A DNA stretch of 64,000 nt from Acidobacteriaceae bacterium (GTDB lineage: Bacteria; Acidobacteriota; Terriglobia; Terriglobales; Acidobacteriaceae), in assembly GCA_003138515.1 (NCBI GenBank), contig PLGG01000012.1, positions 98,061-162,060 on the forward strand, read 5' to 3'. The number at the start of each line of letters is the position of its first letter. The stretch's first letter is position 1. The notes under the pieces were generated by a model. That model did not search any database. It saw only the letters and a program-made list of their open reading frames with translations, and was not told where the DNA came from. The position numbers and the translations under genes are program-made. Positions 1 through 64,000 of this stretch are shown here, piece by piece.

Positions 1-23
1 GCCGGCGAGGACGCCGGCGCTAC
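1..23. repeat. Second module of a composite hairpin repeat
   Basis: The window opens inside a repeat. GCCGGCG and CGCCGGC arms flank a four-base AGGA loop at 1-18, followed by GCTAC. The same 23 bases occur inside scpB at 25605-25627. A variant follows a related hairpin at 13860-13881. The sequence before base 1 is not available, so the first module may lie outside the window. No function can be read from it. Confidence 0.75.
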
Positions 24-41
24 GGAGACAGGAGAACAGTT

Positions 42-662
42 ATGAGTGCAGAGAATTTGGAGTTGACGGAGCGGCTGGAGCTGATTGAGACGATGATCGC
101 CGAGGGACGGCGGAGCACGACGAGATGGGCATGGACGATCGTGCTGTGGGGCGTGGCGTTTTACGTGGCCATCGCGTGGTCCTCGGGTTTCTTGGGTGGG
201 CCCATCTGGGGGCAGCACTACATGGCATGGCCGGTGACGATGGTGGGCACATGGTTGCTGAGCTGGGACCTGGCCACGCGGATGCGCCAGAGCGCGAAGT
301 CGCCCATGACCACAGTGAAGCGCGCGATCATTTCGATCTGGACGGCCATGGGAATTTCAATGTTCGCGCTGCTGGTGCCGCTGGGGCTGAGCGGCAGGGC
401 TGACCAGCAGGTGTGCGTGGCCGTGGTCGTGACCCTGCTGGGAACGGCCAATGCGGCCTCGGGCTTCCTGCTCAAGTGGAAGGCGCAGATTGCGTGCGCG
501 GTGGTGTGGTGGATCGCCGGGTCGGCTTCGTTGTTTGGCAGTGTTACGCAAAGCTCGATCGCGTTCCTGGCGGCGATTTTCTTCTGCCAGATTGTGTTCG
601 GAATCTACGCGATGATCCTTGAGTCGCGCGAGCAGCGGAGGCAGGGGGCAGCGAATGTCTGA
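42..662 (+). CDS. Six-helix membrane protein, hypothetical
   Basis: A 206-residue integral membrane protein of unknown function. A charged N-terminus of about 25 residues (ELTERLELIETM) precedes six hydrophobic segments near residues 29-47, 62-80, 96-116, 124-144, 149-167 and 172-193. AGGAG at 30-34 sits seven bases before the ATG. The last eight bases overlap the ATG of a winged-helix regulator, so the two are probably co-transcribed and translationally coupled. Pairing a membrane protein with a small winged-helix regulator is common in soil bacteria. A role in membrane stress or export is possible, but nothing in the sequence proves it. Confidence 0.75.
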   Translation: MSAENLELTERLELIETMIAEGRRSTTRWAWTIVLWGVAFYVAIAWSSGFLGGPIWGQHYMAWPVTMVGTWLLSWDLATRMRQSAKSPMTTVKRAIISIWTAMGISMFALLVPLGLSGRADQQVCVAVVVTLLGTANAASGFLLKWKAQIACAVVWWIAGSASLFGSVTQSSIAFLAAIFFCQIVFGIYAMILESREQRRQGAANV

Positions 663-951
663 GATGCCGGAGTTGAATCCTGTGATTCACGGGAAGCTGC
701 GGCTGGCGCTGCTCTCACTGCTTTCGGGGGTGGACGAGGCGGAGTTTACATGGCTGCGGGAGAAGACGGGCTCGACAGATGGGAACCTGGGCGCGCAATT
801 GATGAAGCTGGAAGAGGCGGGGTACATCGCAATGAAGAAGCGATTTGTTCTGCGGAAGCCGCAGACGCTCTATCGGATGACGGAGAAGGGGCGCGCAGCA
901 CTGACGGAATATGTTTCGGCACTGAAGGAGCTGTTGGGTTCGGCAATTTGA
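655..951 (+). CDS. Small winged-helix transcriptional regulator
   Basis: A 98-residue protein that looks like a stand-alone winged-helix DNA-binding domain of the MarR-like HTH_34 type. Residues 10-24 form helix 1, residues 27-38 helix 2, and residues 41-57 (TDGNLGAQLMKLEEAGYI) the recognition helix. The wing runs through KKRFVLRKPQTLYRMTEKGR and a C-terminal helix would serve dimerisation. The ATG at 655 lies inside the end of the upstream membrane-protein gene. A longer version starting at 619 would only add residues read from that gene. It probably controls its own operon, but no palindromic operator was recognised. Confidence 0.8.
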   Translation: MSEMPELNPVIHGKLRLALLSLLSGVDEAEFTWLREKTGSTDGNLGAQLMKLEEAGYIAMKKRFVLRKPQTLYRMTEKGRAALTEYVSALKELLGSAI

Positions 952-1039
952 AGGGCAGGATCAAGGGCGGCGGGATTTGCAATGCGGGGCAATTGAAGTG
1001 ACGGCAAGGTGATGGCGAAGAATCGGACCGGAGGATGAA

Positions 1040-1648
1040 GTGAGCGATGCAGGCGGAATTCTTGGTCCCGGCGACGGTCAGGATTTGCTGGCTCGCATGC
1101 GCGGCAGAGCGGTCGGCGCGATTGTGTGTGCCGGATTCGGGGCTTATGCGCTGTATTGGTGGACCGAGGCTGCGATTGAGGGCGAACGAAGACTGTGGTT
1201 TGGCGCCATCGCGTTGGTAACGGCAACTCTTGTGGTCTGGGGGATTGCGAGTCTTGTCGCGCTGCGTCACGCGCCGCGAGTTGCTTTGGATAAACGGCTG
1301 GTGAGATTTTACAGAATCGGGTACGGGATCATCGTCGCGATAGAAGGCGCTGCGATATCTGTTGGCGGGCCGATCCTGGGCCACTTCCATCGGCCAGACC
1401 TCTACGGGCAATGGGTCGGTGCGATCGTGGGGATTCACTTTTTCCCGCTCGGCAAGCTATTCAAAATACCTCTTTACTATTTGACGGGCGCGGCCATTTC
1501 GTTGGCTGCTTTTGGTTCGCTCTTGATTTCCAGTAGCCAGCTTAGTTCCGCTAACTGCGCGGGGGGAACGGGCGTGGCTCTGTGGATTACCGCGGTGGTG
1601 ACCCTTAGCAAGAATCTGGATCAGATGCCCAGGGAGGGCGTCCGCTGA
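1040..1648 (+). CDS. Multi-pass membrane protein, hypothetical
   Basis: A 202-residue protein starting at GTG 1040, with GGAGG at 1030-1034 six bases upstream. About six hydrophobic segments are visible near residues 20-36, 51-74, 90-113, 126-141, 148-165 and 176-190. No catalytic motif was recognised. It lies 88 bp after the winged-helix regulator in the same orientation and could be the last gene of that cluster. A 7-bp repeat array begins 24 bp after its stop. Confidence 0.7.
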   Translation: MSDAGGILGPGDGQDLLARMRGRAVGAIVCAGFGAYALYWWTEAAIEGERRLWFGAIALVTATLVVWGIASLVALRHAPRVALDKRLVRFYRIGYGIIVAIEGAAISVGGPILGHFHRPDLYGQWVGAIVGIHFFPLGKLFKIPLYYLTGAAISLAAFGSLLISSSQLSSANCAGGTGVALWITAVVTLSKNLDQMPREGVR

Positions 1649-1672
1649 TGCGCGCGATGCGGGTGGCGGAAA

Positions 1673-1707
1673 CAGTTGTCAGTTCTCAGTTCGTAGTTCG
1701 CAGTTCT
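1673..1707. repeat. Heptamer array, 5 units
   Basis: Five consecutive 7-bp units: CAGTTGT, CAGTTCT, CAGTTCG, TAGTTCG, CAGTTCT. It fills the gap between two converging genes and ends four bases before the tgt stop codon. It belongs to the family of degenerate 7-bp arrays found at many gene ends in this window. Confidence 0.8.
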
Positions 1708-1711
1708 CAAG

Positions 1712-2866
1712 TTAAACCTTGGAGTCTGTAGCGGCTGGGATCGAATCCGCAGCGAGGGATTCGCGGACGCGGGACATGATGGCGAGGTAGTAGGCGAGAT
1801 TGTGGATGGAGTTGAGGGTGGCGGATAGCGGTTCGCCGGCGTTCATAAGATGGCGCAGGTAGGCGCGCGAATAGCGGCGGCAAACGGGGCACTGGCAGGC
1901 GGGGTCGGGCGGGGACTGATCTTCGGCGAATTGTTTGTTTTTGATGTTGAGGCGGCCCTCGCTGGTGAAGAGCAGAGCGTGGCGGGCGGCACGGGTGGGA
2001 AGAACGCAATCCATCATGTCGACTCCCATGCGGGCGTAGAGCTCGATTTCGTCGGGGTAGCCGACACCCATGACGTAGCGCGGTTTGTCTTTGGGCAGGA
2101 GCGGCAAGACTTCAGAGATCATTTCGAGGGTGAGCTCACGCGGCTCGCCGACACTGAGGCCGCCGATGGCGTAGCCGTCGAAATCCATTTCGACGAGGCG
2201 TTTGGCGCATTGGCGGCGGAGATCGCGATACATACCGCCCTGGACGATTCCGAAGAGGGATTGCGTGCGAGGTCCACTTTCGGATTGGGTGGGGTCGCTC
2301 CCCGGTCCCCAAGTGCGAGGGACCGGGGGCACCCGGCGGAAGTGCGAGATCGAGCGCTCGGCCCAGGCCACGGTGAGGCGGAGGCTTTCTTCGGCGCGAT
2401 CACGAGTGGCGGGGTACTCGGTGCACTCGTCGAAGGCCATGACGATGTCTGCGCCGAGAGCAATCTGGACGTCGATGGAGTGCTCGGGGGTGAAGAAGTG
2501 CGAGCTGCCGTCGAGGTGGGAGCGGAATTGGACGCCGTCGGCCGTGACTTTGCGGAGGGCGTTGAGGGAAAAGACCTGGAAGCCGCCGGAGTCAGTGAGG
2601 ATGGCGCGGGGCCAGCTGATGAATCGATGCAGGCCGCCCATGCGGCGGATGGGTTCGTGGCCGGGGCGCAGATAGAGGTGGTAGGTGTTGCCGAGGATGA
2701 TTTCGACGCCGAGGGATTCGAGCGTGTCCTGGGGGACGGCTTTAACAGTGCCCTGCGTGCCGACGGGCATGAAGACGGGGGTTTCGACGGTTTGGTTGGG
2801 CAGGAGAAGGCGGCCGCGGCGACCGCCGGCGGCGGATGCGGCGAGGATCTGAAAGAGCGGGGGCAC
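1712..2866 (-). CDS. tgt: Queuine tRNA-ribosyltransferase (TGT)
   Basis: Bacterial tRNA-guanine transglycosylase of 384 residues, which exchanges guanine-34 of GUN-anticodon tRNAs for preQ1 in queuosine synthesis. ETPVFMPVGTQG starts the TIM barrel. D92 in LTDSGGFQ matches the general base and D286 in MDCVLPTR the nucleophile. The zinc site is C324, C326, C329 and H355. The start MPPLFQILA is typical of the family. Residues about 177-201 (including VPPVPRTWGPG) are not part of the usual protein. In other TGTs the helix ending WAERS is soon followed by a short turn and LFGIVQGG. The extra segment is encoded by a palindromic repeat also found at 23091-23128. All catalytic residues are intact, so the enzyme is probably active. 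No other queuosine gene lies nearby. Confidence 0.96.
   Translation of the reverse strand: MPPLFQILAASAAGGRRGRLLLPNQTVETPVFMPVGTQGTVKAVPQDTLESLGVEIILGNTYHLYLRPGHEPIRRMGGLHRFISWPRAILTDSGGFQVFSLNALRKVTADGVQFRSHLDGSSHFFTPEHSIDVQIALGADIVMAFDECTEYPATRDRAEESLRLTVAWAERSISHFRRVPPVPRTWGPGSDPTQSESGPRTQSLFGIVQGGMYRDLRRQCAKRLVEMDFDGYAIGGLSVGEPRELTLEMISEVLPLLPKDKPRYVMGVGYPDEIELYARMGVDMMDCVLPTRAARHALLFTSEGRLNIKNKQFAEDQSPPDPACQCPVCRRYSRAYLRHLMNAGEPLSATLNSIHNLAYYLAIMSRVRESLAADSIPAATDSKV
2298..2335. repeat. Palindromic repeat inserted in frame in tgt
   Basis: A 38-bp sequence with perfect 10-bp arms, CCCCGGTCCC (2300-2309) and GGGACCGGGG (2319-2328), around a 9-base loop CAAGTGCGA. All 38 bases are identical at 23091-23128, in an intergenic region. 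Read on the minus strand it encodes VPPVPRTWGPG inside TGT. Confidence 0.9.
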
Positions 2867-2881
2867 GGGGTAATTCTAGTT

Positions 2882-2951
2882 GACAGTTGTCGGTTGTCAG
2901 TTATCAGCGGGCAGTGGGCAATGCACAGTTCACGGTTGGACGTTCGCAGTC
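2882..2951. repeat. Heptamer array, about 10 units
   Basis: Degenerate 7-bp units on the pattern GTCAGTT: GACAGTT, GTCGGTT, GTCAGTT, ATCAGCG, GGCAGTG, GGCAATG, CACAGTT, CACGGTT, GGACGTT, CGCAGTC. The array lies just upstream of tgt and runs into the last seven codons and stop of the small minus-strand gene that ends at 2930. Confidence 0.75.
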
Positions 2952-3208
2952 GTCAGATAAGGTGTTGCTGTTCCGCGACTGACGCCGCCGAGCTCTTCAT
3001 TCTTCTGTCTCTCGATCAGGTCCAACATAAACTGAAAGACGTAGGTTTCCTTCAGCGCAATATCCCAGCGACGAGCGATCGCTGCCCTCTCATTGGTAGT
3101 TAAGGTTGGGGTCTGGAACTCCGTTACCAAGAACTCACAGACGTACCGGCGTAGCGCTACTTGCGCTGTTAGATTTTGGACTCTGAGCTTGCGGATGATG
3201 AATTCCAA
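2930..3208 (-). CDS. Hypothetical 92-residue protein
   Basis: A possible small soluble, mostly helical protein with a TTG start at 3208 and GAGG about seven bases upstream. Residues 10-75 have balanced composition and regular hydrophobic spacing (RRYVCEFLVTEF, YVFQFMLDLIERQ), unlike shadow frames nearby. The last residues and the stop are encoded by the 7-bp repeat array, so the native C-terminus may have been altered. No family recognised. It stands 63 bp upstream of tgt in the same direction. Confidence 0.5.
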   Translation of the reverse strand: MEFIIRKLRVQNLTAQVALRRYVCEFLVTEFQTPTLTTNERAAIARRWDIALKETYVFQFMLDLIERQKNEELGGVSRGTATPYLTTANVQP

Positions 3209-3274
3209 GGCTGGACCTCGGCGATCTGGCGCGAATCCTCTCAGAAGCGAGGGGGCTTTGCGCGTTTATGGTGC

Positions 3275-3469
3275 CTAATTTTTATCGATTTCGCGGCTTC
3301 CTTGCGGGATTGCCATTGTGGGCGAATGCTCCGGGCGGTGACCCTGGGCGATCCATTGGCGCTCAATGTGAGACTCAAAACGGAAAATTCCGGCCACGTT
3401 GAAACACCTTACCTTCGGCATGGCACCGCAAGCGGGACAACCGAAATCGAGCGAGGAATTATCGTTCAT
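3275..3469 (-). CDS. Small zinc-finger-like protein
   Basis: A 64-residue protein with a CPACGAMPKVRC motif followed by a His/Arg segment (ESHIERQW). The order CPxCGAxxxxxC, then HxxR, resembles short zinc-binding proteins common in actinobacteria and phages, which suggests one zinc site. ATG at 3469. No clear Shine-Dalgarno sequence and no partner gene. It could be a relic of mobile DNA, since a possible IS21-like end lies just beyond it. Confidence 0.5.
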   Translation of the reverse strand: MNDNSSLDFGCPACGAMPKVRCFNVAGIFRFESHIERQWIAQGHRPEHSPTMAIPQGSREIDKN

Positions 3470-3852
3470 TGGAATTGTTTACAGCTTCTCGGCCTGCGAT
3501 GATGGTCAATTTTGAACACTTTGCGCCGGTAAAGCCTTCTAAGTGCGGCAACCCAGGTCCGGGCAATCACCTAACTCGGAAAACGGGGAGATGGTCAAAA
3601 TTGAACATCTTTGATCGCCGGAGCTTTGTAGGGTGGTTGCAAGCACCAGTTCCCGCAGCCTATCCGCACAGCAGCATTTCAAGCCGCTCCCTCCAAACCA
3701 TCTGCATTAAGTCTCTCCCCCTGAATTGCTGGTAAGAGCCGGGAGGAATCCCGACTCGTGTCTGCGAGGGGAAGCGCGCGAGTTGGTGTGAATTCCGCGC
3801 GAGGAATGAACGCGCCAGGGGGACGATGCGGCAGACCTTCGCCGCGACTGGG
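3470..3852. other. Gene-free interval with two IS21-end-like direct repeats
   Basis: No convincing gene here. Two related segments, 3501-3540 and 3590-3629, both begin GATGGTCAA, continue TTGAACA and reach CGCCGG with small gaps. Repeated GTTCAAAATTGACC-type sites are a feature of IS21-family ends, where they bind the IstA transposase. No istA or istB is present, so this would be an orphan end. The rest of the interval shows nothing recognisable. Confidence 0.4.
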
Positions 3853-6045
3853 TTATTTGGCTGCGCCGCCGAGGTGGACCAGGAATCCGGCGCGGGCTGT
3901 GCGGGGCTGGCCGAGCGTGGTCGTCGGAGTCTTGGAAACTTCGATGGAGCGGTTGAAGAGATTCTCGCCGGCGGCGAAAAGCTCGATTTGCGAGCCGAAT
4001 CGGTGCTTGCCGAAGTTGTGCGAGGCGTAGGCGTCGAGGCGAAAGTAGCCGTGCAGGAGATTGGTATTGGCGTCGTCGTCGAACTGGCGGCCGCTGAGGC
4101 GGCTTTCGAGGCCGATGGTTCCGAGAGACGGGCGAGATGCTCGCAAGTTGAGAGTGGCCATGTTGCGGGCGACCTCGGGAATCCACTTGCCCAGGTCCTG
4201 AGTGCCGCGCGAGACCACAGCGTGGGCATACTGATAGCCGCCGTCGACGGTGAGCCACGAGCGCGGGACGAGCGACGAGCGGGGGGCGAACCAGGAGAGT
4301 GGCGCGAGGTCGAAGTCGACGGAGATGCCGCGGCTTTCGATTTGGCCGAGATTTTCGCGCATGAGCCGGATGGGCGAACAGGTGGCACAGGTGGTGACGG
4401 CGACGATGGGGCGATTGACCTGGGTGAGGAAGTAGCTGGAACGGATGCTGCCCCAGGAGCGCTCGGCTGCCAGGCCTGCTTCCCAACCAGTGGCGCGCTC
4501 GCTAAAGAGACTGCCGTTGGGAAGAGTGAGTTGGTTGCCGACCTGCGTGGAGCGGTAAAGCTCGCTGGGCATGGGCGCGCGGAAGGCGCGAAACCCCGAG
4601 GCCGTGAGGGCCCAGTGCGGCGACAGCTTGCGCGAGAGGCCCAGGCGCGGATCGAAGATGCGCTCATCGCGTTGCGGCGGCTGAGCAGCGATCGGCAGCC
4701 AGGTTGCGCCGTTCCATTGCGTTTCATGGCCGTCGTAGTTCTGAAACCAGTCCATGCGGCTTCCGGCGACGAGCGACCAGGCATTGTGCTCCCACATGGC
4801 TTCGGCATAGGCGGCTGAGTCGCGCTGATGGTCGGCGAGGTTGGTGAGCGCGGCGGCGCTGCCGTAGGATTGCTCGCGATCCCAGACGCGGACGTCGTGC
4901 GCGTCGGCTCCGACAACGAGCAGCAGGCCCGCGCCGAAGGGCTGGCTCCAAAGCGCGGATGCGCCGAGCTCGTTGTCGGGGACGTAGGAGAAGCGCGAGG
5001 GGATTTCGCCGCAGCGATAGGTGCAGGCCGGGTCGCCGAAGTTGGGGAGATTCGAAAGGCTCGAGAAGGTCTGGCGATAGCGTTCCGACGATCCGTAGAG
5101 GCGCAGGGCGAGCGCGGTGCTGCGCGCATTTTGCCAATCTGCGCCTGTGCTGTAGCGAATGAGGCGCGTTGCGTTTCGCTGGTAAGGAGTTCCGTTGTGG
5201 CGCAACTCGTTGAAGCCGGTGGCGCGCGCGAAGAGCTTTAGAGCGCCGAAGTCGCGGCCGGCCGTGAGGAGGGCGTTCTGGCTGTGAACATTACTGGGGA
5301 CATCGACCGGGCCACGTTGCGTTGGAGCTTCCTGAATGTAGCCGTCGGCGCCGATGAGGCCGCCGGCGGCGAGAAGATTCCACGGGCCGTGATGAGCCGC
5401 GACGAGGAGGCTCTGGTCGTATGTGCCTTCGCCGCCAAAACTGGAGCTGAGGTCGACGAGATTCGACGAAGGGCGGGCGGGGATGATGTTGACCACGCCG
5501 CCAATGGCGCTCGAACCGTAGAGGTCGCTGGCGCCGCCGCGAACGAGCTCGATGGATTGGATGGAGAGCTCGGGCTGCTCCTGCCAGTGAATCCAACCGC
5601 CGAGCGGGTCGTTGAGAGGGACATCCTCTTCGGTGACCAGAGTGCGGCTGGCGGAGGTGGAACCGAGGGCGCGAAGGCTGATTCCCTGCGAAGTGGGATT
5701 GGCGACGAGCGAGCTGGATCGGCGAAAAAGCTCGACGCCGGGAAGCGTGCGCAACTGGTCGTCAAACGTGATAGCCGCGGTCGAGCGCATCGACTCGCCG
5801 CTGAGGAGGCGCGTGGTGGTGGGGCTTTCCAAAACGCCAAGCGGAGCGCGATAGGCGGTGACGGTGACCTGTTCGGGCTTGGCAATCGGCGCTGGTTTGG
5901 GGATTGGCGCGGGCGTGGGCTGCGGGGATGCGGACGGGGGCTGCGGCGGGGATTGGGCGGCGAGGGGCGGTGTGAGTGGGGGGATCGACAATGCAACGAC
6001 CAGCACGTGCGCGACAAAGATCGCATTGAATTCGGGCCGCTGCAT
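3853..6045 (-). CDS. TonB-dependent outer-membrane receptor
   Basis: A 730-residue outer-membrane importer of the BtuB/FepA type. Residues 1-30 are a signal peptide, followed by a Pro-rich linker of about 25 residues. The TonB box region reads EQVTVTAYR. The plug domain covers about 60-175 and includes DDQLRTLPGVELFRR and VRGGASDLYGSSAIGGVVNI. The rest is a 22-strand barrel with alternating Tyr/Trp-rich strands, ending GFLVHLGGAAK. The usual C-terminal aromatic residue is not at the end. Heptamer-like CGCTCGT repeats on the coding strand encode the RSSLVPRSW stretch. No siderophore or cobalamin gene is adjacent, so the substrate cannot be named. The start is the ATG before the signal peptide. 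Confidence 0.9.
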   Translation of the reverse strand: MQRPEFNAIFVAHVLVVALSIPPLTPPLAAQSPPQPPSASPQPTPAPIPKPAPIAKPEQVTVTAYRAPLGVLESPTTTRLLSGESMRSTAAITFDDQLRTLPGVELFRRSSSLVANPTSQGISLRALGSTSASRTLVTEEDVPLNDPLGGWIHWQEQPELSIQSIELVRGGASDLYGSSAIGGVVNIIPARPSSNLVDLSSSFGGEGTYDQSLLVAAHHGPWNLLAAGGLIGADGYIQEAPTQRGPVDVPSNVHSQNALLTAGRDFGALKLFARATGFNELRHNGTPYQRNATRLIRYSTGADWQNARSTALALRLYGSSERYRQTFSSLSNLPNFGDPACTYRCGEIPSRFSYVPDNELGASALWSQPFGAGLLLVVGADAHDVRVWDREQSYGSAAALTNLADHQRDSAAYAEAMWEHNAWSLVAGSRMDWFQNYDGHETQWNGATWLPIAAQPPQRDERIFDPRLGLSRKLSPHWALTASGFRAFRAPMPSELYRSTQVGNQLTLPNGSLFSERATGWEAGLAAERSWGSIRSSYFLTQVNRPIVAVTTCATCSPIRLMRENLGQIESRGISVDFDLAPLSWFAPRSSLVPRSWLTVDGGYQYAHAVVSRGTQDLGKWIPEVARNMATLNLRASRPSLGTIGLESRLSGRQFDDDANTNLLHGYFRLDAYASHNFGKHRFGSQIELFAAGENLFNRSIEVSKTPTTTLGQPRTARAGFLVHLGGAAK

Positions 6046-6208
6046 GAATTGGAGTCTCAGGAAAGGGAAACAAGTTCTTCATCCATTGTGCGGCAGCGGG
6101 CCAGCCTGAGCGACGGCGATGGCGGGAGTGGTATATTGCGTTGCAGCCGAGTGGCGAGATGAGGATCGAGGACGTGGATAGCGCGTCGCAAGCGAGGAGG
6201 GATGCGAG

Positions 6209-6853
6209 ATGAGTTCGCGAGGATATCCCCCGAAGGGCGCGGAGGCAAAGCGAAAGGCAGACGGGCTGGCGGGAACGGTTTTTGTAAGCAGCCCGAGGAC
6301 GGATCTGGTGGCGGTGCGCTGGACAGCGGAGGATGGGACGGGGACTCTGCTGTATAGCGGCGAACAGTTTGCGCGGGACTGGGAGTTGGCAGGAGCGAGC
6401 CGAGCGAAGTGGAGGGTGCGAGCCGGAGCGATTGCTTTGGCGGCGATGGTGGGGATCGGGCTTTACGGCGGAGTGAGAGCATGGGAATCGATCGCGGCCG
6501 GCCGAGGCCATGCTGCAACCCGGCAACGGGGGAGCGCGGCGACAGGGGCGGACGGAAGAACGCTCGGCGACAACGACGGAGCGCTGGCTGCGCGGGCCTG
6601 CTCGAGAGGCGCGGATACGTATGTAAGGTCGATTGCTGGGAAGGGGTTCTTATGGGTTGGCGCCGATAGGCCCGATGAAAGGTTCAATGGTGAGGTGGCG
6701 GTTACCGTGGCTCCGGGGATTACAACGAGCGTTTCAGACAAGCTGCTGCTCGAGGACAGGACAGGAGTGTTCAAGCGCGTGGAGCTGGTTTGCAGCTACA
6801 ACAGCGAGGAGAACGAGGTTCTGAAATACTGGATTGCCGACAGCGGTGAATAG
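6209..6853 (+). CDS. Single-pass membrane protein, hypothetical
   Basis: A 214-residue protein with AGGAGGG at 6195-6201 and ATG at 6209. Residues 1-68 are soluble and probably cytoplasmic. A transmembrane helix follows near 71-88 (AGAIALAAMVGIGLYGGV). The remaining 120 residues form an extracytoplasmic domain with two cysteines (AARACSRG, ELVCSYN) that could pair. No family was recognised. It is divergent from the TonB receptor, with 160 bp between their starts. Confidence 0.7.
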   Translation: MSSRGYPPKGAEAKRKADGLAGTVFVSSPRTDLVAVRWTAEDGTGTLLYSGEQFARDWELAGASRAKWRVRAGAIALAAMVGIGLYGGVRAWESIAAGRGHAATRQRGSAATGADGRTLGDNDGALAARACSRGADTYVRSIAGKGFLWVGADRPDERFNGEVAVTVAPGITTSVSDKLLLEDRTGVFKRVELVCSYNSEENEVLKYWIADSGE

Positions 6854-6995
6854 ACGCGAGGGCGGAGCTTGGGTGTGCTTGAGGAGGATCCCTCGGTGCT
6901 GAGGCCGACGATCATTTTGCTGAATTTGTGTGCGGGCTAGAGCACGTACCCTTCAAATTGGCTTGCTGCTCGATGGCCAAAGCGGTGCTCCGGCG

Positions 6996-7011
6996 CGGGG
7001 ATGAGTCCCCG
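6996..7011. repeat. Short perfect inverted repeat
   Basis: CGGGGA and TCCCCG arms flank a TGAG loop. It lies between two converging genes (ends at 6853 and 7085) and has no T-run, so it is not a typical intrinsic terminator on either strand. It could be another small palindromic repeat. Confidence 0.4.
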
Positions 7012-7084
7012 GCATCCCTCAAGACGCCGACGCCGCGCGGGCAGGCGCGGCGGGCGAGAACCCGAGAGAATCAAGAGGCGAAAA

Positions 7085-8818
7085 TCAGGGAGCGAACGGG
7101 GGCAGCGCAGGGCGGACGCTGGGCGAGGCGGACGGCTGCGCGGCGACCGGTGCTTTGGCAGCGAGCGCGGCGCGGACCTGCTTTGGCGCGGCGGCAGCAG
7201 GCGCGGCCGGAGTTGAGCTGCGCTGCGCGGCCGCGGGATTGGCGGCGGAAGACGACGGAGTCACTGCAGGCTGCGCGCCGGCTGAGGGCATGGGGATGGA
7301 GGCGCTGCTGCCCCGCGAATTTGACGCTGAGGGTCTTATTGAAGCTGAGGGCTCCTTTGAAGTTGAGGCGGAGGGTTGAGCGAGGGCAGCGGGTTTGGGT
7401 TTGGAGCCATCGGCGTGAAGCGGCTTTGTAGCAGGTGCGGGGGGCCATATAGTGGCTGGGGCGGCGGTGGCCGGGGAGGGCTTGGGAATCGAGGCTCTGG
7501 CCTGCATTGGCTTGGGGGCAGCGGCGGGCGCGGAGTTGGGTTTGTCCGACGGTGATCCGGGATCGGATGGGGAAGTGGATTCAGTGGCGGCGGGTTCGTC
7601 GGTGTATGGCGCGGGAGCTGAGGGCGGAGCGGCCAGGACGGTTGACTGGTCGACACTGGCCGGTTGAGCCTGAGGAGCCCAGAGCTCGGTGAGGCGCAGC
7701 ACGCCGAGGAAGGCGACGACGAGGATGATCGCGGCTGACGGAACCCAAAGCATGACGCTGCCGGTGGTGGCCGGAAGCAAGTGCATAAGACGCAGTTTGG
7801 TCCGCTCCCAGAATTTGCGCTCTGTGGGCTGGTCGGGCGATTCGCCTGAGGAGGCAGCGACAGGACCGATTGCGGGCGCGGCCGTCACGTAGGTTGAAGG
7901 AATCAGTCGCAGGCCGATGTAAGCGTTGCTATCCCAGGGCCGTTCGGGAGCCGCGGCGATGGGTGCGGCGACAGGAACGGCGGGGGCGGCGATGGGCGCA
8001 CTCGATTTCGGAACAAGTTGCAGGCTTGCAATGACTTTGGCGACCATGGAAGCGTCAATCTGGCGGAGATTCATTTTTGCGCACAGGGCCAGCGCGTTAA
8101 AGCAAAGGTTGTTGATGGTGCGGGGAGTGCCATGGCTGGCCTCGGCGATCAGCCTGACCGCGCCTGCGGTGAACAGGGGCTGGCCAAGATAGCCCGCCAT
8201 TTTGACCCTGTAGTCGATGTAGCCGACGGTCTCTTCGGCGGAGAGCGATTCGATGTGGCAAACCGTGGAGATGCGCTGGCGAAGCTGGACGAGGGAAGCG
8301 TGGAGCAGTTTTTCAGAGAGCTGCGTCTGGCCTGACAGAACGATCTGGATCAGCTTGCCGCGCGAGGTTTCGAAGTTGGTGAGGAGGCGAACGCGCTCGA
8401 GGACGGGGTCAGAGAGGTTCTGTGCCTCGTCAATCATGATGACGAATTTGCGCCCGGCGCGATTCTCCTTGATGATGGCGTTGCTGAGTTGATCGTGCAT
8501 CTCGGCGCTGCCATGCGCGGGAACGATGCCGAGGTCGCGGAGGATGTAGGCGACAAATTCGCGCGGCTCGCACTGGGGATCGAGATCGAAAAGAAAGACG
8601 ACGCGGGCGGAGTCGCGGATGTTATCGAGGAAGCGGAAGAGAAGAGTCGTTTTGCCCATTCCGGGGGGCGCAATCATGGCGGTGAAACCACGGTTATTCG
8701 AGAAGCCGAACTCGAGGGCTTCGAGCGCCTGCTGATGGGTACGGCTGAGATAGAGACAGCGGGGATCGGGGTTAACTCCGAAGGGATCTTCTTTGAAACC
8801 GAAGTGCTGCGACAGCAT
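7085..8818 (-). CDS. ExeA/GspA-like membrane-anchored AAA ATPase
   Basis: A 577-residue protein. The start at 8818 is favoured over a longer frame to 8851 because GGAGG (8827-8831) is eight bases away. Residues 1-265 match the ExeA/GspA and TniB-like AAA family: Walker A APPGMGKTT (50-58), Walker B FVIMIDEAQ (125-133), and a sensor region GTPRTINNLC. A transmembrane helix follows near 355-377. The last 200 residues are Pro/Ala/Ser/Lys-rich and presumably periplasmic and disordered. In ExeA the ATPase and a periplasmic peptidoglycan-binding part help place the secretin through the wall. Here no peptidoglycan-binding domain is seen and no secretion genes are adjacent. Confidence 0.85.
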   Translation of the reverse strand: MLSQHFGFKEDPFGVNPDPRCLYLSRTHQQALEALEFGFSNNRGFTAMIAPPGMGKTTLLFRFLDNIRDSARVVFLFDLDPQCEPREFVAYILRDLGIVPAHGSAEMHDQLSNAIIKENRAGRKFVIMIDEAQNLSDPVLERVRLLTNFETSRGKLIQIVLSGQTQLSEKLLHASLVQLRQRISTVCHIESLSAEETVGYIDYRVKMAGYLGQPLFTAGAVRLIAEASHGTPRTINNLCFNALALCAKMNLRQIDASMVAKVIASLQLVPKSSAPIAAPAVPVAAPIAAAPERPWDSNAYIGLRLIPSTYVTAAPAIGPVAASSGESPDQPTERKFWERTKLRLMHLLPATTGSVMLWVPSAAIILVVAFLGVLRLTELWAPQAQPASVDQSTVLAAPPSAPAPYTDEPAATESTSPSDPGSPSDKPNSAPAAAPKPMQARASIPKPSPATAAPATIWPPAPATKPLHADGSKPKPAALAQPSASTSKEPSASIRPSASNSRGSSASIPMPSAGAQPAVTPSSSAANPAAAQRSSTPAAPAAAAPKQVRAALAAKAPVAAQPSASPSVRPALPPFAP

Positions 8819-9010
8819 GATGCGAACCTCCAACCTGCGGCGGTGCAGCAAGCACCGGCGTGCGCGCGGAGCCCAAGAAGCTCGTGCGGCACGCAGAGCG
8901 TTGGACTCATGTTATCTGGAAAGCCCCATCTACTAATGGGGTTCGAACCAATCCGGTTACCTCCGGTTGGGTGCTTCTCACGACTCATGGAGGGCCAGCG
9001 GTGACGAAGC

Positions 9011-9038
9011 GAAGCTATCAGCCGTCAGCTTTCAGCTT
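9011..9038. repeat. Heptamer array at folK stop, 4 units
   Basis: Units GAAGCTA, TCAGCCG, TCAGCTT, TCAGCTT. The folK stop codon (complement of 9025-9027) lies inside the third unit. Confidence 0.7.
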
Positions 9039-9582
9039 CTTTTGAGGCACGGTCCGATTCGCTGGGCCAGAGGAGGCTTGTGAAGGGGACGACCTCGCCA
9101 GCATCGGCGCGCGGAGAGAGATTGGCGAGGAGCTGGGCGGCGGTGAGGCCGGAGCGGGGATTGACGGCGTTGGGAGCGATTTCAACGAGGGGGATGAGAA
9201 CAAAAGCGCGCTGGGCGAGGCGTGGATGAGGGATTTCGAAGCCGGATTCCGAGAGGACGAGGTCGGCGTAGAGGAGGAGGTCGAGGTCGAGGGTGCGGGG
9301 GCCGTTGGGGAGGGCGGCGGAGCGGTCGCGGCCGAAGAGGCGCTCGATGGAAAGGAGGGCCTCGAGAAGGACGCGCGGGGCGAGATCGGTCGAGAGGGCG
9401 ACGACGGCGTTGAGGAAGCGGGGCTGATCGGCAAAGCCGACAGGCGCGGTGGAGTAGAGCGAGGAGCGGGCGGCGATGCGCCCGAGTAAGGCGAGGTGCG
9501 GAAGCGCTGCGGCGAGCGTGGCGTCGGGTGGGCCGGCGGGGCTGGGGAGGTTGGCGCCGAGGGCGATGAAGGCGAGGGGCAT
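9025..9582 (-). CDS. folK: HPPK, folate pathway pyrophosphokinase
   Basis: 2-amino-4-hydroxy-6-hydroxymethyldihydropteridine pyrophosphokinase of 185 residues, which transfers pyrophosphate from ATP to 6-hydroxymethyl-dihydropterin. The N-terminus FIALGANLPSP and the SLYSTAPVGFADQPRFLNAV segment are typical. The signature GPRTLDLDLLLY holds the magnesium-binding aspartates, and PHPRLAQRAFVLIPL follows. The C-terminus is about 20 residues longer than usual, and the stop falls in a 7-bp repeat array. No folB or folP in the window. Confidence 0.95.
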   Translation of the reverse strand: MPLAFIALGANLPSPAGPPDATLAAALPHLALLGRIAARSSLYSTAPVGFADQPRFLNAVVALSTDLAPRVLLEALLSIERLFGRDRSAALPNGPRTLDLDLLLYADLVLSESGFEIPHPRLAQRAFVLIPLVEIAPNAVNPRSGLTAAQLLANLSPRADAGEVVPFTSLLWPSESDRASKEAES

Positions 9583-9606
9583 TGGAACAAGGGTAGCAAG
9601 TTAGAG

Positions 9607-9641
9607 GGTCAGCATTTAGCTGTTAGCCATTGCCCATTCGC
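9607..9641. repeat. Heptamer array, 5 units
   Basis: Units GGTCAGC, ATTTAGC, TGTTAGC, CATTGCC, CATTCGC, lying between folK (start 9582) and the end of a small minus-strand gene at 9688. Confidence 0.6.
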
Positions 9642-9687
9642 TTTTTGGCAGGAGCGTTCGTAGTTCGCCGCGCTACGCGCTGGTCGA

Positions 9688-9888
9688 TCAATGTTGGGCG
9701 CGTGTTACGGTTGGGCGCGTGTTACGCTCAACCAAAACCGAGGTGACGATGGTGGCAGCGATGGTGATGATGAAGAGCGCCCACTGAGGATGTGCCGGCC
9801 AAACGACTCTGCCCAGCCCGAAGATCCAACCGCCAGTACCCACGGCGGTACCGACTGCTGTTGCTACCCAGCTCGCTTTCGCACTCAT
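9688..9888 (-). CDS. Small two-helix membrane protein
   Basis: A 66-residue protein starting MSAKASWVATAVG, with GGAG about ten bases upstream. It has two hydrophobic stretches, about 7-27 and 33-53, then a short basic tail (VERNTRPTVTRAQH). An earlier in-frame ATG at 9942 would add MGQPKGYNPPKP but has a weaker ribosome site. Function unknown. It stands about 100 bp upstream of folK in the same direction. Confidence 0.55.
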   Translation of the reverse strand: MSAKASWVATAVGTAVGTGGWIFGLGRVVWPAHPQWALFIITIAATIVTSVLVERNTRPTVTRAQH

Positions 9889-10041
9889 GTTCTTCTGTCT
9901 CCGCTGAGGTTTAGGCGGATTATAGCCTTTTGGCTGTCCCATTGCGATGAATCGCGGAGTTTGCAAGTGAGAGCGCGGGAGGCAAAGCGGGAAGGAATAT
10001 GAGCGGTTGATCTGGTAGCATCGGTGTTCGGAGAAATGCAT

Positions 10042-10278
10042 ATGGACACATTGAGCAGCGCGGGGCTAGGAGCCCGGCGCAATGAAGATATCGCGCTGGA
10101 CCTGCTGAAGTTTGTGGCGGGGACGGCGGGGGTGGGAAAGACGGCGGTGCCTTCGACGGGATTTACCGGAGCGAGCGGGACGAAGCCGGAAGAACACGTG
10201 AACCAACTGCTGGCGCTTTATAGCCGCTGCCTGAAGGCAGTTGAAGGAAAAGGGCCGGAAAAAGAGGCGGCGAAATAG
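10042..10278 (+). CDS. Small hypothetical protein
   Basis: A 78-residue soluble protein. CGGAG at 10029-10033 fits the ATG at 10042 (MDTLSSAG) best. ATG 10036 and GTG 10024 are in frame but worse placed. Residues 10-60 combine a helix (EDIALDLLKFVA) with a Gly/Thr-rich loop, and residues 55-78 form a charged helix. No family motif was recognised. It lies 14 bp before the oxidoreductase gene in the same direction, so it probably shares its transcript. Confidence 0.65.
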   Translation: MDTLSSAGLGARRNEDIALDLLKFVAGTAGVGKTAVPSTGFTGASGTKPEEHVNQLLALYSRCLKAVEGKGPEKEAAK

Positions 10279-10292
10279 GCGGCGAGCGACAG

Positions 10293-11471
10293 TTGCGCGT
10301 GGCAGTGGCCGGCGCCGGGACGTTCGGGCGCAACCACTTGAGGGTGGTGCGCGAGCTTGAGGCGGCGGGCGAGGGCGTAGCCCTTGTGGCGGCGGTCGAT
10401 CCCGATGCGGCGCGGGCGGAAGAGGCGGCCAGGCAATACGGGATCAAGGTGTTCGCGTCGATCGACGAATTGCTCAAGGCGGACCTGAAGCTGGATGCGG
10501 CGTGCGTGGCCGTGCCGACGGTGAAACATCATGAGGTGGCCGCTGCGCTGCTCGATGCGGGTCTTGATCTGCTGGTAGAGAAGCCGCTGGCGGCGACACT
10601 CGCTGAGGCTGACGACTTGATTGCGCGCGCGGAGCGGCGCGGAAAGATTCTGCAGCCGGGACATCTGGAGCGGTTTAACCCGGCGGTGCTGGCGGTGGAA
10701 CCGACGCTCAAGAGACCGATGTTCTTTGAGGCGCACCGGCTGAGTGTCTTTACGCCGAGGGCGCTGGACGTGGACGTGGTGCTGGACCTGATGATCCACG
10801 ATTTGGACATCGTGCTGACGTTTGCCAAGTCGACGGTGCGCGAGGTGCGCGCGGTGGGGCTGCCGATTCTTTCTCCCAAGGTAGACATTGCAAATGTAAG
10901 GGTGGAGCTCGAGTCAGGGTGCGTGGCGAATTTTACGGCGTCGCGCGTGTCGACGGAGCGGGTGAGGAAACTGAGGTTTTTTGAGCCGCGACAGTACGTG
11001 TCGATTGATTATGCGAGGCGGGACGTGCTGGTGATTCGCATCGGGGATGAGCCATCGGGCTCGTCGTCGCAGCTGGCGCAGGCGGCGGCTGAATTTCTGT
11101 CGACGGGAAAACTCGATTCGGCTGTGATCCAGAAACTGATGGCATCAGGAAACATTCCAGCGACGCTGTTGATGAAGATTGCTGCCGCGAAGAACGATCC
11201 CGAAAAACTGAAGGAAATTGCGAAGAGCCTGGCGGAAACACAAGAGGGGCCGGCGCCGGGGCTTAGCTTTGTGAAGCCAGAGGTGAAGGAAGGGGAGCCG
11301 CTGAAGCTCGAGATTCTTTCGTTCCTTGACGCGGTGCGGACGCGGCGCGAGCCGAAGGTAACGGCGCGGCAGGGGCGCGCCGCACTGGAACTGGCCCTGA
11401 CGATTCAGGCGACGATGGCGGCCCATGCGGAGCGGGCGGGGCTGGGGGATTTCTTCAAAAGCAGTGGTTAG
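10293..11471 (+). CDS. Gfo/Idh/MocA-family oxidoreductase
   Basis: NAD(P)-dependent dehydrogenase family of 392 residues, with a TTG start (LRVAVAGAG). The Rossmann fold has GAGTFGRNH (7-15) and an acidic residue in VAAVDPDA for the ribose. The family motif EKPLA follows, then the C-terminal alpha/beta domain with HDLDIVLTF. GHLERFNPA resembles the acidobacterial members that sit in lipid-A gene clusters, but no lpx gene is seen here. The substrate, probably a nucleotide sugar or sugar, is unknown. Residues 245-330 (KLMASGNIPA and beyond) form a Lys/Glu-rich insert longer than typical. The stop codon lies in a heptamer array. Confidence 0.85.
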   Translation: MRVAVAGAGTFGRNHLRVVRELEAAGEGVALVAAVDPDAARAEEAARQYGIKVFASIDELLKADLKLDAACVAVPTVKHHEVAAALLDAGLDLLVEKPLAATLAEADDLIARAERRGKILQPGHLERFNPAVLAVEPTLKRPMFFEAHRLSVFTPRALDVDVVLDLMIHDLDIVLTFAKSTVREVRAVGLPILSPKVDIANVRVELESGCVANFTASRVSTERVRKLRFFEPRQYVSIDYARRDVLVIRIGDEPSGSSSQLAQAAAEFLSTGKLDSAVIQKLMASGNIPATLLMKIAAAKNDPEKLKEIAKSLAETQEGPAPGLSFVKPEVKEGEPLKLEILSFLDAVRTRREPKVTARQGRAALELALTIQATMAAHAERAGLGDFFKSSG

Positions 11472-11497
11472 TGGTTAGTGATTAGTGATTAGTTCGC
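11463..11497. repeat. Heptamer array at a stop codon, 5 units
   Basis: Units AGTGGTT, AGTGGTT, AGTGATT, AGTGATT, AGTTCGC. The oxidoreductase stop TAG (11469-11471) spans the first and second units. Confidence 0.85.
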
Positions 11498-11686
11498 TGC
11501 CCGGTGAGCGGGATCACTGGGCGGCGGCGAGCGGGAACTCGAAGCGGCCGGGATGCTGGCGAACCCAAATTCCCTTCAAATCCCGACGATGCGGTAAGAA
11601 AGCATCCGGAAAGTAACTTTATTCAACGAAGGTGGGAGTTACCTGGCGCGGGATACGGTGCTAGTCTCGCGAGCGAGGAGAGCACC

Positions 11687-12694
11687 GTGAGCTTAAGCCA
11701 GTTCATCAGCAAGCAGTTTATTCGCGTCATCCGGTGGAATGAGAGCGGGGATGGCGCGCTGTCGTACCGCTACCCGATGGCGGACATGGAGATTGAGAAC
11801 GGCGGACAGTTGACGGTGCGCGAGTCGCAACTGGCGCTGTTTGTGAACGAGGGCAGGATTGCCGACGTGTTCGGGCCGGGACTGCACACGCTGACAACGC
11901 AGAACATGCCGATCCTGACCGACCTGATGAACTGGTCGAAGGACTTCGAGTCGCCGTTCAAGTCGGATGTGTACTTCTTCTCGACGCGGCTCCAGATCGA
12001 CCAGAAATGGGGCACGCCAACGCCGATCACGATCCGCGACAAGGAATATGGAGTGGTGAGGATTCGGTCGTTCGGGAACTATTCGTACCGGATCGCGGAC
12101 CCGAAGAAGTTTTTCACGGAAGTGACGGGCACACGGGAAGAAGTTGTGGCCGACGACCTGGACGGCCAGCTCACCACGATGATTGTGGCGCGGATGACGG
12201 CGATTTTTGCAAATAGCGAGATTTCGTTTGTGGATATGGCGGCGAACCTGGGGATGCTGACAGACAAGGTGACAGCGGATGTGTCGCCGAGCTTTGCGGC
12301 GCTGGGGCTGGAGCTGAACCGGTTCGTGGTGGAAAGCGTGTCGCTGCCCGACGACCTGCAGAAGGTGATGGATCAGCGGATCGGCGTGAACATGGCGGGC
12401 GACCTGGGACGGCTGACGCAATTCGAGACTGCCGAGTCGTTGGAAGAGGCGGCGCAGAACGCAGGCGGCACGGCTGGCATGGGCGTGGGACTGGGCGCGG
12501 GCGCGGCAATGGCGCAGGTAATGTATGGACGCACGGCGACGGGAACGGGAGTTTTTGGTGGCGCGGCTGCTGCAACGCCGGCAGCGGGCGCAGCCGTTGC
12601 GGCACCCGAAGCGGAAACGAAGTTCTGCATCGATTGCGGCAAGGCGATGCCGGAGCGGGCGAAGTTTTGCCCTGGGTGCGGGGGAGAGCAATGA
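11687..12694 (+). CDS. SPFH-domain protein with C-terminal zinc ribbon (YdjI-like)
   Basis: A 335-residue protein. GTG 11687 is preceded by AGGAG at 11676-11680. A longer in-frame start at 11504 lacks a ribosome site. Residues 1-240 match the SPFH/band-7 'virion core protein' family (VRESQLALFVNEGRIAD, FGPGLHTLTTQNMP, GNYSYRIADPKKFF). A Gly/Ala-rich linker at about 255-310 leads to a zinc ribbon, CIDCGKAMPERAKFCPGCG. In Bacillus subtilis the relative YdjI acts with a PspA homologue at the membrane, which suggests an envelope-stress role. No pspA is seen here. The stop overlaps the ATG of a second zinc-ribbon protein, so the two probably act together. Confidence 0.88.
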   Translation: MSLSQFISKQFIRVIRWNESGDGALSYRYPMADMEIENGGQLTVRESQLALFVNEGRIADVFGPGLHTLTTQNMPILTDLMNWSKDFESPFKSDVYFFSTRLQIDQKWGTPTPITIRDKEYGVVRIRSFGNYSYRIADPKKFFTEVTGTREEVVADDLDGQLTTMIVARMTAIFANSEISFVDMAANLGMLTDKVTADVSPSFAALGLELNRFVVESVSLPDDLQKVMDQRIGVNMAGDLGRLTQFETAESLEEAAQNAGGTAGMGVGLGAGAAMAQVMYGRTATGTGVFGGAAAATPAAGAAVAAPEAETKFCIDCGKAMPERAKFCPGCGGEQ

Positions 12695-13197
12695 ACTGTC
12701 CGTCGTGCGGCGCGCCGTTGCGAATGGCAGCCGACAATGGCAGCCTGCGTTGCGACTACTGCCACAGCGTAGTGATGGCGCAGGGCGACGAGACGGGAAT
12801 GCAGTTCGTTGAAGAGGCGACAGAGCTGACCTGCCCGAATTGCTCCGGTGCGAGCTCAGTGTCGCTATGGAGCGTGATGCTGGTTGGCTTGCGGCTGCAT
12901 GCGTGCAAGCAGTGCCACGGCCTGCTGGTGGACATGGGCGAGCTAGAGGCGCTGATCGAAGCCATGCGCGCGAAGCACCCGGACACCATGATTCCCATGC
13001 AGCCGGATGCGGCCGATTTGAAGCGAAGTGTGGCATGCCCAAAGTGCCACAAGGGCATGGACACGCACTTCTATTTCGGCGGGGGCCACGCGGTGATGTC
13101 GACCTGCGAGCAGTGCGAATTGCATTGGATGGATGGCGGGATGCTGATGCAGATTGTGCGCGCGCCGCATGAGGAAGAAGCAGCTCCTAGCTTCTAG
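12691..13197 (+). CDS. Zinc-ribbon protein paired with the SPFH gene
   Basis: A 168-residue cytoplasmic protein with several CxxC pairs. MNCPSCGAPL with CDYCHS forms one ribbon, CPNC with CKQC a second, and CPKC with CEQC a third. The last two resemble TFIIB-type zinc fingers. The ATG overlaps the preceding SPFH stop as ATGA, showing tight coupling. The B. subtilis ydjG-ydjI genes combine zinc-ribbon and SPFH proteins in the same way, so a shared membrane-stress complex is a reasonable inference. The final Ser-Phe-stop is encoded within a long heptamer array. Confidence 0.8.
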   Translation: MNCPSCGAPLRMAADNGSLRCDYCHSVVMAQGDETGMQFVEEATELTCPNCSGASSVSLWSVMLVGLRLHACKQCHGLLVDMGELEALIEAMRAKHPDTMIPMQPDAADLKRSVACPKCHKGMDTHFYFGGGHAVMSTCEQCELHWMDGGMLMQIVRAPHEEEAAPSF

Positions 13198-13258
13198 CTT
13201 CTAGCTTCTAGCTCCTAGCTTCTAGCTTTCGGCTTTCGGCTTTCAACTATCAGCTATC
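13182..13258. repeat. Heptamer array, 11 units
   Basis: The longest array in the window: AGCTCCT, three AGCTTCT, AGCTCCT, AGCTTCT, AGCTTTC, two GGCTTTC, AACTATC, AGCTATC. It starts within the last codons of the zinc-ribbon gene and includes its TAG stop. It fills part of the gap before the converging methyltransferase gene. Confidence 0.9.
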
Positions 13259-13317
13259 GTTTCTTCTTCCGACGACGGTATTCGCTCGCCTCCATGCGAG
13301 AACGGCGCGATCGAGCA

Positions 13318-13806
13318 TCAATGCATAGCATGAGCGGAGGGCAGCCAGCGGTGAACGCGCTGACAGTAGGCCTGGTAGTCCGGTCCAAAGAGGCGGCGGA
13401 GGGTTGGCTCCTCGTAGAGCAAGACGAAGAGATGTGTGACCAGGAGGAACCCGGCCACGAAGGGGAACAACTGGATGGACCGATAGAAGAGAGCAGCGCC
13501 TGCGACGGCGAGGGCGGCGCCGATATACATGGGGTTGCGAACAAAACGATAAGGTCCGCGGACGACGAGGCGGCGGGGCGGATCAAACGGCGCGGGGGTC
13601 CCTTTGCCGATGAAGGCGAATGCGCAAACGCATGAGAGAGCGATGACGGCGCCCGCAGCGCCGATGAGGAGGCCAGCGGTCTGCGGCCAGCCCATGGCGG
13701 CGGGGCGCACGATGCCTAACCAAGCGAGGATGCGCGCCGGGAGATAGACCAGCAGCAGGCCGATGAATAAAGAGGCATAGGTGATGGTGCGAACGATCAC
13801 GAACAT
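13318..13806 (-). CDS. Isoprenylcysteine methyltransferase-like membrane protein
   Basis: A 162-residue protein with ATG 13806 and AAGGAG five bases upstream. Four hydrophobic helices are followed by the ICMT/phospholipid-methyltransferase signature region: GPYRFVRNPMYIG (SAM and substrate pocket) and LYEEPTLRRLFGPDYQAYCQRVHRWLP in two parts. These are SAM-dependent membrane methyltransferases. In bacteria the substrate is usually unknown and may be a lipid or isoprenoid. A longer open frame extends upstream to 14154 but runs through a repeat and lacks the right composition. Confidence 0.88.
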   Translation of the reverse strand: MFVIVRTITYASLFIGLLLVYLPARILAWLGIVRPAAMGWPQTAGLLIGAAGAVIALSCVCAFAFIGKGTPAPFDPPRRLVVRGPYRFVRNPMYIGAALAVAGAALFYRSIQLFPFVAGFLLVTHLFVLLYEEPTLRRLFGPDYQAYCQRVHRWLPSAHAMH

Positions 13807-13817
13807 GGCGCTCCTTT

Positions 13818-13881
13818 CAGTGGTCAGTGGCCAGTGCGGGCGAGGACGCCCGCACGACAGCCGGCCAGAGGCCGGCGTTAC
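13818..13881. repeat. Heptamers joined to a composite two-hairpin repeat
   Basis: Three 7-bp units (CAGTGGT, CAGTGGC, CAGTGCG) run into a hairpin with perfect 9-bp arms, GTGCGGGCG (13834-13842) and CGCCCGCAC (13847-13855), around an AGGA loop. GACA and a second hairpin, GCCGGC with loop CAGAG, follow. The same hairpin pair, with an AGGA second loop, lies inside scpB at 25579-25627. Its last bases provide the TAA of the neighbouring minus-strand gene (13878-13880). Confidence 0.85.
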
Positions 13882-14327
13882 GCCGCGATGCCGAGAGCGC
13901 GGTTGAGGAAGCCGACAATGTACTTCCAGACGAGGTAGTAGGCGGCGACGCCGCAGCAGAAGCCGACGGCGATAAGGGCGTAGGGCACCGAACAGGCATT
14001 GAACCAAGTGGCGCTGGTGGGTCCCAGAGTGAGGACTCCGAAGCAGCGGGCGACGGTGGCTCCGATGGGCAGAAGCAGGAATGGGAGAATGGCGCCGTGC
14101 ACGCCGACTGCGAGGTGCGTGCGCTCGTGCGAGGCAAGCCAGAGCATGTTCCACAAGCCCCAGCCGGCAGGCACGAGGGCCATGGGAAAGATGAGGCCGC
14201 GTTCGATGGGGACCGGCACCTGAAGGACCAGGCGAATGACGATGAACGCCGTGAGCATGACGGGCAGGATGAGCGTGGTGACAAAGACTCCGGCGAGATA
14301 GGCGCGAAGGTAAGGGTGGGTGGTCAT
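13878..14327 (-). CDS. Four- to five-helix membrane protein, hypothetical
   Basis: A 149-residue membrane protein with AAGGAA upstream of ATG 14327. Hydrophobic helices lie near residues 10-33, 45-64, 75-97 and 108-135. Motifs such as GLWNMLWLASHERTHL are not diagnostic. Its stop lies in the composite hairpin repeat. It stands 71 bp upstream of the ICMT-like gene on the same strand and downstream of a sigma factor gene pair. It may belong to that unit, although repeat arrays separate the genes. Confidence 0.65.
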   Translation of the reverse strand: MTTHPYLRAYLAGVFVTTLILPVMLTAFIVIRLVLQVPVPIERGLIFPMALVPAGWGLWNMLWLASHERTHLAVGVHGAILPFLLLPIGATVARCFGVLTLGPTSATWFNACSVPYALIAVGFCCGVAAYYLVWKYIVGFLNRALGIAA

Positions 14328-14341
14328 GGTTTATTCCTTTC

Positions 14342-14383
14342 CGTGAATCGTGGACCGTGATTCGTGGTTCGTGAATCGTGAAT
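14342..14383. repeat. Heptamer array, 6 units
   Basis: Units CGTGAAT, CGTGGAC, CGTGATT, CGTGGTT, CGTGAAT, CGTGAAT. It lies in the gap upstream of the minus-strand membrane protein gene. Confidence 0.8.
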
Positions 14384-14484
14384 CGTATTCATTGATCGGT
14401 TCTTTGTAGTTCACCGTTCTCAGATTCAGGTGGCCGGCGAGCAGTTGCCGGGCTCTTTTTGTCGTTCACGATGATGCGGCCAAC

Positions 14485-14508
14485 CGTGAGCTGTGAACTG
14501 TGAACTGC
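14485..14508. repeat. Short heptamer array, 3 units
   Basis: Units CGTGAGC, TGTGAAC, TGTGAAC, just beyond the 3' end of the small membrane gene that stops at 14512. Confidence 0.6.
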
Positions 14509-14511
14509 TTT

Positions 14512-14787
14512 TCATAGGTAGTAGAGAAAGACCGGAATCGTGGCCGGGAACGAGATGGCGAAAAGGACGAGGCCGGCGAGAATGGCCCAGTCAAACCAGG
14601 GCACGGCGTGGGGCCAAGGAACGGCGCGAGGTGCAGAACCGACCGTGGCGCGCAGCGGAGCTTCAGACTCATCGAGGCGGCGAAGGACTGCGGGCCAAAG
14701 GTCGCGTGCGGGCTCGGAAGCGGGATCAACGGGCGGCAGCGATTGCTGCAAGAGCTGCTTGATACGATTCTCATCTTGTTTCTTCAT
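14512..14787 (-). CDS. Small membrane protein paired with ECF sigma factor
   Basis: A 91-residue protein whose ATG overlaps the sigma-factor stop (ATGA). Residues 1-65 are soluble (KKQDENRIKQLLQQSLPP), followed by a single C-terminal membrane helix near 67-88. The size, topology and coupled position fit a small anti-sigma factor or its membrane anchor, although there is no HxxxCxxC zinc motif. That role is inferred from context only. Confidence 0.7.
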   Translation of the reverse strand: MKKQDENRIKQLLQQSLPPVDPASEPARDLWPAVLRRLDESEAPLRATVGSAPRAVPWPHAVPWFDWAILAGLVLFAISFPATIPVFLYYL

Positions 14788-15383
14788 GGCGTAATTCCCT
14801 GGCTTTCAAGATCTTTTCTCAACAGTCGAATGGCGCGAAAGACGCGCAGTTTGACGGCGCCGACGGAGATGCCGAGGGCGGCGGCGATGTCTTTGTGCGG
14901 CTGCTCCTCGACGACAGAAAGAACTGCCGCGACGCGCAGGTTGGGCGGTAAGCGGGCGAACGCCTGCGCGGTTTTCAAGCGAATCTCAGCGGCTATGCCG
15001 GGATCGGGCGTTGACTTCGAGGGCAGATCGGCGACGTCCTGATCGAAATCAGAGGTGGCCAGCTTCGATTCGGGGCGGCGCGCGCGGAGCCAGTCGAGAG
15101 CAGCGCGGGTAGCGATGCGCCGCGCCCAGGGCTCGAAGGGACGCGCGGACTCAAAGCGGTCGTGAGCGCGATGGATGCGCCAGAAAGTCTCGACCGTGAG
15201 GTCTTCAGCGGCGGCTGGATCGCGGACGATGCAGAGGATCCAGCCGTAGACGGAACGCTGATGCTGGCGGAAGAGAGATTCAAAGGCATCGAGATCGCCA
15301 AGCCGGAACCGGTTTAATGCGTTGTCCGATGGCTCGGGTACGCTGTCCGATCGCTCGGGTACGTTTTCCGATCGTGCCGGCAT
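14784..15383 (-). CDS. ECF-family RNA polymerase sigma factor
   Basis: A 199-residue sigma-70 family protein of the extracytoplasmic-function type. The sigma2 region is near residues 20-90 (FESLFRQHQRSVYGWILCIV, then AEDLTVETFWRIHRA). The sigma4 region is near 130-190 (LPPNLRVAAVLSVVEEQPHKDIAAALGISV in parts, then VKLRVFRAIRLLRKDL). ATG 15383 is preferred, since a longer start at 15485 reads through repeats. The first 21 residues are three 7-residue repeats (VPERSDS-type) made by three 21-bp DNA units. The small membrane protein downstream is probably its regulator. Confidence 0.9.
   Translation of the reverse strand: MPARSENVPERSDSVPEPSDNALNRFRLGDLDAFESLFRQHQRSVYGWILCIVRDPAAAEDLTVETFWRIHRAHDRFESARPFEPWARRIATRAALDWLRARRPESKLATSDFDQDVADLPSKSTPDPGIAAEIRLKTAQAFARLPPNLRVAAVLSVVEEQPHKDIAAALGISVGAVKLRVFRAIRLLRKDLESQGITP
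15321..15383. repeat. Three 21-bp units forming the sigma factor N-terminus
   Basis: Units at 15321-15341, 15342-15362 and 15363-15383 share TTGTCCGATNGCTCGGGTA-like sequence, with the third more diverged. They encode three heptapeptides at the start of the sigma factor, and the last unit contains the start codon. Confidence 0.8.
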
Positions 15384-15443
15384 CTGACTTCCCTTTCTGA
15401 ACGGGATTACGAAGGGGACGGCACAAAGGTTACACGAAAAAGA

Positions 15444-15480
15444 CAGGGAACAGGGAATAGGGAGTAGGGGGGTAGGGAAC
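15444..15480. repeat. AGGGAA-type heptamer array
   Basis: Units CAGGGAA, CAGGGAA, TAGGGAG, an eight-base TAGGGGGG, and TAGGGAA lie between the divergent sigma factor and fic genes, just upstream of the fic promoter. Confidence 0.65.
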
Positions 15481-15490
15481 AGCAATGCAG

Positions 15491-15564
15491 TGAGCGATAG
15501 AGGCGGATTGTATCGATCACAATATAGGGATATAATGAGCGATAGAGAGGATAGCTATCGCTCA
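15491..15564 (+). promoter_or_regulatory. fic promoter with operator-like repeats
   Basis: TTGTAT (15508-15513) and TATAAT (15531-15536) are 17 bp apart, a near-consensus housekeeping promoter. TGAGCGATAG occurs at 15491-15500 and again at 15536-15545 over the start-point. Its inverted copy CTATCGCTCA is at 15555-15564, next to the fic ATG. The latter two form a hairpin whose loop holds the only GAGAGG near the start codon. A repressor could bind these boxes, or the hairpin could hide the ribosome site. Confidence 0.65.
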
Positions 15565-16676
15565 TGACGTGGAACTGGCAATCCCCGGACTGGCCCCATT
15601 TCAAGTGGGACAGCGCGCGACTTACCCAAGCAGAGGAGCAGTTTCTCCTTGGCGCGGGCGTTGCTATCGGCACCGTCAAGCATCTGGACGAAGACGACCA
15701 CACTCAACTCCTGGTGGAATTGATGAGTGGAGAGGCGGTGACCACGTCGGCTATTGAGGGGGAAGTCCTCAATCGGGCCAGCGTGCAATCGTCGATCCTA
15801 CGCCAACTAGGGTTGGCGTCTGCGGATAAGCAGCGAGCGAAGCCCGCGGAACAAGGTATTGCCGAGGTGATGGTCGATCTGTATCGGTCGTTTTCAGAAC
15901 CGCTGTCTACCCAGATGCTGTTTGGCTGGCATCGAATGGTGACGACGGGGCGGAAAGACCTCGCCGACATTGGGAAATACCGCACCAGCCGGGAACCGAT
16001 GCAGGTCGTCTCCGGACGAATTGGCGCTCCGACGATTCACTCTGAGGCGCCGCCTTCAAAACAAGTTCCGGCGGAGATGAAGCAGTTTGTCTCATGGTTC
16101 AATCGCACGTCGCCACACGGCAAGGAACCGTTGGCTGCCATCACACGCGCGGGCACGGCCCACTTATATTTTGAGTCGATCCATCCCTTTGAGGATGGGA
16201 ACGGGCGCATTGGGCGGGCAGTTGCGGAAAAAGCGGTGACGCAGAGCTTCGGCCACCCTGTGCTCGTATCTTTAGCTACGACTATTCTGGCGCATCAAAA
16301 GAGCTACTATCGGGCTCTGGAAAAAGCCAATCGGCAGAACGAAATCACTGACTGGCTGGTATGGTTCGCTGAGATCGCGTTGGAAGCGCAGCGGCGGAGC
16401 ATTACGCAAGTGGAATTCGTTCTGACCAAAGTGAAGTTGTTGGACCGGCTGCGCGGCCAAATCAACGAAAGACAACAGAAGGCTCTTCTTCGCATGTTCA
16501 GGGAGGGCCTTGAAGGATTCAAAGGCGGGTTGAGCGCGGGGAACTACGGCAAAATCACAGGAGCATCACCGGCCACTACGACTCGCGATCTGGCCGATCT
16601 GGTGGAGAAGGATGCGCTGATCCGCACCGGCGAGCGCAAACATGCGCATTATGCGCTGAAGGTGTCGCGGGGCTGA
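15564..16676 (+). CDS. Class II Fic-family AMP transferase
   Basis: A 370-residue protein of the DUF4172-Fic-winged-helix architecture. Residues 1-80 form the N-terminal domain (WNWQSPDWPHFKW). An autoinhibitory helix TSAIEG, with T61xxxE65G66, fits the class II [S/T]xxxE[G/N] motif. The Fic core has the catalytic motif HPFEDGNGRIGR, with H207. The C-terminal 90 residues look like a winged helix (ASPATTTRDLADLVEKDAL). Fic enzymes usually transfer AMP from ATP to a Ser, Thr or Tyr of a target. The target is unknown here. The DNA-binding tail plus operator-like repeats at the promoter suggest autoregulation. The gene stands alone. Confidence 0.93.
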   Translation: MTWNWQSPDWPHFKWDSARLTQAEEQFLLGAGVAIGTVKHLDEDDHTQLLVELMSGEAVTTSAIEGEVLNRASVQSSILRQLGLASADKQRAKPAEQGIAEVMVDLYRSFSEPLSTQMLFGWHRMVTTGRKDLADIGKYRTSREPMQVVSGRIGAPTIHSEAPPSKQVPAEMKQFVSWFNRTSPHGKEPLAAITRAGTAHLYFESIHPFEDGNGRIGRAVAEKAVTQSFGHPVLVSLATTILAHQKSYYRALEKANRQNEITDWLVWFAEIALEAQRRSITQVEFVLTKVKLLDRLRGQINERQQKALLRMFREGLEGFKGGLSAGNYGKITGASPATTTRDLADLVEKDALIRTGERKHAHYALKVSRG

Positions 16677-16834
16677 GTGAGAAAATGTTGTTGTAAATCG
16701 TTTTTTTGACTGGTAATGCGTGTTGACAGCGGTTCTTGCGCTGATTAGAGTTGGCCGCTGGGGGCGAGACAGTTCGAGCCTGCCGCGATAGCTGCGGGCA
16801 TGAATGGAGAGGTTTACTCAAGGAGATGATTTCG

Positions 16835-19504
16835 ATGCGTGGAATGGGAGTGTTGGCGGGAGCGTTGCTGGGGGTTGCGGCGATTGGGGCGGTATGGGCA
16901 CAGGACACAGAGAAACCGGCGTACCTGAATCCGAATTTGCCCGCTGAGCAGCGCGCGGCCGACCTGGTGCACCGGATGACACTCGAAGAAAAGGCGAGCC
17001 AACTGGTGAACCAGGCGCGCGCGATTCCGCGGCTGAACGTGCCCGCATACGACTGGTGGAGCGAGGCATTGCACGGCGTGGCAAACACCGAGGGCGTGAC
17101 GTCGTTTCCTGAGCCGATCGGACTGGCGGCGACCTTCGACACACACAAAATTCACGAGATGGCCGTGGCCACCAGCACGGAAGCGCGAGTGGTTCATGCA
17201 CAGGCGGTGGAGGCGAACGGCGACAGTCCAATCTTTCGCGGGCTGGATTTCTGGGCGCCGAACCTGAACATCTTTCGCGATCCGCGGTGGGGACGCGGGC
17301 AGGAGACTTACGGAGAGGATCCGTTCCTGACGGGGCGAATGGGCGTGGCGTTTGTGACGGGAATGCAGGGCGACGATCCTCACTACTATCGGGTGATTTC
17401 AACGCCGAAGCATTTTGCCGTGCACTCGGGACCGGAGCCGACCCGGCACTTTACCGACGTGGACGTGAACAAGCACGACGAGCTGGACACGTATCTGCCG
17501 GCGTTTCGCGCGGCGGTGACTGAGGGCAAGGCGGACAGCGTGATGTGCGCCTACAACGGCATCAAAGGGCAGCCGGCGTGCGCGAATGAATTCCTGCTGC
17601 AGGACCAACTGCGCGGGAAGTGGGGATTCGAGGGGTACGTGGTTTCGGACTGCGGAGCCGTGCGCGACATATTCGAAGGCCACCGCTATGAGCCGACACA
17701 GGCGCAGGCCTCGGCGATCAGCCTGGAACGCGGGATGGATAACGAGTGCATCGATTTCCGGGCGCCGGTGACGGACACCTCGGACTACAAGCCGTATCTC
17801 GATGCGGTGAAGGAAGGCTACCTGAAGGAGAGCGAGATTGATACGGCAGTCATCCGGTTGTTTACGGCGCGGATGAAGCTGGGAATGTTCGATCCGACGG
17901 AGACGGGGCCGTACGCAAAGATCGACGCGAGCGAGCTGGACAGCGCGGCGCACCGCGCGCTGGCGCTGAAGCTGGCGAACGAGTCGATGGTGCTGTTGAA
18001 GAACGACGGTGCCCTGCCGCTGAAGACAACCGGCGCGAAGATCCTGGTGGTGGGGCCGCTAGCGGAGCAGACACGGGTGCTGCTGGGGAACTACAACGGG
18101 ATTCCGACGCATACGGTGTCAGTCCTGGAGGGGATCAAGAAAGAATTCGCTGGCGACACGATCAACTATATGAAGGGCACGAATTTTCTGAGCAAGGATA
18201 CGTGGCCCGTGCCGAACGCGCTGCTGACAACGGATGGGAAGCCGGGAGTGAAGGAGTCGTTCTCAAGCAAGAACATTGTCGGCTTCAGCAATGAACTCGG
18301 CAGCAACACGGGAGCGGTGGCCACACGGATTGAACCGGGGATCGACCTCGGAGCGGACGAGCTGCCGGCAGAGACGGCGAACATGAATCCGTTGACAGTG
18401 CAGTGGGAGGCGACGCTGACGCCCGACGAAACCAGCGACTACAACCTGGGGATCGAGACGGATGGGTTCTTCCGGTTGTTCCTGGACGGCAGGATCGTGA
18501 CGGTGGCGAATTATCCGCATGGAGTAGAGACGCGGACCGGCCAGGTGCACCTGGAAAAGGGGCAGGCCTACCAGTTGGTGGTGCAATTCCAGCTGACGGA
18601 CCGCACGAAGCCGCGGCACCTGAAGCTGGTGTGGGCGAAGATCGATCGCGCCGTGGATCCGACCGTGCTGAGCGCGGCGAAGGACGCGGACGTAGTGGTG
18701 GCCGTGGTGGGAATCACGAGCGAGCTGGAAGGCGAGGAGATGCTGGTGAGCGAGCCGGGCTTTGAAGGCGGCGACCGGACGAGCCTGGATTTGCCCGCGC
18801 CCGAGGAGACTTTGCTGCGGGGATTGGCGACCGCGGGCAAGCCGCTGGTTGTGGTGCTGACCAACGGGAGCGCGCTGGCGGTGAACTGGGCCAAGGAACA
18901 CGCAAATGCGATTGTAGATGCGTGGTATCCGGGCGAAGAGGGCGGGAACGCGGTGGCGGAGACGCTGTCAGGCGCGAACAATCCCGCGGGACGACTGCCG
19001 GTGACGTTCTACAAAGGCGCGTATCAACTGCCGAAGTTCGAGGACTACTCGATGAAGGGGCGGACCTACAGGTACTTCACCGGGACGCCGCTGTATCCAT
19101 TTGGATATGGGCTGAGCTACACGAAGTTTGCGTATAGCGGGCTGACGGTTCCGGCGGGGACGGTGGACGCGGGAAGCCCGGCAGTGGTGGAAGCGACGGT
19201 GACGAATACCGGAGCGGTCGCGGGCGATGAAGTGGCAGAGCTGTATTTGAAGTTTCCCGATGTGGCCGGGGCGCCGCGGCTCGCGCTGCGTGGTTTCGAG
19301 CGCGTGCATCTGGAACCGGGAGCATCGACGAAGGTGCACTTCGAGCTGAAGCCGCGCGATTTGAGCATGGTGACGGATCTGGGCAAGCTGATTGAGCCAG
19401 AGGGCGCGTATACGGTGAGCGTGGGCGGAGGACAGCCGGAGACCGGAGCGGCGGTGGTTACGGGGATGCTGACGGTAAAGGGAACGGTGGCGATTCCGGA
19501 GTAG
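16835..19504 (+). CDS. Secreted GH3 glycosidase with PA14 insert
   Basis: An 889-residue glycoside hydrolase family 3 enzyme, probably a beta-xylosidase or beta-glucosidase. AGGAG (16821-16825) is nine bases before ATG 16835. A signal peptide covers about 1-23 (to VWAQD). The N-terminal barrel has RWGRGQETYGEDP, KHFAVHSG and the nucleophile D272 in VVSDCGAV. The alpha/beta sandwich begins around SMVLLKNDGALPLK. A PA14 domain is inserted at about residues 468-607. EELVSEPGFEGGDR-like sequence follows it, and a fibronectin-III-like domain ends the protein. The WSEALHGVA motif resembles xylosidase-type members. It acts outside the cytoplasm on plant-derived oligosaccharides. No polysaccharide-utilisation cluster surrounds it. 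Confidence 0.94.
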   Translation: MRGMGVLAGALLGVAAIGAVWAQDTEKPAYLNPNLPAEQRAADLVHRMTLEEKASQLVNQARAIPRLNVPAYDWWSEALHGVANTEGVTSFPEPIGLAATFDTHKIHEMAVATSTEARVVHAQAVEANGDSPIFRGLDFWAPNLNIFRDPRWGRGQETYGEDPFLTGRMGVAFVTGMQGDDPHYYRVISTPKHFAVHSGPEPTRHFTDVDVNKHDELDTYLPAFRAAVTEGKADSVMCAYNGIKGQPACANEFLLQDQLRGKWGFEGYVVSDCGAVRDIFEGHRYEPTQAQASAISLERGMDNECIDFRAPVTDTSDYKPYLDAVKEGYLKESEIDTAVIRLFTARMKLGMFDPTETGPYAKIDASELDSAAHRALALKLANESMVLLKNDGALPLKTTGAKILVVGPLAEQTRVLLGNYNGIPTHTVSVLEGIKKEFAGDTINYMKGTNFLSKDTWPVPNALLTTDGKPGVKESFSSKNIVGFSNELGSNTGAVATRIEPGIDLGADELPAETANMNPLTVQWEATLTPDETSDYNLGIETDGFFRLFLDGRIVTVANYPHGVETRTGQVHLEKGQAYQLVVQFQLTDRTKPRHLKLVWAKIDRAVDPTVLSAAKDADVVVAVVGITSELEGEEMLVSEPGFEGGDRTSLDLPAPEETLLRGLATAGKPLVVVLTNGSALAVNWAKEHANAIVDAWYPGEEGGNAVAETLSGANNPAGRLPVTFYKGAYQLPKFEDYSMKGRTYRYFTGTPLYPFGYGLSYTKFAYSGLTVPAGTVDAGSPAVVEATVTNTGAVAGDEVAELYLKFPDVAGAPRLALRGFERVHLEPGASTKVHFELKPRDLSMVTDLGKLIEPEGAYTVSVGGGQPETGAAVVTGMLTVKGTVAIPE

Positions 19505-19569
19505 CAGATGCGGCGCTCGCATCGGATGCAGAGGAACCACGGCAACGCAATACGCGTATCCTTTAGGAA

Positions 19570-20793
19570 ATGCCTAAGCAACAACAGTTGCCCGTTCGGC
19601 GCGGCGACTTTCTGCGAGCCGACTTCCTGACAGATCGGCTCTTCGATCTCACGCGCCGGATCAAAGGGATTGACCCGCAGCTAACGCGCGTCCTCGTTCC
19701 ATGGGTCATGCGGCATCGGCGCTACCTGCCGGGCTTCATGCGTCTCGCGCGGACGGTCGCGCAGTCGAGCCGGGTTCGAGCGCGCTCGCTGGCTCGCGGG
19801 GTTCGCGTTCCTCCTTTTCTCGTTCTCAGCGTTACATCGAAATGCAATTTGCGCTGCGCCGGCTGTTATGCGGGCGCGGTGGGGACGGTGACGAATGCAC
19901 CGGTGCAGCCAGGGCTGGCCTTAAGCGAATGGCGCGGGGTGGTGGACGAAGCGGTTCGGCTGGGAGTAATGGCGTTCATGATTGCCGGCGGCGAACCGTT
20001 CTTGTTGCCAGGCATTGCCAGGCTATTCCGCGACTATCCCGACCGGCTGTTTCTCGTGTTCACGAATGGAACAGCTTTGCGGCCTGCCGACTACGAGGTT
20101 CTGAAACGGTGCACCAATACGGTTGTTGTGGTGAGCCTGGAGGGCGATCGCGACCTGACCGATTCGCGCAGAGGCAGCGGAGTTTTCGAGAAGGCGATGG
20201 GGTCGCTCGACCAACTTAACGACGCGGGCATTTTGACCGGCATTGCCGTCACGATCGGATCGGCAAATGTCGAATACTGGTCGCAGCCCAAGAATATCGA
20301 CGCACTGATTGCCCACAGCGGACCGCTGGCCATGTTCATTGAACAGATTCCGACCGTCGGGTGCGACAACGGGGCGGTACTGACGGAGGAGCAACGAGCG
20401 CGTTTCCGGCAGGTGGTCGTCGAGTATCGGGACCGGATGACGGGAGGCGCTTACATCATTCATTCGCCGGGAGATGAGGAAGCGCTCGGGGGCTGCGTCT
20501 CCGCGGGACGCGGATTCGTGCACGTGAATCCGAGCGGCGACGTTACGGCCTGCCCGGTTTCCGCGCTGGCGACACACAACGTGAGGAAATCGAGCCTGAG
20601 CGAAGCATTAGCGAGCCCGCTGTTTGCGATGATCCGGGAGAACGGGCATCTGCTCGAGACGGAGGGTCATCCCTGCGGCTTGTCCGCGCACGCTGAAGAG
20701 TTGGAGAAGATGGCGAGGGGGCTGGGGGCATACCGCACCGGCGCGCATGAGACGGCACCGGATCCGAGAGAAGCGGTGCTTCCGATTCTGTGA
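19570..20793 (+). CDS. Radical SAM protein with SPASM-like C-terminus
   Basis: A 407-residue radical SAM enzyme. C92, C96 and C99 in CNLRCAGC bind the catalytic 4Fe-4S cluster, and MIAGGEPFLLP is the SAM-binding GGE region. The C-terminal half has further cysteines (GGCVSAGRGF, VTACPVSA, HPCGLS) in a SPASM/twitch-like pattern that would hold an auxiliary cluster. Basic residues fill the first 85 positions. Its relatives modify peptides, haem or lipids, and the substrate cannot be told from the neighbours (a GH3 enzyme upstream, phosphate transporters downstream). The ATG at 19570 lacks a strong Shine-Dalgarno sequence. Confidence 0.88.
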   Translation: MPKQQQLPVRRGDFLRADFLTDRLFDLTRRIKGIDPQLTRVLVPWVMRHRRYLPGFMRLARTVAQSSRVRARSLARGVRVPPFLVLSVTSKCNLRCAGCYAGAVGTVTNAPVQPGLALSEWRGVVDEAVRLGVMAFMIAGGEPFLLPGIARLFRDYPDRLFLVFTNGTALRPADYEVLKRCTNTVVVVSLEGDRDLTDSRRGSGVFEKAMGSLDQLNDAGILTGIAVTIGSANVEYWSQPKNIDALIAHSGPLAMFIEQIPTVGCDNGAVLTEEQRARFRQVVVEYRDRMTGGAYIIHSPGDEEALGGCVSAGRGFVHVNPSGDVTACPVSALATHNVRKSSLSEALASPLFAMIRENGHLLETEGHPCGLSAHAEELEKMARGLGAYRTGAHETAPDPREAVLPIL

Positions 20794-21315
20794 CTTTTGC
20801 GATTTTGTGATCGTGGAGCGCTGGTTTTGATGAGGGTGAGGGGCTAGCCGATTATGCTGGAATAAATGATTGATAAACAATGAGATGGAGCGCTTCAGCG
20901 GCATGAAGGCGGCCAAATTGGGCAAAATGCTGTCAAGGGCCGGCTCATGGGACGGTCCCGGAGCGAAGGAGCACGCGGTGTTCTTATCGATAAGTTGGTG
21001 AATATATTTGAGATAGGCTCGCAATCTGCGTTGCCTGTCGCCCCAGGGAACGGGGAGAAACGGGATGATCTTGCACACCCACCCGGAGGGCCGGGAGTAA
21101 ACTTAAGTGTAGCCCGGTTTAGACTCCCTCACCGCCGGGTAAACAACCGCGAAAGACTGTGGTTGTTGAGGTTTTATGCAAGCCATCCTCTCCGGATCGT
21201 TTTATTCCAGCCGCAAAGCATCTCTATTCCCATTGAAAAACAACACTGACGTTGAGGTTTCCAACAGGAGGCCCAGGCGGAGCCGGAATTTGTCTGGCCG
21301 CCGTGGTGATTTCTG
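20794..21315. other. Gene-free upstream region of the first pit gene
   Basis: 522 bp without a convincing gene. Open frames here have poor composition and no ribosome sites. The stretch is more AT-rich than its surroundings around 20860-20885 and 20995-21015. GC-rich inverted segments around 21080-21140 (CCGGAGGGCCGGG, and CCGGG with CCCGG) could form leader structure. It probably holds the promoter of the phosphate transporter gene, but no clear -35/-10 pair or Pho box was recognised. Confidence 0.4.
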
Positions 21316-22932
21316 ATGGCTGATCTCGCGACGGTAGTTCATGCACTTCCTGCGCCTCCCCGCCTGATTGACCGCGGGCACCGAAGCAGTTCGAGCCGGG
21401 CAGGCAAATGGATCTTCTTGCTGGCTTTGATCAGCGGGATCGGCTACATCGGCGTTCATGTGGCGCGGGACCTCGATCATGTGGTGGTGACCAGCATCTG
21501 GCCCTACCTGCTGCTGGGGCTGGCGCTCGTGATCGCGCTGGGATTCGAGTTTGTGAACGGCTTTCACGACACGGCAAACGCGGTGGCGACGGTGATCTAC
21601 ACCAATTCGCTGACGCCGACGATCGCGGTAGTGTGGTCGGGGATGTGCAACCTGGCAGGCGTGTTGCTGTCGAGCGGGACGGTGGCGTTCGCGGTGATTA
21701 CGCTGCTGCCGGTGGAGCTGATTCTGAAGGTGAGCTCGGGCGCGGGATTTGCGATGGTGTTTGCGCTGCTGATTGCCGCGATCCTGTGGAACCTGGGCAC
21801 ATGGTGGTTCGGGCTGCCGGCCTCGAGCTCGCACACGATGGTGGGGTCGATTATCGGTGTGGGCCTGGCGAGCCAACTGATGAATGTGCACAGCGGCACG
21901 TCTGGCCTTGACTGGGCGCAGGTGATCAAGGTTCTGAAGGCGCTGCTCATCTCACCGCTGCTGGGATTTGCGCTGGCCGGCGCGCTGATTGTTCTGTCGA
22001 AGCGGTTGATCAAAATTCCGGCGCTCTATCAGGCGCCGAAAGGCAAGGAACCGCCGCCGTGGCCGATTCGCGCGCTGATGGTGCTGACCTGCACGGGCGT
22101 GAGTTTCTTCCATGGATCGAACGACGGGCAGAAGGGCATGGGGCTGATCATGCTGATCCTGATCGGCACGGTGCCGACGGCGTACGCGCTGAACCAGACC
22201 GTAAGCCCCGCGGAGGTGCAGGCGTTCATCGCGTCATCGACGCAGGCAGAGAACATTCTCGACCGGCAAATCGCGCCGGGCACGCCCGATCCGGACCCGC
22301 GCCTTGAGGTGACGCAGTTTGTGAGCACCCGCCGACTGCAGCCGGGGACGATTCTGGCGGTTCGGCAACTGGTGGACGCAGTGGACCGCGAGGTGACGAC
22401 CTACAAGTCGTTCCAGTCGGTTCCGGCCGAGGACCGGAGCAACGTCCGCAACGACATGTACCTGGCGAGTGAGGCGTTGCGGCTGATGGAGAAGGCGGAC
22501 AATCCGGCCTTTACTCCGGCAGAGCGTGCAACGCTGAAGGACTATCGCGGCCAGTTGGACAAGGGCACGAGGTTCATTCCCACCTGGGTAAAGGTGGCGG
22601 TGGCGCTGGCTCTGGGGCTGGGAACCATGGTGGGCTGGAAGCGGGTTGTGGTGACGGTGGGCGAAAAGATCGGCAAAGAACACCTGACCTACGCACAGGG
22701 CGCGAGCGCCGGACTGGTTACGATGGCGACCATCTTCGCCGCAGATACGTGGGGCCTGCCGGTTTCTACGACGCACATTCTGAGCTCGGGCGTGGCGGGT
22801 ACCATGGCAGCAAACGGCAGCGGATTGCGGTGGTCGACGGTGCGCAACATCGCGGCGGGATGGGTGTTCACGCTGCCGGCGGCGGCGCTGCTTTCGGGCA
22901 CGCTTTATTTCCTGTTCCATACATTCGCGTAA
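21316..22932 (+). CDS. PitA-type inorganic phosphate transporter, copy 1
   Basis: A 538-residue low-affinity phosphate/H+ (metal-phosphate) symporter of the inner membrane. Both inverted-repeat signatures of the family are present: GFHDTANAVATVIYT near residue 80 and HGSNDGQKGMGLIML near 265. WWFGLPASSSHTMVG and VSTTHILSSGVAGTM are also as in E. coli PitA. A soluble domain of about 120 residues (about 295-420) separates the two halves, as in PitA. The second gene downstream is a close paralogue that carries about 100 extra residues. The TAA stop lies in the first unit of a 13-bp tandem array. Loss of the linker in this copy or a gain in copy 2 explains the length difference. Confidence 0.93.
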   Translation: MADLATVVHALPAPPRLIDRGHRSSSSRAGKWIFLLALISGIGYIGVHVARDLDHVVVTSIWPYLLLGLALVIALGFEFVNGFHDTANAVATVIYTNSLTPTIAVVWSGMCNLAGVLLSSGTVAFAVITLLPVELILKVSSGAGFAMVFALLIAAILWNLGTWWFGLPASSSHTMVGSIIGVGLASQLMNVHSGTSGLDWAQVIKVLKALLISPLLGFALAGALIVLSKRLIKIPALYQAPKGKEPPPWPIRALMVLTCTGVSFFHGSNDGQKGMGLIMLILIGTVPTAYALNQTVSPAEVQAFIASSTQAENILDRQIAPGTPDPDPRLEVTQFVSTRRLQPGTILAVRQLVDAVDREVTTYKSFQSVPAEDRSNVRNDMYLASEALRLMEKADNPAFTPAERATLKDYRGQLDKGTRFIPTWVKVAVALALGLGTMVGWKRVVVTVGEKIGKEHLTYAQGASAGLVTMATIFAADTWGLPVSTTHILSSGVAGTMAANGSGLRWSTVRNIAAGWVFTLPAAALLSGTLYFLFHTFA

Positions 22933-23003
22933 GATTGGCGCGTAAGATTGGCGCGTAAGATTGGCGCGTAAGATTGGCGCGTAAGATTGGCGCGTAAGAT
23001 TCG
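22926..23003. repeat. Six tandem 13-bp units after pit copy 1
   Basis: Five exact copies of CGCGTAAGATTGG followed by one ending TTCG, directly head to tail. The first unit contains the stop codon of the first pit gene. There are no spacers, so it is not a CRISPR array. Confidence 0.97.
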
Positions 23004-23272
23004 GGCATCAAGTTTGGAAGGGCGTCCGGCGAGGCTGCGCGGAGATTGAGTCGGTGCGGACGGTCCGGCACGAAGACTGGCCTTAGCTCCCTCCCCGGTC
23101 CCCAAGTGCGAGGGACCGGGGGCACCCGCGCACACGCGGCGCGGCGAGCGCGAGCGGAAAATTCAACGGCCATTTACGCGCGGTTCACAAAAGTCCGATA
23201 TCCCTGAGGGGTTCGGAGTTTTCCACCCCCGCCGGCTCCGACCCAACAAAAAATCCAATCCGGAGTTCGACG
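22933..23272. other. Interval between pit genes: tandem array and palindromic repeat
   Basis: 340 bp without a gene. It holds the 13-bp array, then the 38-bp palindromic repeat at 23091-23128, then a leader with GGAG ahead of the second pit ATG. No promoter was recognised. Open frames across it come only from the repeats. Confidence 0.6.
23091..23128. repeat. Intergenic copy of the tgt palindromic repeat
   Basis: Identical over 38 bp to 2298-2335 inside tgt, with CCCCGGTCCC and GGGACCGGGG arms at 23093-23102 and 23112-23121. Flanking bases differ, which marks the ends of the shared unit. Confidence 0.9.
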
Positions 23273-25180
23273 ATGGCCGATCTGGCTACGACTGTAGAAG
23301 TCCCGCCCGCAGGCGGGTCTCTTCTTGACCGCAAGATGAAGAAAAGTTCCGCCTGGGTGAGCGGCGCAGTAGTCGGGATCGCGCTGCTTGGCGGCCTCGG
23401 TTACATCGGCTTCCACGTGCAGCAGGACCTGAGCAACGTAGTTGTCGCCAGCGTGTGGCCTTATGTGCTGCTGGGCGTGGCGCTGCTGATCGCGCTGGGA
23501 TTCGAGTTCGTGAACGGATTCCACGACACGGCGAATGCCGTGGCGACGGTGATCTACACGCACTCGCTCGATCCAAACATTGCGGTGGTGTGGTCGGGGC
23601 TGTGCAACCTGGCCGGGGTACTGGTTTCGAGCGGCGCTGTGGCGTTCAGCGTAATTACGCTGCTCCCGGTCGAGCTGATCTTGCAGGTGAGTTACGGCGC
23701 GGGATTTGCAATGGTGTTCGCATTGCTGATTGCGGCCATTATCTGGAACCTGAGCACGTGGTGGTTTGGGCTGCCGGCATCAAGCTCGCACACGATGGTG
23801 GGGTCGATCATCGGCGTGGGCGTGGCGAACCAATTGATGAGCGTGCACTCCGGGACTTCGGGCGTGGACTGGGGACAAGCTACCAAGGTGTTCCAGGTGC
23901 TGCTCATCTCGCCCATTATCGGCTTCTGCGCCGCCGGTCTGCTGCTGTTGGTTTCCAAGCTGTTTATCCTGACCAAATGGGCCAAAAGTTTTGCCCACCT
24001 CTTCGACGCGAACCACAGGAAGCCGCTTTGGCTGATTCCGACGGTCGCAGTTACAGGAATCCCTGGAGCCTACATTTTCTTGTGGGTCGCTCCCATGGTT
24101 TTCGGTCTCTTCGGCACTCCGGGAATGGCCGTATGGCAGCCCATCAAATACTTCACGTCCTGGAATCCGCCGATGGGTCTGATCGCCACGATGGTGCTGG
24201 TGGGCATCGCCGGCTGGTACCTGGTCGCCGTGTTCGCCAGGATCGTGATTGAGAACGCCGATGTTCTGTTTACCTCGCCCAAGGGCACCACTCCTCCGCC
24301 GTGGCCGATCAGGGCGCTGCTTATTTTCACCTGTTCAGGCGTGAGCTTTGCGCACGGATCGAACGACGGACAAAAGGGCATGGGGCTGATCATGCTGATC
24401 CTGATCGGCACGGTGCCGACGGCGTATGCGCTGAACCACGCGGTGACGGCGAAGGACGTGCAGGCGTTTGTTGCGTCTTCGCAGGCAGCCGACGAGGTGA
24501 TCAACAAGCATGCGGATCAGAGTGCCGTGATGGGCGCCGACGCAAGAGCGACGGTGACCCAATACATCGCCAGCAAGCAACTGCAGCCGGACACGATGCT
24601 CGCGCTGCGGGAGCTGGTGAACGATTTGAGCAACGAAGTGGCGCTCTACAAGGAGTACAAGGCGGTTCCGGCGAACCAGCAGACCAACGTGCGCAACGAC
24701 ATGTACGTGGCCAGCGAAGCGATCCGGCTGATGCTGAAGAGCAAGAACCCGCAGTTCACCACGGATGAGAGCGCAGCGCTGACGAAGTACGAGGGCCAGG
24801 TGAACAAGGCGACGAAGTTCATTCCCGGATGGGTGAAGGTTGCGGTGGCGCTGGCGCTGGGACTGGGCACCATGGTGGGCTGGAAGCGCATTGTGGTGAC
24901 GGTGGGCGAGAAGATCGGCAAGGAACATCTGACCTATGCGCAGGGAGCGTGCGCGGAGCTGGTGGCGATGGGAACGATCATGGCCGCGGACAACTTCGGG
25001 CTGCCGGTGTCGACGACGCACGTGCTGAACTCGGGCGTGGCGGGAACGATGGCGGCGAACAAGAGCGGCTTGCAGTTCTCGACGATTCGCAATATTGCGG
25101 CGGCGTGGGTGTTCACGCTGCCGGTAGCGGCATTGCTTTCAGGATCGCTGTTCTGGCTGTTCCGGCAATTGTCGCTTTAA
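23273..25180 (+). CDS. PitA-type inorganic phosphate transporter, copy 2
   Basis: A 635-residue paralogue of the preceding transporter. GFHDTANAVATVIYT, LPASSSHTMVG, HGSNDGQKGMG and VSTTHVLNSGVAGTM are all kept. Compared with copy 1 it has about 100 extra residues at about 230-330 (from TKWAKSFAHLFDANH to VLFTSPKGTT), including two or three extra hydrophobic helices. E. coli PitA lacks this block, so it is an insertion or the acidobacterial full-length form. GGAG stands about eleven bases before ATG 23273. A strong terminator follows at 25202. The two copies could differ in affinity or partner ion. Confidence 0.93.
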   Translation: MADLATTVEVPPAGGSLLDRKMKKSSAWVSGAVVGIALLGGLGYIGFHVQQDLSNVVVASVWPYVLLGVALLIALGFEFVNGFHDTANAVATVIYTHSLDPNIAVVWSGLCNLAGVLVSSGAVAFSVITLLPVELILQVSYGAGFAMVFALLIAAIIWNLSTWWFGLPASSSHTMVGSIIGVGVANQLMSVHSGTSGVDWGQATKVFQVLLISPIIGFCAAGLLLLVSKLFILTKWAKSFAHLFDANHRKPLWLIPTVAVTGIPGAYIFLWVAPMVFGLFGTPGMAVWQPIKYFTSWNPPMGLIATMVLVGIAGWYLVAVFARIVIENADVLFTSPKGTTPPPWPIRALLIFTCSGVSFAHGSNDGQKGMGLIMLILIGTVPTAYALNHAVTAKDVQAFVASSQAADEVINKHADQSAVMGADARATVTQYIASKQLQPDTMLALRELVNDLSNEVALYKEYKAVPANQQTNVRNDMYVASEAIRLMLKSKNPQFTTDESAALTKYEGQVNKATKFIPGWVKVAVALALGLGTMVGWKRIVVTVGEKIGKEHLTYAQGACAELVAMGTIMAADNFGLPVSTTHVLNSGVAGTMAANKSGLQFSTIRNIAAAWVFTLPVAALLSGSLFWLFRQLSL

Positions 25181-25201
25181 TCGAAGGGTTGCAATGATGG
25201 G

Positions 25202-25231
25202 GGCGTCCGGCGGGGCCGGACGCCATTTTTT
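25202..25231 (+). terminator. Intrinsic terminator after pit copy 2
   Basis: GGCGTCCGGC (25202-25211) and GCCGGACGCC (25215-25224) form a perfect 10-bp stem with a three-base loop, followed by a run of six T at 25226-25231. It ends the phosphate transporter transcript 22 bp after the stop. Confidence 0.92.
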
Positions 25232-25313
25232 GTGCGCGGCGTAGGAGGGGAGCGGGCGATCAGGCGAAAAAAGAGGCGCATCCGGTAACATACAGAATGG
25301 TGCGTTGAGAGGA

Positions 25314-26348
25314 ATGAGCCTGAAATCCAAGCTGGAAGCAGTAATTTATGCCGCCGAGGAGCCGGTGACGCTGGCGCAGTTGTCCGCGCTGTTTGCCGAT
25401 GAGGCGATGGAGTGGAAGGCAGAGCAGGAAGCGGCGGCCGCGGCGCAGATTGCGGAGCCGGGCGCGGAGGGCGGAGCGCTGCCGCAGCTGAACGAGGCGT
25501 TTCCGTATCTGGGGCTGGAGCCGGTGGGAGAGGGCGAAGCGGCGACTGCGGGAGCAAGCACGGAAGGCGGCGAAAGCAGTGCGGGCGAGGACGCCCGCAC
25601 GACAGCCGGCGAGGACGCCGGCGCTACAGTGGCAGCGGTGGTCGCGAAAGGCGCAACTGGCGAGGAAGAAGCTGGTGCAGACGATGAAGCTACGGCCGAA
25701 GCGGAGGCAAAGCGCGCGGCGAAGTTGCGCGAGCGCGAGGCACGCGATGCGATCAAGCAGGTTCTGGACGAGCTGGTTGCGGAGTATGCGGCCGATGGAC
25801 GGGGAATCGAGATTCGCGAGATTGCCGGCGGGTACCGGATGGGAACCAAGCCGCAGTGCCACGACGCAGTGCGGTTGTTTGTGAAGAGCTTGAAGCCGCC
25901 GCTGAAGCTGTCGTTGCCGGCGCTCGAGACGCTGGCGGTAATCGCATACAAGCAGCCGGTGACCGCGCCGGAGGTGAACGAGATTCGAGGCGTGGATTCG
26001 TCGGGGGTGTTCGGTTCGCTGCTGGCGCGCAAGCTGATCGTGACGGCGGGGCGCAAGCCGGTGGTGGGGCGGCCTATTCTCTACAAGACGACGCGGGAGT
26101 TCCTGCTGCGCTTCGGGCTGAAAGATGTGACGGAGCTGCCGTCAATGGAAGAGTTCGAGAAGATGGCGGCGAGCGAGCTGGACGAAGCGATGCTGGCTGC
26201 CGGAGAAGAGACGGCTCAAGAGGCGGCAGAGTTCAATCCGGATTTGAGCGCGGAGACGGAAGAGGCGGCGAGCGAAGCACCAGCAGAAGAAGCGCCAGCG
26301 GAAACAGAAGGAAACACCCCACAGGCCGCGCCAAGCGGCGCAGAGTAA
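25314..26348 (+). CDS. scpB: ScpB, SMC-kleisin chromosome segregation subunit
   Basis: A 344-residue ScpB, the winged-helix partner of ScpA in the SMC condensin complex. MSLKSKLEAVIYAAEEPVTLAQL is the normal N-terminus (shown to residue 23 in parts), and the core returns at IKQVLDELVAEYAADGRG. IREIAGGYRM, LPALETLAVIAYKQPVT and EINEIRG-type VNEIRGVDSSGVF identify the family. Two unusual parts: an Ala/Glu-rich insert of about 100 residues at 33-140 splits the first winged helix, and part of it (SSAGEDARTTAGEDAGAT) comes from a palindromic repeat. The C-terminal 50 residues are acidic. scpA is not next to it. rluB follows, as in many genomes. Confidence 0.93.
   Translation: MSLKSKLEAVIYAAEEPVTLAQLSALFADEAMEWKAEQEAAAAAQIAEPGAEGGALPQLNEAFPYLGLEPVGEGEAATAGASTEGGESSAGEDARTTAGEDAGATVAAVVAKGATGEEEAGADDEATAEAEAKRAAKLREREARDAIKQVLDELVAEYAADGRGIEIREIAGGYRMGTKPQCHDAVRLFVKSLKPPLKLSLPALETLAVIAYKQPVTAPEVNEIRGVDSSGVFGSLLARKLIVTAGRKPVVGRPILYKTTREFLLRFGLKDVTELPSMEEFEKMAASELDEAMLAAGEETAQEAAEFNPDLSAETEEAASEAPAEEAPAETEGNTPQAAPSGAE
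25579..25627. repeat. Composite two-hairpin repeat inserted in frame in scpB
   Basis: Hairpin 1 has arms GTGCGGGCG (25579-25587) and CGCCCGCAC (25592-25600) with an AGGA loop. Hairpin 2 has arms GCCGGCG (25605-25611) and CGCCGGC (25616-25622), also with an AGGA loop, then GCTAC. Related copies lie at 1-23 and 13834-13881. It is read in frame in scpB. Confidence 0.9.
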
Positions 26349-26370
26349 CAAGAAATAGAGGCAGTTCCCC

Positions 26371-28974
26371 ATGAAAAAAGAGTCGAAGTCAAAGGCGAAT
26401 TCGATACTGAAGTTCGGGGCGAAATCGCCGGCGGCCAAGCGCGCGCCAAAGAGCGCAGCGAAGAGCCCGAAAAACAAAGCCGTGAGCAAAGTCGCAGACG
26501 CGAGCAAAGTTGTCGTCGCGAGCAAAGTTGCAGTCGCGAGCAAGGCTCCGAGCGCGAAGGCCAAAACGGATGAGGCGAAGGTGAAAACGCCGGCTGTGAA
26601 GACGAAGGCGACAAAGGCCAAGCCGGCAGAAAAGACGAAAGAGATCAAGACTGACGAGGTCAGGGCCAAGGAGATCAAGGCCGGGGAGATCCAGGCCAAG
26701 CCGGCGGAAAAGTCGGCGGCGAAGACTAAGAAACCTGCCGCCGGATCGAAAATTCCCGCTGCACAAACTGGAAAAAGTAAGGCCAAAGCTGGAGAAGCCA
26801 CTGAGGTCAGGGCCGGTGAGCCGGTGCTGGATCCGATTGGAGATGTGGTCAGCGGAGAAGCGCGGACGTACCTGGGCGATGCGGAGGTTTCGGGCAAGAC
26901 CGAGATGAGCGCGTACCGGGCGGAGGCGGAGACAGAGGCGGCGGATGGAACTGTTGACGCTGGGCCGGGGATGGCGCCGGCGAGCGGAGATGGCGCGGAA
27001 GAAGAAGGGACCGAGGAAGGCGCGGGCGCAGTTCAGCGGCCGCCGGCGAAGCTGGAGCGGCTACAAAAGATTTTGTCGCAGGCGGGGATTGCAAGCAGAC
27101 GCCACGCCGAGGAGATGATTGTCGCCGGCCGCGTGATGGTGAATGGGCAGGTGGTGACGCAACTGGGAAGCAAGGCCGATGCGGGGCGCGACCACATCCG
27201 CGTGGACGGCAAGCTGCTCAAGGGCGCGGAGCGGCACCGGTACTTTGTGCTGAACAAGCCGAAAGGCTATGTGACGACGGTGAGCGATCCCGAGGGACGG
27301 CCGACGGTGATGGAGTTCTTTGCGAAGACAAATGAGCGGCTGTATCCGGTGGGGCGGCTCGACTACCAGAGCGAAGGCCTGCTGCTGATGACGAACGACG
27401 GCGAGCTGGCGAACCTGGTGACGAAGGCCGGATCGGGCGTGGAGAAGACGTACCTGATGAAGGTGGCCGGACAGCCGAGCGAGGAGGAACTGGATCGGCT
27501 GCGCAGAGGCGTAGCGATCGAGCGCGGCGAGGCGGGATCGGAGCGGGTGCGGACGTCGCCGGCGCGGATCAGGCAGGTAAGGGTTGGCGACAATCCGTGG
27601 TACGAAGTGGTGCTGACGGAGGGACGAAATCGCGAGCTGAGAAAGATGTTCGCGGCGATCGGGCACTTTGCGGAGAAGATTCGACGCGTGGGATACGGGC
27701 CGCTGGAGCTGGACATGGAGCCCGGCAAGCTGCGCGAATTAACGGCGGATGAGGTGAACGCGCTGCGGCTGACTGCCGAGGGGAAGATGAAGCCGCGAGC
27801 CATGCGAGTGACGCTACCGAAGGAAGCGAGGCGTGCGCCGGGAACGCGGGGCGAGAGGCCAGCCTTGCGAGCGAAGCCGGCAGGAAAGCGCGGCGACAGA
27901 GAACAACGGGGCGCGCGAGGGGCGGCGCAAGGTGGAGCGCCGGCCCGAAGCGGAAAGCCTTTCGGGCAGCGGGAAGAGCGCGGACCGAGAACGGAGTGGA
28001 AGCCGCGCGAGCGGACGTTTGGCGGCGCGAGTGCGGGCGGCGCGGGACGAAGTGGAGAACGGGGCGAAGAGCGGGGCGGAGATCGGCCGAGGTTCGACAA
28101 GCGGGCTGGCGGGCCGCCGAGCGCGGGTTCGGGGTTTGGCGCGCGACCGAGCAGACCGTTTGGAGCGAGGCCGGGTTTTGGAAGCGGACGCGAGGGCGGT
28201 GCGGGTCGAAGTGGAGAGCGGAGCGGAGAGCGCAAGGAATGGAAGCCGCGCGAGGGTGCGGCGGGCGGGCGAAGTGAAGGAAAGCCATTCCGGCGCGACG
28301 ACAAGACGGGGTTCGGCGAGCGAGGAAGCCGGCCGCCTAGAGCGAGCTCGGGGTTTGATAAGCGAGGCGGCAAACCGTTTGGCGCGAGGCCTGCATTTGG
28401 CGGTGGACGCGAGGGCGGCGCGGCGGGCGGCGGGGAGCGCCCGAGATTCGATAAGCGGGCAGGTGGGCCGCCGAGAGCAGGATCGGGGTTTGGTGCGCGA
28501 CCCAGCAGACCGTTTGCAGCAAAGCCGGGGTTTGGCGGCGGACGCGACTCGGGCGCCGGCAAGAGCTTTGGAAGGAGTGCGGAAAAGAAGCCGCGATGGA
28601 TTCCGAGGACTGGTGGCGCACGAACGGACGAAGCGCCCAGACGGACGGGGAGTGGGGATCGGCCTGCTGCAGGATTCGAAAAAAAGCGCTGGGAAGGAAA
28701 GGGCGCGGCGGATGGAGCGGCCCGGTCGGACGCCGGAAGAACGAGGCCCTCGTTCGGCGCGCGGCCAGAGGCGGGAAGAGCGAGACCTGCTTTTGGCGCG
28801 AAGCCGGGCGGCAACGCACGGGCGGGTGGTTTCAAAAGGCCGGGCAAGCCGGGAGGGTTTGCAAGGCCGGGCGGATTTTCAAGGCCAAGTGCGTTCTCGA
28901 AAACGGGCAGGCCGAGCGGCGGCGCGAGTCGTGGTGGCGCGCAGTTTGGCGGAAAGCGGCCTGAAGGGCGGTAA
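26371..28974 (+). CDS. rluB: RluB-type 23S rRNA pseudouridine synthase with long tails
   Basis: An 867-residue protein, about three times the usual RluB. Residues 1-225 are Lys/Ala-rich low complexity. The enzyme core spans about 228-480: an S4 RNA-binding domain (LQKILSQAGIASRRHAEEMI), then the catalytic motif GRLDYQSEG with D331, and EGRNRELRKMF. The last 370 residues are Arg/Gly/Pro-rich, with repeated PRFDKRAGGPP and GFGARPSRPFG blocks similar to RGG-type RNA-binding disorder. The family makes pseudouridine 2605 in 23S rRNA. The tails probably bind RNA or ribosomes. It follows scpB by 22 bp and is likely co-transcribed. Confidence 0.92.
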   Translation: MKKESKSKANSILKFGAKSPAAKRAPKSAAKSPKNKAVSKVADASKVVVASKVAVASKAPSAKAKTDEAKVKTPAVKTKATKAKPAEKTKEIKTDEVRAKEIKAGEIQAKPAEKSAAKTKKPAAGSKIPAAQTGKSKAKAGEATEVRAGEPVLDPIGDVVSGEARTYLGDAEVSGKTEMSAYRAEAETEAADGTVDAGPGMAPASGDGAEEEGTEEGAGAVQRPPAKLERLQKILSQAGIASRRHAEEMIVAGRVMVNGQVVTQLGSKADAGRDHIRVDGKLLKGAERHRYFVLNKPKGYVTTVSDPEGRPTVMEFFAKTNERLYPVGRLDYQSEGLLLMTNDGELANLVTKAGSGVEKTYLMKVAGQPSEEELDRLRRGVAIERGEAGSERVRTSPARIRQVRVGDNPWYEVVLTEGRNRELRKMFAAIGHFAEKIRRVGYGPLELDMEPGKLRELTADEVNALRLTAEGKMKPRAMRVTLPKEARRAPGTRGERPALRAKPAGKRGDREQRGARGAAQGGAPARSGKPFGQREERGPRTEWKPRERTFGGASAGGAGRSGERGEERGGDRPRFDKRAGGPPSAGSGFGARPSRPFGARPGFGSGREGGAGRSGERSGERKEWKPREGAAGGRSEGKPFRRDDKTGFGERGSRPPRASSGFDKRGGKPFGARPAFGGGREGGAAGGGERPRFDKRAGGPPRAGSGFGARPSRPFAAKPGFGGGRDSGAGKSFGRSAEKKPRWIPRTGGARTDEAPRRTGSGDRPAAGFEKKRWEGKGAADGAARSDAGRTRPSFGARPEAGRARPAFGAKPGGNARAGGFKRPGKPGGFARPGGFSRPSAFSKTGRPSGGASRGGAQFGGKRPEGR

Positions 28975-28997
28975 GTTTCGGACAAGAGGGCTTCAAA

Positions 28998-29315
28998 ATG
29001 GCTAACAAATTTGGCACAGACATTCTGATTCAAGCGCCGGACCCCAAGACTGCGGCGGCGTTTTACGTGAAGCAACTTGGGTTCAAAATTAGCGGCGAAG
29101 ATCACAACATGGTCAGCCTGCACGGAAAGCACATCAACCTCTTCATCGAGGAGGGGCCGGCGCTCGGTGCGGTTCTGGAAGTGACGGTCGAGAACGTGGA
29201 AGAAGCGAAGAAGCGGCTATTGGCCAACGGGTGCGAGATCGTGAAGGATGAACCGGAGTTTCCACGGTGCTACGTGAAGGACCCGTTCGGACTGATTTAC
29301 AACCTGAAGATGTAG
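28998..29315 (+). CDS. VOC (glyoxalase-fold) family protein
   Basis: A 105-residue single-module vicinal-oxygen-chelate protein. ILIQAPDPKTAAAFYVKQLGF is the usual first beta-alpha-beta unit (in two parts), NLFIEEGP follows, and CYVKDPFGLIYNLKM ends it with the conserved DPFG turn. Metal ligands of true glyoxalases are only partly visible (a late Glu is replaced by Asn), so the activity is uncertain. It lies 23 bp after rluB and converges with hflX. Confidence 0.85.
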   Translation: MANKFGTDILIQAPDPKTAAAFYVKQLGFKISGEDHNMVSLHGKHINLFIEEGPALGAVLEVTVENVEEAKKRLLANGCEIVKDEPEFPRCYVKDPFGLIYNLKM

Positions 29316-29336
29316 CCTCACGCCGCGGCGGATTGA

Positions 29337-30869
29337 TCAGCTTTCGCGCTGGCGGAAGCGGCGCATGCGGCCAACAAGCGAGGCGGGGCCGCTGACGCTG
29401 AGACGGACGACATTGCCTTCGTAGTCGCGCGTGTGGACGATCATGCCGGCTTCGATGGCGGCAAGAGCCGCGCCTTCGTGCTGAGGAATGCGCAGCTCGG
29501 CTTCGACGATGGGGTCGGAGTGGAGCGCGGCATCGATGGCGGTGAGCAGAGCGGGAATGCCTTCGCCGGTGACCGCTGATAGCGCTACCGTGGCGGCGCA
29601 GCCGGGTGCGCCTTTCTCTTTTGGACTGATGTTCGTGCGGGCGACCAGCACCGCGCGCTCGTCTTCCGGAAGCAAATCAATTTTGTTGAGGACTTCAATG
29701 CGGGGCTTGGAGAGCGATTCGAGCTCGCCGAGGACTTTTTCGACCTGCGCCTTTTGCTCGCCGCCGTAGGTGGAGGAGGCGTCGCGAATGTGGAGAAGCA
29801 CCTCGGCCTGTGCGACCTCTTCGAGCGTGGCGCGAAAGCTGGTGACCAGCGTGTGCGGCAGGTTGCGGATGAAGCCGACAGTGTCAGACAGCAGAACGCG
29901 GCAGCGGCTGGGCAGCTCGATGGCGCGCAATTTGGGATCGAGCGTGGCGAACATGCGCGCGGAGGAAAGCACCTGCGCGCCGGTGATCGAGTTGAAGAGC
30001 GTGCTTTTGCCGGCGTTGGTGTACCCGACGAGAGCGACGGTCGGAACGGGAACGGCTTCGCGGCGCTGACGTTGCTGGCGGCGGACGCTGCGAACGGAGT
30101 CGAGCGAGCGCTTGAGCTGATCGATGCGGCGCTGAATGCTGCGGCGATCGGTTTCGAGTTTGGTTTCGCCGGGCCCGCGGGTGCCGATGCCGCCACCTAA
30201 TTGGGACATGGCTTTGCCGCGGCCGGTAAGGCGCGGCAGCATGTATTCAAGTTGAGCGAGCTCGACCTGGAGCTGGCCCTCGCGAGTGCGCGCATGGCGC
30301 GCAAAAATGTCGAGGATAAGTTGCGTGCGGTCGAGGACGCGGCAGGGCAGCGCGGCTTCTAGGTTGCGCAGTTGCGTGGGCGAAAGGTCGTGATCGAAGA
30401 GAACGAGATCGGCGTTGGTGGAGGCGGCGACGGCTGCGATCTCTTCGACTTTGCCGGAGCCGATGAGGGTGGCGGGATCGGGGCGAGGGCGGCGCTGAAT
30501 GAGTTCGGCTGCCACCTGGCCACCAGCGCTCAGGAGCAGCTCGCGAAACTCGGCGAGAGATTCTTCGACGTCGAGGCCGAGAGAAATCGGGCCGGCCGAT
30601 TCGCGGAGCGGATCGAGTGAGGCTTGCGAGCGGTTCGAAGGCGAGAGTGAATACGTTTCCGGCGCAGAGAGATCTGAAGGTGCGGCGTCGAAACGCACAA
30701 CTGCACCGCTCGCACCCCTTACTCCCGCGCGACTGGCACGCGAGCGAACCTCGAGGTCCACTGCGACGAGGACGGCACGCTCAGGCCTGCTATCCCATCG
30801 GCCGGGATCTGGCGATGAGGATTTCGACCGGCCACGAGCGCTGCCCAACCTATTCGCCTCGCGTGTCAA
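29337..30869 (-). CDS. hflX: HflX ribosome-associated GTPase
   Basis: A 510-residue GTPase that splits stalled ribosomes and acts in heat stress. The N-terminal domain carries the Gly-rich [19 protein letters not shown] linker region (in parts). The G1 motif GYTNAGKST lies near residue 283, G3 is [10 protein letters not shown] and G4 is NKID. The TTG start at 30869 is preceded by GGGAG. The first 80 residues are longer than in E. coli, with [10 protein letters not shown] typical of the family start and a poorly conserved Ser-rich stretch after it. It follows hfq by 33 bp on the same strand, the order known from many bacteria. Confidence 0.94.
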
Positions 30870-30902
30870 TCGAAGAGGCTCCCGCGCGAGGGCGCTCCCG
30901 CG

Positions 30903-31220
30903 CTAGCGCTGCTCAGCGGTCGCCTGGGATATCGATTGCACCTGCGCCGGAACGGCAGACGGTCCGATGCCCGATGACACGGTACCCGGACGGTGCTCGC
31001 TATGCAGCACGCTCCGGTTGCTCACCACGGTTGAAATGGCGTGTTTGAAAATCAACTGTTCCTGGCTGTTGTTTTCCAGGAGCACGGAGTATTTATCAAA
31101 CGACCTGATCTTTCCTGTCAGCTTAACGCCGCTGACCAGATAAATCGTAATGGGGGACTTGTCTTTCCGAACCGTGTTCAGAAAGGTGTCCTGAATATTT
31201 TGTGCCGGCTTGTTCTCCAT
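30903..31220 (-). CDS. hfq: RNA chaperone Hfq
   Basis: A 105-residue Hfq. ATG 31220 has TAGGAGA eight bases upstream. The Sm1 motif is [20 protein letters not shown] and Sm2 is IFKHAIST, with the His essential for RNA binding at the proximal face. The N-terminus ([15 protein letters not shown]) fits. About 35 extra C-terminal residues are Ser/Pro/Val-rich and probably disordered. Hfq forms a hexamer that helps small RNAs pair with mRNAs. Transcription with hflX is likely. Confidence 0.96.
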
Positions 31221-31538
31221 ATGCCGATCTCCTACTTTCTTTTTGAAGTTGTTTGTGGACCTGCTGTTCGACCGCAATTCAGATACGCGGGACGGCCCCG
31301 GAACGCCCGGAACCGGCAAACCCCGCAATGGGTCAACTTTATAGAGATTTACGGCCTATTTCAACTCCGCGGGAGGTTACTTGCGGCGCGGAGTGGGCTC
31401 TGGTAGCGGTTAAACAGGCGAGTTGTGCGGCGAAAGTGTGTGTTTTGCCACGAATTAGGCGAAAGAACGGGAAAGAGCAGAGCCTTGAGACGAGCCGGAT
31501 TCCGTGGCTGATAGCATTCAAATGAGAAAGAGAGCGGT
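31221..31538. other. Divergent promoter region, hfq and degT-like gene
   Basis: 318 bp between divergent genes. On the minus strand TATAAA (complement of 31338-31343) and TTGAAA (complement of 31359-31364) are 15 bp apart, a weak promoter candidate for hfq with a leader of about 110 nt. Nothing firm was seen for the plus-strand gene except GAGAAAG-like purines before its ATG. No open frame here is convincing. Confidence 0.4.
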
Positions 31539-32741
31539 ATGCAAAAGACTGCCATCCCGGAGGGGGTTGAGACAAAAAGCGGCGGGGCCGCGCGCGCGCC
31601 GGTGCCGATGCTGGACCTGAGAAGACAGTACGAGCCGTTGCGCGGGGAACTGCTGGAAGCGCTGGGTCAGGTGCTGGAGACACAGCAGTTTATTCTCGGC
31701 GAACACGTCGCGGCGTTTGAGCGGGCGGCGGCGGAGCAGTTAGGGGTGAAGCACGCGCTGGGCTGCTCGTCGGGGACGGACGCGCTGTGGCTGGCGCTGG
31801 CGGGGACTGGAATCGGCGCCGGCGCGTCGGTGGTCACGACGCCGTTCAGCTTCTTTGCTTCGGTCAGTGCGATTCTGCGCGCGGGCGCGACGCCGGTGCT
31901 TGCGGACATCGACCCAGGCACATTTAATCTTTCGCCGGCGGCGGTGAAAGCGGTTCTGGACGGAGAGCGCGGCTCGGGCGTGAAGGCGATTTTGCCGGTG
32001 CATCTGTACGGATTGTGTTCGGACGCGACGGCCTTCTCGAAGCTGGGCCGAGAGCGCGGGCTGACGGTCATCGAAGACGCTGCTCAGGCGTGGGGCGCGG
32101 AGTGGAACGGTGTGAAAGCGGGTGCGTTGGGTGATGCCGCGGCGTTCAGTTTTTATCCCACAAAGAATCTAAGCGCGGCGGGCGATGCGGGAATGGTGAC
32201 GACGAACCGCGATGACGTAGCCGAGCGAGTGAAAATGCTGCGCAACCAGGGAATGCGTCGGCGTTACCACCACGATGAGTTGGGCTGGAACGCGCGCATG
32301 GACGGCTTCCAGGGCGCGGTGCTGAACGTAAAGGTGAAATACGTCGACGCGTGGAATGAGACGCGGCGGGAGCTGGCAGCGCGATATGGCAGGTTGTTTG
32401 CCAGGGCTGGGCTTGCCGAGAATGGGCCGTATCCGGCGAATGGGTTGGTGCCGCCGTATGAAGCGCCGGGGACAAAACATGTGTGGCATCAATATGTGAT
32501 TCGCGTGGCGCGGCGCGATGCGCTGCGGGAGTTTTTGACGGCGCGCGGGATTGGATCGGAGATTTACTATCCGGTTCCTCTGCACCTGCAGGAAGCGCTG
32601 AAGGGACTGGGGTACAGCGAAGGGGATTTCCCCGAGGCGGAGCGCGCGGCGCGCGAGGTGCTGGCGCTGCCGATTTTCCCGGAGTTGCGCGAGGACGAGC
32701 AGAACGCAGTGGCCGAAGCGATTGCGGAGTTCTTGTCGTAG
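31539..32741 (+). CDS. DegT/DnrJ/EryC1-family sugar aminotransferase
   Basis: A 400-residue PLP-dependent enzyme of the DegT/DnrJ/EryC1/StrS family, which usually makes aminated nucleotide sugars for surface polysaccharide. DLRRQYEPL at residue 26 is the typical beginning. SSGTDALWLAL binds PLP phosphate, EDAAQAWGA holds the Asp to the pyridine nitrogen, and SFYPTKNLSAAGDAG has the PLP lysine. KHVWHQYVIR and GSEIYYPVPLH are the substrate-side motifs. The first 25 residues are extra. No glycosyltransferase lies next to it, so the product sugar is unknown. A heptamer array follows its stop. Confidence 0.92.
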   Translation: MQKTAIPEGVETKSGGAARAPVPMLDLRRQYEPLRGELLEALGQVLETQQFILGEHVAAFERAAAEQLGVKHALGCSSGTDALWLALAGTGIGAGASVVTTPFSFFASVSAILRAGATPVLADIDPGTFNLSPAAVKAVLDGERGSGVKAILPVHLYGLCSDATAFSKLGRERGLTVIEDAAQAWGAEWNGVKAGALGDAAAFSFYPTKNLSAAGDAGMVTTNRDDVAERVKMLRNQGMRRRYHHDELGWNARMDGFQGAVLNVKVKYVDAWNETRRELAARYGRLFARAGLAENGPYPANGLVPPYEAPGTKHVWHQYVIRVARRDALREFLTARGIGSEIYYPVPLHLQEALKGLGYSEGDFPEAERAAREVLALPIFPELREDEQNAVAEAIAEFLS

Positions 32742-32745
32742 CTGT

Positions 32746-32773
32746 CGCCTTTCGGTTTTCAGCTTTCGCTTGT
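32746..32773. repeat. Heptamer array, 4 units
   Basis: Units CGCCTTT, CGGTTTT, CAGCTTT, CGCTTGT start five bases after the aminotransferase stop. Confidence 0.55.
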
Positions 32774-32856
32774 TCTGCCGGCCATGGAGCCGGCATTTAA
32801 ACTCATCACACAACTGAAGCGTTCTTGACGGTTCCACACGAGAGGAGCGGGCGGAT

Positions 32857-35033
32857 TTGCGCATTGCAATCGACACCGGCGGCACGTTTACCGACTGCGT
32901 TTGTTTGGCGGACGGAAAGCTGCGCGTGAAGAAGATTTTTTCGACACCTGCTGATCCCTCGCGCGCGGTGCTCGAAGGCGTGCGGCAACTGGAGCGATTC
33001 CACAATTCCCGTGCCCCCTTCGACACCGTGCAAGGTGACTTTTCCTTGGCGGAAAAGCCACTTGAAGGTGACGGCTCCGACATTGCCAAATGTGGAATCG
33101 CTCAAAGCGGCGCTGACAATGTGGAAGTGCGCCATGGAACGACCGTGGGCACCAACACGATGCTGGAGCGGACCGGCGCTCGCGTGGCGTTTGTGACGAC
33201 GGCCGGGTTTGAAGACACGATTGCGATCGGGAGGCAGGCGCGGGCGCGACTCTACGACTGGTTTGCGCCAGCGCCGGAATGTCTTATCGCGAAAGAGCTG
33301 CGATTCGGAGTTGCGGAGCGCGTGAGCTCGGAGAGCGAGATTCTGCGCGAGCCGACAGATGAAGAGTTGGCCGCGCTGGTTGATGCTGTGCGGGCCAGTG
33401 GCGCTGAGGCAGTAGCGATCAGCCTGCTGTTTTCATTTGCGAATCCGAAAACGGAGAAGCGGGTGGAAGCGGCGCTGCGTGAGCTGGGGATTCCGGTTTC
33501 CGCATCGCACAGGATTCTGCCGGAGTTTCGTGAGTACGAACGCGCGTCGACGACGGTGGTGAACGCGTACCTGGCGCCGCGAATGGAGATTTATTTATTG
33601 GCTTTGGAGGAGCGGATCGCCGAGAAACACAGAGGCGGGCGCGTGGATGTGATGCAGTCGCTGGGCGGGATTATTGCTGCGCGCGTCGCGGCGGAGGAGC
33701 CCGTGCGCACGGTGCTGAGCGGCCCGGCGGGCGGAGTAGTGGGCGCGTGCCGCATGGCGCGGTGGGCGGGATTCGACAAGATCATCGGCTTCGACATGGG
33801 CGGGACATCGACGGATGTTTTTGTCGCGAACACGGAGGCGGCCGCCCAGCTCACGCGCGAGTCGGTGGTGGCGGGAGTGCCGATTGGCGTGCCGATGCTG
33901 GACATTCACACGGCGGGCGCGGGCGGCGGGTCCCTCGCGAGATTTGACGCGGGGGGCATCCTGCGCGTGGGGCCGGAGTCCGCCGGCGCCGATCCGGGGC
34001 CGATTTGTTTTGGGCGCGGCGAACGGGCGACTGTGACGGACGCGAACCTTGTGCTGGGGCGGCTGGATGCGGAGAGCTTTCTGGGCGGAGGCGTGCAACT
34101 GGATGGCGAGCGCACACAGCGCTTGATGCGCGAGCAAAAGGGCGCGCTCGAGACGGTGGAAGAGTTTGCGGCGGGGATTGTGCGCGTGGTAGAGACGCAG
34201 ATGGAGAAAGCGATCCGCGTGATTTCAGTGGAGCGGGGACACGATCCGCGCGACTTTACGCTGGTGGCGTTTGGCGGCGGAGGGCCGCTGCATGCGTGCT
34301 CGCTGGCGCGGGCGCTGCGCATTCCGCGCGTGCTGGTTCCGGCGCTGCCGGGCGCGCTTTCAGCGGTGGGGATTCTGCTGGCTGATACAGTGCGGGATTT
34401 TTCGCGAACCGTGATGATGCCGGGCGAGACGATGGGAAGTGTCGACGAGATTTTCGGCGAGCTTTCTGCGGAGGCCGCGGCGGAGTTTGCGGCGGAGGGT
34501 TTGAAGGGCGTGGCGCAGCGCGGCGTGGATCTGCGCTACCGGCGGCAGGGATACGAGTTGAACGTCGCGTACGATCCGCAGGAGCCGGAGCGATCGACGA
34601 AGGCGTTCCACGAATTACACCGGCAGCGGTACGGATTTGCGGATGAATCGCGGCCGGTGGAGATTGTGAACGTGCGCGTGCGGATGATTGCGGCGAGCGA
34701 ACCGTATGAGCCGGAGAGGTGCGCGCTTGTTGCGGGCGACGGAAGCGCGGCTTGCAGCACCCAGCGCGAAGTTTGGTTTGAAGGCGGATTCCGGCCGACA
34801 CGATTCTACAAACGCGAGCGGCTTCGGCCGGGCGATGCGATCGCGGGACCGGCGATGATCACCGAATACACGGCGGCAACACTGGTTCTGCCAGGATGCG
34901 CGGCGAGTGTGGATGGGCTAGGCAACCTGGTGATCGATGTGCGCGAGGATGGGGTTGGCCAAGATGGGGTCCGCGAGGGTGGGGTGCGCGAAGATGGGGT
35001 TGGCGAAGATGCGGCGGGCGAGGAGGAGCGCGC

Positions 35034-35037
<4 letters not shown>
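32857..35037 (+). CDS. hyuA: Hydantoinase/oxoprolinase subunit A (HyuA-like)
   Basis: A 726-residue N-methylhydantoinase-A/5-oxoprolinase-type protein, the ATP-binding subunit. TTG 32857 has AGGAG nine bases upstream. DTGGTFTD (6-13) binds phosphate, HGTTVGTNTMLER is the family motif, and GFDMGGTSTDVFV and FGGGGPLHA complete the ASKHA-like fold. Residues about 49-88 (from HNSRAPFD to SGADN) are not typical. Relatives pass almost directly from QLERF to VEVRHGTTV. The segment is encoded by a hairpin-bearing insert at 33000-33120. The C-terminus ends in five 15-bp repeats (EDGVG-type). The stop overlaps the hyuB ATG. The substrate is likely a cyclic amide such as hydantoin or 5-oxoproline, not determined. 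Confidence 0.93.
33000..33120. repeat. Hairpin-bearing in-frame insert in hyuA (approximate ends)
   Basis: GTGACTTTTCC (33035-33045) and GGAAAAGCCAC (33051-33061) pair at 10 of 11 positions around TTGGC. A smaller ACATT/AATGT pair follows at about 33080-33092. The encoded residues do not fit the HyuA family and the base composition is lower in GC than the flanks. The ends are estimated from the protein and only one copy is seen in the window. Confidence 0.6.
34941..35015. repeat. Five 15-bp units at the hyuA 3' end
   Basis: Units of 15 bp built on GCGCGAGGATGGGGT follow one another at 34941, 34956, 34971, 34986 and 35001. They encode pentapeptides such as EDGVG and EGGVR at the C-terminus of HyuA. 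Confidence 0.85.
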
Positions 35038-36668
<1,631 letters not shown>

Positions 36669-36692
36669 CTTGGCGCGTGAAACCGGAAGGCG

Positions 36693-36764
36693 CTACGCGC
36701 CCGACACTTCGATGAGCGTGGGGCGGCCCATGATGCCGAGCCCGACAAATCCAACGATTGCCAT
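36693..36764 (-). pseudogene. 5' relic of a 3-hydroxyisobutyrate dehydrogenase-type gene
   Basis: A 23-codon frame, MAIVGFVGLGIMGRPTLIEV and three more residues, then TAG. GFVGLGIMGRP is the NAD(P)-binding N-terminus of the beta-hydroxyacid dehydrogenase family (GarR, MmsB). GCGGAGA precedes the ATG. The sequence departs from the family after 16 residues and the rest of the gene is missing. It is most likely what remains after a deletion, with the start region left between hyuB and the next gene. Confidence 0.65.
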
Positions 36765-36799
36765 CGTTCGTCTCCGCTTGCGGAATTTAAGATGGGACT

Positions 36800-37513
36800 G
36801 TGCGCAACTACTTCAACTATTTTACCGAGATCGAGGAGCGCTTCCAGCAGAGGCGGGGAACGATTCTGCTGCTTTCGACGCTGGATTGGGCGCTGATCGA
36901 GATGTGGCGCGAGGCTGGGATTCCGCTGGAAGCGGTGTTGCGCGGGATCGATGCGGCATTCGACAAATATGAGGTGCGGCAGAAGCGGGCCCGAATGCAG
37001 CGCGTGAACGGGTTGGCGTGGTGCGCGCAGGCGGTGATGCAGGCGGCGATGGAGATGAGTACGGCGGCGACGGGATCGGCTGCTGCGACAACCACGGCCC
37101 AGGAGTCCGGGTTCGAGCATGAACGCGTATCGGCGCATTTGACGGCGGCCGCGGAGGCGCTGGATCGAGCGATGGTGGCCGACGAGGCTTGCCGGGCGAC
37201 GGCTGTAAGGCTGCGCGAGTTGGCTGCGGAGGTGCGAGCTGCCGGCGGGGAAAATGCGGCGGCAGTCGATCTTGAAGCTCTGGAGCGGTCGTTGAATGTG
37301 CTCGAGGAGAAACTATTTGTCACGTTGACCGCGGCGGCGCCGGAGGCACTGCTTGTGGGCCTGAAGGAGCACGCAGCGCGGGAGCTGGCGCCCTACCGCA
37401 GCCGTATGGGCGCGGTGCAACTGCGGCAGGTTGAACAGCAGTTTGAGCGGAAGCAACTGCTGGTCCACTACAATTTGCCGCGGTTGAGCCTGTTTTACAT
37501 GAGCCAGCAATGA
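36800..37513 (+). CDS. Hypothetical helical protein coupled to rlmD-like gene
   Basis: A 237-residue soluble protein of unknown function, starting at GTG 36800 (MRNYFNYFTEIEERFQQRRG). It is nearly all helix, with coiled-coil-like stretches at about 105-170 (LTAAAEALDRAMVADEAC). The C-terminus ends NLPRLSLFYMSQQ. The N-terminal 45 residues (LLLSTLDWALIEMWREAGIP) look well conserved in character. Its TGA overlaps the next ATG (ATGA), so it is translated with an RNA methyltransferase. A role alongside that enzyme is only a guess. Confidence 0.7.
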   Translation: MRNYFNYFTEIEERFQQRRGTILLLSTLDWALIEMWREAGIPLEAVLRGIDAAFDKYEVRQKRARMQRVNGLAWCAQAVMQAAMEMSTAATGSAAATTTAQESGFEHERVSAHLTAAAEALDRAMVADEACRATAVRLRELAAEVRAAGGENAAAVDLEALERSLNVLEEKLFVTLTAAAPEALLVGLKEHAARELAPYRSRMGAVQLRQVEQQFERKQLLVHYNLPRLSLFYMSQQ

Positions 37514-38844
37514 AGAAGCGGGCGCGATCATTCTCGCGGCGCAATGAAGCTGTGCCGAAGAACTCCCAGCAGAGCGCCGCGGCGCCGCAACTCGTTCAAA
37601 TTGAAAAGCCGATTTATGGTGGGGCGTTTTTGGCGCGCGTAGAAGGCAAGGCGGTGTTTGTGCCGCTGGCGCTGCCGGGTGAGCAGGCGCGCGTGCGCGT
37701 GGTCGAAGAGAAGCGCGGGTACGCGACGGCCGAGGTGGAAGAAATTGTTACGGCATCGGCGGAGCGGGTTGCGCCGGCTTGCAAACACTTTGGGGCGTGC
37801 GGCGGCTGCCAGTATCAGCACGCAGAGTACAAGGCGCAGCTAGAGATGAAGCAGACCATTTTGCGCGAGACGCTGGAGCGGGGCGGCGTGCGCGCACCGG
37901 ATGAGATTGCTGTGCTGGCTGGCGATCCGTGGGCGTACCGCAATCGGATCCGGTTGGCGTTCGATGCGGAGGGAAGGGTGGGATACCGCGGGCGGCGGTC
38001 CCATGCAGTGATTGCGATTGAGGAGTGCCCAATCGCAGCGCCGCTGCTGGTACGGGCTGCCCTCGGCGCCGCGGAACTGTTCCGGCGGTTCGCAGTTCCA
38101 AGCCGGCCCGCTGAGCTCTCGCTCTTTTGCGATGCGGCTGAAGATTCGATGCTGGCCAGCGTCTTTACGGATGGTGCTGCACGGGTTCCGCTCACGGACT
38201 ATTTTGATGCGCTGTCGCCACAGATTCCTTCGCTTCGCGGCGTGGAGCTGGTGGAAGTACACCAAAGCCTGCCAAGGACCATCGCGCGGACAGGCGCCGA
38301 ATCCATCGCTTACCGTGCAGCGGGCTTTGATTATCGAGTGGATCACGGCGCGTTCTTTCAAGTGAACCGCTGGCTGTTGGATGAGCTGGTGGAGCGCGTA
38401 ACGGAAGGCCTGCATGGCGGGCAAGCGTGGGATTTGTTTGCCGGCGTGGGGCTGTTTGCGCGGAAGCTTGCAGAGCAGTTTGAGCGCGTAATCGCGGTAG
38501 AGTCGGCGCCAGCGGCGATGGCGGGACTGAAGCACAACCTCGACGGCACGAATGCGACGGCAGTAAGAGCTACGACGCTTGAGTTTTTGCGTGGAGCGGC
38601 GAAGGGCGAACGGCCGGATGTGATTGTCGTCGATCCCCCGCGCACGGGGCTGGACGCAGAGACAACGGAGCTGCTGGGCAGAATCGGCGCGCCCGAGATG
38701 GTGTATGTATCGTGCGATCCGGCAACGCTGGCACGCGACCTGCGCGCGCTTGTGGGCGCAGGCTATGCGATCGAGCGCGTCACGCTTGCGGACCTCTTTC
38801 CGCAGACGTTTCACCTGGAGACGGTGGTCAAGCTACAGCGGTGA
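37510..38844 (+). CDS. RlmD/TrmA-family RNA (uracil-C5)-methyltransferase
   Basis: A 444-residue SAM-dependent enzyme. An N-terminal TRAM-like domain (about 28-85) is followed by the 4Fe-4S cysteines C91, C97 and C100 in CKHFGACGGCQYQH, and a later Cys in IEECPIA. The methyltransferase fold contains WDLFAGVGLFARKLA (SAM), VVDPPRTGLD, and the nucleophile C402 in YVSCDPATLARDL. The cluster and TRAM arrangement favour RlmD (m5U1939 of 23S rRNA) or a close paralogue over TrmA. The precise uridine is not certain. It is coupled to the hypothetical gene upstream. Confidence 0.92.
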   Translation: MKKRARSFSRRNEAVPKNSQQSAAAPQLVQIEKPIYGGAFLARVEGKAVFVPLALPGEQARVRVVEEKRGYATAEVEEIVTASAERVAPACKHFGACGGCQYQHAEYKAQLEMKQTILRETLERGGVRAPDEIAVLAGDPWAYRNRIRLAFDAEGRVGYRGRRSHAVIAIEECPIAAPLLVRAALGAAELFRRFAVPSRPAELSLFCDAAEDSMLASVFTDGAARVPLTDYFDALSPQIPSLRGVELVEVHQSLPRTIARTGAESIAYRAAGFDYRVDHGAFFQVNRWLLDELVERVTEGLHGGQAWDLFAGVGLFARKLAEQFERVIAVESAPAAMAGLKHNLDGTNATAVRATTLEFLRGAAKGERPDVIVVDPPRTGLDAETTELLGRIGAPEMVYVSCDPATLARDLRALVGAGYAIERVTLADLFPQTFHLETVVKLQR

Positions 38845-38916
38845 CGGAGGGCGTGTACCGGGAATTCCAATTCCTGATAGGCTTGATGCCAAATTCGCTC
38901 TTCAAATTTGGGCCCC

Positions 38917-41613
38917 ATGCATCGCGACAACCCCAACCCTGCGCAACGCACGCACGGCTTAACCGTCGTGCCGCTGTTTCATGCGGCGTGGCTGTTTGCG
39001 GCGGGGATTTTGGTGGCGAGCCAAGTGTGGCTTGAGCCCCCGCTTTTGCTGGTGCTGCTGGCGGTGGTTGCTGTGCTGTGCGGCGTGGCCGTCCGCCGCA
39101 GCGGACACGCGCAAGGGATTGTGGGTTTGCCGCTCGCGATTTTGTGGATGCTGCTGGGCGCATGGTGCGGGGAAATGGAACCGCAGCCGGCGCCCGCGCC
39201 GGAGCTGGCCACGCTCTCTGACGGATTGTTGCGCACAGTGGAAGGGACCGTGTCGAATGCGGGGCCGGTGCGCACCGAGCTTGAGCAGAATGTAGACGAG
39301 CCCTCAGCCAGTGCGCCCACACAGCGCATTGATGTGCGCGTGGCCACGGTTGAGGTGGTGAACGATGCGAGCGATGCGCAGACGCCGGTGACAGGTGGCG
39401 TACGGCTAACGGTGCGGTGGCCGGTGGACGCGAAGGAAAGCGCGCAGGCGTTCCGGTGCGGTGAGCGCGTACAGGCAGTGGTGCGGCTGCTGAGACCGGA
39501 GACTTATCACGATCCCGGCGTCTGGAGCCGCGCGGACTATCTGCTGGACGAGGGAATCACGTCGACGGCATCGGTTGCAATTGACCGCGTAGACCGGCTG
39601 GGGCTCGCGCCGGGAGCATTCTTGTCGTGCAGAGTGGGAGGGTGGCAGCGCGCGTCGACCACACGGTTGCTGGCGCTGCCCGCGGCGATGCGGAATTTGC
39701 CGGCGCCGCTGCGGTTGAGCGAGGACGACGCCGTGATGCTGGCGGCGATGGTGGCAGGCGACCGAACGTACCTGACCCATTCGCTGCGCGTAGGCTTCGA
39801 ACGAACGGGCTCCTTTCACATGCTGGTGGTTTCAGGGTTTCACCTGGCGATTGTGGCCGCGTGCGTCTTCTGGATCACGAGGAGGCTGCGCGTGCCACGC
39901 GTGCCGGCGACGATTTTGACGATCGCCGCGTCGTTTGCCTACGCGCTGTTCACGGGGTTCGCAACGCCGGTGCAGCGCTCGCTGTGGATGGTGACCCTTT
40001 ATCTGCTCGGACGGTTGGTATATCGCGAGCGAAGCCCGCTGAACACGATCGGATTTGCCGCGCTTTGTTTGCTGGTTGTGAGCCCGCGCAGCCTGTTCGA
40101 CTCGAGCCAGCAGATGACACTGCTGGCGGTGATTGCGATTGCCGGTGTGGCTGCGCCGCTGCTGCAGGGAACGATTCATCCTTACGCGGCCGCGATGCGC
40201 GACCTGCCGTTGGTGGCCGTCGACATCAAGCTCACTCCACGAGCTGCGGAGTTTCGCATGATGATGCGAGCGGTGGCGGAACGGCTGGAGGCTGCCGGGA
40301 ATGGCGCAATCGCGTGGCGGATTTTTCCCTGGGCTGTGCGCTTTGCGATTCGAGTTGCGGAGTTGGTCGTCGTTTCATGCGTGGTGGAGTTGGCGATGAC
40401 GCTGCCGATGGCGGTGTACTTTCACCGCATTACGATTTTTGCGCTGCCGGTGAATTTGTTGATTTTGCCGATGCTGCTGGTGTTGATGCCCGCGGCACTC
40501 GTGACAATGCTGATGCTTGTGGTGTGGCCGGCGGCGGCGGTGGTACCGGCAATGGTGGTGGCGCTGGTAATGCGCCTCGGAGTGAGGCTGGTGCATCTGT
40601 TCGGCTCCATGGCGCTCGGAGATTTCAGGATTCCAAGCCCGCTATTGTGGCAGTCGGCGGCGTTTTGTGCACTGCTTGGAGCGGCGATTGTGTTGGCGCA
40701 CGAGAGCCTGGGGCGCGGCAAACGCTGGATGCGGCACGGAGCGTGGGCGGCGCTGGCGATAGCGGCGCTGGCGGCAGTGATGCCGCGGCCAGTGGATCGG
40801 CCGAAGGGCGCGATGCTGATGGAGGCGATCGATGTTGGGCAGGGCGACTCGCTGCTGGTGATAACGCCCGACGGAAAGACGCTGCTGGTGGATGGAGGTG
40901 GGTTCGGCGGCGGGCCAAGTCAGGCGCCGCAGGATTTTGACATCGGCGAGGAGGTGGTGTCGCCGGCGCTGTGGGCGCGGGGCATTCGGCATTTGGACGC
41001 GGTGGCGCTGAGCCATGCGCACTCCGACCACATGGGCGGATTGCCGGCGGTGCTCAGGAATTTTCATCCCGATGAGCTGTGGGTGGGGAACAATCCGCGG
41101 TTCGGAGCGTACAACGCGCTGCTCGATGAGGCCGCGGCGCTGCATGTGCGGGTGAAAAGCTTTCGCTTGGGCGATGCGTTCACTTTTGGGAGCACGCAGG
41201 TACACGTGCTGGCGCCATTTCGCGATTACGTGCCGGGCGCGGAGCCGATGAACAACGACTCGCTGGTGCTGCACGTGGGGTACGGCGCGACTTCGGTGAT
41301 GCTTGAGGGCGATGCAGAATCGCCGATCGAGCAGGCGATGCTTGGCGAGCCGGGACTTGCAAGCACTCTGCTGAAGGTGGGGCATCATGGCAGCATCACC
41401 TCGACGCGGCCTGAGTTCCTGGCGCGCGTGTCGCCGCAATGGGCGGTGATTTCGAGTGGACTTCACAATCGGTATGGGCATCCGCGCGAGGAGGTGCTGG
41501 AAGAGCTTGAGGCGGCGCATGTGCGGACGCTGCGGACGGACATCAACGGGATTTCGTGCTTCGTGCTAGATGGGAGGACGACGACGGGGGCGGTGGGGTG
41601 CGGAAGGCAGTGA
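38917..41613 (+). CDS. comEC: ComEC/Rec2 DNA-uptake channel
   Basis: An 898-residue inner-membrane protein that carries single-stranded DNA into the cell during natural transformation. The N-terminal helices and the OB-like DUF4131 region extend to about 250. The competence domain follows (MLVVSGFHLAIVAACVFW, TGFATPVQRSLWMV), with about ten membrane helices. The C-terminal metallo-beta-lactamase domain has DVGQGDSLLV, LSHAHSDHMGGL and KVGHHGS. The nuclease-like C-terminus is complete. ATG 38917 was chosen. A TTG at 38908 is also in frame and neither has a good ribosome site. comEA and pilus genes are not in this window. Confidence 0.94.
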   Translation: MHRDNPNPAQRTHGLTVVPLFHAAWLFAAGILVASQVWLEPPLLLVLLAVVAVLCGVAVRRSGHAQGIVGLPLAILWMLLGAWCGEMEPQPAPAPELATLSDGLLRTVEGTVSNAGPVRTELEQNVDEPSASAPTQRIDVRVATVEVVNDASDAQTPVTGGVRLTVRWPVDAKESAQAFRCGERVQAVVRLLRPETYHDPGVWSRADYLLDEGITSTASVAIDRVDRLGLAPGAFLSCRVGGWQRASTTRLLALPAAMRNLPAPLRLSEDDAVMLAAMVAGDRTYLTHSLRVGFERTGSFHMLVVSGFHLAIVAACVFWITRRLRVPRVPATILTIAASFAYALFTGFATPVQRSLWMVTLYLLGRLVYRERSPLNTIGFAALCLLVVSPRSLFDSSQQMTLLAVIAIAGVAAPLLQGTIHPYAAAMRDLPLVAVDIKLTPRAAEFRMMMRAVAERLEAAGNGAIAWRIFPWAVRFAIRVAELVVVSCVVELAMTLPMAVYFHRITIFALPVNLLILPMLLVLMPAALVTMLMLVVWPAAAVVPAMVVALVMRLGVRLVHLFGSMALGDFRIPSPLLWQSAAFCALLGAAIVLAHESLGRGKRWMRHGAWAALAIAALAAVMPRPVDRPKGAMLMEAIDVGQGDSLLVITPDGKTLLVDGGGFGGGPSQAPQDFDIGEEVVSPALWARGIRHLDAVALSHAHSDHMGGLPAVLRNFHPDELWVGNNPRFGAYNALLDEAAALHVRVKSFRLGDAFTFGSTQVHVLAPFRDYVPGAEPMNNDSLVLHVGYGATSVMLEGDAESPIEQAMLGEPGLASTLLKVGHHGSITSTRPEFLARVSPQWAVISSGLHNRYGHPREEVLEELEAAHVRTLRTDINGISCFVLDGRTTTGAVGCGRQ

Positions 41614-41668
41614 TAGCACCAGAAATTCCGATAGTTCCCCTCAAGAAACTGCAGGTTCTGCCTTGCGG

Positions 41669-43339
41669 TTATTGAACGCGGCGCACCATCTTGAACAGGA
41701 TGAGTGGGGTTCGGCCAGGATCATCGAAGACGGGATAGGATGCAACCTCTTCGAGTCGAAAGGCCGAAAACCGGGCGGTGGCGTCGCTGGATAAATCAGC
41801 CCACGCGAGGAACCAACCCGGCTGATCATTCGCGGCCCTCTCCTGCGGGCCGTGAGCGTCGTTGATGCATGGAATTCCGGTCATCAGGGAAATCTGGCTT
41901 CCACTCACGCCAGAGATCACCTGGTTCTGCTCCGGGTCGCTGCGAACGATTTTACGAATGGAATTGGCCGCGTCGTAAAACTGCCGCTGCGGATGGGCGA
42001 CGAACTGCTCGATCATGACCCCATTGATTGTGGCGGAGGCAGCCATTGCGGACAGCAAGAGGACCGCTGCCACCGAGCTGCGATTCCAAAACGGGTTCAG
42101 CCCGGCAAGACCTTTGTTCGAGTGCCGGCCTTCCGATGGCAGGACCGGCTCGGACATGCCTGCTTCAGGATTGGGCGGAATTGGAATTGCTCTCGCATCT
42201 GCGAGCAACTCGTCCAGCGTCAGCGCTACGATCAAGACGATAGGCGCGAGCATCACCAGGAAGTAGCGCGGCGCGTAATCGTCCTGCAGGCGAAAGATAA
42301 AACACGCCTGGCCCGCAAGTGCGAGCCACGACGCGGCAAAGAGGGAATTCGACCATAACTTCCGTTTCCAAACCAATGTGAGCACCAGGATCACGAGGAC
42401 CACCGGATACAGAACACGATCAATCGAGAGGCAGTTGCGCCCCAGCTCAACGAGGGTGTCGAGGCTTTGGCTCCAATCAAAATCGTCCAGGGCGTTTCGG
42501 GAGAAGAAGTATCTGTAATCGGCGCCGTAACCCATCGCCCACACCAGAGCGGCATAGCCTCTGGTTAACGCCGCAGGAACGATGGCAACGGCCAGCGCAA
42601 CCCGAAGGAAGGCAGAAGTCTTGCGGCCCATGGCCGACCACGCCAGCCAGAAGACGGACGGAATGAGCAAGGCCGAGGTTGTTTTGGTGAGCAGCATGAG
42701 AGAAACGAGGACGGAAAGAATGGCCAGAGGCCAGATTCGCCGCGAGGTTGCAAAAGAGGCCACCCATAGGGAAAGACAGAACTCGAAGATCACCAAAGAA
42801 TCGAGAATCGCGAGCCGGCTGAAGACAAAGGCAAACGGGCTGAGTGCGAGAAGCAGCACGGCGGCGAGGGGCACACCGGAGCCTGAGCGCGTATGGCGTC
42901 GCAGCAGCACAAAAACCAGGCCAAGCGTGGCCAGGGAGATGGCAACATTGAGCGCCCGCGCGGCAATCACGCTGACACCGGTGAAATGGAACACGGCGCT
43001 GAGCAAAAGCGGCCACACCGGCAACGCGGCCGCGGGATTGTAGTCGCCGGGGACGTACCAGTGTCCTGTGAGAGCGTGCGTGACAGCGGCTGCGGACCAC
43101 CAGCCTTCGTCAGTGAACTTCGCCTGGTCGATCGACCACATCGAATCGTTGGGGAAATCGGCTTCGAGATGGACGAACCTCAAAGCCCCAACGCCGCAAA
43201 CGATCAACAAGATGGCGACGCGCAGCCAGCGCCGCGCCGAGCGCTGGTCGTGTGCAGTGTGCGCGCAAAGAAGCGCCCAGGGCAATCGGCTTGCGATTTT
43301 CGCTCTTAGGCCAACTTGCGTCGTCATGTTCACAATCAT
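41669..43339 (-). CDS. GT39-like polyprenyl-sugar glycosyltransferase
   Basis: A 556-residue multi-helix membrane protein of the PMT/ArnT-like GT-C class. After an N-terminal helix (about 30-48), an early periplasmic loop carries FTDEGWWSAAAVTHALTG, where Asp-Glu is the probable catalytic acidic pair. Eleven or so helices follow, then a soluble C-terminal domain (about 430-556). Such enzymes move a sugar from a lipid carrier to a protein or lipid on the outer face. ATG 43339 is chosen, and ATG 43327 is possible. The open frame continues upstream but only as a shadow of kdsA. kdsA lies 16 bp before it on the same strand, hinting at lipopolysaccharide or glycan work. Confidence 0.8.
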   Translation of the reverse strand: MIVNMTTQVGLRAKIASRLPWALLCAHTAHDQRSARRWLRVAILLIVCGVGALRFVHLEADFPNDSMWSIDQAKFTDEGWWSAAAVTHALTGHWYVPGDYNPAAALPVWPLLLSAVFHFTGVSVIAARALNVAISLATLGLVFVLLRRHTRSGSGVPLAAVLLLALSPFAFVFSRLAILDSLVIFEFCLSLWVASFATSRRIWPLAILSVLVSLMLLTKTTSALLIPSVFWLAWSAMGRKTSAFLRVALAVAIVPAALTRGYAALVWAMGYGADYRYFFSRNALDDFDWSQSLDTLVELGRNCLSIDRVLYPVVLVILVLTLVWKRKLWSNSLFAASWLALAGQACFIFRLQDDYAPRYFLVMLAPIVLIVALTLDELLADARAIPIPPNPEAGMSEPVLPSEGRHSNKGLAGLNPFWNRSSVAAVLLLSAMAASATINGVMIEQFVAHPQRQFYDAANSIRKIVRSDPEQNQVISGVSGSQISLMTGIPCINDAHGPQERAANDQPGWFLAWADLSSDATARFSAFRLEEVASYPVFDDPGRTPLILFKMVRRVQ

Positions 43340-43355
43340 CTCAACCGCGGGAAGG

Positions 43356-44168
43356 CTAGCCAGTTGCGGCTTGGATGGCGAGGAGCTTTTCGAGCAGGGG
43401 CTTGAGGAGCTTGAGGTCGAGGGCGTTGGCACCGTCGGATTTGGCGTCGGCGGGCGAATCGTGGACTTCGACGAAGAGGCCGTCGATGCCGGCGGCCACA
43501 GCAGCGCGCGCGAGCAGAGGAATGTACTCAGGCTGGCCACCGCTGACGCCGTTGGCCGCGGAAGGCTGCTGCACGGAGTGGGTTGCGTCAAAGACGACGG
43601 GCGCGAGCCGGCGCATGACGGCGAGCGAGCGAAAGTCGACGACCAGATTGTTGTAGCCGAACATTGAGCCGCGCTCGGTGAGGAAGACGCGCTCATTGCC
43701 CGTGGAGCGGACCTTCTCGAGACCATGTGCCATGTCCCACGGGGCAACGAACTGGCCTTTTTTGATGTTAACGGCGCGGCCGGTCTTTCCGGCGGCGACG
43801 AGCAGGTCGGTCTGGCGGCAAAGGAAAGCGGGAATCTGGAGAACGTCGACAGCTTCAGCGGCGATTTCGCAATGGGCCGGCTCGTGCACGTCGGTGAGGA
43901 CGGGTAGGCCGGTGTCTTTGGCGATGCGGCCGAGGATGCGCGTACCTTCTTTGAGGCCCGGTCCACGGAAGCTCTTCACGCTCGTGCGATTGGCTTTGTC
44001 GTAGCTGGCTTTGAAGATGAAAGGAATGCCGACGTCGGCGGCGATGCGCTGGACGGCTTCAGCGATGGAGCGAGTGTGAGGCTCGGACTCGATGACGCAG
44101 GGACCCGCGATGAGGAAGAGCCGACCCGCGCCCACTTCGACCGGCCCGATTTCGAACGATGAACTCAC
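43356..44168 (-). CDS. kdsA: KDO-8-phosphate synthase
   Basis: A 270-residue 3-deoxy-D-manno-octulosonate 8-phosphate synthase, which joins phosphoenolpyruvate and arabinose 5-phosphate in the first committed step to KDO. LIAGPCVIESE begins the barrel, FKASYDKANRTS and FRGPGLKEG bind substrates, and AFLCRQTDLLVAA and KGQFVAPWDM are diagnostic. The C-terminus GLFVEVHDSPADAKSDG is usual. The full family length is present. It implies an LPS-bearing outer membrane. pyrG, a frequent neighbour of kdsA, lies 1.8 kb upstream on the same strand, with three small unrelated genes between. Confidence 0.96.
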   Translation of the reverse strand: MSSSFEIGPVEVGAGRLFLIAGPCVIESEPHTRSIAEAVQRIAADVGIPFIFKASYDKANRTSVKSFRGPGLKEGTRILGRIAKDTGLPVLTDVHEPAHCEIAAEAVDVLQIPAFLCRQTDLLVAAGKTGRAVNIKKGQFVAPWDMAHGLEKVRSTGNERVFLTERGSMFGYNNLVVDFRSLAVMRRLAPVVFDATHSVQQPSAANGVSGGQPEYIPLLARAAVAAGIDGLFVEVHDSPADAKSDGANALDLKLLKPLLEKLLAIQAATG

Positions 44169-44253
44169 GAAGGAAATTGTACAGGGGGCACGGGATCAGG
44201 GGTCGGGGTCAGTAAAACCTTGATCTGTGATTGGAAGGCTGAGGGGAGGCACA

Positions 44254-44298
44254 CGCGTGCTCCCCGCGTATCCCTGAGACGGGATGGGAGAGCACGCG
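44254..44298. repeat. Nested inverted repeat between kdsA and a hypothetical gene
   Basis: CGCGTGCTC (44254-44262) pairs perfectly with GAGCACGCG (44290-44298). CCC/GGG extends the stem past a bulged A, and an inner ATCCC/GGGAT stem closes on TGAGAC. There is no T-run on either side, so it looks like a palindromic repeat, not a terminator. Confidence 0.65.
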
Positions 44299-44323
44299 GC
44301 AATGATTCGGAGATCAGGCCCGG

Positions 44324-44881
44324 TTACCCGGTGTGGCTGCGAGACCACTCCCACAGTGCGCGGTCGAGCGTGCGCAGAGGCGTGGGGGCGGGAAGCTCGC
44401 TTTGCGGCGTGACGATATTGCTCTCGGCAAGGCGCTTGCAGAAGGCCAGATACTCCTCGTAGAAGCGGACGTCGTGACGCGCGTGGCCCAGGGCTTCAAG
44501 GGTGCGATAGTCCAGCGCCGTGTAGCGCTCGGGAAAAATCGCGGCCAGAACGGCCGAGGCCAGCGCAATGTCAATGCCATGCAGGTCAAGCAGGGCCTTG
44601 ACGGCAGCTTCGGTTGAAGACTCGGGCGACGTGGCGACGGCCAGCGCGCGGCGAATCTTCTCGTTGCTGTTGCCGATGAGAACCTGCACAGCGCGCTCGG
44701 ACTTCCAGCGCACGATCGCTTCCAGATTGGCAAGCGAATAATCTCCATTGCGAATGGCTTCACCAGCTTCGAAAGCAGCCTTTTCAAGCTCATGCTCTTT
44801 CTCGCCGGCCGTTTGCCAATATTGCTCAGCCAAGTCTTGCAGTTCCGCTTCAGCAGGCTGAAGCTGGAAATAGGCGACCAT
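44324..44881 (-). CDS. Hypothetical protein, helix-hairpin-helix-like
   Basis: A 185-residue protein starting MVAYFQLQ. GGAG stands six to seven bases before ATG 44881, and ATG 44893 is less well placed. It is fully helical. The central part (KALLDLHGIDIALASAVLAA, then FPERYTALDYRTLEALG) resembles the helix-hairpin-helix and following region of DNA glycosylase-like (HhH-GPD) proteins, but no catalytic Lys/Asp is evident. Function unknown. It lies in the stretch that separates kdsA from pyrG. Confidence 0.7.
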   Translation of the reverse strand: MVAYFQLQPAEAELQDLAEQYWQTAGEKEHELEKAAFEAGEAIRNGDYSLANLEAIVRWKSERAVQVLIGNSNEKIRRALAVATSPESSTEAAVKALLDLHGIDIALASAVLAAIFPERYTALDYRTLEALGHARHDVRFYEEYLAFCKRLAESNIVTPQSELPAPTPLRTLDRALWEWSRSHTG

Positions 44882-45376
44882 CTTTATCTCCATCCTTTCA
44901 ATTCATACGCCAAAAAACTTAGTCAAGATAGGCCCGGCGGGAAATCATTGTCAATAACCCAGAGGGTGTTTTTTTCACCCGCGTGCCGGACTGGTCCATG
45001 AGACGCCTGCAGCCAGGGAAATGGCTGCCTGTCATGCTGTGGAAGCGGCAATTATTCATGAGATTCTGCCTCGAAATAGGACACTCCGTTGGTAGTAGAC
45101 GAAATGGCGGAGAGGATCGTTTGAATGGGGGTTGGATTGGAGAAGAATCTTCAGAGAAAACTCGTTGGAGAGGCTGGTGGAAGGAAGGCCACGGTGCGAA
45201 ATAACGAGAACGTAATGAAACGAAAGGAATTAGAGCGCCTCATTGTAGGGTCTATAACTACTGCCGGATTTATCCGACGCTCAGGGTCGAACCTGCGATA
45301 GAAGACGGTTTGACCCGATCAAACTCGACCCATTGAAGAACGGGTTGCCTCTCTTGGGATCAGTAGAAAGCGGCGG
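44882..45376. other. Gene-poor, AT-richer interval
   Basis: 495 bp with lower GC than the flanks and no convincing full gene. A 28-codon frame at 45215-45301 begins MKRKELERLI and contains AGFIRRSGS, faintly like the start of a HicA-type toxin, then stops. Nothing else was recognised. Confidence 0.35.
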
Positions 45377-45574
45377 CTAGCTTGGCCATCGCGGCAAACT
45401 TTGATTGACCCGATAAAGATTCGCTGGCTCACAGACGTGGGTGGATTCATGGCCAGCCAGTTCCGATTCGTTCTGAACCGTGGCTACTGTCGCCAGACAC
45501 ATCGTGCAAATCGAATCGTGGCTACCGTTAGCGTTGAATCGATGTGGGAAGCTCTGCTTCAAAGGTGTGAGCAT
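45377..45574 (-). CDS. Small conserved Cys/His protein
   Basis: A 65-residue protein with ATG 45574 and GGGGGAG five bases upstream, a strong ribosome site. The centre, FNANGSHDSICTMCLATVAT in part, then HESTHVC, gives a CxxC...HxxxHxC arrangement likely to bind zinc. Short proteins with an RFNxDGSxDSICxxC pattern recur in Acidobacteria, to my knowledge without assigned function. The open frame upstream to 45619 lacks a ribosome site. Confidence 0.7.
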   Translation of the reverse strand: MLTPLKQSFPHRFNANGSHDSICTMCLATVATVQNESELAGHESTHVCEPANLYRVNQSLPRWPS

Positions 45575-45716
45575 TCTTCTCCCCCTCTCACCTGAACAGC
45601 ATTCTCCGAACATATCCACGTGGATCCAGGTTATCTGTACAATCTAGCTCCACCTGAAAGAGCTAGCCCCTCAATCCGACCTCGCCACTGGCTTGGCTGT
45701 GGACTTATAGCCATAA

Positions 45717-45738
45717 ACATATAACTATGCTAATATGT
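45717..45738. promoter_or_regulatory. Operator-like palindrome before RHH antitoxin gene
   Basis: ACATAT (45717-45722) and ATATGT (45733-45738), ten bases apart, lie just ahead of the ATG at 45743. Antitoxins of the ribbon-helix-helix class usually bind such AT-rich palindromes over their own promoter. No Shine-Dalgarno sequence is present, so the mRNA may be leaderless. Confidence 0.5.
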
Positions 45739-45742
45739 ATCT

Positions 45743-45970
45743 ATGCGTACTACGGTGGACATACCGGATGAGACGTACCGAGCGATCAAGGTGACGGCAG
45801 CCCAGCGCGGCGGCACGGTGAGGGAGCTGATTCTCGAGGGGCTGGAAGTGGTGCTGCGGACTAGGCAGACGGCTGGCAAGCAATGGGAGTCGCCGGAAGT
45901 TCCTGCCGTCGAGCCGGGGTCGATTGAGGTCGATCGCGAGACGAACGACGAACTAATTGGGTTTCCGTGA
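45743..45970 (+). CDS. Ribbon-helix-helix antitoxin-like protein, orphan
   Basis: A 75-residue protein. Residues 1-40 (MRTTVDIPDETYRAIKVTAA, TVRELILEGLEVV) have the ribbon-helix-helix pattern of VapB-like antitoxins, and the C-terminal 30 residues (VEPGSIEVDRETNDELIGFP) would wrap a toxin. The usual toxin gene (for example a PIN-domain VapC) should overlap its stop, but the next sequence leads straight to the end of pyrG on the other strand. The toxin is therefore missing, or this is a stand-alone repressor. AT-rich upstream DNA suggests acquired origin. Confidence 0.8.
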   Translation: MRTTVDIPDETYRAIKVTAAQRGGTVRELILEGLEVVLRTRQTAGKQWESPEVPAVEPGSIEVDRETNDELIGFP

Positions 45971-46015
45971 TTTCGGGGCACGGCTTAAGCCGCAACAGAA
46001 GATTCGCCCGCAGCT

Positions 46016-47785
<1,770 letters not shown>

Positions 47786-47894
47786 CTACAAGTGGGCAAT
47801 GTCCCAAGTAACGAGACTGGAATGAGCCATCTGGGTGGGCGCTTCGGCGCGGATGCCCGGACGGGTTTAGGATGCTCTCTGGGAATGGGCTGCA

Positions 47895-48410
47895 ATGACA
47901 AGCAAGATTGAAGTGCTGAAGACCGACATTACGACGGTGGAGGTCGACGCGATTGTGAACGCGGCCAATGAGTCTTTGCTCGGCGGAGGCGGGGTGGACG
48001 GGGCGATTCACCGCGCGGCGGGGCCTGAGCTGTTTGACGAGTGCTACCAGATTGGCGGTTGCCCGACGGGCGAGGCTCGGCTGACGAAAGGCTACCGGCT
48101 GCCGGCGAAGTTTGTGATCCACACCGTGGGACCGGTGTGGAGCGGCGGAGAGCGCGGCGAGCCGGAATTGCTGGCGGGTTGCTATAAATCAGTTTTCAAG
48201 ATTGCGCGGGAGAATGGGATCAGGTCGCTTGCGTTTCCGGCGATTAGTTGCGGCGTGTACCGGTTTCCGGTGGAGCGCGCTGTGAAGATTGCTGTAGGGG
48301 AGACGGTGGCGGAGTTAATAAGCAGCGACGCGATTCAGAAGGTGATTTTTGCGTGCTTTGGGGATGAGATTTTTCAGGCGTACCAGCGCGCGGTCGACGG
48401 GATCTCATAA
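47895..48410 (+). CDS. Macrodomain ADP-ribose hydrolase (YmdB-like)
   Basis: A 171-residue stand-alone macrodomain. VDAIVNAANESLLGGGGVDG is the ADP-ribose loop with the catalytic Asn and Asp, followed by AIHRAAGPEL. FVIHTVGPVW and SLAFPAISCGVYRFPVERA are the other family blocks. Such proteins hydrolyse O-acetyl-ADP-ribose or mono-ADP-ribosyl groups. A strong terminator follows 22 bp after its stop. Confidence 0.93.
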   Translation: MTSKIEVLKTDITTVEVDAIVNAANESLLGGGGVDGAIHRAAGPELFDECYQIGGCPTGEARLTKGYRLPAKFVIHTVGPVWSGGERGEPELLAGCYKSVFKIARENGIRSLAFPAISCGVYRFPVERAVKIAVGETVAELISSDAIQKVIFACFGDEIFQAYQRAVDGIS

Positions 48411-48431
48411 ACGGACGCATCACAAATGGAG

Positions 48432-48460
48432 CGGGCAGGCTTTGATGGCCTGCCCGTTTT
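48432..48460 (+). terminator. Intrinsic terminator after macrodomain gene
   Basis: CGGGCAGGC (48432-48440) and GCCTGCCCG (48448-48456) form a perfect 9-bp stem around a seven-base loop, then TTTT. It lies between two converging genes and serves the plus-strand one. No T-run exists for the minus strand. Confidence 0.88.
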
Positions 48461-48488
48461 GTATTTCCGGCGCCGCGTTGTTTTCCGC

Positions 48489-51179
48489 TTAGAAATTCAG
48501 CGTGATTTTGGCTGTCAGCGCGCGCGGAGTCACGTAGTGCGTGCCGCTGAAGGTGGAGAGGAAGTTGTAGAGCGCGTATTTGTTGGTGACGTTGATGGCG
48601 GTGAGGTCGAGGTCGGTCTTGAAGTGCTCCTTGTTGAAGATGTTGTTCTTTCCAAGGGACACGTCGAAGAGGTTGCGCGGCGCGATGCGCGGCGGGTTGT
48701 GGTCGTCGTTCTCGGTTCCCGGCGCTGGAATGGAAACCAGCGTAGATGAGTATTGGGAAGGAGTGCACGACTGGAAGCCGGCGGTACGTGTGGCCGCAAC
48801 ACCGTTACAAGTGAGACCGGCTTCGGCCTGCTGGTCGAAGGTTAGGCCGCTCAGGTCGACGGGCGTTGTAGTGTCGGTAGCGAAGGGCACCGCGCCAGCG
48901 ACGAGGCCCGAGTCATAGCGCCAATTGAAGCCGCTCCACAGACCGTTGATCCAGCTTCCATCGTGGGAGTACGTGTACTGAAGGTGCGTGGTTTCATTGA
49001 ACTTCTCGTCGTGGTCGATGCGGAAGGGAAGGCCGGTCTGGCCCACAGTTGCGCCTGCGCCGGCCGACTGCGGAGGAAAGAAGCGGGCAGCGACCGATGA
49101 AGCAACGAAATAGGCGCTGAAGTGATGGTAGTTGGGGATTTCTGCATTCAGCGCGTAGCCCGGAATCTTGGAGTTATGCCAGTCGATGGGGAAGAAGATG
49201 GGCGTGTTGCCCAGGATGCTGAAGTCGAAGGCGTTGTGGGTGTATTTCCAGATGTACTCTCCGCTAACGACCAAATTCTTGCCGACGGCCTGCTGGAAAC
49301 CGGCATGGAACTCGTTGCGGAAACCCGGCTGAAGCGTTCCCGAAACGCCTGGAGTGCACGCGAGGAGCGGCGACAGCACGGCATCGGAGCATCCGTTGCT
49401 CGAGAGCACGAGGTTTTCGTTGAAGGGCGTTTCCAGGGTGCGCGCATAGGAGACGCGGAGCACCGTCGCTGACGGCTTGATGTTGTAGGCAATGCCCACT
49501 CGGGGCTCGGGTTGTTTCGTAGCGGCGAGGCCGTTGTAAATATCTCCGCGCATTCCCAGGTTGAAGTCCCAGTTGCCGGCCTTGATCTCGTCCTCGATGT
49601 AGAGGGCCAGCTCCTTGACGTCGGTGTGGCCGAAGAAGAGGTAGTCGCTGCCGCCTCGGGTGAGGTCATAGGGCGCCAAAACCGGCAGATAGTTGCTGTT
49701 CGGGAACGATGTTACGCCATCACAGTCGGATGGACTGGCGTACCCCGGCAAAGAATTGCCATCGACATCGACACAGGGCGAGTCATAAGTGGAGCTGACG
49801 ACGCCGAGGTTGTCGTGCTCGCGTAAGAAGGTCTGCTCGTAGACGGCGCCGGCCTTGATGTTGTGATGTCCGCGGACATAGGTGTAGTCGGAGTGGACTC
49901 CGGCATTGGTCAGCGTGCGGTACTGGGAGATCGATGAGGTTTGAATTGGCCCGAGGTCGGCGAGAGGGTTGCGGCTGGGGTAGTAGTTGTAATCGTCATT
50001 GCGGACGTACCCACCAAAGTTAAGGACCGAGCTGTTGCCGATGACGTGCGTGTAGGTGGGCGCGATGTTGTATGTCCCGATCTTGGAACGTTGGTCGGCG
50101 TTGCCTACATTGGCAAAAGTGGGATTGGCGCTGGTTCCTCCACTGACGACGTTCGGCACGTTCAGGTTGTCGTAGGTGTTGGGGTTCTGAAACCAGGAGC
50201 GGCTGTAGTTGAAGTCAAGATGGATGGAGTCGGCAGAGGTAAAGCTGTAATCGACGCGATCAAAGAAATTCTCCTCATTGCCCTTGTCGTGGAAGACGGA
50301 GAACTCGGGCGGATCGAGAAAGCGTCCGGTGTTCAGGGCATCAGCCTCGATGAAGTTGCCCCAGCTTTTTCCGCCATAGGAGAGATCGAAGCCCCCATTC
50401 GAAGACCCGAAGGCCCCATAGGCGGCATAGATGTCGCCGGTGGGCTTGGTGACGCCCTGGCCTGAGCGCGTGGTGGCCACGATGACGAGGCTGGTCTTGT
50501 CTCCGTATTCGGCCGGCGGCGCGCCGCTGATGACCTCGATGGACTGAATCGAGTTGGACGGAAGCTGGTTGGAAAAGATCTTGCTCTGCTGGTCAGTGAT
50601 CGGCTGGCCGTCAACGGAAAAGGAGTTGGAGGCGTGGTCGCCAAGGCCGTGAAAGAGACCGTTGGAGTCGGCCGCGACGCCGGGTGTAGTGAGGGTTACG
50701 AGCGAGCTAAGCGTGGATGAAGCGCTCTCCAGCGGCACCTTGTTGAACAGGTCGCGGTCGACGTCGACATGAAAAGTCGGGTCGTCTTCGATCAGGTCGC
50801 CACCAGACTCCACAGTAACCGTTTGGCTGGCGCCGGCGATCTGAAGAACGAGATTCGCGCTGATTCCCAATGACGAGCGAATCTCGACACTTTGGCTTAA
50901 ATGGGCGAATCCCTTGGCAGTGACGTCGATTCTGTATGGGTTAAAGGGGACGTTGGAGAAGGTGAACTGGCCGGTCGCGTCGGTGGTCGTAGTGCGGTCG
51001 AATCCGCTGCGCTCGTTTGTGAGGTCGACCGTCGCGCCGGAAACGACGGCGCCGGAAGGATCGGTGACTGCGCCGCGTATGGCGCCGGCGTTGCCGCTTT
51101 GCGCGGGCGCGGAGAGCACCGCGAAGGCAAAGGCAATCAGCGGAAGAAGGCGCGTAATCGCGCCGCGTTGGAACGTCAT
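48489..51179 (-). CDS. Oar-like TonB-dependent receptor with CarboxypepD_reg domain
   Basis: An 896-residue outer-membrane receptor. AGGAGG lies seven bases before ATG 51179. A signal peptide spans 1-25. A carboxypeptidase-regulatory-like domain (about 33-110: GAIRGAVTDPSGAVVSGATV) precedes the plug (VPLESASSTLSSLVTLTTPG, SVDGQPITDQQSK, SIEVISGAPPAEYGDKTSLV, parts). The barrel ends in a C-terminal Phe (KITLNF), the BAM recognition residue. This architecture is expanded in Acidobacteriota. Substrates are mostly unknown. A Cys/His-rich small membrane protein gene lies 189 bp upstream on the same strand and may share transcription. Confidence 0.92.
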   Translation of the reverse strand: MTFQRGAITRLLPLIAFAFAVLSAPAQSGNAGAIRGAVTDPSGAVVSGATVDLTNERSGFDRTTTTDATGQFTFSNVPFNPYRIDVTAKGFAHLSQSVEIRSSLGISANLVLQIAGASQTVTVESGGDLIEDDPTFHVDVDRDLFNKVPLESASSTLSSLVTLTTPGVAADSNGLFHGLGDHASNSFSVDGQPITDQQSKIFSNQLPSNSIQSIEVISGAPPAEYGDKTSLVIVATTRSGQGVTKPTGDIYAAYGAFGSSNGGFDLSYGGKSWGNFIEADALNTGRFLDPPEFSVFHDKGNEENFFDRVDYSFTSADSIHLDFNYSRSWFQNPNTYDNLNVPNVVSGGTSANPTFANVGNADQRSKIGTYNIAPTYTHVIGNSSVLNFGGYVRNDDYNYYPSRNPLADLGPIQTSSISQYRTLTNAGVHSDYTYVRGHHNIKAGAVYEQTFLREHDNLGVVSSTYDSPCVDVDGNSLPGYASPSDCDGVTSFPNSNYLPVLAPYDLTRGGSDYLFFGHTDVKELALYIEDEIKAGNWDFNLGMRGDIYNGLAATKQPEPRVGIAYNIKPSATVLRVSYARTLETPFNENLVLSSNGCSDAVLSPLLACTPGVSGTLQPGFRNEFHAGFQQAVGKNLVVSGEYIWKYTHNAFDFSILGNTPIFFPIDWHNSKIPGYALNAEIPNYHHFSAYFVASSVAARFFPPQSAGAGATVGQTGLPFRIDHDEKFNETTHLQYTYSHDGSWINGLWSGFNWRYDSGLVAGAVPFATDTTTPVDLSGLTFDQQAEAGLTCNGVAATRTAGFQSCTPSQYSSTLVSIPAPGTENDDHNPPRIAPRNLFDVSLGKNNIFNKEHFKTDLDLTAINVTNKYALYNFLSTFSGTHYVTPRALTAKITLNF

Positions 51180-51368
51180 GGCAAAACCTCCTGAAAATGG
51201 CTGATGAATGCTGAAATGCAGGCCGCGAGTCGCGCCGCCGCGGCGTCCTCAGTGCATTGGAGGAGCATCGGTCCGCTTCAAGATCAGGATGTGCAAGTGC
51301 GGCCAAGCATCGCCCGGTCGGAAAAGCGTTGGCGGATGCGAGGGCCTGAATGAAAACGGAGAGATGCT

Positions 51369-51695
51369 CTAGCAGGAGATGGGAGGGGGGCGAATGAAGA
51401 GGCGGATTTGCCGCTGGCGGGCAATTACGATGGGTTCGGCCTGGGGCGTGGAAGCTCCCAGTTGCACGATGATGATGGCGGCCGCAGCGGCAGCAACGGG
51501 CACAACCGTGTGCATGACAATGCACAACTGGCAGTGGTCGGCGTCGGATTGGCTTGGATGCAGGTGCGTGACCTGGGCCACGGCCAGCATCGCCAGCAGA
51601 ACCAGACAAAAAACCGCCACGGCGGGCAAAAAGCCGTGCAAGAAGGCGCCCTGGGCGCCGCGTTTGCCGCGGAGATTTGACTTAAGTCCTGTCAA
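51369..51695 (-). CDS. Small membrane protein with His/Cys motif
   Basis: A 108-residue protein, TTG start at 51695 with GGAAGG upstream. A hydrophobic helix at about 24-44 (AVAVFCLVLLAMLAVAQ) is followed by VTHLHPSQSDADHCQLCIVM and H, that is HxH, then HCxxC and a final His. A second hydrophobic stretch covers about 65-82. This resembles the DUF2946-type small exported proteins found near copper-related outer-membrane receptors. Metal binding is likely from the residues. Whether the neighbouring receptor handles a metal is only suggested. Confidence 0.65.
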   Translation of the reverse strand: MTGLKSNLRGKRGAQGAFLHGFLPAVAVFCLVLLAMLAVAQVTHLHPSQSDADHCQLCIVMHTVVPVAAAAAAIIIVQLGASTPQAEPIVIARQRQIRLFIRPPPISC

Positions 51696-51839
51696 TCGAT
51701 GGAACCTTCCGGTTCTATTCTACAGAAAGCTCTCAGAAGTTTGGACGCTTTGGGTCTGAAGAGGTTGCCCTTCGGTAACGATTTCAAGGCGGCGCGCGAA
51801 AAAACGCCGGCACGGTGTGAGCGTCTAAACTGAGTTGCC

Positions 51840-52946
51840 ATGGTCCCTTTTCAGCTAGTCCCGCGACGATTGCGCGCGCCGGCGCTTTCGCTGGCTGTTC
51901 TCCTTATCTCGCCGGCGGCCATTTTTGCGCAAGACGCCCCGCAGAGCGTAACGATCCAGCAGGCACCGAGCGCGCCGAGCGGCCAAAGCTCCAAGCCGCT
52001 GCCATTGAAGCCCGCCGTTCCCGGCACGGGTAGAAATTTGCGGCTGATTTTGAAAGACGGCTCCTACCAATTAGTGCGCGATTACCAGATCGCGGGCGAC
52101 CGCGTGCGCTACTTGTCGCAGGAGCGCGGCGAGTGGGAAGAATTGCCGGCTGACCTGGTGGATTGGGATGCGACGAACAAGTGGGCCAAGGATCACGCCC
52201 AGCTGGTTGACGAGAATTCTTCCCCGGCGATGAAAGAGGCCGCGGACATCGACAAGGAAGAATTAGACGAGCGCGACGACGAAAAGGCGCGCATGCCGCA
52301 GGTGGCCCCGGGAGTGGAGCTGCCGGATGAGGAAGGCGTTTTTGTGCTGGACACTTTCCAGGGCACTCCCGAGCTGGTGGAGCTGATTTCGAAAGATCTG
52401 ACGCTGAACACAAAGAACCGGAAGGGAGTCGCGGTGCTGAATCCGCTGGCGACGCAGCGGGCGAACCTGGAACTGGAAGGCGCGAACGCCAAGGTTCACC
52501 TGCACGTGAACGATCCGGCGATTTATCTCTCGCTTGGCGTGGAGACGGGAAACGAGCCGGTTCTGTCACACCCTCTGACCGTGGATACGAGCGGGGCGAA
52601 AGCGGTGAATGGCGGGAAGCACGGGGCACATTCGGCGCAGTCAGGGTTCGCGATTGTACGGGTGGACGAGCGGCAGGCAGTACGCATCGTAGGCGCCGTT
52701 CATGTGAGCCCCACAGGGACCGTGACGCAGGACGAGGATACGATCGCCACCAAGGCGGAGATTCTGCCGGGCAAGCACTGGATGAAGATTCAGCCGCTGC
52801 AGACGCTGACCATCGGCGAGTACGCGCTGGTGGAGATTCTTTCTCCGTCGGACATCAGCGAGTCGGTGTGGGATTTTCGCGTGGACCCGAGACTGGGAGA
52901 TAATCCCGGTTCGATCGGGCCGATCCTGAAACAGCCGCGCAACTAA
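51840..52946 (+). CDS. Secreted protein of unknown function
   Basis: A 368-residue exported protein. Residues 1-31 are a signal peptide ending IFAQDA. Residues about 60-110 (LILKDGSYQLVRDYQIAGDR) look like a small beta domain common in acidobacterial secreted proteins. An acidic stretch follows (EAADIDKEELDERDDEKARM). The rest is beta-rich, with VRIVGAVHVSPTGTVTQDED and a C-terminal WDFRVDPRLGDNPGSIGP. No enzymatic motif. Its TAA overlaps the converging MFS gene stop by three bases. Confidence 0.8.
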   Translation: MVPFQLVPRRLRAPALSLAVLLISPAAIFAQDAPQSVTIQQAPSAPSGQSSKPLPLKPAVPGTGRNLRLILKDGSYQLVRDYQIAGDRVRYLSQERGEWEELPADLVDWDATNKWAKDHAQLVDENSSPAMKEAADIDKEELDERDDEKARMPQVAPGVELPDEEGVFVLDTFQGTPELVELISKDLTLNTKNRKGVAVLNPLATQRANLELEGANAKVHLHVNDPAIYLSLGVETGNEPVLSHPLTVDTSGAKAVNGGKHGAHSAQSGFAIVRVDERQAVRIVGAVHVSPTGTVTQDEDTIATKAEILPGKHWMKIQPLQTLTIGEYALVEILSPSDISESVWDFRVDPRLGDNPGSIGPILKQPRN

Positions 52947-54187
52947 CGCAATCGATTTCTCCTGCGATTGCTGAAAACGAAATGCCCCAGCAGGATCAGA
53001 ATCACCACGGCGCTCGCCAGGGCATCGATGCCGGGCATGCCTCGCGGACCCCATAGCGCGTAGCCGCGGCCGTCGAGCCACGACATATACGCCACCGGAA
53101 CATTGCCCAGAGAGTTGATGATGGCGTAGCGCGAGCTGCCACTCTTTCCCGAGCTGCCGAGGAATTCCAGACAGACTGCCGTAAACAGCGCGTAGCCCGC
53201 GCCGACGGTGAAGAGAAAAAGCGCCGTGCTCACGAAATAAATCGCTGGCCGCTGCGGTCCCATGCTGAGCAATGCGAGGGTGGCCGCATTCGCTAGGCCC
53301 ACCAGCAAATAGGCGATGGACGAGCGCACTCGGACGGGAACCAGCAACGCCGAGAGTGCGCCGGCGCTGGTGAGCAGCGCGCCGCCAAGACCGTTGATCC
53401 ACGCCACCTGCGCCCCGCTCACTCCGTAGTCGCGAGCCAACTGCGGCAGCAGACCGATCATGGCGCCGCTGGCGCATGGCGCAGCGATCAGAAGCGTATA
53501 AGGAATGGCTTCCCAGCGTAGAAAGGTGGACTTGAACTCGCGTCCGATGCGCGCCAGGGTCCCCTCCAAGCCGTGTTCCCTTACCATTGATTGCGGCGGC
53601 GCGGCAAATGCGCTCAGTGCTGGCAAAATGACCATGGCTGCCACAATGCAGCCAAGCACCCCGAGAGGAAAGCGATCGGCGAACGACACCAGCAGAAAAA
53701 TCGCAACCGCACCAATAGTGAGCGAGCCGATTTGGTAAGCGCTGCTGGCGCGGCGCTTATTGGTCTCGCTTGTAAACGCACCCATTATGCCGCCGCATGC
53801 CGCCGCAACAATTACGCCGAAGCACGCGCCAAGGAAAAGCAATGCCACGGCCCACGGAGTCGCAAGCGAGTGCTGGTGAAATGCGGCCAGCACCGCGACG
53901 GCCGCCGCGACGGCCGCAACCATGATCCAGGTGCGGCGGCGCATCCAGAAATCCGTTACCGGGCCCCAGAGGAAATAGATAGAGTGGGGTAGCATAATCA
54001 GCGCGGAGATGCTGGCCGCGCGATCGGGCGTGACTCCCTCGTTGCGCAGCAGAAAGGTCAGCGCTCCGCTGGCAAGGCCGAGGGAAATCACCGCGTCGGG
54101 CGCGATGAGAAATGCGAGGAGCCAGGGACGGTCGCGCGGCGTCGCCAGGGATTGAGTCTCGATCTCCGACCGCGCCGTTGGTGGCAT
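52943..54187 (-). CDS. AmpG-like major facilitator transporter
   Basis: A 414-residue membrane protein with about 12 helices. LMLPHSIYFLWGPVTDFWMRRR-type sequence between helices 2 and 3 (as LPHSIYFLWGPVTDFWMRRR) is the MFS loop with basic residues. FLGSSGKSGSSRYAIINSLG and AYMSWLDGRGYALWGPRGMP near the C-terminus resemble the AmpG (muropeptide permease) branch. The substrate cannot be assigned, since no peptidoglycan-recycling gene is near. The first 20 residues are cytoplasmic. Confidence 0.85.
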   Translation of the reverse strand: MPPTARSEIETQSLATPRDRPWLLAFLIAPDAVISLGLASGALTFLLRNEGVTPDRAASISALIMLPHSIYFLWGPVTDFWMRRRTWIMVAAVAAAVAVLAAFHQHSLATPWAVALLFLGACFGVIVAAACGGIMGAFTSETNKRRASSAYQIGSLTIGAVAIFLLVSFADRFPLGVLGCIVAAMVILPALSAFAAPPQSMVREHGLEGTLARIGREFKSTFLRWEAIPYTLLIAAPCASGAMIGLLPQLARDYGVSGAQVAWINGLGGALLTSAGALSALLVPVRVRSSIAYLLVGLANAATLALLSMGPQRPAIYFVSTALFLFTVGAGYALFTAVCLEFLGSSGKSGSSRYAIINSLGNVPVAYMSWLDGRGYALWGPRGMPGIDALASAVVILILLGHFVFSNRRRNRLR

Positions 54188-54398
54188 GAGAGTTAGCGTA
54201 GCATCCGACCTATTTGGAGGCGTTCCCAGCGTCTGAGTTGGCGGCCCAAGTGGTTGCTTGAAAAGGCTTTAGCGGCGAGCCCGGAGCTTACGCGGCATTG
54301 AGGCTGGGGGAGATTGTGGGGAGCAGGCTCCCACCTATGCGGGATACCAGATCGATTCTGGCGTGGGCTAAGCTCGAAACGAATACAGCGGGAGAAAC

Positions 54399-55283
54399 AT
54401 GGGCACACCGGCGGTCGATTACTACGAGTTTCTCCAAATCAGCCCCAACGCGGATGCCGAGACGGTCCACCGGGTCTATCGGTTCCTTGCGGCGCGCCTG
54501 CACCCGGACAATAACGAAACAGGCCATGAAGAAAACTTCCGCCTGCTCAAGGCCGCCTATGACGTATTGGCGGATCCGCGGCGGCGCTCGGAGTACGATG
54601 CGGCGCGGGCCCGGACACAGGCGCCACCGGAACCGCTCGCCACGACGATCGATTTCATGGATGCCCTGGAGGGCGAGCTGAACAGGCGGCTGGCAGTATT
54701 GGCGGTTCTTTACTATCGGCGGCGCACCAGCCCGACTTATCCCGAGGTTCCCCTTTCCGAGATCGAAGTGCGGATGGGTTTCCCGCGCGACTACCTGGAC
54801 TTTACGTTGTGGTATCTGCAGAAGAAGGGATACGTAACCAAGGCGGACAACGCGCAGTACACGCTTTCAGTGGAAGGCGTGGACTTTGTGGAGACACAGC
54901 GAGGGAACATTCCGACCCTGCACAAACTGCTGACCAGCGGTTCGGGATCGAGCGTGGAGGATCTGGCGCGAGCGCGACACAAAGAAGCGCCTGTTGCCGC
55001 ACCCGAACCTATTGTTGCTGCACCAACGACGACTTTTGCCGGAACTGTCAGAGGCGAAGCAAGGCAACCCGCGAAAAATCGCCCATTGGGCGCTCCCGGA
55101 CCAATCATTCTGCCTTCATCGATGAGCCAAAAGGACGAGCGGCGCCGAGGCAGGCGCCGCGTGGGCAAACCCGATCTCCGCGACAAAAAAGCGGAGCGGC
55201 GCTATCACTTCAGGGACCGGCGAGAGACACCGCAAGTCCAGCCGACATCCGACACGCCGCTACTCGCGAGCGGCGATTCCTAA
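54399..55283 (+). CDS. J-domain protein with winged-helix-like middle
   Basis: A 294-residue protein. Residues 6-68 form a J domain (DYYEFLQISPNADAETVHRV) with the essential HPD at 35-37, so it should stimulate an Hsp70. Residues about 88-165 (YPEVPLSEIEVRMGFPRDYL, WYLQKKGYVTKADN) look like a winged helix. The C-terminal 120 residues are Pro/Ala/Arg-rich with a basic segment (RRRGRRRVGKPDLRDKKAERR in parts). There is no Gly/Phe region or zinc finger, so it is not DnaJ itself but a specialised co-chaperone. Its 3' end overlaps the converging regulator gene by 24 bp. Confidence 0.88.
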   Translation: MGTPAVDYYEFLQISPNADAETVHRVYRFLAARLHPDNNETGHEENFRLLKAAYDVLADPRRRSEYDAARARTQAPPEPLATTIDFMDALEGELNRRLAVLAVLYYRRRTSPTYPEVPLSEIEVRMGFPRDYLDFTLWYLQKKGYVTKADNAQYTLSVEGVDFVETQRGNIPTLHKLLTSGSGSSVEDLARARHKEAPVAAPEPIVAAPTTTFAGTVRGEARQPAKNRPLGAPGPIILPSSMSQKDERRRGRRRVGKPDLRDKKAERRYHFRDRRETPQVQPTSDTPLLASGDS

Positions 55284-56615
55284 AGCCTTCATCTTGCGGT
55301 AGAGGTGGCTGCGCTCAAGGCCAAGCAACTCGGCGGCGTGGCTGATGTTGTTGTGAGCCTCTTCAATCTTCTTGAGAATATATTCGCGCTCGTACGCATC
55401 GCGCGCCTGCTGCAGGCTGGAGAATTCCTCAGTGGAGCGTGAGCCTGCCTTGTGGGTAAGCGGCGGCAGATGCTTGCGCTCGATGCGCAGGACGCGAGGA
55501 TTGAGAATGAGAACGCGTTCGATCACGTTCTTGAGCTCACGCACGTTGCCGGGCCAGTGATATTGCGCGAGGGCGTCCAGAGCCTCCTCGGCGATCTCGA
55601 CTCGCGGGCGGCCGTACTGACGGCCAAATTCGAGGAGAAACTCGCGCGCCAGGAGCGGAATATCCTGCTTGCGCTCGCGGAGCGGGGGCACGAAGAACGG
55701 CACTACGTTGAGGCGGTAGAACAGATCCTCACGGAAGTTGCCCTTGGCGATTTCTTCTTCGAGATCCTTGTTGGTGGAAGCGATGACACGGACGTCCACG
55801 CGCAAAGGTTGCGTACCGCCCACAGGCGTGAACATTTGATCATCGAGGGCGCTGAGAACTTTAGCCTGGGTCTTGAGGCTCATGTCGCCCACTTCGTCCA
55901 GGTAAAGCGTTCCGCCGTCGGCGCGCTCGAGGGTGCCGCGCTGCTCGGGAGGGCCGCCGGGTTGCGCGCCATGACGATAGCCGAAGAGCTCTGCCTCGAT
56001 ATGCGCTTCAGGGATGGCGGCGCAGTTGAGCTCGACGAAAACTCCGTCGCGGCGGAGGCTTTCAGCGTGGATGGAGCGCGCGATGAGCTCCTTGCCGGTG
56101 CCTGACTCGCCGTAGATGAGTACGCGCCCGTTGGTGGGGGCCATCAGCTTGATTTGCTGGCGAAGGGCCTTGAGCGGCACGCTTTCGCCGGTGAGCACGG
56201 CGGCGGCGCTGAACTGGCGCTTGAACTCCTCATTCTGAGTGCGCAGACGGCGAGCCTCGACGGCATTCTTGAGGACGATGAGGGTGCGCTCAAGCGAGAG
56301 CGGCTTTTCAAGAAAGTCGTAGGCGCCCAGCTTAGTGGCCTTCACGGCCGCTTCGATGGTGCCGTGGCCGCTGATGATGACGACTTCAGGCCTCATCTCG
56401 GGCGTGAGATCGCGAATCTCGGCAAGCAGGTCAAGGCCGTCACGGCCGGGGAGCCAGATGTCGAGCAGCACCACGTCGTAGGGGGTGTCACGCAGCAGCA
56501 CCATGGCTTCGTCGGCATCGGCTGCGCCGGCAACGCCGTAGCCTTCTTCGCACAGAATCTCTTCGAGCGAACTCCGAATCTCCGCTTCGTCGTCCACAAC
56601 AAGGATGTGGTTCAT
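55260..56615 (-). CDS. NtrX-like response regulator without GAFTGA
   Basis: A 451-residue NtrC-superfamily response regulator. The receiver domain has phospho-acceptor D52 (LLDIWLPGRDG). The AAA+ domain has Walker A GESGTGKE (169-176) and Walker B TLYLDEVGD (236-244). The Fis-type helix-turn-helix is at the end (AAELLGLERSHLYRKMKAL). At the GAFTGA position (216-221), which contacts sigma54, the sequence is GAQPGG. It is therefore unlikely to activate sigma54 promoters in the classical way and may act as a repressor or with sigma70. The NtrX of Brucella is a known member with a degenerate loop. The gene overlaps its kinase partner upstream by four bases. Confidence 0.92.
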   Translation of the reverse strand: MNHILVVDDEAEIRSSLEEILCEEGYGVAGAADADEAMVLLRDTPYDVVLLDIWLPGRDGLDLLAEIRDLTPEMRPEVVIISGHGTIEAAVKATKLGAYDFLEKPLSLERTLIVLKNAVEARRLRTQNEEFKRQFSAAAVLTGESVPLKALRQQIKLMAPTNGRVLIYGESGTGKELIARSIHAESLRRDGVFVELNCAAIPEAHIEAELFGYRHGAQPGGPPEQRGTLERADGGTLYLDEVGDMSLKTQAKVLSALDDQMFTPVGGTQPLRVDVRVIASTNKDLEEEIAKGNFREDLFYRLNVVPFFVPPLRERKQDIPLLAREFLLEFGRQYGRPRVEIAEEALDALAQYHWPGNVRELKNVIERVLILNPRVLRIERKHLPPLTHKAGSRSTEEFSSLQQARDAYEREYILKKIEEAHNNISHAAELLGLERSHLYRKMKALGIAARE

Positions 56616-58894
56616 GAAGCGACACCCTTCACTTGTTCCGTGTCGGCAGTTGCGGTTGCGTTCGAGGCGACTTGTTCCACCAGGGGCAGGCGCAGCAGAA
56701 AACGCGCGCCTTTGGGGACGTTGGCCTCAGCGCTGATGGAGCCACCGTGTTCCTGGACGATTTTGGCGGCGATGGAGAGGCCCAAGCCCGTGCCGCGGCG
56801 CTTGGTTGAGTAGTAGGGCAGGAACAGACGCTCGCGAATCTCGTCGCTCAAACCCGATCCGGTGTCGGAGACGGTGACTTCAGCGGCCGCGCCGTCTTCG
56901 CTCAGAGCGGTGCGCAGGCCGAGGACGCGCAACAGGCTGCCTTGCATGGCTTCAGCCGCGTTGTCGATGAGGTTGGCCAGGGCGCGGCGGATGGCCTCAG
57001 GATCGGCGAGGACAGGCGGCAAGCCGGGCTCGAGATTGCGCTGCACGGTGATGGCTTCGAGCCTGCCGCCGAAGAGCGCGAGGGCTTCTTCGACGATTTG
57101 ATTCACGTCGCATGGGCGAGGCTGGGGCGCGGGGAACTGCGCCAGAGCGGAGAACTGGTCCACCAACATGCGGAGGGTAGCGACGCAGCCGAGAATGACC
57201 TCGGTGCACTTGCGGATAATGCTGGGTGACTCAGGCTGGCCGCGATCGAGGTGCCTGCCGATGCGCTCGGCGCTGAGAGCGATGGGCGTGAGCGGGTTCT
57301 TGATTTCATGAGCCACCTGCTGGGCGACTTCTTTCCACGCGAGCTGGCGCTGTGCGCGCAGGAAGTCGGTTGTGTCTTCGACCACGAGGACCGATCCGGA
57401 TTGCCCGCGGCCGAGATCGAGGCGCGCGCTGGTGATGGCGAGATGAAGCGTGCGTCCGTAGGCGTGATACTCCAGCTCAGTGGATGCGGCGCCCATGCGG
57501 CTGGCGCGGCGGATGACTCTGGCAAGCTCATCGGCACAATCGGCAGGCAGCAGCGATGCGATGCTCTGGCCGGCCAAAGGAACATCCAGCCGAAGGCCCA
57601 TCAACGCGGCAAAGGCGCGGTTGGCCTGAAGCACGACGCCGGCCCCGTCGAGCGTGACAACGCCCGAGGGAATGGTATCGACGATGGTCTCAAGCTCGCG
57701 GCGGCGCTCCTCGACGGCCAGATTGGCTGCGGTGAGTTGCGCCTGAGCAGTTTGAGCCAATTGACGGCTTGTCTCAAGATCCGAGGCCATGTGATTAAAG
57801 GAGCGCACAAGGTCGCCCATCTCTCCCGTGGCAACATCGGCTACGCGCTGCTCATACTTGCCCGCGGATATGGCGTCCATGGCATCGGCCAGCGCTTCAA
57901 CCGGGCGGGTGATTTGCTTGGACAGGAAGACTGCGAGCCAGACGCTGGAAAAGAAGACGAAGACAGTAACCAGCAAAAGCGTGAGCGACAAGGTGGTGCG
58001 AATCACGCGGCGGGAGCGGTAGAGCTGCAAATACTCGTCGGCGCCGGAACGAATGCGGGCGGTGGTTGCGTTGAGACCGTTGGGCATGGGCAGGACCGCG
58101 ATCACGATCTTGCCGGAGTGTGTGACGGCCATACCGAGCGCGTTTTCCTGGCCGGCGACATCGACGACAGGATTGTCATTGCGTTCGGCTGCGAGGAGAA
58201 GACCGGCCGAGAGCGGCCCGCGAAGCGGAGTCTCCTTCCAGTCAGCGTCGGGCGCCGACGCGCGCAGAAAGACAGGACTCGATTCGGGCGGAGCCTGGAA
58301 GCTCGCGAACATCCGCCTGTTGTTGTCGTAGACCAGAAAGAATCCCCCTTGGAGGGAAAGGCGACGCGAACTCATCACCTGCAGAAGAGCCTGGGAGTTA
58401 CCGTCAGGCGCTCCGCTTTCGGCTACCGACTCGGCCTCGGTTCGGGCATTGTTGGCCACGTATTCGACGAGCTCCTCGACGACGCTGGCGGAGTCATTGC
58501 GCAACAGCGAGGCGTCTGGCGAGAACCACCGTTCCAGCGAGCGGTTCAGCAGGTAATAGCTGAACAGAAACATGAGCGCTGCGGGCATGAAGGTAATGAT
58601 GACGGCGCCGATCACCATGCGCGAGCGCAGGCGCGCGCCCACGCCGCTGCTTCCCTGCCCTACGTAGACTTTGAGGACGGTGCGGAAGAGCAGGACGAGC
58701 AGCAGCAGCAATAACAGGAAGAGCAGAACTTCGAGGGCCGTGAGGGCGATGGTCTGAGCGTACGTCGCCGGATTGAGGAAATTGACGTTGGAGGTGTTGA
58801 ACCATTGCAGCGTTCCCAGCAAGACGAAGATCAGGATGGCTCCGCCGGTAAGCAGAACGATCGACCTGCGCCGCGAATCGGCGAGGAAACGCAT
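56612..58894 (-). CDS. NtrY-like membrane sensor histidine kinase
   Basis: A 760-residue sensor kinase. Membrane helices near residues 12-33, 45-70 and 90-115, and again at about 295-320, enclose a periplasmic sensor region. HAMP (about 320-375: KQITRPVEALADAMDAISAG) and PAS (about 400-500) domains follow. The HisKA box reads QQVAHEIKNPLTPIALSAER, with phospho-His. HATPase_c has NLIDNAAEAM, VSDTGSGLSDE and RGTGLGLSI. The TGA overlaps the ATG of the NtrX-like regulator (56612-56615), its cognate partner. NtrYX systems respond to nitrogen, redox or envelope signals. Which applies here is unknown. Confidence 0.94.
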   Translation of the reverse strand: MRFLADSRRRSIVLLTGGAILIFVLLGTLQWFNTSNVNFLNPATYAQTIALTALEVLLFLLLLLLLVLLFRTVLKVYVGQGSSGVGARLRSRMVIGAVIITFMPAALMFLFSYYLLNRSLERWFSPDASLLRNDSASVVEELVEYVANNARTEAESVAESGAPDGNSQALLQVMSSRRLSLQGGFFLVYDNNRRMFASFQAPPESSPVFLRASAPDADWKETPLRGPLSAGLLLAAERNDNPVVDVAGQENALGMAVTHSGKIVIAVLPMPNGLNATTARIRSGADEYLQLYRSRRVIRTTLSLTLLLVTVFVFFSSVWLAVFLSKQITRPVEALADAMDAISAGKYEQRVADVATGEMGDLVRSFNHMASDLETSRQLAQTAQAQLTAANLAVEERRRELETIVDTIPSGVVTLDGAGVVLQANRAFAALMGLRLDVPLAGQSIASLLPADCADELARVIRRASRMGAASTELEYHAYGRTLHLAITSARLDLGRGQSGSVLVVEDTTDFLRAQRQLAWKEVAQQVAHEIKNPLTPIALSAERIGRHLDRGQPESPSIIRKCTEVILGCVATLRMLVDQFSALAQFPAPQPRPCDVNQIVEEALALFGGRLEAITVQRNLEPGLPPVLADPEAIRRALANLIDNAAEAMQGSLLRVLGLRTALSEDGAAAEVTVSDTGSGLSDEIRERLFLPYYSTKRRGTGLGLSIAAKIVQEHGGSISAEANVPKGARFLLRLPLVEQVASNATATADTEQVKGVAS

Positions 58895-58927
58895 GGGGCG
58901 ATTATAGAAGGAACCGGGACGCGATGG

Positions 58928-59751
58928 TCAGATCTGCGAGCAATCGAGCGGGCTCAGGATCAGGTTGGTGATGTTGCTGACGATGGAGTCGAAGGCGTAG
59001 CGCGGGTTGGCCGAGAGTTTCTTCCAGGCTGGATCGTTGCGGAAGACATCCCATTTGGCATCGAGCTCGGCTAAATCTCCAAAGCTGAGCATGTAAGTAA
59101 GGTTGGGCATGCGTGAGCCGATGAGCGTATCGCCAAAAAAACCGGATGGAAGCCGGCGTTCAGAAACATCTCGAATTCGCCGGAGTGGAACATCTCCACT
59201 TTGCGGATGTGTTCTCCGTCGCTGGGGCTCTCGTAAGTCCGAAGCTGAAAGATCCGTTTGGCTTTGGTAGCGGCAGCAGCGGGCGGCGTGAGCTTGGGCC
59301 AGCCCGCGAAGGCAGCGAGAAGCGAAATCTCGGCGCGCTGAAAGGCGGGCGTCACAGAGGTGGCATTCCAGAAGGCGCCGGCGGCCTTCAGAAACTCCGC
59401 GTCCTCTGCCAGGCGCAGATCGAGTTCCGCAAGCGCCTCAATGGACGTGCCCGGGATGAGCAGGTAGTGCGCGGGCGTTTCAGGACCGATATCGAGCTTG
59501 AATGCGCCCACCGGCCCCAGCCCCATGCGGGCCAACGCCGGAATCAACGCGCCGGAGAAGTAGCTCTCGGTGACTTTGAGCTGTGGCCCGCTGACAAGGT
59601 TATACCGGCGCAACTGGTAGTACTCGCGGCGCGGGCCCGCGGAGGCCTCGGGAGCGGCGGTCGAAGGTGACGATACCTGGCCGACCGCTTCGCCGGCTGC
59701 GGCGAGTGTTGAGGCGGCAATGGATGCGGCGATAAAACGGCGGCGTTTCAC
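58928..59751 (-). pseudogene. NIPSNAP-family gene with a one-base frameshift
   Basis: GTG 59751 (GGAGG five to six bases upstream) starts a protein with an RRRFIAAS Tat-like signal and two NIPSNAP-type ferredoxin-like modules (YYQLRRYNLVSG; FQLRTYESPSDGEHIRKVEM). After FLNAGFHPVF the frame runs out of family and stops at 59071. The C-terminal part (GDTLIGSRMPNLTYMLSF onward) lies in another frame ending at 58928. The break is at a run of seven A at 59135-59141 (T on the coding strand). Eight would restore one continuous protein of about 274 residues. It is either a real mutation, a variable homopolymer, or a sequencing error. Confidence 0.85.
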
Positions 59752-59976
59752 TCGGTCCTCCGAAAGCGATTGTACCCGCCGGAAGGAGCAGGGGCCCTCA
59801 GGCCCGGGGCGAAAAAACAGCAACTATCCAGGCGCGACCGTGTTTTTAGAGTCCAGAGGCTCCGCTGAGCTTCGCCAGTTTTTCGGCACTCCCGCCGAAA
59901 CCTGTGCCGCCGTTCCCAAAAGGACGGCGGCATTTTTTTGTTTCCAATGTCTGATTGAGACTGGATCGTTCGGGAG
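59752..59976 (+). ncRNA. Possible small RNA ending in an intrinsic terminator
   Basis: A 225-bp gap without an open frame. On the plus strand it holds a stem TTTCGGC/GCCGAAA near 59882-59899, then GCCGCCGT (59906-59913) pairing with ACGGCGGC (59924-59931) and an A followed by seven T (to 59939). No plus-strand gene lies upstream to use this terminator; the flanking genes are on the minus strand. A short antisense or trans-acting RNA starting somewhere after 59770 would explain it. No convincing promoter was seen. Confidence 0.35.
59906..59939 (+). terminator. Strong intrinsic terminator without an upstream gene
   Basis: An 8-bp perfect GC-rich stem, a ten-base loop and an uninterrupted run of seven T on the plus strand. 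All nearby genes are on the minus strand. Confidence 0.8.
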
Positions 59977-60159
59977 CTAAGCGGACGGCGTTTTGCGACG
60001 GCCTTTGCGAGCTTCAAAACGCTCGGGCCGGAGCGCGATCAGGTTCTTGGGAACTTCGCGGCAGGCGCAATAAATCTGATGCGCGCTGTGCCATTGGATT
60101 CTCTGGTCCAATGTAGCTTTTGGCGGCATCTTGTTCTGTTCGTGCCAGAGTTTGTTCAT
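59977..60159 (-). CDS. Small conserved protein, WHxxH type
   Basis: A 60-residue protein (MNKLWHEQNKMPPKATLDQR). The middle, RIQWHSAHQIYCACREVPKN, has a His-rich helix and a CxC pair and resembles small proteins with a KMPKNATLxQRxxWHxxHxxxCxC pattern seen in several phyla, without known function as far as I can tell. The ATG at 60159 has only weak purine-rich sequence upstream. A TTG at 60174 is in frame. It lies just after the DUF1080 gene on the same strand. Confidence 0.6.
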   Translation of the reverse strand: MNKLWHEQNKMPPKATLDQRIQWHSAHQIYCACREVPKNLIALRPERFEARKGRRKTPSA

Positions 60160-60192
60160 GGGTTCGTCTTTCAAAAAAGCAATGGACTCGCG

Positions 60193-60894
60193 CTATGGCA
60201 ATTCCCGAACCTTGAGATCCTTGAACGTGATCGGATAGCCCTCGGATTCCAGGCCGACGTAGCCCTTGTCGAGGCCCACTTTGGTTGTGTTCACAACTTC
60301 TCCGTTCACGGCGAGAGTGCACGTGTCGCCGGCGCAGCGGATGTCGTAAACGTTCCATGCGCCGGCTGGCTTCACGCGGTTTTCCTTCATATCTTTTTTC
60401 AGGTCGAAGTACGTGAGCTTCCCGTCGACCGGAGTTTGGCCAAAGATGTATCCGCCGTCGAACTGCGTTTGGGCCTGGTGCCAGATGGAGCCGTCCAGAT
60501 TGTTGCGGAAGAAGACGCCGCTGTTGTATTTGGGGTTGGGCGTGGAGACGGGCGTAAAGCGCCATTTCACATGGAAGGTGAAGTTGGTGAACTCGTGGTT
60601 GAAGCGCAACCATTCGTGGCCGCCATTGCCGTCGCAGACGATCTGGCGCCTGGCGGAATCGATGTGCCACTGCGCGACCTGACTGACTGGGTGGTCGGGC
60701 GGAATGGCGACGCGGGTCCAGGCGTCCTGCTCATTCGCGGGAAAGAAGTTGATGGTTTGGGCAGCGGCGGGCAGGGTAACCAACAGCAGCGCGAGGCACA
60801 GCGCGCCGTGCGGAGCGATAAAGCGAAAGCCGGTGAAGTAACCGATGACTCTTCCGGCGCGGCATCCTGATTGGCAAGCATTTCGAGAGGTCAT
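60193..60894 (-). CDS. Secreted DUF1080 (3-keto-disaccharide hydrolase-like) protein
   Basis: A 233-residue exported protein. ATG 60894 has GGGAG eight bases upstream. The frame to 60939 lacks one. A hydrophobic signal at about 25-47 ends at PAAAQT. The jelly-roll (concanavalin-like) domain of DUF1080 follows: GGHEWLRFNHEFTNFTFHVK in parts, SGVFFRNN, GAWNVYDIRC, VGLDKGYVGLESEG and ITFKDLKVREL, the typical ending. Members hydrolyse 3-keto-glycosides or bind glycans, and are abundant in Acidobacteria and Planctomycetes. Confidence 0.9.
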   Translation of the reverse strand: MTSRNACQSGCRAGRVIGYFTGFRFIAPHGALCLALLLVTLPAAAQTINFFPANEQDAWTRVAIPPDHPVSQVAQWHIDSARRQIVCDGNGGHEWLRFNHEFTNFTFHVKWRFTPVSTPNPKYNSGVFFRNNLDGSIWHQAQTQFDGGYIFGQTPVDGKLTYFDLKKDMKENRVKPAGAWNVYDIRCAGDTCTLAVNGEVVNTTKVGLDKGYVGLESEGYPITFKDLKVRELP

Positions 60895-60928
60895 TGATTT
60901 TTCTCCCAGGCGTTCGCGGTGACGCGGC

Positions 60929-61105
60929 TCATCGCGCAATGAGGAACATCACCCAGCTAAAGACGATCACCGAGCCGACGAAGAGGACGAAGCAGTAAGC
61001 GCCGTAGCGGAACATCTTCGGCGGCGTGTCGCGCATGGTGATGCCGAAGACGGTGGACGCGAAAAGCGCGAAGAGGAGGACCGCGAGAAAGTGGGAAGGA
61101 TGCAT
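60929..61105 (-). CDS. 58-residue two-helix membrane protein
   Basis: A short gene reading MHPSHFLAVLLFALFASTVF, a polar turn (MRDTPPKMFRYG), a second helix (YCFVLFVGSVIVFSWVMFLI) and AR, then TGA. GGAGG lies seven to eight bases before ATG 61105. The ATG shares its A with the TGA of the preceding gene (TGATG), showing translational coupling. Function unknown, probably linked to the upstream membrane protein. Confidence 0.75.
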   Translation of the reverse strand: MHPSHFLAVLLFALFASTVFGITMRDTPPKMFRYGAYCFVLFVGSVIVFSWVMFLIAR

Positions 61106-61509
61106 CAGGACTTCCTCCCGGTGCGCAGGTTGTGCGCGTCGACCGCGGCGATAATGTTGAGCAGCCCTGCGACAACGATAAATTTAGTGCCGTAGTCGGC
61201 GACGGTGGTCTGCACCGGCGTTCCGCCCCAGCCGGCCGCGCGGCTCAGGAAGTAGAGCAGGCCACCGCCGAGGTCGCCAGCCACACCGAGCATGTCGAGG
61301 ATGTCTTGCGCGCTGGTGTAGAGCTTGCCCTGCATGGCGAGGCCGAGCGCAAACATCGCGATGATGGAGACGGCGAGAAGTGTGCCACGGATCCATTTGC
61401 GAAGAAGAAAATGGCCTGCGCCAGGGATGAGCCACCCGGCGATGAGGGGAAGGTAGACGAATCCTTGTGAAGTTTTTGCCGCGGCTGGCTTGTTTGGGGT
61501 GGTGGCCAT
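61105..61509 (-). CDS. Membrane protein, DUF6677-like
   Basis: A 134-residue protein. Residues 1-15 are Ala/Lys-rich. Helix 1 (FVYLPLIAGWLIPGAGHFLL) contains the P-G-AGH turn of TM2-like proteins, helix 2 is near 43-60, a loop follows, and the last helix is near 108-124 (KFIVVAGLLNIIAAVDAH). I relate it to a conserved acidobacterial membrane family (DUF6677), with moderate certainty. It is coupled to the 58-residue protein. Confidence 0.75.
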   Translation of the reverse strand: MATTPNKPAAAKTSQGFVYLPLIAGWLIPGAGHFLLRKWIRGTLLAVSIIAMFALGLAMQGKLYTSAQDILDMLGVAGDLGGGLLYFLSRAAGWGGTPVQTTVADYGTKFIVVAGLLNIIAAVDAHNLRTGRKS

Positions 61510-61635
61510 TCCTTTATCGACTATACAAGATCAAGACAGGGACTAAGGGATCCTTCGACTTCGCTCAGGACTGGCTCCGGGACGTAGGGACTAAGAACGA
61601 ACGGCCTGAGAAGCGATGGATTGATTCCGCTCGAT

Positions 61636-62823
61636 TCAGATTCGCACCAGCTCTTGCTGGATGCGGCCGGTGACCCAGGCTTTGCCGGGGGCGGTGAGCA
61701 TGTTGATCTCGCTGCGCACGCCGAACTCGGGCAGGTAGATGCCCGGCTCGACGGAGAAGCAGGTGTGCGACAGGATGCGGCGTACGTCGTGGGTTTCGAG
61801 GTTGTCAAGATGCGCGCCTGATCCGTGAATTTCGTGCGCGATGTTGTGGCCGGTACGGTGGGTGAAAAACTCGGCGAAGCCGGCGTCGCGAATCACGGAG
61901 CGGGCGGCATCGTCGGCCTCGAAACCTCGGATGGGGCGATTCTGGGCAAAGGCTGATTCAACAACGGAGATTGCGGCGTCGCGAGCGCGGCGGACTGTGT
62001 CGAAGACGAGCTGCTCTTTCTTTGAAGGCTCGCGGCCGATGACGCCGGTCCAGGTGATGTCGTAATAGATGCTGGAGGGCGAGTCGAGACGCCCCCAGAT
62101 ATCGATGAGGAGGAAGTTGCCCTCGCGGATAGGGGCGGCGCGATCGGCGGTGGGCTCGTAGTGCGAGTCGGAGGTGTTCGCGTTGACGCTGACGTCGGGG
62201 CCGTTTTCCCAGACGAGACCTTCGCGGCGCATGGCCTCCTGGAGCCAGACGACCATGTCGTATTCGGTGAGGCCGTCGGGGCGGTCAACCCCAGAAGGCG
62301 GACGCAGGCAGCGAGCGATTTCGGCCCAGGCACCGACAAGAACGAGGTCGATGGCGCGCTGGGCGGCGGAGTGGCTGGCAATTTGATCCTGGGTGAGAAC
62401 AGCCTCAAACTGGCTGACGAGATCGGCGGAGGTGACGATTTCCTTGCCGAGAGAGCGGAGGAATTCGACGGTGCCGGCATCGACCATGGAGACATACATG
62501 ATGTCGTTGTTCGGCGAGTACTGCATGGCGATTTTCTTCTGGTTTTGGAGGAGATTTGCGAGGCCTGCGTGCAGTTCCTGCCAGCTTGAGTACTGCGTTT
62601 TTGCGCCGGGCAGCGCGTCGAGGCGGCCCTGCTCGATACGATGAACGAGCTTGCGCGGCTCGCCGGATGCGGGAATGAAATAGTACCAGCGGCGGGTGAT
62701 GTGCGCTTTGGGATCGAGCGAAAGGATGCGCGAGGCGATGGGATCGCGGTGGTGGTGGTCGTAGAAGAGCCAGCCGTCGAGCGCGGATTCGCGGAGGGCT
62801 GATTGAATAGAGTCGAGATTCAT
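61636..62823 (-). CDS. M24-family peptidase (Xaa-Pro aminopeptidase-like)
   Basis: A 395-residue creatinase/aminopeptidase-P-type protein. The N-terminal domain (about 1-165) precedes the pita-bread fold. Metal ligands can be seen: Asp in FLLIDIWGRL, Asp in YYDITWTGVIG, His in RTGHNIAHEIHGSGAHLDN, Glu in FSVEPGIY and Glu in VRSEINML. All five are kept, so it is probably an active metal-dependent dipeptidase or Xaa-Pro peptidase. ATG 62823 is used. A GTG directly before it is also in frame. No signal peptide, so it acts in the cytoplasm. Confidence 0.92.
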   Translation of the reverse strand: MNLDSIQSALRESALDGWLFYDHHHRDPIASRILSLDPKAHITRRWYYFIPASGEPRKLVHRIEQGRLDALPGAKTQYSSWQELHAGLANLLQNQKKIAMQYSPNNDIMYVSMVDAGTVEFLRSLGKEIVTSADLVSQFEAVLTQDQIASHSAAQRAIDLVLVGAWAEIARCLRPPSGVDRPDGLTEYDMVVWLQEAMRREGLVWENGPDVSVNANTSDSHYEPTADRAAPIREGNFLLIDIWGRLDSPSSIYYDITWTGVIGREPSKKEQLVFDTVRRARDAAISVVESAFAQNRPIRGFEADDAARSVIRDAGFAEFFTHRTGHNIAHEIHGSGAHLDNLETHDVRRILSHTCFSVEPGIYLPEFGVRSEINMLTAPGKAWVTGRIQQELVRI

Positions 62824-62868
62824 CACGGGAACATCATACGCGGGCGGGAGAGACAGCGAGTCAGCAAG

Positions 62869-64000
<1,132 letters not shown>

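Follow-up and report, generated by a model that had tools for sequence, protein, structure and literature searches.

The window, by which we mean the whole stretch of 64,000 nucleotides analysed here, carries on its minus strand at 1712-2866 an ORF of 384 amino acids for queuine tRNA-ribosyltransferase (tgt, Pfam: PF01702, E 4.8e-152). Inside this gene lies a 38-bp sequence, CTCCCCGGTCCCCAAGTGCGAGGGACCGGGGGCACCCG, at 2298-2335 of the plus strand, and an identical intergenic copy is found at 23091-23128, also on the plus strand. The 38-mer can be drawn as a hairpin with a perfect 10-bp stem (CCCCGGTCCC and GGGACCGGGG) and a 9-nt loop (CAAGTGCGA), and a conserved GCACCC follows it. In the sequence of the tgt copy, the left arm occupies 2300-2309 and the right arm 2319-2328, both given on the plus strand. 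The initial annotation had claimed perfect 10-bp arms and identity between a coding and a non-coding copy. Both hold: the arms are perfectly complementary, the identity is exact at both sites, and it forms part of more than a two-copy match.

Searching the window with the first 37 bases and up to three mismatches returned these two places only, and two matches were reached in none of 100 dinucleotide-preserving shuffles. With the repeat finder, the pair 2298-2335 and 23091-23128 reaches a length of 41 nt (98%). Contig C56 has a third copy, which is equal in 37 out of 38 bases and has the stem and loop common to both window copies. We call R1 the dispersed palindrome family that contains the 38-mer. 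The covariance model of this family matches copy 1 at window positions 2287-2338 (G000:C16:100347-100398, E 1.9e-12) and copy 2 at 23080-23131 (G000:C16:121140-121191, E 1.7e-11). A chance origin of the pair is excluded by the shuffles and by the copy number, and a known RNA family by the Rfam search, which gave no match within the window at gathering score.

There are also other repeats in the window. One palindrome is present twice, at 1-31 and at 25605-25635 (31 nt, 90% alike); on the minus strand it reads GTAGCGCCGGCGTCCTCGCCGGC, and it is a GTAG-headed REP-like element. A dispersed repeat of 37 nt, starting with CAGTGCGGGCGAGGACGCCCGCACGACAGCCGG, occurs at 13832-13868 and 25577-25613 (97% alike), and its second copy adjoins the GTAG-type element. 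At 21434-24852 a gene is present as two diverged tandem copies, with three blocks that are 71-79% alike, and R1 copy 2 is situated between them; about six head-to-tail 13-bp units (CGCGTAAGATTGG) stand at 22926-23003, where the gene preceding R1 copy 2 ends. Around 63230-63275 there is an A+T-rich inverted repeat ending in ATGGGGCACCC, which has the GGGGCACCC end of R1 and not its stem.

The tgt gene reads copy 1 reversed, as residues R178-S190 (RVPPVPRTWGPGS), and LFGIVQGG starts at residue 204. The tgt frame is genuine, and the insert lies, as first annotated, between WAERS and LFGIVQGG. In the AlphaFold2 model (mean pLDDT 90.6) the insert belongs to a loop of residues 179-202, encoded at 2261-2332 of the minus strand. 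The pLDDT is 64 for residues 181-190 and 60 for residues 191-200, low values that are expected anyway because the alignment lacked relatives bearing the insert. A structural model had been proposed to see whether the loop lies away from tRNA and the dimer face. The prediction goes as far as placing the insert in this low-confidence loop, which is preceded by helix 155-178 and followed by strand 203-208, the strand leading into VQGG. Loops that precede a strand sit on the face of the TGT barrel opposite the catalytic side. Aligned to 1ozm, the best-matching solved TGT, which has no insert, the inserted residues replace a short loop ahead of LFGIQQGS.

The R1 family within and beyond the own genome

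The genome to which the window belongs (G000) is a draft of 4.23 Mb in 90 contigs. BLASTN found 25 places in it. We then used a covariance model built on an alignment of 22 copies, all from this genome; three loci (one with the loop turned round, one long and one short) were kept outside the alignment, and the second copy on contig C49, which the search pattern missed, is not part of it. The model returned 54 rows at E<=0.5, including three that give a place a second time on its opposite strand, and 43 rows at E<=0.001, which correspond to 42 places. The genome-wide search that had been suggested for the 38-mer thus gives about 40 R1 places, and the restriction of the 38-mer to two places, named at the outset as an observation against an inserted repeat, was not found: BLASTN alone lists 25 places and the model 42 at E<=0.001. 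In the copy at G000:C20:2300-2351 the loop is reversed with respect to the outer arms, which looks like an in-place flip of the hairpin.

Around the 38-bp core, most copies of R1 measure about 40-50 bp in total, and some matches extend to about 94 bp with a second hairpin. Stem pair 17-39 is AU in nine of the 22 copies, CG in nine, UA in two and GC in one. Over the whole structure 14 cells are altered on both sides compared to 5.0 in shuffles, where the slid controls are a weaker covariation test than usual, because the copies come from one genome and the structure is drawn from their own consensus. As judged from this alignment, the R1 hairpin is maintained through paired, co-varying changes. 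The outer GTGC/GCAC helix is formed in 72.7% of the cells. The foot of the consensus reads GTGC..., and GGGTGCC... on the opposite strand. The GT(A/G)G or CGTC head is absent from the R1 consensus; at the place of the head, GTAG occurs in none of the 22 aligned copies and GTGG in one (L042), three bases ahead of the stem. Of the six frames read off the consensus, five are open, the exception being one reverse frame.

Across genomes, R1 matches are present in all 25 same-genus genomes, with 2 to 142 matches each at E<=0.001 when the best 143 candidates per genome were scored. In another family of the order one out of 14 genomes has R1, and outside the order none of two. Among 200 genomes drawn from the order, 71 have R1 at E<=1e-4, of which 70 belong to the own family.

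Y1 transposases next to R1 copies

Y1_Tnp (Pfam: PF01797) genes were found in 24 out of the 25 genus genomes. We examined 92 Y1 loci with about 1.5 kb per side where the contig allowed, leaving out three very short Y1 matches. R1 is present at E<=0.01 in 15 of them. In 278,394 bases this gives 30 matches, where the genus density predicts about 2.9; for that density the per-genome match counts were summed by hand with the best 143 candidates per genome scored. An ORF bearing the motif was available for the tree in 64 of the 92 loci, and the remaining 28 held no R1 match.

In one clade of this tree (SH-aLRT 95) each of the ten members has an R1 copy no more than about 200 bp from the transposase core; the clade was delimited after the R1 labels were known, and the distances were measured to the trimmed core instead of the gene ends. 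Seven of the ten members (L210, L255, L257, L259, L260, L263 and L266) are enclosed by an inverted R1 pair, L213 has R1 on both sides in the same orientation, and L268 and L270 have it on one side. In neighbouring clades, R1 lies at most 500 bp from four further Y1 genes of the 64.

RAYT genes flanked by inverted REP copies are described in PMC2817692, and the R1-flanked clade in the sister species resembles this arrangement (7 of 10 members). R1 is also similar to REPs as a short dispersed palindrome, with a 38-bp core at 42 places (E<=0.001) compared to 20-40 bp. The REPs of the GTAG and CGTC superfamilies carry a GT(A/G)G or CGTC head, whereas the R1 consensus has neither. We consider it quite probable that R1, the family to which the 38-mer belongs, is of the REP type and spreads as a non-autonomous hairpin, moved most likely by a RAYT-type Y1 transposase from the R1-flanked clade. 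Such a RAYT would move R1 in trans.

In contrast to REP/RAYT systems, the own genome has no flanked Y1 locus. All four of its Y1 genes fall outside the R1-flanked clade and none has R1 nearby, so they are not supported as the mover, and R1 is either orphaned here or has its RAYT in the unassembled part. The R1 copies of the own genome may then be remnants, or may have been moved by a transposase since lost or unassembled.

Acidobacterial Y1 transposase genes with flanking repeats are also known from Koribacter: the TIRYT units, as outlined in PMC3733652, combine a tyrosine transposase with long terminal inverted repeats. The presence of flanking repeats is shared with the R1 clade, but the repeat R1 is short and self-complementary. 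MITEs have terminal inverted repeats, a length of 70-300 bp and a target-site duplication. R1 copies are mostly about 40-50 bp, some matches span about 94 bp, and by eye no clear duplication is seen at the tgt copies.

R1 in the loops of tgt, mnmG and other genes

The tgt query found matches in 75 of the 80 genus genomes, 68 of which gave a readable stretch running from AWA..RS to FGIVQGG; in the other seven the matches are partial or weak (G006, G076, G088 and G092) or unreadable through (G055, G053 and G060). This stretch has exactly 37 residues in 58 of the 68 genomes. The ten other lengths are 45 in G000, 46 in G001, 52 in G004, 41 in G005, 64 in G013, 83 in G019, 74 in G041, 70 in G050, 50 in G077 and 45 in G078. 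An empty site in the tgt of sister species, anticipated at the start, thus exists as a shorter stretch of one length in 58 of the 68. The possibility that the tgt of distant genera has the same residues is not borne out either: the other-genus tgt sequences that were read have short loops and no R1-like peptide. The nearest named tgt among the listed records, which may leave out the closest ones, are those of Acidobacterium sp. S8 and an Acidobacteriaceae MAG (both 70%), which, with the distribution of R1, makes an acidobacterium the most likely host. With one shorter length in 58 of 68 stretches, short loops in other genera and no insert in 1ozm, the element is not an ancestral part of TGT.

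R1 is found inside the tgt loop in seven of the 68 genomes. The matches have E-values of 3.3e-6 or better in G000, G013, G019 and G004, 3e-5 in G050, 0.004 in G001 and a weak 0.083 in G077. All seven carriers read VPx[V/I/A], in one frame, with the gene opposite to the R1 orientation. The insertion points vary by several codons, and the carriers hold different R1 subtypes. The loop of G019 contains a GTAG-tagged palindrome as well. Inserts that R1 does not match are present in the loops of L323 (G041, 37 extra residues), L291 (G078), L080 (G005) and L324 (G055, a disturbed frame with Ns). The initial annotation took the sequence to be kept as DNA and not as protein. The first half stands insofar as a dispersed DNA repeat with a co-varying hairpin entered tgt; the second half does not follow, since identity alone is no proof that the protein is unconstrained.

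On the tgt tree built without the loop, the R1 label needs six changes (gains or losses), five of them forced by well-supported branches, and is unclustered (77 of 500 shuffles are as low); this is a single-gene tree, which may differ from the species tree, and 23 of its 65 inner branches are open. G000 and G013 are sisters (support 100/99), and their tgt DNA is identical at 939 of 1068 positions outside the loop. The R1 core of G013 is almost equal to that of G000 and is placed after an EVPW segment kept in most relatives. The G000 loop is without the AHxxEVPW segment, so its junction is not a clean insertion. The two loops may go back to a single insertion with a later deletion, or to two separate ones; the latter are possible because the upstream flanks do not align, while the near-equal core in the same loop of both suggests that the insertion may predate their split. 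The claim of a probably recent insertion is weakened by this shared core, and one limited to the own genome is unsupported because of G013.

A single old insertion per loop, combined with later loss from most species or with tgt or mnmG segments being exchanged between species, would account for the constant orientation and frame in each gene and for the nearly identical core in these two sisters. We consider it unlikely: it is opposed by the six changes on the tree with five forced, by the unclustered label and by the different subtypes and insertion points of the carriers, and the equal length of 58 of the 68 stretches is hardly expected from repeated precise loss.

Besides tgt, R1 copies in the own genome lie in several other genes. 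For the 42 places, taken with a larger locus, the longest ORF reaches at least 90 bases past the repeat on both sides in 28. These represent 26 distinct ORFs, of which 20 were searched in Pfam; the six outside the search are four short ones (130-144 aa), one of 183 aa and one on the strand opposite tgt. Nine out of the 20 R1-spanning ORFs had no Pfam match. R1 lies in frame and is either flanked on both sides or spanned by Pfam matches in tgt, mnmG, a RimO-like methylthiotransferase (UPF0004, Radical_SAM and TRAM_2), an ABC ATPase and an AMP-binding enzyme. The match is downstream of R1 alone in an S9 peptidase and in a UDG-family protein with two R1 copies, and below the cut-off in a PTPS-related membrane protein. 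Across these eight genes, with tgt counted, R1 is reversed in six and forward in two (the ABC ATPase and the AMP-binding enzyme). In hisB (L002) R1 is ahead of the domain and may be extragenic, in L331 and L329 the domains are far from R1, and the match of L006 is below the cut-off; like the nine ORFs with no match, these four are not counted as genes with an R1 insertion.

The own mnmG (L348) has two adjacent in-frame R1 copies, one long and one short, at G000:C16:162613-162766, which is 553-706 bases past the window end. The mnmG loop was read in 50 of the 73 genomes with a match, one species each, and R1 is present in 12 of these 50, each time oriented against the gene and read in the GAPG-type frame, with L395 reaching an E-value of only 0.027. 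Eleven carriers (ten clear and L395, which is weak) are among the first 30 loci and one among the next 20, and the carrier fraction is inflated because the first 30 loci are ranked by similarity to a query that holds R1. Other repeat-like peptides occur in the same loop, for example GExENSPGxNPG in four of the 50. In the RimO-like gene, R1 is at the same place in G000 and G047, that is in two of 30 loci, of which the peptides were read for 23, and both copies are opposite to the gene. Matches to other RimO-like genes (e.g. in G086, G009 and G088) break near query residue 175, with frames of 630-699 aa compared to 529; these long frames suggest other large in-frame inserts.

By chance, 0.078 R1 copies are expected in the tgt stretch at the genus density and 0.78 with all copies confined to 10% of the genome (an assumed figure), compared to the seven carriers, although both expectations ignore that tgt and mnmG were examined because the own genome carries a copy there. 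This excess would fit an insertion that is itself concentrated, with an enzyme preferring a short motif or an exposed single-stranded stretch in the tgt and mnmG loop segments. The orientation points in the same direction, as R1 is opposite to the gene in all seven tgt, all 12 mnmG and both RimO-like carriers, in one frame per gene. On the other hand, R1 is missing from 61 of the 68 tgt and 38 of the 50 mnmG loops read, the tgt insertion points are several codons apart, no target motif or target duplication was identified, and the choice of genes and the 10% assumption limit the comparison. The other repeat-like peptides in the mnmG loop fit tolerance. Aimed insertion is thus a live rival, to which we give a rather low probability, and tolerance by the loop alone is the simplest account. 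The tgt copies would persist because a peptide rich in Pro and Gly, about 13-16 residues long, is tolerated in a surface loop; insertions into coding sequence are presumably lost in most cases, and a few permissive loops keep theirs.

TGT and MnmG both act on tRNA position 34, the wobble position. The recurrence of R1 in two enzymes of this position, and a stem kept by paired changes family-wide, could also mean that the hairpin is retained for a function within the gene, such as stabilising the mRNA, setting the speed of translation or supplying a useful loop peptide. We regard this as very improbable, given that the same 61 tgt and 38 mnmG loops do without R1, that the tgt matches of G001 and G077 reach only the E-values of 0.004 and 0.083, yet the frame stays open, and that upkeep of the stem is equally expected if the transposase needs the hairpin.

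Intragenic repeats and loop lengthening

REPs inside genes are already in print. In-frame REPs and RPEs in functional genes, including tRNA pseudouridine synthase genes, and palindromes at approximately the same recB site in two Xanthomonas species are reported in PMC3733652. The Rickettsia palindromic element (RPE), as described there, is like R1 in lying in frame inside functional ORFs, a likeness that does not establish kinship. Unlike these intragenic REPs and RPEs, R1 sits in the same tgt or mnmG loop in many species of one genus, while the sites of relatives are empty. Among the literature matches listed, for which the coverage of subscription papers is thin, none concerned REPs in tgt or mnmG. 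The present comparison adds a headless REP family with its linked RAYT clade, and an in-frame landing that recurs in one loop each of tgt and mnmG, in constant frame and orientation, among separate lineages of one genus.

If the mnmG and tgt loops were preferred landing strips, with one orientation and frame, R1 and its RAYT would act as a recurrent, frame-compatible agent of loop lengthening for wobble-modifying enzymes, an idea we hold to be improbable. With tolerant loops as the preferred reading, the genus still offers a natural experiment: among 80 genomes searched, the same hairpin is found in the TGT loop of several separate lineages, and likewise in MnmG, with empty sites in relatives. 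With R1 in tgt and mnmG one can ask directly whether REPs insert at random, with selection as the filter, or in an aimed way, and with the R1 system as a whole one can ask how frequently bacteria gain new protein sequence from short mobile DNA.
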